Shown here in pieces: positions 1-24,946 of a stretch of 24,946 nt of DNA. How positions within the stretch are numbered: position 1 is the stretch's first letter; each line of letters opens with the position of its first letter. Below the pieces are notes generated by a model that saw nothing but the letters and a program-made list of their open reading frames with translations, did not search any database and had not been told where the DNA came from. The stretch comes from a virus: positions 1 to 24,946 of IMG/VR virus record IMGVR_UViG_3300034159_000069; one strand, 5' to 3'. The position numbers and the translations under genes were made by a program.

Positions 1-24
1 CGAAACAGCCGCCGAAGGAGGGCC

Positions 25-99
25 ATGAGGATAGCCATACGTCGAACTCCTGGGATATCCCTGGCCAGGGCCGGCGAATGGCGCGCACCACATCTATAA
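25..99 (+). CDS. possible 24-aa leader-type ORF
   Basis: A very short ORF begins with ATG at 25 behind a strong ribosome binding site (GAAGGAGG, about 14-21) and stops at TAA 97-99. The predicted peptide is basic and matches nothing I recognise. It could be a leader peptide, the remnant of a gene at the window edge, or chance. Only the ribosome binding site supports it. A 12-bp palindrome (CCCTGGCCAGGG, 59-70) lies inside it. Confidence 0.2.
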   Translation: MRIAIRRTPGISLARAGEWRAPHL

Positions 100-363
100 G
101 CGTACCAGAAAATACGAGAGCGTTTCCAGTCGGAATGCGCTCGCACCTCAGATCTAACCTGCGCCCCGTCGCCGCTCCTGTTGACCCAGGCGGCGACGGG
201 GCCTACCACCTGGCGGCCGGACGATGCCGGACGGCCGCCAGAACGCACTATGCACGATGCACCACGACGCCACAGCCCCCGCGAAGCCCGCACAAGGCCC
301 CCCGCGAACGACCGGCGACGTTGGGCCACGGGCCGCATCGGGAGGCGGCGACACCCACCCACC
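100..363. other. non-coding stretch with two strong hairpins
   Basis: I find no convincing gene between the short ORF and the small gene at 364. The reading frames that are open here are Arg/Pro-rich composition shadows. The stretch holds two perfect inverted repeats: 13-bp arms at 163-175 and 190-202 with a 14-nt loop, and 9-bp arms at 211-219 and 232-240 with a 12-nt loop. Neither is followed by a T-run on either strand, so they look like regulatory or structural elements rather than ordinary intrinsic terminators. Confidence 0.5.
163..202. repeat. 13-bp perfect inverted repeat
   Basis: Arms GCCCCGTCGCCGC (163-175) and its exact complement (190-202) flank a 14-nt loop. There is no adjacent T-tract on either strand. 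Possible roles are an operator, an mRNA leader structure or part of a replication region; the sequence does not decide between them. Confidence 0.5.
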
Positions 364-624
364 ATGCCCACACCGCGACAGCGCTGGCCGGCGGCCGCGA
401 ACGCCGCCCGCCAGCTCGCGATGCGCAACCAAGAGCGCATCGCCCAGATCACCCGCGAGCTGCTGCGCGACTCGCGCATCGCTCACGACAACGGCCTGGC
501 CCGCCTGGTCTACGAAGCGCAGGCCCTGGCCGAGCAGGCCCGCCGCGAGCTCGGCGAGGCCAAGCCCTACCCCGAGGACGAGGCGCCCCACGCGGAGCCC
601 GGCGAAGCGCCCAGCAGCCAATGA
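364..624 (+). CDS. small helical hypothetical protein (86 aa)
   Basis: The start is ATG 364; the frame is open further upstream, but that part is Arg/Pro-rich and looks spurious. From about residue 15 the protein has a natural-looking, charged, helix-forming composition (RNQERIAQITRELLRDSR, then alternating Ala/Glu/Leu), ending in an acidic Pro-rich tail. It matches no family I recognise. No good ribosome binding site is visible in front of ATG 364, so start and expression are uncertain. It lies upstream of the hairpin at 644-675 and the replication-type gene, so it may be a small regulator or accessory protein of that module. Confidence 0.45.
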   Translation: MPTPRQRWPAAANAARQLAMRNQERIAQITRELLRDSRIAHDNGLARLVYEAQALAEQARRELGEAKPYPEDEAPHAEPGEAPSSQ

Positions 625-643
625 CGACCGCCAGACACGCCAA

Positions 644-675
644 GCCCCTGTCCACCGTGCGAGGTGGACAGGGGC
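644..675. promoter_or_regulatory. 13-bp inverted repeat upstream of the HTH gene
   Basis: Perfect arms GCCCCTGTCCACC (644-656) and complement (663-675) flank a 6-nt loop. The element ends 5 nt before the AAGGA ribosome binding site (681-685) of the winged-helix gene starting at 697. No T-run follows. The position suits an autoregulatory operator for the HTH protein or a translation-controlling hairpin. It could also end transcription from the small gene upstream in a rho-assisted way. Confidence 0.5.
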
Positions 676-696
676 GGGGAAAGGAATTGCCGAACT

Positions 697-2010
697 ATGA
701 TAGCACAGGATATGCGTCAGCCAGTGTCACATCAGCGCCCAGGCCCGCTCGACTACGACGGGGTCAAGCACGGGCGTATGACGCGCAAGATGACCCAGGC
801 CCGCCTGCCGGCGACGACGCGCGTCGTGATGGCCGAGGTGTTCCGCGATATACCGGTGGGCACCTGGGGCCGGGTCAGCCACCGGATCCTGGCCCACCGG
901 CTGGGCTTTAGCGAGAGCACGATCAGCCGGGGCATGGAGCTGCTCGTCGAGCACCGCTTTGTCGATCGCCGGCCGCGCGACGACGGGCCGGGCTACGAGA
1001 TCTGCCCACTCCCTCCGCCCGAGCTGCGGCCAAAGGCGACGCGCCCGCCCGCCGCCGCGCCATCGCCCGTCCGGACGCCGCAGGGAGCCTTTTTTGACCC
1101 CCGCACAGTCGATCATGGTGAGTCGATCCCCGCCGAGGCTGTTGAGACGCCAAAAAACGGCGCTCAGCTACCCCTAACGATGGATGGGGCTATCTTCTAT
1201 GATCAATCATGCAGCAGCAGCATGCATGCGGCATCGCCTGAAAACACGCAACCGGATAGGCCCGAAGCGACCGAGTCGACCGACCAAGCACCCGCCTCCC
1301 CCACCGGGAATGATCTTCCGCCGGCGCCGCCGCCCGCGCTGGCCCGCTACTTCCTTCCGCACCAGTGGCGAAAGATCTGCACGATTGCGCCCGCCGGCTA
1401 CGGCCTAGCGGATCTGGCCGGCGCGGTAGAGAAGCTGCGGACGCGCACCGATCCGCACCGCCCCTTCCACCTGCTGTGCGCCGCCATCGAGCGCGGCGAG
1501 CCGATCTACTCCCGCGAGGAACTAGAGGCGCGCGATGCGGAGCTGCGCGCCCTCGTCGAAGCCGCGTCGGCCAAGGAGTCATCAGCAAAGCCCGACTGGC
1601 CAGGTACCAAAAAGCGTGCCGCGCCCGCGCCCTACTACGACGCGGCGCAGACGGACTGGGGCGCGCTGGCGCAGGCCGAGGCGGCGCGGGTAGGCAGCGC
1701 AGCGACTGAAGAGGAGCTGCTGGCTGACCTTGATGAGGCTCTGCGCGAGGAGGCGCCTGCCCCAGCGCTGCCCCCCGTGTCCGGCCCGGCGCCCGTGCCA
1801 CGTACCGCTCCCCCGCCTGCTGATCTCGCCGCCCTAATCGCCGAGGCGGTCGCGCTGCTGGGCGACGCCCCGCCGGACACCGTGGAGCGGGGCATGATCG
1901 CCCAGCAGATCCGCGTTGAGCGCCGCACCCCGGCGGAGGCGGCCGCTGCGGTGCGGACGCGCCGCGAGCGGGCAGCGCGGCCGCCCCGCTACGGCCACGT
2001 CGGCGATTAA
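697..2010 (+). CDS. winged-helix DNA-binding protein, candidate replication initiator (437 aa)
   Basis: ATG 697 is preferred: it follows AAGGA (681-685). ATG 712 has its purine run too close, and GTG 664 lies inside the hairpin. Residues about 38-103 form a MarR/GntR-like winged helix, with helix-turn-helix around LAHRLGFSESTISRGMELL and a wing ending in a Gly-rich turn. A Pro-rich, less GC-rich linker (about 105-210) follows, then a second helical segment (about 214-270, with a PHQWRKI motif) and a helical basic C-terminus (about 376-437). A DNA-binding head, disordered linker and small C-terminal domain is the layout of lambda O and DnaD-like initiators in phages and plasmids. Initiator function is inferred from layout and from being first in the maintenance module; a transcriptional regulator is the alternative. 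Confidence 0.65.
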   Translation: MIAQDMRQPVSHQRPGPLDYDGVKHGRMTRKMTQARLPATTRVVMAEVFRDIPVGTWGRVSHRILAHRLGFSESTISRGMELLVEHRFVDRRPRDDGPGYEICPLPPPELRPKATRPPAAAPSPVRTPQGAFFDPRTVDHGESIPAEAVETPKNGAQLPLTMDGAIFYDQSCSSSMHAASPENTQPDRPEATESTDQAPASPTGNDLPPAPPPALARYFLPHQWRKICTIAPAGYGLADLAGAVEKLRTRTDPHRPFHLLCAAIERGEPIYSREELEARDAELRALVEAASAKESSAKPDWPGTKKRAAPAPYYDAAQTDWGALAQAEAARVGSAATEEELLADLDEALREEAPAPALPPVSGPAPVPRTAPPPADLAALIAEAVALLGDAPPDTVERGMIAQQIRVERRTPAEAAAAVRTRRERAARPPRYGHVGD

Positions 2011-2015
2011 GCAGC

Positions 2016-2041
2016 GGCCTGGCTGCGCGAACAGCCAGGCC
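2016..2041 (+). other. hairpin after the HTH gene (terminator-like, no T-run)
   Basis: Perfect 10-bp arms GGCCTGGCTG and CAGCCAGGCC flank a 6-nt loop, just after the TAA of the winged-helix gene. No U-tract follows, so it may be a weak or rho-assisted terminator, or an mRNA-stabilising 3' structure, ahead of the next small-gene cluster. Confidence 0.45.
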
Positions 2042-2095
2042 AGGCGGCGCGGAGGTTCCCACCATGCGCCGGCCCCAGTGTACCAGGAGGTTCCT

Positions 2096-2392
2096 ATGGC
2101 CCCGCACCGCACGTTTCGGGTCGAGGGCGGCACGACCGCCCACCGCGCCCGCCTGGCCCTGCTCAGCACGCCGCCCAGCCCGCACCAGCCGGCCCCGCTG
2201 CCGTCGCCCGGCCCCGCGCAGCGCCTCCGCCGCGCCCAGGAGGCCCGCCGCGAGGCCGACGGCATCCTGCGGCACCTGCCCGCCGGCGAGGCCGAGACAA
2301 TCCACTCCCGCTTCGCCCGGCGCCAGGCGGCCGAGCTCCGGGCCGAGGCCGACCAGATCGAGGCCGAGCTCGCGGGGGTACGCCGTGGATGA
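2096..2392 (+). CDS. hypothetical protein with C-terminal coiled coil (98 aa)
   Basis: ATG 2096 follows a near-consensus ribosome binding site (AGGAGG, 2085-2090) at 5-nt spacing. The N-terminal third is Pro-rich and probably disordered. Residues about 40-98 are rich in Arg, Glu, Ala and Leu and should form a long amphipathic helix or coiled coil. No family is recognised. It is the first gene of a four-gene coupled run (2096-3102) leading into the ParB-like gene, and its stop overlaps the next start by 8 nt. Confidence 0.6.
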   Translation: MAPHRTFRVEGGTTAHRARLALLSTPPSPHQPAPLPSPGPAQRLRRAQEARREADGILRHLPAGEAETIHSRFARRQAAELRAEADQIEAELAGVRRG

Positions 2393-2600
2393 CTTCTTCG
2401 AGCTCCCGAGCGAGCGCCTGGACATGCGCCTGCTGACTGTCGTCGCCGCCCGGCCCGGGCAGTACGCCGCCCCGCCCAGTCTTGTGGCCGATGTCGTGGG
2501 CCGACTGGTGCGGGAGATTCCGCTCCCCGAGCGGGCCGGGCGCTGCTGGCGCTGGCGCCAGGCGCAGGGCGCGGCCCTGCGGGCGTGGAGGTGGAACTGA
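2385..2600 (+). CDS. small hypothetical protein (71 aa)
   Basis: The start is GTG 2385, overlapping the previous gene by 8 nt, with a weak G-rich ribosome binding site (GGGGG, about 2374-2378). The peptide begins with an acidic DDFFELPSERLD stretch, has a hydrophobic helical middle (LLTVVAARP, then LVADVVGRLVREIPLP) and ends Trp/Arg-rich. It has no recognised domain. Composition and tight coupling to both neighbours favour a real gene. It is probably an accessory protein of the phage or plasmid. Confidence 0.5.
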   Translation: MDDFFELPSERLDMRLLTVVAARPGQYAAPPSLVADVVGRLVREIPLPERAGRCWRWRQAQGAALRAWRWN

Positions 2601-2815
2601 TGTACGCCTACGCCGAGCCCACCACGCCGCTCACCGTCGCCGAGCGCCTGCGCGTCCTGGCCAGCCAGGCGGCCCGGCCCGTCGCCGACGGCAGCGACCC
2701 CCAGCAGGCCCTGCTCGCCCTCGCCCGCGCACTGGCCGCGCTGGCCAGCGAGCTCGAGCACGAGGCCCACGCCGCGCGGCGCCTGGCCGCGCCCGCACCC
2801 CAGAGGTTTCTATGA
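2600..2815 (+). CDS. small Ala/Leu-rich helical protein (71 aa)
   Basis: ATG 2600 overlaps the upstream TGA (TGATG) and follows GGAGG (about 2587-2591). The protein is almost entirely helical. Residues about 12-25 (LTVAERLRVLASQAA) and about 37-60 (ALLALARALAALASELE) suggest a helical hairpin or dimerising coiled coil. No family is recognised. It belongs to the coupled 2096-3102 cluster. Confidence 0.55.
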   Translation: MYAYAEPTTPLTVAERLRVLASQAARPVADGSDPQQALLALARALAALASELEHEAHAARRLAAPAPQRFL

Positions 2816-3102
2816 TGGACACGCCCGCCCTCCACATCGCCCCGCCGCTGCCCTGCGCCGTGCGCACGCCCACGGAGACCGACCCCGAGCGGCGCTGCGG
2901 GCGCCCGGCCAGCGTCGCCCAGGCCGAGCGCCTGCCCACCGGCGCCTACACCATCCTGCCGATCTGCCGGGCCTGCGTCGAGGCAACCGCCCGGGTGTAC
3001 GGCCTCACCGACGAGCCGCCCGCGCCTGCCGCCCGCGCCGCCCGCCCGGGCCTCGTCGGCGACGCGCGGCTATGGACCCACACAGGAGATCACGATGCCT
3101 AA
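2812..3102 (+). CDS. small four-cysteine, possibly zinc-binding protein (96 aa)
   Basis: ATG 2812 overlaps the upstream stop (ATGA), with AGAGG at 2802-2806; the adjacent ATG at 2815 is in frame too. Cysteines fall at about residues 15, 29, 52 and 55. The last pair is a CxxC (ICRACVEA), which together could form a small zinc ribbon. The C-terminus is Ala/Arg/Pro-rich. Small zinc-finger proteins of this size are common among phage early genes. The actual role is unknown. Its last 8 nt overlap the ParB-like gene. Confidence 0.55.
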   Translation: MMDTPALHIAPPLPCAVRTPTETDPERRCGRPASVAQAERLPTGAYTILPICRACVEATARVYGLTDEPPAPAARAARPGLVGDARLWTHTGDHDA

Positions 3103-5140
3103 GCCATTGGCCCAGAGCCCGGACCCGCTGCCGAGCATCCCCCAGGAGCGCGGCACGAGCGCGATCAGCCCCGCAGTGCGCGCCCAGGCCGAGGGCGTGC
3201 TGGCCCAGGCCCGCACATTCATTGGCCGTGCCCAGGCCGCCCAGGCCGCCGTCACCGCCCTGGGCGCCGGCCCTGCCACGGCGTGGCGGCCCGGCCCCGA
3301 CGCCACCGGCGTCTACCGCCGGCCGCCATCGATGGCGGAGCGGATCATGGCCGCCCCGCGCGAGCTGGTCGACGGCCGCTGGCAGCCGCGCGAGACCTAC
3401 GACGAGGCGACCCTGGCCGAGCTGGCGGAGAGCATCCGCGAGCACGGCGTGATCGCGGACCTGCTGGCCATCGTCAACGAGTACGGCGAGCTGGAGCTGA
3501 TCGCCGGCCACCGCCGCAAGCGCGCCGCCCTGGCCGCCGGCGGGCGCGATGTGCCGGTCAAGGTGCTGGAGGTGACGGCCGCACAGGCGTTCGAGCTGGC
3601 GATCATCGACAACGATCAGCGTTCCGACCTGACCGACCTGGAGCGCGGCAAGGCCTACGAGCGGATCATCGCCGAGCAGCAGATTAGCGAGGCCGAGCTG
3701 GCGCGGCGCCTCGGCCGGGCCAGGGCCTACATTCAGCAGCGCCGCAAACTGGCCCAGGCCTGCCCCGAGCTCCAGCAGGCCTACATCGGCGGGCAGCTGG
3801 GCTTCACGCACGTCCGTGCGATCTGCGACGGCAGCGGCGGCGATCACGCGGTGCAACAGGCCGTGGTGGCCTACGAAATCAAGGAGATCAAGGCCGGTCG
3901 CCCGGACACGGCCACCTCCCTCCAGGAGCGCGCCGAGCGCACCGTGCGCGAGCAGTCCGGCGCCGCGCTGAAGAAGCTGGGCTGGAAGGTGGATCAGTAC
4001 TGGCAGGGCAACACGCAGCGCCACTACCACCACGCGCCGACGGCGCGGCCAGCCGAGTGGTCGAGCGCCGAGATCCTGGCCGCCGTACGCGAGCAGCGCC
4101 GACCGCCCGACGGCGCGACAGCGGCCCATCTCGACGGCGCCGCGCGGCTCGACCTGGAGCGCCACGGCTGGAGGATGAGCGCCACGGCCTGCGCGCCCTG
4201 GACGATCGCCGAGAAGGGCAAGGAGCTGATCGTCGGCGACGCCGGCGACCTGGCGCCGCAGATCGCCGCCGCCCGGGAGGCGCTCCAGAAGCTGGCCGAT
4301 CGGTTCGTCAAAGCCGGCTGGGCCGCCACCTGGAACCACACGACGCTGACGGCCACCCCGCCAGAGGGGGCAGCTGAGGGCAAGAAGAAGCCGAAGAAGC
4401 CGGCGCCCGTGCAGTGCCGCAGCATCAGCGAGGCCGAGAAGTTGATCCGGGCGATCGAGAAGGGCACTTGGACGCCGGAGCAGACGCAGCCCCGGGGTAG
4501 CGCGAGCGACAGCTACAAGGCCGAGTGCGAGCGCTGCAAGAAGCACACGAGCCAGTACAGCTACATCGAAAATGTACGGTTTTGCGCCGCCTGCGGCGTG
4601 ATCGTGGAGGCCGAGCATGCGGCGGAGCGGGCGAGGCTCGCGGCCTATGTGGACACGAAGCTCGGCGCCTGGCTCGACAGCGCGCCGCAGGTCGGGGCGG
4701 CGCTGATCCTGCTTCGGCGTCGGGACATCGCAGCGGTGGCGCCCGCACTGGCCGACGCCGCGCAGCGGGCGACGGTGCTGCGTGAGGAGCTGACGCAGCT
4801 GCTCTGGAGCAACCGGCGACACTTCAAATTCACGGAGGAGGCGCCCGCGCCCGCCGAGCCCGGCCACGCCGTGGCAGCCCCCGCCGAGGCGGCCCGCCCC
4901 GCAGGCCTCGACGACCTGATCGCCCGCCTGGCGGCCATCGAGGAGGCCATCCCCGGCGTGACGAGCTACGGGATGGTGGTGGAGCTCGGCAACCGGCTCG
5001 GCGACATCTCCGATGCGCTGGATCACTACGCCGACGCCGTGTCCGATGACGCGCGGGACGCGCTGATCCAGCGGATGGGCGAGGCCAGTGCCGCGCTCGA
5101 CGCCCTCGCGCTCACCACGACCCAGCGCGAGGCGGCGTGA
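3095..5140 (+). CDS. ParB-like protein with C-terminal zinc ribbon (681 aa)
   Basis: ATG 3095 follows AGGAG (3082-3086). Residues about 86-240 form a ParB/Spo0J-type N-terminal module: an IREHGV segment, then GHRRKRAA (138-145, the equivalent of the GERRxRA nucleotide-binding box), a Leu/Glu-rich helix, and an HTH at about 196-213 (ISEAELARRLGRARAYI). ParB proteins clamp on DNA at parS sites with CTP. After this the protein is unusual: a Lys/Pro linker at about 428-438, a CxxC-x15-CxxC zinc ribbon (Cys 478, 481, 497, 500) and about 180 further helical residues. It is about twice the length of chromosomal ParB, and no ParA is adjacent. Long ParB-like proteins are common in phages and plasmids, some acting as regulators or nucleases; a partition role here is unproven. 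Confidence 0.8.
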   Translation: MPKPLAQSPDPLPSIPQERGTSAISPAVRAQAEGVLAQARTFIGRAQAAQAAVTALGAGPATAWRPGPDATGVYRRPPSMAERIMAAPRELVDGRWQPRETYDEATLAELAESIREHGVIADLLAIVNEYGELELIAGHRRKRAALAAGGRDVPVKVLEVTAAQAFELAIIDNDQRSDLTDLERGKAYERIIAEQQISEAELARRLGRARAYIQQRRKLAQACPELQQAYIGGQLGFTHVRAICDGSGGDHAVQQAVVAYEIKEIKAGRPDTATSLQERAERTVREQSGAALKKLGWKVDQYWQGNTQRHYHHAPTARPAEWSSAEILAAVREQRRPPDGATAAHLDGAARLDLERHGWRMSATACAPWTIAEKGKELIVGDAGDLAPQIAAAREALQKLADRFVKAGWAATWNHTTLTATPPEGAAEGKKKPKKPAPVQCRSISEAEKLIRAIEKGTWTPEQTQPRGSASDSYKAECERCKKHTSQYSYIENVRFCAACGVIVEAEHAAERARLAAYVDTKLGAWLDSAPQVGAALILLRRRDIAAVAPALADAAQRATVLREELTQLLWSNRRHFKFTEEAPAPAEPGHAVAAPAEAARPAGLDDLIARLAAIEEAIPGVTSYGMVVELGNRLGDISDALDHYADAVSDDARDALIQRMGEASAALDALALTTTQREAA

Positions 5141-5886
5141 TGCTCTACACCTGGGTCTTCCTGGCCGACAACGACCACCGCAGCGGCAGCTTCATCGGCG
5201 TCTTCGAGGCCGCGCATATCGGCGGCAGCTTCGACCAGGAGCTGTGCAGCCTGGAGGGGCCGCGCGTCGCGATGTCCCGCAAGGGCCACACGCTCCAGAT
5301 TGGCGCGCGGCGCTATCGCTGCCGCCGCTACTGGCCCTGGGTGGGCAACTGGTGCTGGAGCGGCTACCTGCTGGCCGCGCCGGACGCGGCCCGGCTGCTC
5401 CAGCAGCTGCGCGCGGTCGGCTACGGCCCCGACAGCGCCCCCGTCGGCTTCTGGGGCGTGTGGCGCGGCTGGCGGCCTATCACGCCGCAGTTCGCCCTGA
5501 CCTATGGAGGGGAGGTGCGCTATGCCCGCAACCGATCCGGACGTCTCCCGCGCGATCAGCGACGTGCTGCGCTGGGGCGCCGAGGGCTACGACTATCCAG
5601 GGATCATGGCCCTGATCCGCGCCGTCGGCATCGACTGGTGGCAGGAGCGCCAGATGTGGGCGCGCTACGAGCGAGAGGCCCGCCAGGCCCGCGCCAGGCT
5701 CGACGCCCGGTGGATCAGACTGCCCTACCCCGCCGACATGTGCTCACCGAAGCTGCCTCCGGCGGGGATGCCAGTGCTCATCCTGGGATGGGCCGAGGTC
5801 TTCGGACAATGGTCACACGACTTCGACCACGGGATCTACCACCGGGTCGAGGTGATCCGCCGGGGCGCCTGGTGGTCGAGCATTGA
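5140..5886 (+). CDS. hypothetical protein, 3' half overlapping the next gene
   Basis: ATG 5140 overlaps the ParB-like stop (TGATG). The first about 125 residues look genuine: rich in aromatic residues and tryptophan, with an LYTWVFLADNDHR start and a CRRYWPWVGNWCW cluster. After about position 5510 the frame stays open to 5886 but becomes Arg/Pro/Gly-rich, as expected of an off-frame reading of the next gene, which starts at 5522. The natural end may therefore have been near 5520, with the stop lost by mutation, or the two genes share about 365 bp. No family is recognised. The N-terminal part is reliable; the end is not. Confidence 0.45.
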   Translation: MLYTWVFLADNDHRSGSFIGVFEAAHIGGSFDQELCSLEGPRVAMSRKGHTLQIGARRYRCRRYWPWVGNWCWSGYLLAAPDAARLLQQLRAVGYGPDSAPVGFWGVWRGWRPITPQFALTYGGEVRYARNRSGRLPRDQRRAALGRRGLRLSRDHGPDPRRRHRLVAGAPDVGALRARGPPGPRQARRPVDQTALPRRHVLTEAASGGDASAHPGMGRGLRTMVTRLRPRDLPPGRGDPPGRLVVEH

Positions 5887-6016
5887 CCACTTCGTGATAG
5901 AGCGCAGCGCCGCGAGCGATGATGTTGGGATAGAAGTTGTCGCCTGGCAGCCCGTGCCGAGCGACGCGGATCGGTGGATCGCCGCTACCCAGCTACCGGA
6001 GAAGGTCTATGTCTGA
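5522..6016 (+). CDS. hypothetical protein with DUF551-like C-terminus (164 aa)
   Basis: ATG 5522 sits 6 nt after a strong GGAGGGGAGG (5506-5515); ATG 5504 lies before that site and is less likely. The N-terminal half is helical (DVSRAISDVLRWG, then a DWWQERQMW helix). The C-terminal half has aromatic beta-type segments ending in EVVAWQPVPSDADRW. That ending recalls phage DUF551-type proteins, which finish in a W-x-P-L-P motif. It belongs to the run of small coupled genes (5140-7615). The biological role is unknown. Confidence 0.6.
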   Translation: MPATDPDVSRAISDVLRWGAEGYDYPGIMALIRAVGIDWWQERQMWARYEREARQARARLDARWIRLPYPADMCSPKLPPAGMPVLILGWAEVFGQWSHDFDHGIYHRVEVIRRGAWWSSIDHFVIERSAASDDVGIEVVAWQPVPSDADRWIAATQLPEKVYV

Positions 6017-6299
6017 GAGTCTCCCCACCCGCTACCAGCACCAGGCCTGGGCCTGGCTGCGGGCCGAGCTGACGCGCCGCCTCGGCGCGGCGGCCATGGC
6101 CGAGGTCTGGGCCGAGTACACCCGGCTCGGGCGGATCGACCACCTGCACGCCGCGCGCCAGCGCTGCGTGCAGCGGATCGCGATGGCGGAGATCGGGGCG
6201 GCCAGCGGGGCCGGGCAGCGCATCGCCGCCCTGCGTGCGCAGCTCGCCCGGCTCGACGAGAAGATCGCGGCGGCCACCGCCGCCAGCAAGGAGGGTTGA
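6009..6299 (+). CDS. small helical hypothetical protein (96 aa)
   Basis: ATG 6009 overlaps the previous gene by 8 nt and follows GGAGAAGG (5998-6005). The sequence is helical throughout. Residues about 60-90 (GQRIAALRAQLARLDEKI) are a clear heptad-type coiled coil. The amino-terminal segment has a YQHQAWAWLRAEL helix. No family is recognised. It sits in a translationally coupled row with 6300-6530. Confidence 0.6.
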   Translation: MSESLPTRYQHQAWAWLRAELTRRLGAAAMAEVWAEYTRLGRIDHLHAARQRCVQRIAMAEIGAASGAGQRIAALRAQLARLDEKIAAATAASKEG

Positions 6300-6530
6300 G
6301 TGCAGGACTACCACTACCAGATCGGCCACCGCCGCGCCGCCCTGCTCGGCGCGCCGCCCGCAGATCGTCGCCGGGCCGCACGGCGCCTGCTCAGCACCGG
6401 CCGCGCCACGCTGGCCGCCGTGTCTGAGGCCTGGTACGGCGGCGACGCCGCGGCGGCCCGCCAAGAGATCTACGCCGGGCGCAGCGGCGCGCGGCTGGCC
6501 ACGGCGCCCGTCGCGGCGGTGCAGCTATGA
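6300..6530 (+). CDS. small basic hypothetical protein (76 aa)
   Basis: GTG 6300 directly follows the upstream TGA and has a full AAGGAGG ribosome binding site (6288-6294), which decides this non-ATG start. The protein is Arg/Ala-rich and helical (DRRRAARRLLSTGRATLAAVSEAWYGG), so nucleic-acid binding is conceivable. There is no recognised domain. Its stop overlaps the next start (ATGA). Confidence 0.55.
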   Translation: MQDYHYQIGHRRAALLGAPPADRRRAARRLLSTGRATLAAVSEAWYGGDAAAARQEIYAGRSGARLATAPVAAVQL

Positions 6531-6727
6531 CCGCCCCCGAGGTCTCCCAGGACGCCCTGGAGCTCTTGCTCACCTACGTGCGCCACAACTACGCCCCCAT
6601 GGCACCCACGGCCCGCCTGCTGGCCGTTTACGAGGCGCAGCAGGCCGAGCTGCAGCGCCTGCGCGTCGAAGTCGCGGCGCTCAGGCAGGCGCTGGCGCTG
6701 AGCAACCTGGAGGTGGAGCCGTCATGA
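6527..6727 (+). CDS. small coiled-coil protein (66 aa)
   Basis: ATG 6527 overlaps the upstream stop by 4 nt (ATGA). The peptide has two helices: residues about 7-20 (QDALELLLTYVRHNY) and a long heptad-pattern coiled coil at about 30-60 (AQQAELQRLRVEVAALRQAL). Such small coiled-coil peptides are frequent in phage early regions. Function is unknown. Confidence 0.55.
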   Translation: MTAPEVSQDALELLLTYVRHNYAPMAPTARLLAVYEAQQAELQRLRVEVAALRQALALSNLEVEPS

Positions 6728-6939
6728 ACGCTGAGATTGCCCAGCAGATCGCGGCAGCCGCCCGTGAGTCCGTCCTGGCCGATCATCGCATCCCCATGGA
6801 TCTGCCCAATGTGCGCGCGGCCCTGGCGGCGCCCACGGCTCTCGAAGAGCTGTTTATCCTCCACGACCCGGAGGTCGCTGCGGTCGTAGCGCGCTGTCGG
6901 GCGCACATAGCGGTCATCGTGGCCGAGGAGAATCGCTGA
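6724..6939 (+). CDS. small helical hypothetical protein (71 aa)
   Basis: ATG 6724 overlaps the previous stop (ATGA), with GGAGG (6710-6714) upstream. The protein is acidic to neutral and helical (EIAQQIAAAARESV, then ALEELFILHDPEVAAVV). No family is recognised. The end overlaps the next start as TGATG, placing it in the same coupled run. Confidence 0.5.
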   Translation: MNAEIAQQIAAAARESVLADHRIPMDLPNVRAALAAPTALEELFILHDPEVAAVVARCRAHIAVIVAEENR

Positions 6940-7331
6940 TGCCCACGCCAACCCATTGCGACCTGATGTGGATGCAGTCCATGACCGGCGCAGCCGAGGT
7001 GATCGCGCCGCACATCCCCATTGACGCCGCCCTCGGCGTGCTGCGCGACTACGCGGCCCGCGCCAATGAGCACGGCCCCGGCTCAATCTTCTACCTGACG
7101 GATAGCGATAACCCGCTGCACCAGGTGCGACGGGAGCTGAAGCGCGCACAGGAGCAGCACGCACCGCTGAACTCGGCGCACGAAGCCTACGCGGTGATCC
7201 TTGAAGAGCTTGACGAGTTTAAGGCCGAGGTCTGGAAGAAGCGCGCCGAGCGCAATCAGGAAGCGATGCGCAAGGAGCTCGTCCAGATCGCCGCGATGGC
7301 GATCAGGGCAATTGAGGATCTTGAGTTATGA
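6939..7331 (+). CDS. MazG-like all-alpha NTP-pyrophosphohydrolase family protein (130 aa)
   Basis: ATG 6939 overlaps the upstream stop (TGATG). The C-terminal half, about residues 78-128, has the four-helix MazG-type pattern: HEAYAVILEELDEFKAEVW, giving an EExxE metal-binding motif, then MRKELVQIAAMAIRAIEDL, giving the second ExxxxxxxxxxxxD helix. MazG-type enzymes hydrolyse nucleoside triphosphates to monophosphates. Phage copies may clean nucleotide pools or reduce alarmones. The N-terminal half (residues 1-70) is not recognised. The second-half Glu/Asp spacing is only approximately canonical, so catalytic activity is uncertain. Confidence 0.6.
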   Translation: MPTPTHCDLMWMQSMTGAAEVIAPHIPIDAALGVLRDYAARANEHGPGSIFYLTDSDNPLHQVRRELKRAQEQHAPLNSAHEAYAVILEELDEFKAEVWKKRAERNQEAMRKELVQIAAMAIRAIEDLEL

Positions 7332-7615
7332 AACCCAAGCTCGATGTCTACACCGTGTCCTCTGGCTACGGCGCGAACACCAAGCGCCCGTTCGTGGAGA
7401 TCGTCGCGCCGAAGCTGCGCGTCACGATGAGCAGCGCCGAGGCCCGGGCGCTCGCGCTGAACATCCTGGAGGCGGCGATCACGAGCGAGGCGGACGGCCT
7501 CATCGTGGAGTTTTTTACGAAGGAAGTCGAGACGAGCCAGCACGAGGCGGCGGCGATCCTTCAGACGTTCCGCCAGTACCGCGTCCGCTGGCGGGATGAG
7601 GCGGATATGGCATAA
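7328..7615 (+). CDS. hypothetical protein (95 aa)
   Basis: ATG 7328 overlaps the previous stop (ATGA). The protein opens with beta-type segments (KLDVYTVSSGYG, then RPFVEIVAPKLRVTM) followed by helices (SSAEARALALNILEAAI). This mixed fold suggests a small globular protein. No family is recognised. It is the last member of the coupled run. A hairpin (7619-7645) begins within 4 nt of its stop, so the transcript may end or be processed there. Confidence 0.55.
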   Translation: MKPKLDVYTVSSGYGANTKRPFVEIVAPKLRVTMSSAEARALALNILEAAITSEADGLIVEFFTKEVETSQHEAAAILQTFRQYRVRWRDEADMA

Positions 7616-7618
7616 CGA

Positions 7619-7645
7619 GGCCCCGGCCGCGATGCGGCTAGGGCC
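7619..7645 (+). other. imperfect hairpin between the accessory run and the par-like genes
   Basis: Arms GGCCCCGGCCGC (7619-7630) and GCGGCTAGGGCC (7634-7645) pair with one mismatch and one G-U across a 3-nt loop. It follows a stop and precedes the actin-like gene by about 55 nt. No T-run is present, so it is at most a weak terminator or attenuator separating the two units. Confidence 0.4.
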
Positions 7646-7700
7646 ACGGTATCACCCTGCGAGAGTTCTACGACACAAGCATAGCACAAGGAGCAACCCC

Positions 7701-8660
7701 ATGCGCGCCATCGGAATGATCATCGGCCACGGGTACGGCAAGGCGGTCTGCGGCGCCCGCGAGAGCGTCTTCCCCGCCGTCGCGGCGCAGGCCGTCGCCG
7801 GCGACTTCGAGACGATGCTAGGCAGCGGGGCGCGGGCGGTGCGGCTCAACGGCGCGGGCGAGTGGATCGTGGGCCAGGACGCGCTCACCTTCGCCCCCGG
7901 CCGGCTGGTGAGCATCCTCGACCGCTCGCGCTACGCATCGCCGTCGTTCGTGGCCCTGGCCCGCCACGCCCTGGCCCAGGTGATCGGCGACGCGCCCGGC
8001 CCGCTGCACATCGTCACCGGCATGCCGGCGGCGTGGTTCGCCGACAAGGCCGCGCGGGCGGACATCGAGGCGGCGGTGCTGGCGGCGGCCGAGCCCTGGG
8101 GCGCGGGCAGCCGCGTGAAGGTGGCCCCCGAGCCGGCCGGCGTCTACTACGCCCACGTCTTCAGCGGGGGCCAGCTCGACCCGGCCCGCACCCAGGGCGC
8201 CGTCGGCGTAGTGGACGCGGGCTACCGCGACATCGGCGTGGCCCTGTTCGTCGATGGGCGCTACGTGGGCGGCGAGAGCGTCCCCGGCGGCGCCGTGGAG
8301 GCGCTGCGGCAGATCAAGCGCCTGATCGCGCAGGCGTACCACCTGGAGCTGAGCCTCCACGAGGTCGACGCGGCCGTGCGCGCCGGGCTGATCGTCGATG
8401 GCCAGCACCGCCCGCTGCCCGCCGGATCGGCCGAGGCGCTGGCGGGCGGGCTAGGCCCGGCGCTGGCCGTGGGCCGCTCGCTCTGGCCCAACGGCGGCCG
8501 CTCGCTGCGGGCGCTCGTACTGGGCGGCGGCGGCGCCCACGCCCTGGGCGCGGGCCTGGCCAAGGAGTTCGCCCAGCTCACGACGCTCGACTGCCCCCAA
8601 CTGGCCGGCGCGGCGGGCTTCGCCGCCGCGGCCGCAGCGCAGATCGCGCGGGGGCTCTAG
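7701..8660 (+). CDS. ParM-like actin-fold ATPase (319 aa)
   Basis: ATG 7701 follows AAGGAG (7688-7693). The actin-type nucleotide motifs appear in order: a phosphate-1 loop at about 7-16 (GHGYGKAV, aligning with the D-x-G-x-G-x-x-K loop), phosphate-2 at about 168-181 (VGVVDAGYRDIGVALF, with Asp 172) and the adenosine motif at about 272-281 (LVLGGGGAHAL). The length suits plasmid and phage ParM/AlpA-type filament proteins, which push replicated DNA apart when bound by ParR on a centromere. The immediately adjacent small gene and palindrome array fit that system. The usual phosphate-1 aspartate is absent (Ile or Gly at the aligned position), which is odd for an active filament ATPase. An actin-like cytoskeletal role other than segregation is possible. 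Confidence 0.8.
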   Translation: MRAIGMIIGHGYGKAVCGARESVFPAVAAQAVAGDFETMLGSGARAVRLNGAGEWIVGQDALTFAPGRLVSILDRSRYASPSFVALARHALAQVIGDAPGPLHIVTGMPAAWFADKAARADIEAAVLAAAEPWGAGSRVKVAPEPAGVYYAHVFSGGQLDPARTQGAVGVVDAGYRDIGVALFVDGRYVGGESVPGGAVEALRQIKRLIAQAYHLELSLHEVDAAVRAGLIVDGQHRPLPAGSAEALAGGLGPALAVGRSLWPNGGRSLRALVLGGGGAHALGAGLAKEFAQLTTLDCPQLAGAAGFAAAAAAQIARGL

Positions 8661-8936
8661 GTGGCCGCCCGCCGCGTGCTCACGATCAGCCTGCCGAACA
8701 CCGACCCGGCCACCGTCGCCATCCAGGCGTGGCTCGACGGCCTGCCGGCCGACGCCGACCTGAGCGCCGAGGTGCGTCGGCTGCTGGCCGACGCGATCCG
8801 TATCGACGCGCGCCTGGCTGGCATCGAGACCCAGTTGGCCAGGATCGGCGTGGGCGTCGTGGCGCCTGCGCCCACGGCGCCCGGCCTCACCCCCGCGCAG
8901 GCGGCGACGCTCGATGTGCTGCTCGACTTCGACTAG
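8661..8936 (+). CDS. ParR-like DNA-binding adaptor (91 aa)
   Basis: GTG 8661 immediately follows the TAG of the actin-like gene, with a G-rich stretch (about 8650-8655) as ribosome binding site, so the two are translationally coupled. Residues about 3-45 fit a ribbon-helix-helix: a beta strand (RRVLTISLP), a helix (PATVAIQAWLDGLP), then a second helix (LSAEVRRLLADAIRI). A short coiled coil and a Pro-rich acidic tail follow, as in ParR, whose C-terminus binds the filament tip. The family assignment rests on size, fold pattern and position. The four palindromes starting at the next base are its natural candidate binding sites. Confidence 0.6.
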   Translation: MAARRVLTISLPNTDPATVAIQAWLDGLPADADLSAEVRRLLADAIRIDARLAGIETQLARIGVGVVAPAPTAPGLTPAQAATLDVLLDFD

Positions 8937-9102
8937 TGTATACAGCCGTTTGAGGCTTTAGGATGCCATGCAACACCGGAAAAACGCCAGATCTGTATAC
9001 AGATCAACGCGATTCGCGCCCCATTTGCACCTGATCTGTATACAGATCTGACGTTTTTTGAGGCTTCGAGCGCATCAGGACGCCGCAAACGACTGTATAC
9101 AG
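8937..9102. repeat. array of four TGTATACA palindromes (candidate parC centromere)
   Basis: TGTATACA occurs at 8937-8944, 8994-9001, 9037-9044 and 9094-9101. Sites 2 and 3 extend to the perfect 16-bp palindrome GATCTGTATACAGATC (8990-9005 and 9033-9048). Site 4 extends to 10 bp (9093-9102). Centres are 57, 43 and 57 bp apart, so the array is two copies of a 100-bp period. TTTGAGGCTT recurs at 8949-8958 and 9057-9066, once in each period. The array starts at the base after the ParR-like stop and is AT-richer than its surroundings. A centromere or autoregulatory operator is the likely role. Confidence 0.7.
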
Positions 9103-9127
9103 ATTTCGACCGAACAGGAACAAAGAA

Positions 9128-9182
9128 GCGGGCCGGTAGCTCACCCCCGGCCCGCCGCTGGCGAAGGGCCACCACGCCAGCG
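9128..9182. other. two tandem hairpins ahead of the membrane-protein gene
   Basis: The first hairpin has perfect 9-bp arms GCGGGCCGG (9128-9136) and CCGGCCCGC (9147-9155). The second has 8-bp arms CGCTGGCG (9156-9163) and CGCCAGCG (9175-9182). They stand back to back between the palindrome array and the 9215 start. No T-run follows. They may end transcription of the par-like genes or structure the leader of the next operon. Confidence 0.45.
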
Positions 9183-9214
9183 TAGCACGGAATCTACCAC
9201 GAAAGGGCCTTCCC

Positions 9215-9826
9215 ATGCAGAACGAGAACCGCCCCAGCTGCGCCGCGCGCCTGCTCGACATCCGCACCTATGTGATCGCCGCCCGCCGGGCGATGGCGGC
9301 CATCGACCCGGCGACGGCACTGTTTATGATCTTCGTGTTCGGCCTGATCGCCCTCATCCTCACCCCGATCTACCTCACCTTCGATCTGGGCTCAACCTGG
9401 ACCTTCACCACCGGGCTGCGGGACGCCGCCGCCCCCGCCGTCGCGCAGATGACCGCCCAGGCCGAAACCTGGCTCCAGCTGAGCGTGGGCGCCCTGCTGG
9501 CCGGCGTCATCCTCACCTCGTTTACCCTGCTGCCCTCCCTGTTTGAGCTGGCCTTTCCCAGCGTGCAGCACCCTCTGCTGAGCGTCATCCTGCTGTGCTC
9601 CATCGTGTTCGACTATGTGACCGACTGGGGCAAAACGTGGGCGCTGGTGGGCACCTGGACGGATAACCCCGCCGTGCATTTTGTGGGCGCGGTGTTTCTG
9701 TGCGCGTTCTTCTCGGTCGGTGTGCAGGCCCTGCTGGTGCTGTGCATCACCGTGATCATCTTTGGGATCATCGCCCTGGTGCGTGGCGGCAGGCGGCAGG
9801 CCGAGGCGATCATCCTTCAGCCGTAA
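9215..9826 (+). CDS. multi-pass membrane protein (203 aa)
   Basis: ATG 9215 follows AAAGGG (9202-9207). Hydrophobic segments at about residues 34-55 (ATALFMIFVFGLIALILTPIY), 89-110, 118-135 and 150-190 predict four to five transmembrane helices, with a short basic N-terminus and a basic C-terminal turn (RGGRRQ). No family is recognised. It is followed after 14 nt by the FtsK/HerA-like ATPase, and the pair plus the 107-aa membrane protein form one operon. An assembly or DNA-transport role at the membrane is inferred only from this neighbourhood. Confidence 0.65.
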   Translation: MQNENRPSCAARLLDIRTYVIAARRAMAAIDPATALFMIFVFGLIALILTPIYLTFDLGSTWTFTTGLRDAAAPAVAQMTAQAETWLQLSVGALLAGVILTSFTLLPSLFELAFPSVQHPLLSVILLCSIVFDYVTDWGKTWALVGTWTDNPAVHFVGAVFLCAFFSVGVQALLVLCITVIIFGIIALVRGGRRQAEAIILQP

Positions 9827-9840
9827 GGGAGGGCCGCACC

Positions 9841-11268
9841 ATGTCCCTCATCACGGCTGAGGAGCTCGCACGCGGGCTGCTGATCGGCACGTTCGGCGGG
9901 GCCGCCGGGCTCTGCACGCTCGCGTTTCCCGGCTCGGCCCTCTGGCTTGTGCCCGCCGGCCTGGCGGTGGGTGGCTGCGCCCTCACCATTCCTGAGGTGC
10001 GCCAGGAGGCGGTCAAGGCCCTGCCCTACCTGGAGTCGGCCCGCCGCGCCCTGCCCGCCCCTGATCTGCCCGCCCTGGCCGACCGGATGCGCCGCGCCCT
10101 GCCCGTGCTGCCTGGCCAGGGCGCCCCAGCTGGCGCCCCAGCGGCCAGGCGGCCCGCCGCACCCGATCCGCTGATCGAGACGCTGGAGAACACGCCGCAC
10201 CGCTTGATCATCGGGCACACCCGGGGCGGAAAGACGACGCTTATTCACCACATGGCGACGGACTGGGCCGCCGCTGGCGAGCGGGTATTGGTCGCCGATC
10301 CCGATGCCGCGCCTGGTCTCTGGCCAGGGTGCGAGGTGTGGGGGCACGGCGACAACGTGATCGCCATCGGCGGGATGCTGGACATTGTGGCCGATGAGGT
10401 GACAGCTAGGCGGGCGGCCAGGGCGCAAGGTGTGCGCCGCTTCCCGCCGCTGCACGTCGTGATCGATGAGGCCCAGGACGTGCTGCCCGCCCTCGATGGC
10501 GGGCTAGAGCTTTTCGAGGATGTGGCCAGGCGCGGCGGGAAGCTCAATATCAGGATGACGGTAGGGGTACAGGATAAGCAGGTAAAGACCCTCGGCTTGC
10601 AGGGAAAGAGCGAGGTTCTCCGCAACCTGCAGGTTGCCGACGTGCTCAAAAATCGGGAGGGCCGCCGGGTAGCGGTGCTGCGCGACGCCGAGACGGGCAA
10701 GAAGATCACCTACCCGATCCCGCTGCTTACCGACCCTGAGACGCTGATCATCGCCCCGCCAGCTGCGGCTGCGCGGCCCGCGGCGCCCGTGTCCAAGGCC
10801 CCGACCGTGTCCAACCAGGAGGCCGCCGATCTGCTGTCTAGCCTGTTCGCCGAGGCCGTGTCTAGCGCGTCAGGACGCACGGACACGGTCGCCCCCGTGT
10901 CCGTGTCCGTGTCCAACGCAATGGACACGGACACGGACACGGACACGCCTCCAGCGACCGTGTCCATGCGTCTGGGCGCCGACGGCCATCACCTGACGGT
11001 CAACGTCAACGCCCGGGCCGAGGCTGCCCCCGCTGCTGGGCGTGGCCGCCCCCGCCGTGGCCATGGGCTTGACATGCGCCGCCGCCGACAGATGGTGCAG
11101 GCCGCTCAGGGCGACGCTCACAAGGCCGAGCTTCAGCAAGCCTACGAGACTCGTAAGGCTGCCGGCATGAGCTACCGCAAGGCATACGCCGAGCTGGGAG
11201 GCAACGGCGAAGAGACCCGCGTCTGGTGGCGTGCCGCCTCTGAACCGCAAGAAAAAAAGCAATCATGA
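9841..11268 (+). CDS. membrane-anchored FtsK/HerA-type P-loop ATPase (475 aa)
   Basis: ATG 9841 has GGGAGGG (9828-9834) upstream. Residues about 13-48 hold one or two hydrophobic membrane segments. A short linker leads to Walker A GHTRGGKTT (125-133) and Walker B LHVVIDEAQD (about 204-213), followed by a GVQDKQ sensor-like stretch. This matches the FtsK/SpoIIIE/HerA DNA-pump superfamily in compact form. After about residue 305 the protein is a disordered Ser/Thr/Asp/Val tail, with VSVSVS and DTDTDTDT encoded by GTGTCC/GGACAC hexamers. An AT-hook-like GRGRPRRG (about 400) and an HTH-like end (MSYRKAYAELGG) follow. It probably moves or tethers DNA at the membrane. Conjugation coupling protein and chromosome-dimer pump are alternatives. 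Confidence 0.75.
   Translation: MSLITAEELARGLLIGTFGGAAGLCTLAFPGSALWLVPAGLAVGGCALTIPEVRQEAVKALPYLESARRALPAPDLPALADRMRRALPVLPGQGAPAGAPAARRPAAPDPLIETLENTPHRLIIGHTRGGKTTLIHHMATDWAAAGERVLVADPDAAPGLWPGCEVWGHGDNVIAIGGMLDIVADEVTARRAARAQGVRRFPPLHVVIDEAQDVLPALDGGLELFEDVARRGGKLNIRMTVGVQDKQVKTLGLQGKSEVLRNLQVADVLKNREGRRVAVLRDAETGKKITYPIPLLTDPETLIIAPPAAAARPAAPVSKAPTVSNQEAADLLSSLFAEAVSSASGRTDTVAPVSVSVSNAMDTDTDTDTPPATVSMRLGADGHHLTVNVNARAEAAPAAGRGRPRRGHGLDMRRRRQMVQAAQGDAHKAELQQAYETRKAAGMSYRKAYAELGGNGEETRVWWRAASEPQEKKQS
10789..10965. repeat. GTGTCC/GGACAC hexamer cluster with 20-bp perfect hairpin
   Basis: Eleven hexamers lie in about 180 bp of coding sequence: GTGTCC at 10789, 10807, 10897, 10903, 10909 and 10960; GGACAC at 10881, 10923, 10929, 10935 and 10941. 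The runs at 10895-10914 and 10923-10942 are exact reverse complements around an 8-nt loop. They encode the VSVSVS and DTDTDTDT stretches of the ATPase tail. It is either expanded low-complexity coding DNA or a DNA site for this or another protein. Confidence 0.7.
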
Positions 11269-11393
11269 AAGACTGGAGTCCCGCGGGGGAGTTGTACGAA
11301 CGGCGCGGGCGCATCACCCGCATCACCGACGACTATCGGCCGTATATGTGGATGTATCGCGCCGTGAAGCGCAACAACATGGGGCAATCATGA
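11265..11393 (+). CDS. 42-aa coupled small protein
   Basis: ATG 11265 overlaps the ATPase stop (ATGA), and the TGA at 11391-11393 overlaps the next gene's ATG at 11390 in the same way. The peptide is basic and aromatic (ELYERRGRITRITDDY, then PYMWMYRAVKRNN). No family is recognised. There is only a weak ribosome binding site, so it would rely on translational coupling. The double ATGA overlap and non-shadow composition favour a genuine small gene. Confidence 0.5.
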   Translation: MKDWSPAGELYERRGRITRITDDYRPYMWMYRAVKRNNMGQS

Positions 11394-11713
11394 AACTGAT
11401 CGGAGCAACTGTCGTCGCCGGCACGCTGGGGCTGGCGTGGTTCGTGGTGTGGCGGATCACCAGTGGCGTGGAGTCCTGGTTCGCCACCAGCGGGGCGGGC
11501 AACGTACTCATGTGGTCGCTCGTCGCCGCCCTCATCCTCGCCGTCTTTGCCATCCCCGCCGGGGCGTGGGGCATCGCTGCCCGCATGTGGGTGGTAAAAA
11601 TGCACCGCGATGAGTACCTCACGAGCACCCCGCACGCGCTGTTGCCCCAGGCTGCAGCGCGTGCGCTGTCAGCAGCGCAGGCGCCAAAGGAGCTGTGCGA
11701 TGCAGCGCGTTGA
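11390..11713 (+). CDS. small two-pass membrane protein (107 aa)
   Basis: ATG 11390 overlaps the 42-aa gene's stop, with GGGG (11382-11385) upstream. Residues about 3-22 (LIGATVVAGTLGLAWFVVW) and about 38-60 (VLMWSLVAALILAVFAIPAG) are hydrophobic helices. The remainder is a short, possibly cytoplasmic tail. It is the third membrane-associated product of the 9215-11939 unit. Function is unknown; its start and topology resemble small phage membrane effectors, but nothing specific is recognised. Confidence 0.6.
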   Translation: MKLIGATVVAGTLGLAWFVVWRITSGVESWFATSGAGNVLMWSLVAALILAVFAIPAGAWGIAARMWVVKMHRDEYLTSTPHALLPQAAARALSAAQAPKELCDAAR

Positions 11714-11939
11714 CGCCACTCTGATCGCCCTCCTCTCCGCTCCCCTGCGGCGCGGCATGCGCTGCGACGGATGCGCGCACTGGGCGCCCGACGGCGACGG
11801 CTGCGGCGGGTGCAGCGCGCAGGATGAGCGCGAGAGCACGTCGGCGCACGACGGATGTGTCCACTGGAGCCCGGCGCCGGGCTCTCGCCTCGACTACATG
11901 GGCGTGCCGCTCGCCAGCCCGGCCGCTCAGCTCGACTAG
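11700..11939 (+). CDS. Cys-rich small zinc-binding-type protein (79 aa)
   Basis: ATG 11700 overlaps the previous gene by 14 nt and follows AAAGGAG (11686-11692). The core is CDGCAHWAPDGDGCGGC, then DGCVHWSP. This CxxCxxW plus CxxC plus CxxW pattern recurs in small phage proteins as a zinc-binding motif. The ends are non-conserved. It is the last + strand gene before the terminator. The role is unknown. Confidence 0.6.
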   Translation: MQRVDATLIALLSAPLRRGMRCDGCAHWAPDGDGCGGCSAQDERESTSAHDGCVHWSPAPGSRLDYMGVPLASPAAQLD

Positions 11940-11968
11940 CCCGCCCTGCCCGTCAACGGACAGCACCG

Positions 11969-12005
11969 CGCCCCCTGCTACGCCGTAGCAGGGGGCGGCG
12001 TTTTT
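11969..12005 (+). terminator. rho-independent terminator between convergent units
   Basis: Perfect 14-bp arms CGCCCCCTGCTACG (11969-11982) and CGTAGCAGGGGGCG (11984-11997) are followed by GCG and TTTTT (12001-12005) on the + strand. It ends the left-arm transcript between convergent genes (11939 and 12017). The minus-strand side lacks a T-run, so it is directional. Confidence 0.85.
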
Positions 12006-12016
12006 GATTCTCGCCG

Positions 12017-12448
12017 CTAGGCCAGCCGATACACCGCCTGGCGCACAGTCATGCCGCTGCCGCCCAGCGGCGACTCGATGTAGGCCAGGTACGAGCCGAT
12101 CAGCGCGATGCCCAGCAGCACCGCCTCTTTGGTCATGCCGGTGTTGCCCACCAGCGCGCCAGCCTCGGCCTCGGCGGCCAGCGCCGCGATCTGCGGGTTG
12201 GCGTCGAGCAGATCCTTGACCTCGGTGATCTGGCGGATCAGCGTCTGTGCCGATGCGCGCACCGTCCCGCGCAGCGCCTCGAACTCCTGGATCGCGGTCT
12301 CGGTGGCCATGAGCATGACTCCTGCCGGGATTGGCCCGGCGATATGCCAGGCGGCGAGGTACGCCCCGTGGCCGTCGTCTTGGATCGTGTAGTCCCGTTG
12401 TGGATCGGCGTCCGGGTAGGCCGCCCGGATGATGGCGTGGATGGACAT
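12017..12448 (-). CDS. XkdW-like tail-associated protein (143 aa)
   Basis: It starts at ATG 12448 behind GGGAG (about 12457-12461). The N-terminus (IIRAAYPDADPQRDY, then DDGHGAYLAAWHIAGPIP) resembles the XkdW-type pattern of phage PBSX-like tail operons: a short domain with a W in a WxxxxPxP context. The C-terminal half is a hydrophobic helix bundle that could be membrane-interacting. It is the last gene of the structural cassette, after the fibre, as usual for this family. A fibre chaperone role or a structural role remains open. Confidence 0.6.
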   Translation of the reverse strand: MSIHAIIRAAYPDADPQRDYTIQDDGHGAYLAAWHIAGPIPAGVMLMATETAIQEFEALRGTVRASAQTLIRQITEVKDLLDANPQIAALAAEAEAGALVGNTGMTKEAVLLGIALIGSYLAYIESPLGGSGMTVRQAVYRLA

Positions 12449-12450
12449 GC

Positions 12451-13182
12451 CTAATCTCCCAACCGATAGCCGCTCCAGAAGGTGCGCAAGCTCGACGTTG
12501 CGCCGAATACCGTCTGGTTGACCGTCGCCTCGTGGTAGACGTAGACGGAGAACACATCGCTCCCCGACGCGCTCACGATGAACGATGCGCGCTGCGCCAT
12601 GTAGCCCGTGCCGCTCATCGGCCCCATCGCGCCGTCCTTAAAGAGCACGCCGTTTTTGTAGAGCACGAAGGCGTAGACTTTCAGATCCTCCATCGGGTTG
12701 AGCCACAGGACGTTGACCTCGTATTCATACGTCCCCGCCAGAGGCGTCACCGTGTCGGCGGCGACGCTCGTGACGCCGCGCGGGTCGCTGACCGCCGTGT
12801 CCCAGGCGAGCTTGGTGAACGTGGCGGGCGCGATGCCGCCCTGACTGGTATCCTTGCGCAAAGTCCACGTAACGCCGCCGCTCTGCGCCACCCAGGAGCG
12901 CACGCCGCCGGTCGTCGAGCTCAGCACGTAGCCGGTGGTGCCAGGGTTGCCCAGCGCGGCCTCGGCCCCCGCCTGCGCCGCCGTAACTGCGTGCGGGTTA
13001 CTGTGGTTGCCCGTGTGCGCCGCCAGCGCCGCCGAGGCCGCGCTGCTCGCCGCCGCCGCAGCGCGCTCGGCCTCGCGGGTCGCCTCGTCGCTCAGCGTGC
13101 CGCTGGCGCTCTGGATCTGCGCGTCGCTGGCGCGGGCCAGGTGCGCCGCGAGGCGGCGGATGCTGCTGTTGGTGTCGCTCAT
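12451..13182 (-). CDS. tail fibre / receptor-binding protein (243 aa)
   Basis: It starts at ATG 13182, overlapping the upstream stop (ATGA). The N-terminus (about 1-55) is helical and Ala-rich. About residues 56-75 carry the HTGNHSNPHAVTAAQAGA phrase, a common linker motif in phage fibres. The rest is beta-rich with regular Thr/Ser/Gly and ends with TFWSGYRLGD, consistent with a C-terminal TNF/C1q-like jelly roll. That domain type binds host surface ligands. Position, immediately downstream of the hub, supports a distal fibre. The host receptor cannot be inferred. Confidence 0.7.
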   Translation of the reverse strand: MSDTNSSIRRLAAHLARASDAQIQSASGTLSDEATREAERAAAAASSAASAALAAHTGNHSNPHAVTAAQAGAEAALGNPGTTGYVLSSTTGGVRSWVAQSGGVTWTLRKDTSQGGIAPATFTKLAWDTAVSDPRGVTSVAADTVTPLAGTYEYEVNVLWLNPMEDLKVYAFVLYKNGVLFKDGAMGPMSGTGYMAQRASFIVSASGSDVFSVYVYHEATVNQTVFGATSSLRTFWSGYRLGD

Positions 13183-16100
13183 GCGGCCTCATCGGTGACG
13201 GCCAGGCGGCCAAAGTTGCCCGCGATCGCCCCCGTCCAGGGGAAGTCGATCTTGCCCCAGGTTGTCCCGTCCCAGTACACGAATCCGTAGAACGCGGCGA
13301 TGCCAGCGATGGCGCTGCGGCTGGCGTTGCTCTCCAGATAGCTCAGGTAGCGCGCCGGGGCTGTGTGCGCGAGCGTCGCGCTGCCGTTAGGCTGGACGTG
13401 GGAGATGTAGGCGTTCGCCGTGTCGGCGGTGTAGGCGTAGGCGCTGCCGTCCGGCATGGCGACAACGCCCGTGAGGTACTGCGGGGTGGCGGTGATCGTG
13501 GGCGCGGTCGTGCGGTAGTCGGCGGTGCGGTAGAGCGCGCCCGTGGTTGTGCTGGCGGCCCACAGCGCCCGCGAGCCGGGGACGACCGACGCGGCGCCGT
13601 GCAGGCCGTTGGCCGGCGTCCATGTGACCCGCGCGCCCCACACGCCCGCCGCGCTGACGACCGACATGTAGCTCGCCACAATCACGATCTCGCCGTCCTG
13701 CCCGGCCACGTAGCGCGGGCCGGCGATGTACTCGTTGGTCTGCTTGGTGGAGCCGCCCGTGCTCCGCCACACGATCGGGAACGGGTTGCCGGTGTTGCGC
13801 CACCACTCGGCGCCCACCGCCCAGCCGCCGACGCTTGGCCAGAGCACATGGTTGAGCTTGATGTAGTAGACGCCCGCGCTGACGGTCGGGATCGTCAGCG
13901 TGAGCGGCGCCCACGTCGCTCCAGCGTCCGTCGTGTGCCACACGGCGCTGTGGACTCCGTCGGCCATGCGCAGTGGCCCGCCGCTGCTGTAGGGGAGCTG
14001 GTTACTGCTGGCGCTGTTGCCGATCAGCAGCCACTCGCTGCGGTTGAACGGGTTTGTCGCGATGTCCTGCCAGTAGGCGCCCGCCACCGGCGCAGCCGCC
14101 TTGCGCCAGCCGCTCGCATCGTGGATCCAAATTCCATCGTTGGCACCTGAGACGCCCCAGGTCGGGATGATCAGGTTGCCAGGCTTGGGCAGCGGCGCCC
14201 CCAGCGCCCCGTAGCCGATCTGCACGGCGGCGGCGGTGCCGATCGGGTAGGCGGCGAGCGCGTTGATCACCTTCCCCGGCCCGCTCTGCGCCTCGGCGGG
14301 CAGCAGGCTGGCCACAAACCACGCGCCGTTCCATAGGAGCTGCCAGAGCCGCCCGGCGCCCGCCGACAGCACCAGGCTCTCCAGCGACCCGTCGCGCACC
14401 AGGTCGGCGCACTCGCCGGCGAGGTAGCCCTGCGTGCTCAGCAGCGGCGTCACGCTGACCAGCCCGCTCGACGGGCGATCCGCCGGGTTCGCGATGGCCG
14501 TCCAGTCCACCGCGTAGCCCTCCTCAAAGAGCAGCGCGTTGACCTCCGAGGGCACGCCGTCGACGGCCACCGCGTGGCCCCACGGCGCCGAGGCGATCAT
14601 CGCCGCGCTTCCGCCGCTCACGACGGTGACAAGGGTCGCCCAGCTCGCCCCGCCGTCGTAGGAGATCTGCTCCGTCTCGCCGACGCACACCCGGATCTCG
14701 CCGGGGCTGCTTGGGCTGCTCTGGCAGTCGAGCACCATGTCCGCGAAGGTATGCAGCAGCGCCCAGGTCGCGCCGCCGTTGGTGCTCCCGCTCAGGCTGC
14801 TGTCGTGGCCCGCCAGGATGTGGTTCTGATCGGCCTCGTTGACCCACATGCAGGTGATCGCGGCGTCCAGCGTGACGGCAAGCGGGGGCGGGCTGGCCAG
14901 GGCGTCCGCACTTTTGTAGATCGCCCCGTCGGCGAAGCCGGCCCAGAGCGGCCCGGCCTCGTTGATCGGCGGCACGGCGGAGCAGGACGGGCCGGGGGCG
15001 AACGTGCGCCAGCCGGCGGTGGTGGCCAGCACCTGCCAGCCGCCCGCGCCGGCGGCCACGCTCACCACGCGGGTGAGCACCTGGCTGTTGAGGGCCTGCG
15101 GCGCCTTCGTCACGCTCGCCGCCTCGCCGCTCGCGCTCGTCACCGTCAGGCTGATCGCGGCGCCCGTCAGGCTGCTGAAGAAGAACATGGGCGCGGTCGT
15201 GCTGGCGCTGGCCGGGCTGGCGTCGGGGCCGCTGGCCGTCCAGGCCCGCGCGGTGATCGCGTAGCCCGCCTTATCGCGGCTCTGGTCCTGGCACTGCACA
15301 AAGGCCCGCGTGACCGGCACCCCGGCCAGCGTCACGAGCTGCTGCTCGATCTGCATGCTGAAGTCGGCCACGGGTGGGGCGATGCTGCTGGCGTAGCCAT
15401 CCACGAGGCTCGGCCCGACGCTGAGCTGCACGCGCATCCCGGCGTCGGCGGCGCTGGCCACCTCGGTGATCGTGGCCGGCGTGTTGGCCGGGTAGCCGAT
15501 GCGCGCACAGCGAAACAGGATCGTGTCGCGCGGCTGGAGCAGCGGGTTCAGCGGCGCCGCAAACCAGACGTTGGCCAGGTCGCGGGCGCGCCGGCCCAGC
15601 TCGCGCTCGGCGATCACCTGGGCCTGCGCGTCGCTCTGGAGGTAGGGGTAGCTCACGCTCTCGCTGCGCCCCGTCACGCCGCTTGCGGTGTAGGTGCCAT
15701 CGGGGATGGCGCCGTCGGGGCGCTTCGGGCCGGTCGCGGTGAACGCGCTCACCGCCCGCTCGTTGCCCTCCAGGCTGAACCCCGCGTCTTCGATGCCGAA
15801 CTCGCCGGCGGCCAGGTCGCGGGCCTCGGCGTAGCTGATCGCGCTGGTGCTGGCCGGCACGCCGGTGTTCTCGACCACGCGCACCCGGCCCGCCGGGGTC
15901 ACGTAGCAGGCCGTGCCGCCGAAGTCCATCAGGGTCTTCAGCACCTGGCCGATGTTTTCGCTCTTCTTCACCTTGATCGCATAGACCGGCCCCAGCGCGT
16001 AGCCCGATCCCGGGTCGAAGATGCTGTCGATATCGGCGCTGCCCAGGCCGGCCGCGCTGAGGACATCCATCACCGCGTCCACAAAGCTGCGCCCGCTCCA

Positions 16101-16439
16101 GGTGAGGGTGGTGCCCAGTGTGCGGTCGAGGTTGAGGATGTCGATCAGGTTGGCCGTGCGGCTCACCGTTTCGGCCTGCGCCCCGCGCTGGTCGGTCTTG
16201 CCGGTGAAGAAGCGCTCGACCTTGGTGTCGTTGAGGATCAGGTCGATGTAGGCCGGCTTCTCGCCCGTCGGCGGCAGATCGCGGAGCTCCACGCTGCAGG
16301 TGGAGCGCTGGCGCAGCGCCGAGAGCGTGCGCGTGGGCAGCGTGTCGGCGATGGTGTAGGGCTGGCCGTCGATCCACATGCGGGCGCGCCAGTGCTTAGG
16401 GCCAACGGCAGCGGCGCGCAGGTCGTCGAGCGTGATCAT
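13179..16439 (-). CDS. tail hub protein fused to an Asp-box beta-propeller (1086 aa)
   Basis: It starts at ATG 16439, overlapping the previous gene (ATGA). Residues about 1-370 form a tail-tip hub of the gp27/gpD-like type: IADTLPTRTL, then the FFTGKTDQ and RTANLIDIL regions, and ERELGRRARDL near residue 280. About 370-480 is a Fn3-like beta linker. From about 490 there is a beta-propeller-like region with Asp-box (BNR) motifs: STNGGATW (552-559), SYDGGASW (593-600) and TTDAGATW (836-843). Asp-boxes occur in sialidases and other glycan-binding or cleaving propellers. No sialidase Arg triad or catalytic pair is evident, so binding is more likely than catalysis. The fusion puts a propeller on the phage tip, probably for adsorption. 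Confidence 0.75.
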   Translation of the reverse strand: MITLDDLRAAAVGPKHWRARMWIDGQPYTIADTLPTRTLSALRQRSTCSVELRDLPPTGEKPAYIDLILNDTKVERFFTGKTDQRGAQAETVSRTANLIDILNLDRTLGTTLTWSGRSFVDAVMDVLSAAGLGSADIDSIFDPGSGYALGPVYAIKVKKSENIGQVLKTLMDFGGTACYVTPAGRVRVVENTGVPASTSAISYAEARDLAAGEFGIEDAGFSLEGNERAVSAFTATGPKRPDGAIPDGTYTASGVTGRSESVSYPYLQSDAQAQVIAERELGRRARDLANVWFAAPLNPLLQPRDTILFRCARIGYPANTPATITEVASAADAGMRVQLSVGPSLVDGYASSIAPPVADFSMQIEQQLVTLAGVPVTRAFVQCQDQSRDKAGYAITARAWTASGPDASPASASTTAPMFFFSSLTGAAISLTVTSASGEAASVTKAPQALNSQVLTRVVSVAAGAGGWQVLATTAGWRTFAPGPSCSAVPPINEAGPLWAGFADGAIYKSADALASPPPLAVTLDAAITCMWVNEADQNHILAGHDSSLSGSTNGGATWALLHTFADMVLDCQSSPSSPGEIRVCVGETEQISYDGGASWATLVTVVSGGSAAMIASAPWGHAVAVDGVPSEVNALLFEEGYAVDWTAIANPADRPSSGLVSVTPLLSTQGYLAGECADLVRDGSLESLVLSAGAGRLWQLLWNGAWFVASLLPAEAQSGPGKVINALAAYPIGTAAAVQIGYGALGAPLPKPGNLIIPTWGVSGANDGIWIHDASGWRKAAAPVAGAYWQDIATNPFNRSEWLLIGNSASSNQLPYSSGGPLRMADGVHSAVWHTTDAGATWAPLTLTIPTVSAGVYYIKLNHVLWPSVGGWAVGAEWWRNTGNPFPIVWRSTGGSTKQTNEYIAGPRYVAGQDGEIVIVASYMSVVSAAGVWGARVTWTPANGLHGAASVVPGSRALWAASTTTGALYRTADYRTTAPTITATPQYLTGVVAMPDGSAYAYTADTANAYISHVQPNGSATLAHTAPARYLSYLESNASRSAIAGIAAFYGFVYWDGTTWGKIDFPWTGAIAGNFGRLAVTDEAA

Positions 16440-16786
16440 GAGGCCCGCGCCCGCGTAAAGGTCGCCGTGCCGGTGTAGCCCGGGTCGCCGACCACCGGCA
16501 CCAGATCGATCTCAGCCGTCACCGTCCATGTAGTGGTGCCATCGGTGAGCAGCGCGCTCTCACCGCTGCGCGCGTTCAGCGCCAGCCCATTGGCGTCGCT
16601 GGCGACGTAGACCGGCCCGGCGATCACATAGGGCTCGTAGCCCACACGGGCAATGTCCGCGTCGCCGGTGCCCAGCAGCGGGCGCACCACCAGGCGCGGC
16701 TTGCGCCGCCACGTCGCCGGCGTGGCCGCGCCGTTGGTCTCCTGGCGCAGCCAGGTGAAGGGGATGCTGTCGAATGTCCAGGCCAT
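16436..16786 (-). CDS. distal-tail-like protein (116 aa)
   Basis: It starts at ATG 16786, overlapping the tape-measure stop (TGATG). It is a beta-rich small protein (WTFDSIPFTWLRQE, then YEPYVIAGPVYV), with the position of distal tail proteins between tape measure and hub. No diagnostic motif is seen. The gene overlaps the hub start by 4 nt. Confidence 0.5.
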   Translation of the reverse strand: MAWTFDSIPFTWLRQETNGAATPATWRRKPRLVVRPLLGTGDADIARVGYEPYVIAGPVYVASDANGLALNARSGESALLTDGTTTWTVTAEIDLVPVVGDPGYTGTATFTRARAS

Positions 16787-19700
16787 CAGGCGCCCCCTCC
16801 GCTGCGAATGATCCCGTCGACGGACGCGCTCAGGTCGGTCGCGAACGCCGTGCGGGCGGCGGCGATGATCGCCGCCTGCAGCTCCCGGAGTCGGGCGGCC
16901 GTATCGACCACGGGGTTGTTGATGGTGATCTGCGGGGCGAAGACGCCCCCGCCGCGCCCCGCCGCCGCCGCCGTGGCCGCCCCCGCGCCCGCCGCCGGGG
17001 CGAGGGCCTGGGCCTGGCGCATCGTCGCGCCCTGGCCCGCCAGTGCCGCCTGCGTGGCCTGCAGCGCCGGGATGACCATGCCCGCCTGCCCGCCCATCAT
17101 CAGGAAGGTCTTGCCGCCAACCTGAAGCAGCTCGGGGTTGTCGCCCTCGCTCACCTCCGCGAACGTCCCGGCCGGCACGATGCCGCCCCTCGCACGCGTG
17201 CCGCTGTAGGTGCCGCCCGTGGCCGTGCGCCCGCTGGTGGCGTCGGTCTGCACCGTCTTGCCGTTCACCACCTCGGTGCGGGTGGTCGTGATCGTGACCG
17301 TGCTGTTGATGGAGGTCGGTATCTTCAGCAGCGCCTCGGCGGCGCGCTCGGCCTCGGCAGGGATGCGCGTGAGCTTCTGCGCATACTCCTCGACCGTGAT
17401 CTTCCCCGCGTCGAAATCGGCCTTGGCTTGGGCGGTCATCGCTTTGATCTGGCGGTCGACCTCCTGCTGGGTGGCCACCGTCGAGTCCTGGACGCGCTGC
17501 ATATTGGCGAGGTAGGCGTCGGTGTTCTGGCCGCCGTTGGCCACCCAGGCGTCAATGCTGCCGGTCATCTGCGCGAAGCCGCGATCAACCACGCTGGCCT
17601 GCACGCCGTACTGCGCGGCGAGCCTGCCGGTCATCTCAGCGATCTGCGCATCGGAGATGCCCGCCATCTTTGCCTGGGCGGTCGCATATTCAATCAGCAT
17701 CTGGCCGAGGTGGGCCAGCTGGGCAGCCTGCTCGCGGGCGTAGGCCTCGGCGGCCTGGAGTTCGCTGGCCTTGAAGGCGGCGTCCTCCGCCGCAGCCTTG
17801 TCGATATAGCTCTGATGGAGATCGGCGATCTGCTGTTCGATCCCCGCCTTCTGCTCGGCAGTCTTCGCCTCCTCCCACTTCGTGGTGAGGTCGAAGAGAT
17901 CTTTTTTGTAGCCCTCCTCAATCTCTTTCAGTTTCTCGCCGTGGCCCTGCTGCGCCGTCTCGCGCTCGGCCAGGAAGCCCACCTCAGACCCCACCGCCTG
18001 GCCGAACGCCTGCGCGCCCTCCTCGGCGGCGTCCTGGGCCGCCTTCCCGAGCGCCTTCATCTGGTCTTCGGTGAGGCCCGCCGTCGCCCGCAGCTGCTCC
18101 AGCGCCCCCGCGATGTCGCCGTTCGCCGCCATGGTCTTCGCGGCGGCCTCGGCGGTGGCGCGGGCGCTCGCCTGCTGCGCGGCGGTCTGCTCCTGGGTGA
18201 CCTCGGTGGCCTGCTGGCTCGCCTCGATCTGCTGGTTCAGCTCGCCGGTCAGCGCCTGCATCCGGGCGGTGCGCTCATTCATGCGGGCGGTGTTGTCCGC
18301 GTAGGCCTGGCTCTCCGCCTGGCCTGCGGTCATCATCGCCGCCCGCTGCCTGATGTCATCCTCCTGCGCGTCCTGGAGCCGCCGCAGCTCGTCGGCCTGC
18401 GTGGCAACGCCCGCCTGCACCTCGGCGCTGGCCTCGCCGTAGCGCTTGAGCGCCGCCGTGGCCGCCTGATAGGTCGGGCTTTGGTCGAGCCACTTCTGGG
18501 CCGCATCGTCGGCGACGCTGTTCCACTTCTGGCAGACATAGATTGCCGCCGCGATGGCCGCGCCCAGCACCGCGAAGGGCGCTGCGGCAGCCAGGGTCGC
18601 GGCGGCGTTGGCGATCAGGGCCGAGGTCTGGGCGATGATCGCCGGGATGCTCGTGAGCAGGGCGGGCAGCGCCTTGAGCTGCTGGGCCGCCGCCCACGCC
18701 GTCACCGCCACGGTCGCCCCGATGATCGCCGGGTTGCCGCTGATCAGCGCGGCCGCCAGCGCGGCCACGCCGGCGGCGACGGCCACCACCGGCAGGCTCA
18801 CCGTCGCCAGGGCGGTCATCAGCGCGCCCGCCGCCAGGATGAGCGGGCCAGCGGCGGCTGCCGCTGCGACGAAGGCGACGATGAACGTGCGGACGCTCGG
18901 GTCAAGCCCGGCGAAGGCGCTCACCAGCCCCGACGCGGCGTTGATCAGCCCGGCGATCCCGCCCAAGAAGGGCTCGACGCCATCGAGCAACGCGGTCTCC
19001 AGCGTGCTCTTGAAGCCCTCGATCGCCCCGTCGATGCCGGTCATGCGCGCGGCGGCCAGCTCGGTCGCCTTCCCCGACTCGCCCACGGCGGCGGTCATCG
19101 CATCGTACTGCGAGACGCCGCCGGCCAGCACGATGTTGGCGGCGCGCTGGGCGTCGGAGCCGAAGATGGTGATGATCGCGGCGTCGCGCTGCTCCTGGGT
19201 CAGCCCGGCCAGCGAGGTTGAGAACTGGCCCACCAGGTCGCGCATGGGCAGCATCGCGCCCTGGGCGTCGTAGATATCGATGTTCAGGCCCGCCATCGCC
19301 AGTCGCGCCTCGTCGGTCGGCCCCTGGAGGCGCTGGAGCATGGTCTTGAGCGAGGTCCCCGCGTCGCTGCCCTGGATACCCGCGTTGGCCATCAGGCTCA
19401 TCTGGGTGACCATGTCGGCAAACGGCACCTTGGCGGCGGCAAAGCTGCTGCCCGCCTGCTGCATGCCCTCGCTCAGGCTCTTCACGCTGGCGCTGGATGC
19501 GCTGCTGCCGGCGGCGAGCGTGTCGGCGATCTGGGCCACATCCAGCCCCTCGGCCTTGAAGGTGTTGTAGGCCCCGGCGGCGATGGTGGCCGCCTCGGCG
19601 TTATCCATCATCTCGGTGGCGGCCAGGGCCATCGTGCCCCGCGTTTGCGCCATCGCCTCGTCGGTCGAGAGCCCGGCCTTGGCCAGCTCCAGCATCACGT

Positions 19701-20271
19701 TGGCCGCATCGCCAGCGCTGGCGCCGGGCAGCGCCAGGTCAGCCCCGAGCGCCTTGGCCGTGGCGCTGAACTGGGCCATAGAGGTGCGGCTGGCCCCCGT
19801 GTTCGCCTGAAACAGGCTCATCGCCGTCTGGTACTCGCCCGCCGTGCTGAGCGCCTGGCGCCCGAGCAGGGCCATTGGCGCGGTGATGCCCACCGACAGC
19901 ACGGCGCCGGTCTTGGTGAGCGTCTCGCCCATGCGCTGGAAGGACCTGCCCGCGTCTTCGGCGGCCCGCACGGTCTGGCGCAGCCCGTCCACCGCATGGT
20001 CGGCGGCGCGCCCGGCCCCGTCCAACGCCTTGCCCGCCTCGCCCAGGCGTGTGGCGAGCGGCCCGGCGGCCTGCCCGGCGCCCTGCATCCCCTGCGCGGT
20101 CGCCCGCATCGCCGTGGTCATCCGGGCGCCGACCTGGTCGGCCACGCCACCGGCCCGCGTCATCGCCTGCTCGACGGAGGCCATGGCCACCGCCACGCCG
20201 CTCACCGCCTGGCGCATCTGGCCCAGGTCGATCTCCAGCGCGCCGCGAATGGTGCCCAGGTCGTCGCTCAT
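16786..20271 (-). CDS. phage tail tape measure protein, TP901 type (1161 aa)
   Basis: It starts at ATG 20271 with GGTGAG (20272-20277) upstream. Residues about 1-110 are helical repeats. About 120-430 form the TP901 core (LSVGITAPMALLG near 125, the TGASRTSMAQFSATAKALGA stretch near 158, and IITIFGSDAQRAA near 366). Hydrophobic segments at about 462-580 would form membrane-inserting helices. The rest is long coiled coil plus Ala-rich loops. Tape measure length sets tail length. By the usual about 1.5 angstrom per residue, the tail would be roughly 170 nm, an inference. It lies directly downstream of the frameshifting chaperone, the standard order. Confidence 0.92.
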   Translation of the reverse strand: MSDDLGTIRGALEIDLGQMRQAVSGVAVAMASVEQAMTRAGGVADQVGARMTTAMRATAQGMQGAGQAAGPLATRLGEAGKALDGAGRAADHAVDGLRQTVRAAEDAGRSFQRMGETLTKTGAVLSVGITAPMALLGRQALSTAGEYQTAMSLFQANTGASRTSMAQFSATAKALGADLALPGASAGDAANVMLELAKAGLSTDEAMAQTRGTMALAATEMMDNAEAATIAAGAYNTFKAEGLDVAQIADTLAAGSSASSASVKSLSEGMQQAGSSFAAAKVPFADMVTQMSLMANAGIQGSDAGTSLKTMLQRLQGPTDEARLAMAGLNIDIYDAQGAMLPMRDLVGQFSTSLAGLTQEQRDAAIITIFGSDAQRAANIVLAGGVSQYDAMTAAVGESGKATELAAARMTGIDGAIEGFKSTLETALLDGVEPFLGGIAGLINAASGLVSAFAGLDPSVRTFIVAFVAAAAAAGPLILAAGALMTALATVSLPVVAVAAGVAALAAALISGNPAIIGATVAVTAWAAAQQLKALPALLTSIPAIIAQTSALIANAAATLAAAAPFAVLGAAIAAAIYVCQKWNSVADDAAQKWLDQSPTYQAATAALKRYGEASAEVQAGVATQADELRRLQDAQEDDIRQRAAMMTAGQAESQAYADNTARMNERTARMQALTGELNQQIEASQQATEVTQEQTAAQQASARATAEAAAKTMAANGDIAGALEQLRATAGLTEDQMKALGKAAQDAAEEGAQAFGQAVGSEVGFLAERETAQQGHGEKLKEIEEGYKKDLFDLTTKWEEAKTAEQKAGIEQQIADLHQSYIDKAAAEDAAFKASELQAAEAYAREQAAQLAHLGQMLIEYATAQAKMAGISDAQIAEMTGRLAAQYGVQASVVDRGFAQMTGSIDAWVANGGQNTDAYLANMQRVQDSTVATQQEVDRQIKAMTAQAKADFDAGKITVEEYAQKLTRIPAEAERAAEALLKIPTSINSTVTITTTRTEVVNGKTVQTDATSGRTATGGTYSGTRARGGIVPAGTFAEVSEGDNPELLQVGGKTFLMMGGQAGMVIPALQATQAALAGQGATMRQAQALAPAAGAGAATAAAAGRGGGVFAPQITINNPVVDTAARLRELQAAIIAAARTAFATDLSASVDGIIRSGGGA

Positions 20272-20274
20272 CGC

Positions 20275-20514
20275 TCACCACATTCCGCTGTCAGGGAGCC
20301 GCACGGGCCGCGCCCGGTCGCCGAGCCGGGCGTAGCCGCCAGGGGGCGGCGCCAGGGCGGCGGTGGCGGTGGCAGGCTCCTGTTGCGCCAGCAGCAACAC
20401 CGCCAGGTCGAAGTCCAGGTCAGGCCAGTCGCGCCGCAGCAGCTCGCTTGGCAGGCGCCCGTACCTCGTCCCCAGCAGATCCAGCGCCCGCACCTGGGCC
20501 GGCTGGGTCGCCAG
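20275..20514 (-). CDS. tail assembly chaperone, T-like frameshift extension
   Basis: This is the overlapping second frame of the chaperone locus. The natural-looking reading, from CTG 20514 (LATQPAQVRALDLLGTRYG) through RYGRLPSELLRRDWPDLDFD and DFDLAVLLLAQQE to a TGA at 20275-20277, matches the C-terminal part of lambda gpGT-type chaperones. It has no ribosome binding site of its own. The only in-frame start nearby, GTG 20493, would lose conserved residues and lacks a Shine-Dalgarno. Translation is therefore expected by programmed frameshift from the 20887 gene, giving a fusion of about 203 aa. Confidence 0.75.
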   Translation of the reverse strand: MATQPAQVRALDLLGTRYGRLPSELLRRDWPDLDFDLAVLLLAQQEPATATAALAPPPGGYARLGDRARPVRLPDSGMW

Positions 20515-20887
20515 GAAACGTGGCCAGGGCGGCGGGCACCCCCTGCGCCCAGTTGAAGATGATGATCCGGTCGCCGAGCGGCAGCTCGTCGATGGTGATG
20601 TGCGTCTCGTCGGCCACCTCGGCCACCGCCGGCTCGACCAGCGCGGCTGCGGCCACCAGGTCGATCAGCGTTACATAGTCCGGGAAGCTGGCGAGGTCAA
20701 GCGCCGGCGCAGCGCCGGCGCCGCCTGCGGCCATCAGCGCCTGCACCTGGCCGTAGAGCGGCGTGGGGATCGACCCGCGCCCCGCCAGATCCTCGACCGC
20801 CACGCGCTTCAGCGTGACCTCCAGTCCCGACGCGGGCAGGGTCATGGTCACGCGGCGCGTCGCGCGCCACGCGGCAAGGTTCGGCAT
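20420..20887 (-). CDS. tail assembly chaperone, G-like frame (155 aa)
   Basis: It starts at ATG 20887 after GAGGAG (about 20895-20900). The protein has a beta-rich start (TRRVTMTLPASGLEVTLKRV) and a helical region to about 123, then a Pro/Gly/Ala-rich tail that looks like low-complexity read-off past the true joining point. In siphoviruses the gene after the major tail protein encodes gpG and, by frameshift, gpGT, which chaperone the tape measure. The second frame (20275-20514) is +1 (equivalently -2) relative to this one. A candidate +1 slip is ACG TTT C at 20521-20515, where tRNA-Phe could move from TTT to TTC. Confidence 0.8.
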   Translation of the reverse strand: MPNLAAWRATRRVTMTLPASGLEVTLKRVAVEDLAGRGSIPTPLYGQVQALMAAGGAGAAPALDLASFPDYVTLIDLVAAAALVEPAVAEVADETHITIDELPLGDRIIIFNWAQGVPAALATFPGDPAGPGAGAGSAGDEVRAPAKRAAAARLA

Positions 20888-20907
20888 AGGGTGTTCTCCT
20901 CAGCGCT

Positions 20908-21435
20908 TTACGCTGGCAGCGCGGCGGCGGTCTCGTTGCGTACCACATCGGCGATCAGGCCGGTGCCATCATCGACGGCGGTGCCCTTGAGCGTGGCGAC
21001 GTAGAAGTCGCCGCCCTTGAACTCGCCGTCCAGCCCGCCAGTGAGCTTGCACATGCCCAGCTTGACATGCACATCGTCGCCCGCGTCGCCCATGCTCTTG
21101 CCGTAGAGCGTGAACCAGGGGAAGCTGTCGCCAGCCTTGATGCTCATGGTGGTCGTCTCGGCCGCGCCGGTGCCGGCGGCAGCCAGGGTGCGCCCGGTCA
21201 TGATCGCGTAGGCGTCCATGGAGATGCCGCCCGCGCCGACCTCCCACTCCACCGCCTCGACAAAGGACACGGTGACGACCACCTTGTCGTTGCCCTTGAG
21301 CTCGTTGCTGACCACCCGCTCGGTGAACTTGAGCGACTGCGCCGCCGGCAGGGTGGCGGTCACCGGCGTCGCATCGTGGCTCTTGATCTTGATCTCGCGC
21401 AGGCCGAAGGGGAATGCGTTGCCAGAGAGTGCCAT
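20908..21435 (-). CDS. major tail (tube) protein (175 aa)
   Basis: ATG 21435 is the preferred start: AGGAAAGG lies 8 nt upstream on the coding strand. The frame is open further upstream but would run into the preceding gene. The protein is beta-rich with Gly/Asp/Lys turns (FPFGLREIKIKSHD, KFTERVVSNELKGNDK, SFPWFTLYGKSMGD), as in phage tail tube proteins. The position, directly before the chaperone and tape measure and after the tail terminator, fits. The tube subunit polymerises around the tape measure. Confidence 0.75.
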   Translation of the reverse strand: MALSGNAFPFGLREIKIKSHDATPVTATLPAAQSLKFTERVVSNELKGNDKVVVTVSFVEAVEWEVGAGGISMDAYAIMTGRTLAAAGTGAAETTTMSIKAGDSFPWFTLYGKSMGDAGDDVHVKLGMCKLTGGLDGEFKGGDFYVATLKGTAVDDGTGLIADVVRNETAAALPA

Positions 21436-21439
21436 AGAA

Positions 21440-21865
21440 CTAGCCTTTCCTGATGAAGACACGGTAGCGGCAGAGGATCAGCGCGCTGTGCAGGGCGTCG
21501 TCGCGCCGGCCGAGCAGGTCGTCGACGTGGCCCAGCTCCCAGGCCCCGCCGCTGGCCGGGGTGAGCATGGCCTGGTGCAGCAGCGCGTAGATGCGCAGGC
21601 GGGCCGGCTCGATGTGCGCCACCCCCGCCCGCTCGTAGAGGTAGATCGTCACGCTCAGGCGGCTGCTGGTGGGCAGCGGCCCCGAGGCCACGTCGCCGCC
21701 CGGCTGCAGCAGCCCGCAGGCGTGCAGCTCGCCGAAGCTATCGAAGGCCGTGGGCGTCGTGTCCCTGGCCACCTCGCCGACGGCGCGCCCATCGTGGAGG
21801 CCGCCGGGCAGCAGGGCGGTCAGGGTCGTGTCGGCGGTGAGGGCGGCGAGGATGGCGCTGATCAT
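21440..21865 (-). CDS. tail terminator / tail completion-like protein (141 aa)
   Basis: It starts at ATG 21865, overlapping the previous gene by 4 nt (ATGA). The start, MISAILAALTADTTLTALLPGG, fits DUF3168-like or gpU-like tail-terminator folds: an N-terminal helix followed by a short-loop LPGG segment. A central beta strand (RLSVTIYLYER) and a C-terminal strand (ALILCRYRVFIRKG) complete the alpha-beta pattern. Such proteins cap the tail tube at the head end. It is inferred from size and order. Confidence 0.65.
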   Translation of the reverse strand: MISAILAALTADTTLTALLPGGLHDGRAVGEVARDTTPTAFDSFGELHACGLLQPGGDVASGPLPTSSRLSVTIYLYERAGVAHIEPARLRIYALLHQAMLTPASGGAWELGHVDDLLGRRDDALHSALILCRYRVFIRKG

Positions 21866-22203
21866 CTGAGCAGCCCCGCCAGCGCCGCCCTGAGCTGCGG
21901 CAGCTCCTGCTCGATCGTCGGCCAGATCACGGCGTACTTGCCGCCCCTGGCCAGCTCCAGGAACGGCCCATACTCCACGCTATGGGCCAGGATGATGCGG
22001 ATGCGGTCGCCGTCGCGCACCACGAACCCGCGCAGGCCGTTGCGCGCCAGGCCGGTATCATCCTGCCAGGGCGCGTTTGTCCGCGCCGCCGCCTCCATGG
22101 CCAGGGCCGAGGTGCGGGCGACCCGATCCACGTCGGTTTCAAGGCGGACAATGCGCGCGGCGATGGGCAGCTCGGTCGGTCTACGCGTCCAGCGAAAGCT
22201 CAT
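21862..22203 (-). CDS. HK97 gp10-like head-tail protein (113 aa)
   Basis: It starts at ATG 22203, which overlaps the closure gene by 4 nt (ATGA). An N-terminal basic region is followed by a helix (DVDRVARTSALAMEAAARTNAPW), a GLRGFVV strand, then the family-typical VEYGPFLELARGGKYAVIWPTIE, in which the YGPFLE stretch matches gp10-like proteins (the usual version is YAxFVExGT). The family sits between head closure and tail terminator and helps build the head-tail joint. Order here fits exactly. Confidence 0.75.
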   Translation of the reverse strand: MSFRWTRRPTELPIAARIVRLETDVDRVARTSALAMEAAARTNAPWQDDTGLARNGLRGFVVRDGDRIRIILAHSVEYGPFLELARGGKYAVIWPTIEQELPQLRAALAGLLR

Positions 22204-22517
22204 GGCGCCGCCTCCAGGTCGGCCACGGTGTAGGCCGTGCGGTCGGGGCGCACGAAGAACACCCGGAAGGCCACCCCGCCCGCCGTGAGCCGGTCGCCCA
22301 CCGCCACATCGAGCGCGGGCAGGCCCCACAGCTCAGCGCGGCCCTGGGGCGCCCGGCTGGCCTCGCCGCGGCGCTCGCTGGCCTGCGTGTTCGCCAGCAC
22401 CACCAGCCCCGGCTGCGCGGCCAGGGTGGCGTCGCCACGCCGTAGCAACACTGTGCTGGTGCCGATGCGCCGTTCCACAGTGCGGGCGCGCAGGGCGATG
22501 GCGCGTGGGCTGAGCAT
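22200..22517 (-). CDS. head closure-like protein (105 aa)
   Basis: It starts at ATG 22517, overlapping the preceding TGA (TGATG); GTG 22520 would add one residue. A G-rich stretch (about 22525-22530) serves as ribosome binding site. The protein has helix, then beta strands (TVERRIGTSTVLLRR, WGLPALDVAVGDRLTAGGVAFRVF), fitting the SPP1 gp16/HK97-type stopper family that closes the portal. The assignment rests mainly on size, beta pattern and neighbours. Confidence 0.6.
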   Translation of the reverse strand: MLSPRAIALRARTVERRIGTSTVLLRRGDATLAAQPGLVVLANTQASERRGEASRAPQGRAELWGLPALDVAVGDRLTAGGVAFRVFFVRPDRTAYTVADLEAAP

Positions 22518-22897
22518 CACCAGACCCCCCGGACACGCACGCTCGTGCTCGTGGGGCGGGCCTGGCTGGGCGCCACGGTAGTCGCTGCGGCGCGCTGCGC
22601 CTCGATGAGCCGCCACTGCGCCGCCAGGGGCTCCAGCGCCTTCAGGCGGTCGCTGGAGTCGGTGACGGCCCCGGCGGCGTCCACCTTGATCGGGTCGCGC
22701 ACGATCACCGCCACGCACTGCGCGGCCAGGCAGAGCTTGGCGGTGTGCCGCGAGCCGTCCGCGCAGGCCAGCTCGGCCGCCAGCACCGCCGCGATCTGCT
22801 CGTCGCTCAGCAGCGCCGTCGCCGTCTCGGTGTCGCCCAGGTCGGCCCTGAGCCAGTCGCGGGCGGTGGACAGGGCCGGGTCGAAGGTGAAGCTCAT
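22517..22897 (-). CDS. head-tail connector, gp6-like (126 aa)
   Basis: It starts at ATG 22897, overlapping the previous gene (ATGA). The opening ALSTARDWLRADLGDTETA, then LLSDEQIAAVLA, is typical of gp6/gp15-type connectors, which begin with a D-x-[VI]-R-x-x-[LI]-G-D stretch followed by L-x-D-x-x-I. The middle is helical (AKLCLAAQCVAVIV), and the C-terminal tail is Thr/Pro/Arg-rich. The protein forms the ring below the portal. Gene order supports this. Confidence 0.75.
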   Translation of the reverse strand: MSFTFDPALSTARDWLRADLGDTETATALLSDEQIAAVLAAELACADGSRHTAKLCLAAQCVAVIVRDPIKVDAAGAVTDSSDRLKALEPLAAQWRLIEAQRAAATTVAPSQARPTSTSVRVRGVW

Positions 22898-23154
22898 CGG
22901 CGCTTGCCCTTTTCTGGCGCCGGAGGCGCCTCACCCTCAGGGAGCGGCGTCTCGTCACCCTGGGGCGGAAGGAACCCGCCGAGGGACGTGGCGGGCGCGG
23001 GCGGCGCGTCCTCCACCACGCCCGCCGCGATCAGCCGCCCCGCGTCGGCCGCGCCCAGGTCGAGCACCGCGCCGGGCAGGTGAATATGCCCGGCGTAGAC
23101 CACCGCGTGCAGGCAGCGCACCAGGGCGCGCTCGGAGCCAGGAACATCGCTCAT
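22894..23154 (-). CDS. small head-module accessory protein (86 aa)
   Basis: It starts at ATG 23154 after AAGGAG. The first half (VYAGHIHLPGAVLDLGAADAG, then RLIAAGVVED) resembles a common short phage domain of the DUF7210-like type, in which a beta hairpin precedes a D-A-x-x-L-I-x-x-G turn. The second half is Pro-rich and ends in basic EKGKRR. It commonly lies between the major capsid protein and the connector, which is the case here. The biochemical role is unknown. Confidence 0.55.
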   Translation of the reverse strand: MSDVPGSERALVRCLHAVVYAGHIHLPGAVLDLGAADAGRLIAAGVVEDAPPAPATSLGGFLPPQGDETPLPEGEAPPAPEKGKRR

Positions 23155-23175
23155 CGGGTTCTCCTTGGGGGAGCG

Positions 23176-24267
23176 CTACGCGATCCCGGTGATCACGGTG
23201 ATGCTCTCCGGCTCGACGATCACGGGCAGCGACGTCTGCCAGCCCTCGCCGATGATGCGCGGCGGCTTATCCTCGTGCAGCTCCGAGCGGATCACCCGGC
23301 CCGGCCCGGCCTGCCCCGCCGCCCGGCCCAGCGCCAGGTAGCCCATGGTGTTCGGCAGGAAGAGCGGCTCCTCGTCGCCCAGGTCGAGGCTCACATCGCG
23401 CCCGGTCAGGCCCAGCAGCACAAAGACGGTGTTCGGCAAAAAGCGCGTGCTGCCGCTCTCGGTGCGGTACTGGAGGTCGTAGACCTCAATCGGCGGCAGA
23501 TCCTCGGCGGCCAGCGCCTGGTTGATCGCGGCCAGGCTAGCCCGGTCGCCCTGTATCTGCACCGCGTTGCCGGACACGACCAGCTTGCCGGTGCGCGCGG
23601 CCACCTTGGCGTTGCCGCCCAGGATGCCCATCACCTTGCGCGAGGTGACGATCCGCGAGACGGCGAAGCCCTTGTCGGCCAGCAGCTGCGCCATGGCGTA
23701 GATGTCGGCAAAGGGGTCGTAGGCGTCCGAGGACCAGGTGCCGCCGGCGGCGGCGCGGTGGCCCGCCGGGTTGGGGTAGGCCACGTCCTCGGCGTAGGCG
23801 TTGAAGCCGCGCCGCTCCACCTTCGCGCTCACGATCGCCTGCCAGATCGCGGCCTCGTTGCGCTCGATGAGGGCCAGGTTGACCGTGGTGTCGAGCCAGC
23901 CGATCAGCTGCAGCATGGCGTCCATACTGGCATCGCTGGCCAGCAGGCGCAGCAGGGCGTCGTACTCGCGGGCGGTGAACTCGCGCTTGATGTCGCTCTC
24001 GGCCAGCTCCACCAGCATCTCGCCCACCAGCTCGCCGCCCTTGAGCTGGGTGGGGCTGTAGCGCGTGCCGTCGTTGGCGACGATCGTGCGGTAGCGGATC
24101 GCGGTCTCGCGGAAGGCGTTCTCGGGCACGGTCTGCTCGGGCAGCAGCTCCGCGCCCAGGTAGCGCCGGGCGCCGCGGCCGAACTGGGCCTGCGGGTTGG
24201 TGGCGATCTGCGCGTAGCGGCCCCCGGTCTGGAGCTCATCCAGGGCCGTGCGAATATCCATCGGCAT
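23176..24267 (-). CDS. major capsid protein, lambda gpE-like (363 aa)
   Basis: It starts at ATG 24267 behind GAGGAG (24277-24282); a second in-frame ATG at 24261 is possible. A full-length HK97-fold shell protein of the gpE family is indicated by size, by the QLKGGELVGEMLVELAESDI and DAMLQLIGWLDTTVNL stretches, and by the C-terminal pattern of strands (ARTGKLVVSGNAVQIQGD, then PIEVYDLQYRTESGSTRFLP) and the loop before the end. Capsomers of gpE-type phages need a separate decoration protein, which the next upstream gene supplies. No maturation protease or scaffold is in the window. Confidence 0.85.
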   Translation of the reverse strand: MPMDIRTALDELQTGGRYAQIATNPQAQFGRGARRYLGAELLPEQTVPENAFRETAIRYRTIVANDGTRYSPTQLKGGELVGEMLVELAESDIKREFTAREYDALLRLLASDASMDAMLQLIGWLDTTVNLALIERNEAAIWQAIVSAKVERRGFNAYAEDVAYPNPAGHRAAAGGTWSSDAYDPFADIYAMAQLLADKGFAVSRIVTSRKVMGILGGNAKVAARTGKLVVSGNAVQIQGDRASLAAINQALAAEDLPPIEVYDLQYRTESGSTRFLPNTVFVLLGLTGRDVSLDLGDEEPLFLPNTMGYLALGRAAGQAGPGRVIRSELHEDKPPRIIGEGWQTSLPVIVEPESITVITGIA

Positions 24268-24302
24268 AGTCGTTGCTCCTCAGCGGCGCGGGGTGGCCCG
24301 GC

Positions 24303-24917
24303 CTAGATGATGCACTGGTAGAGGGCGCGGATCTTCGCCTGCGCCGTTGCGCCGAGCGTGGCCCAGTTCGGCAGGGCGGTCTCGCGCACCAGCCCGCCGT
24401 GGCGATAGAGCTCGACATCCGGCAGGCTGGCCACGTCGAACACGTCGAGGGCGGTCAGGTAGAGCTCATCGTCGGGCGTGGCCACGTCGGCCACGCCGAA
24501 GCCGGTGCCGGCGGCGCGCTCGACGAAGGTGCGGCCCACCAGCGTCCCGGCGGGCACCAGCTTCTTCTTGGTGCCGGCGTAGGTCGCGGCGTCGTTGTCG
24601 ACGAGGGCGGTGGCCAGCGCGGCCACGGTGAGGCTCGTCGCCCCGGCGGCGGCGGCGGCGGTCAGGCGGGCGAACTTCTTGCCGCCAAAGTCCAGCGTGG
24701 TGCCGCTGGGGATCGCGCCGCCCAGGGCGTCTACGGGTACGCTCGTGGCGTCGGCCAGGGCACCGGCCGCGCCGACGGTGACGACCACCGCGTCCTGGGC
24801 GACGAACTGGGCGGCGTCAAGGCGGGCGCCGCCGGGGATGAGGCTCTCGGCGCCGATGCCGTCGAGCGCCCAGGGGGGCGCGGTGCGCGACGGCGTGGTG
24901 CTGGTGATGCTGGCCAT
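24303..24917 (-). CDS. head decoration protein (204 aa)
   Basis: It starts at ATG 24917 with AAGGAG 6 nt upstream. The beta-rich N-terminal half contains VPVDALGGAIPSGTTLDFGG, then AAAGATSLTVAAL, a repeat style typical of capsid decoration or fibre-like proteins (gpD type). The C-terminal part has a GRTFVERAAGTGFGVADV segment and ends in helical ALPNWATLGATAQAKIR. The gene precedes the major capsid gene, as gpD precedes gpE in lambda. A role in capsid stabilisation is inferred. Confidence 0.7.
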   Translation of the reverse strand: MASITSTTPSRTAPPWALDGIGAESLIPGGARLDAAQFVAQDAVVVTVGAAGALADATSVPVDALGGAIPSGTTLDFGGKKFARLTAAAAAGATSLTVAALATALVDNDAATYAGTKKKLVPAGTLVGRTFVERAAGTGFGVADVATPDDELYLTALDVFDVASLPDVELYRHGGLVRETALPNWATLGATAQAKIRALYQCII

Positions 24918-24946
24918 ACTTACTCCTTGCGTCGGGCGTAGGCCCG

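Follow-up and report, generated by a model that had tools for sequence, protein, structure and literature searches.

What is the role of the array of short palindromic sites that lies directly behind a parM- and parR-like gene pair in a phage genome? We have analysed a stretch of 24,946 nucleotides (hereafter the window; the whole of IMG/VR record IMGVR_UViG_3300034159_000069, positions 1 to 24,946) in which such an array is found. The window belongs to a tailed phage, with genes for a capsid protein E and a tape measure protein. Its host is probably a member of the Chloroflexia, filamentous green bacteria, since the nearest ParM is found in Oscillochloris. The capsid protein (window 23176-24267) has no match in 50,697 phage records and three in IMG/VR (100%, 58% and 45%), so the phage group appears to be little described. 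The related phage with the 58% identical capsid protein (G002) carries neither parM nor the array.

By its sequence, the first gene product of the pair is an actin-like protein of the ParM type, matching Pfam ALP_N with an E-value of 3.2e-11 (44.1 bits, cut-off 26.3) and the PHROG 691 partition protein with 5.9e-14. The phosphate-2 motif DAGYRD and the adenosine motif GGGGA are invariant in the four close relatives. The AlphaFold model of this protein (pLDDT 39.8) was of no use. Its N-terminal phosphate loop (IGHGYGK, window 7701-7750) lacks the usual Asp, and the Asp-less loop (GHGY-K) is seen in all four close relatives and in much of a more distant clade. The second product has no family or profile match; a similar gene is kept behind parM in all the close relatives, with 37-43% identity. 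Its AlphaFold model (mean pLDDT 70.7) consists of an extended N-terminus, helices at residues 16-27 and 34-61, a linker and a C-terminal helix at 78-87. A Foldseek search of solved structures in the PDB with this model gave no match. The predicted arrangement would be that expected of a ParR adapter monomer, which in type II systems is a small DNA-binding protein with a ribbon-helix-helix N-terminus, and the place and size of the gene fit this assignment.

The sequence TGTATACA occurs four times in the window, all within the array, starting at 8937, 8994, 9037 and 9094 and thus spaced by 57, 43 and 57 bp; 0.02 occurrences are expected in the whole window and none of 100 shuffles reached four. 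The first site begins at the first base past the TAG stop of the 91-aa ORF (8661-8936). Both inner sites are contained in an identical palindromic 16-mer, GATCTGTATACAGATC, at 8990-9005 and 9033-9048. The exact count bears out the initial annotation as to the four sites, their 57/43/57 spacing, their start at the base after the stop and the 16-bp palindrome shared by the inner pair. It had also placed TTTGAGGCTT once in each 100-bp period: there are indeed two copies (8949-8958 and 9057-9066), but they are 108 bp apart. With up to two mismatches allowed, no CTGTATACAG-like sites were found beyond the array in the 24.9 kb, and there is no site-like match upstream of the window parM. Segment 8937-9006 is an inverted duplicate of 9032-9101 (77% over 70 nt; 72% over 81 bp in an ungapped alignment). 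Since the halves are inverted copies, the window array is one 57-bp two-site module duplicated head to head (Table 1). The G+C content drops at the array from ~77% to 52%. Neither an 11-bp periodicity in the array nor tandem repeats at window 7000-9500 were detected. Between the array and the membrane protein gene lies a G+C-rich inverted repeat (9127-9160, GCGGGCCGG...CCGGCCCGC), perhaps a terminator without a T-run.

Table 1. Coordinates of the genes and array elements at the parMR locus of the window
Feature	Position	Strand	Remarks
parM-like actin ATPase gene, 319 aa (P0001)	7701..8660	+	Pfam ALP_N, PHROG 691
parR-like gene, 91 aa (P0002), GTG start right after parM stop	8661..8936	+	
Module A, dyad sites 1 and 2, spaced by 57 bp	8937..9001		Same 56-58-bp module in L132, L152/L179, L153
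Outer site 1, TGTATACA, least palindromic of the four; preceded by the TAG stop	8937..8944		
Site 2, GATCTGTATACAGATC	8990..9005		Inner
Site 3, GATCTGTATACAGATC	9033..9048		Inner
Module B, module A inverted	9037..9101		Inverted-copy alignments
Site 4, CTGTATACAG	9093..9102		
Membrane protein gene, outside proposed centromere	9215..9826	+	No BLAST relative behind L132, L152, L153 arrays
P-loop ATPase gene, weakly FtsK/TraD-like, outside proposed centromere	9841..11268	+	No BLAST relative behind relatives' arrays

Relatives of the window ParM were sought by a scan of bacterial genomes and then in 158 genomes of the class to which Oscillochloris ZM17-4 belongs. The identity to the proteins of three Chloroflexota genomes is 62-66% overall: 65% for a protein on contig L132 of Oscillochloris sp. 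ZM17-4 and 62-63% for those of genomes G041 and G038, with a more distant set at 27-38% in the 158-genome search. In a maximum-likelihood tree of ParM the four close members form a clade with 100/100 support. All four have a short parR that overlaps parM or comes after it, followed by an array 0-25 bp past the parR stop; the presence of the array in relatives that keep the gene pair had been put forward as a test, and it is found behind parR in all three. In Oscillochloris the site is TGTATGACA, at 1318(+), 1374(-), 1406(+) and 1463(+), with spacings of 56, 32 and 57 bp. In G041 (locus L152) it is GTGTTGAACAC, at 4355, 4413, 4437 and 4495 (58/24/58). A second G041 array follows 365 bp further on and is complete in contig C316 (L179), again with 58/24/58 spacing; the 127 bp common to C316 and the end of C483 suggest that these two contigs join. 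The G041 modules are direct, not inverted. The array of G038 (L153) has three sites, at 10696, 10719 and 10754, with 58 bp between the first and the last.

The sites in the clade have the common form TGT-N2/3-ACA, while the middle bases differ from element to element; the core is GTTGAAC in both G038 and G041. Each element's motif, as defined after looking, is absent elsewhere on the scanned contigs, with one exception in G038, a match with two mismatches. When the whole genomes G004, G038 and G041 were searched for the two-site patterns, these arrays alone were returned. The distance between the pairs varies (middle spacings of 43, 32 and 24 bp), and the 100-bp period of the initial annotation, which is the sum of 57 and 43 bp in the window, is not kept in the relatives (88 and 82 bp there). 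Given the window's spacing and with the inner sites placed at random in the observed spans, the probability that both outer spacings of both the Oscillochloris and the G041 arrays would fall at 56-58 bp by chance is ~1.5e-6. In these four elements the conserved unit is a pair of dyad sites 57-58 bp apart rather than a 100-bp period. As a geometric remark only, 57.75 bp is 5.5 helical turns. The site word has changed in concert inside each element, as would be the case for a site read by a co-evolving protein. The N-terminal strand of ParR does not correlate with the site: L132 and L153 share ISLALP while their sites differ. Among all the window proteins, ParM and ParR alone have BLAST relatives at the close loci.

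Several other repeats were seen at these loci. The G041 array is duplicated ~365 bp apart (L152 4355-4845 and L179), with extra repeats, GCCTGTTTACGGCATCAGGAGGC, between and after the copies. Behind the G038 array (L153 10839-10885) there is a near-perfect hairpin with 20-bp arms (GTGTCATACGGTGTTCG...) that contains TGTCATAC, similar to the Oscillochloris site. In Oscillochloris, CTCCGCATCACCGACCCGCTTTGAAGGGTTTTGAAAC repeats with unique spacers, CRISPR-like, are found at L132 4276-4600 and 6600-6900 and at L155 1-400; these repeat arrays flank a transposase-like gene on the contig.

A different layout is found in a distant clade of five related genomes of 6-6.8 Mb (L141, L142, L143, L144 and L148). 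Here GTTGAAC/GTTCAAC recurs within parR itself, towards the 3' end of the ORF, in steps of 11, 22, 33, 44 or 55 bp, and there is one match or none elsewhere in each locus. Ten tandem 11-bp repeats lie within the 3' end of parR in four of the five genomes, and four such repeats in L143. The identity at lag 11 is 0.56-0.57 versus 0.32-0.33 in codon shuffles, a level reached in 0 of 2000 shuffles (6 of 2000 for L143). The reading frame of the heptamer GTTGAAC varies between copies, and one copy is in reverse orientation. Given these frames and a period of 11 bp, which is not divisible by 3, a protein repeat is ruled out as the source of the array. Ten is also the number of repeats in parC of plasmid R1, and the layout in the distant clade is that of R1 parC, but placed within the part of parR that codes for the linker. 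In L139 the 11-bp signal at the same place in parR is weaker (0.47), and in L151 repeats of GGTTATACC/GTATAACC were recognized by eye at that place. In the first ~260 bp of the oriented loci L141, L142, L144 and L148 there are dense TGACAC/GTGTCA (or ATGACAC) repeats, both direct and inverted, ~1.3 kb upstream of parM and just before a primase-like gene; these are probably an origin or operator.

In our judgement the window array is quite probably the centromere (parC) of a ParMRC-like (type II) partition system, bound by ParR and located at the 3' end of parR. The type II features at hand are an actin-like ParM motor and a repeated cis site beside parMR that is kept together with these genes. 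The array keeps its place and module spacing, changes its site in concert within each element and is independent of the genes downstream. Such a system would maintain the phage, or its prophage in plasmid-like form, as the host cells divide. Each 57-bp module would be occupied at its two dyad sites by dimers of the 91-aa ParR, and the four occupied sites would form a compact complex; the C-terminal helices of ParR, held on a flexible linker, may then cap growing ParM filaments, which would push sister copies apart. The initial annotation had proposed a candidate new centromere, and this proposal is upheld as regards conservation of the array with the gene pair, with corrections to the 100-bp period and to what was said of palindromes and of the 3' position; binding by ParR and a function in partition are the conditional part of the assignment. 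The points that count against it are the small size of the close family (four elements, of which G038 has three sites), the variable middle spacing, the negative family and structure searches with ParR, a ParR N-terminal strand that does not follow the site, and the Asp-less phosphate loop of ParM.

We also lean, with little more than even confidence, towards a broader proposal: that the centromere bound by ParR was relocated, in mobile elements of Chloroflexota, to the 3' end of parR, where it would take two architectures. One would consist of ten 11-bp iterons within the linker-coding part of parR and the other of two 57-bp paired-dyad modules behind the stop, with the site word rewritten in concert in each element.

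Comparison with known systems shows both likenesses and differences. As in the ParMRC systems of R1 and pSK41, there is an actin-like ParM, a small adapter gene directly downstream and a repeated cis site beside the genes. However, in pSK41 and R1 parC is a tandem array of 10-11-bp repeats located at the promoter that precedes parM (PMC4911067, PMC5016525), whereas the sites described here lie behind or inside parR, and those of the window family are spaced palindromes in 57-bp modules with no tandem direct repeats. The parC of Clostridium botulinum cParCMR comprises three palindromic repeats, to which cParR binds in EMSA; this parC is placed immediately upstream of cParMR in the text of that report and after cParR in a figure legend, and no conserved parC was found among C. 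botulinum cParCMR strains (PMC12270681). The window array resembles it in being palindromic and, by the figure legend, in position, but differs in that spacing and place are conserved across elements. The window ParM has no close sequence kinship to cParM; it matches Dh-cParM1 weakly (E 0.008). According to a review, par sites may also be found on either side of the operon (PMC5016525). The earlier statement that classical ParR centromeres are upstream direct repeats, and not palindromes behind parR, was therefore too strong: both a palindromic parC and a 3' position have precedents. In srpMRC of the SXT/R391 ICE, an integrative element, four direct and inverted 13-bp repeats upstream of srpM are bound by SrpR, a small protein without ParR homology (PMC4489591); the four repeated sites and the small, in the window putative, adapter without a family match are shared with the window, the position upstream of the motor gene is not. 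The AlpAC/alpS system of prophage CGP3 likewise combines a phage-encoded actin, an adapter and a repeated DNA site, but alpS (TTAAnnG) is repeated in the promoter region upstream of the operon (PMC5539076), while the window sites are TGTATACA and lie behind parR. Phage B83 has iterons before parM (PMC6669507). We found no report in the open-access literature of a conserved 57-bp pair or of iterons inside parR.

The alternative that fares best is that the sites are an operator, bound by ParR or another phage regulator and controlling the membrane protein/ATPase operon beginning at 9215. The first gene of this operon starts 113 bp past the array, known ParR proteins double as repressors at parC, and the genes behind the array in L132 and G038 likewise encode a membrane protein and a P-loop or FtsK-like ATPase. 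These downstream proteins, however, have no BLAST similarity to those of the window, and behind both G041 arrays no clear gene is seen for ~500 bp, after which unrelated ORFs begin. In the distant clade a different gene follows parR in L142 and L143. The gap in the window contains no sigma-70-like promoter, although promoters of Chloroflexota may differ. With the array kept where the next genes are unrelated, an operator shared with the following operon, the second suggestion of the initial annotation, is disfavoured and we consider it unlikely.

It is less likely still that the array is a parS-like site for the phage's own ParB-like protein (681 aa, 3095-5140). With their 16-bp palindromes the inner sites are of the size that ParB proteins bind (palindromes of 14-16 bp), and the ParB_N and HTH domains of the 681-aa protein are clear; but the ParB matches of G038, G041 and G004 are on contigs other than those with parMR and the array, and the sites of the distant clade are 11-bp iterons inside parR, unlike parS. 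The 681-aa protein, encoded in the early region (ParB_N 7e-17), is a possible second partition or occlusion factor in the same phage.

Equally improbable is an RNA element or bidirectional terminator, in which the inverted duplication would form a long hairpin and the T-runs after the inner palindromes would end transcription. The window RNA does fold strongly (z = -10.0), because of the inverted duplication in this element, and there are two terminator-like matches, one on each strand. The fold is far weaker in the relatives (z of -2.5 in L132, -2.0 in G041 and -4.6 in G038), the G041 modules are not inverted, and there is no Rfam match. Least probable of all are replication origin iterons, or a recombination or transfer site that merely lies beside parMR: origins typically have repeated sites in A+T-rich DNA, and the integrative element G038 encodes a DnaB-like helicase and a serine recombinase, but no replication gene follows the array, which tracks parMR and not rep genes across elements and lies inside parR in the distant clade, where there is a separate TGACAC array before the primase gene.

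Beyond these genomes, we found no close ParM relatives in viral contigs or in plasmids. The phage search for ParM returned only Bacillus phage G gp506 (30%), and the two-site TGTATACA pattern was scattered in viral contigs among the matches listed. No array was found behind parM in conventional ParM/StbA plasmids of Paraburkholderia, Bacillus and Flagellatimonas; the Bacillus plasmid has two 18-bp repeats upstream instead. The 3' position of the array thus seems limited to Chloroflexota loci. If the centromere assignment is correct, these would be, to our knowledge, the first ParMRC-type centromeres in Chloroflexota, carried by phages and integrative elements, and they would show that a centromere can be located within, or immediately after, the gene of the protein that binds it. 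The pair, constant at 57 bp while the site word differs between elements, would then be a natural experiment on the evolution of ParR specificity and incompatibility, for which the four arrays and four ParRs provide a ready swap matrix. Lastly, truncated ParM-like genes that have no evident parR are found in L135 and L166; the tandem repeats of 12 bp that come after them, similar to CACCAGTGCTGG, are possible orphan centromeres.
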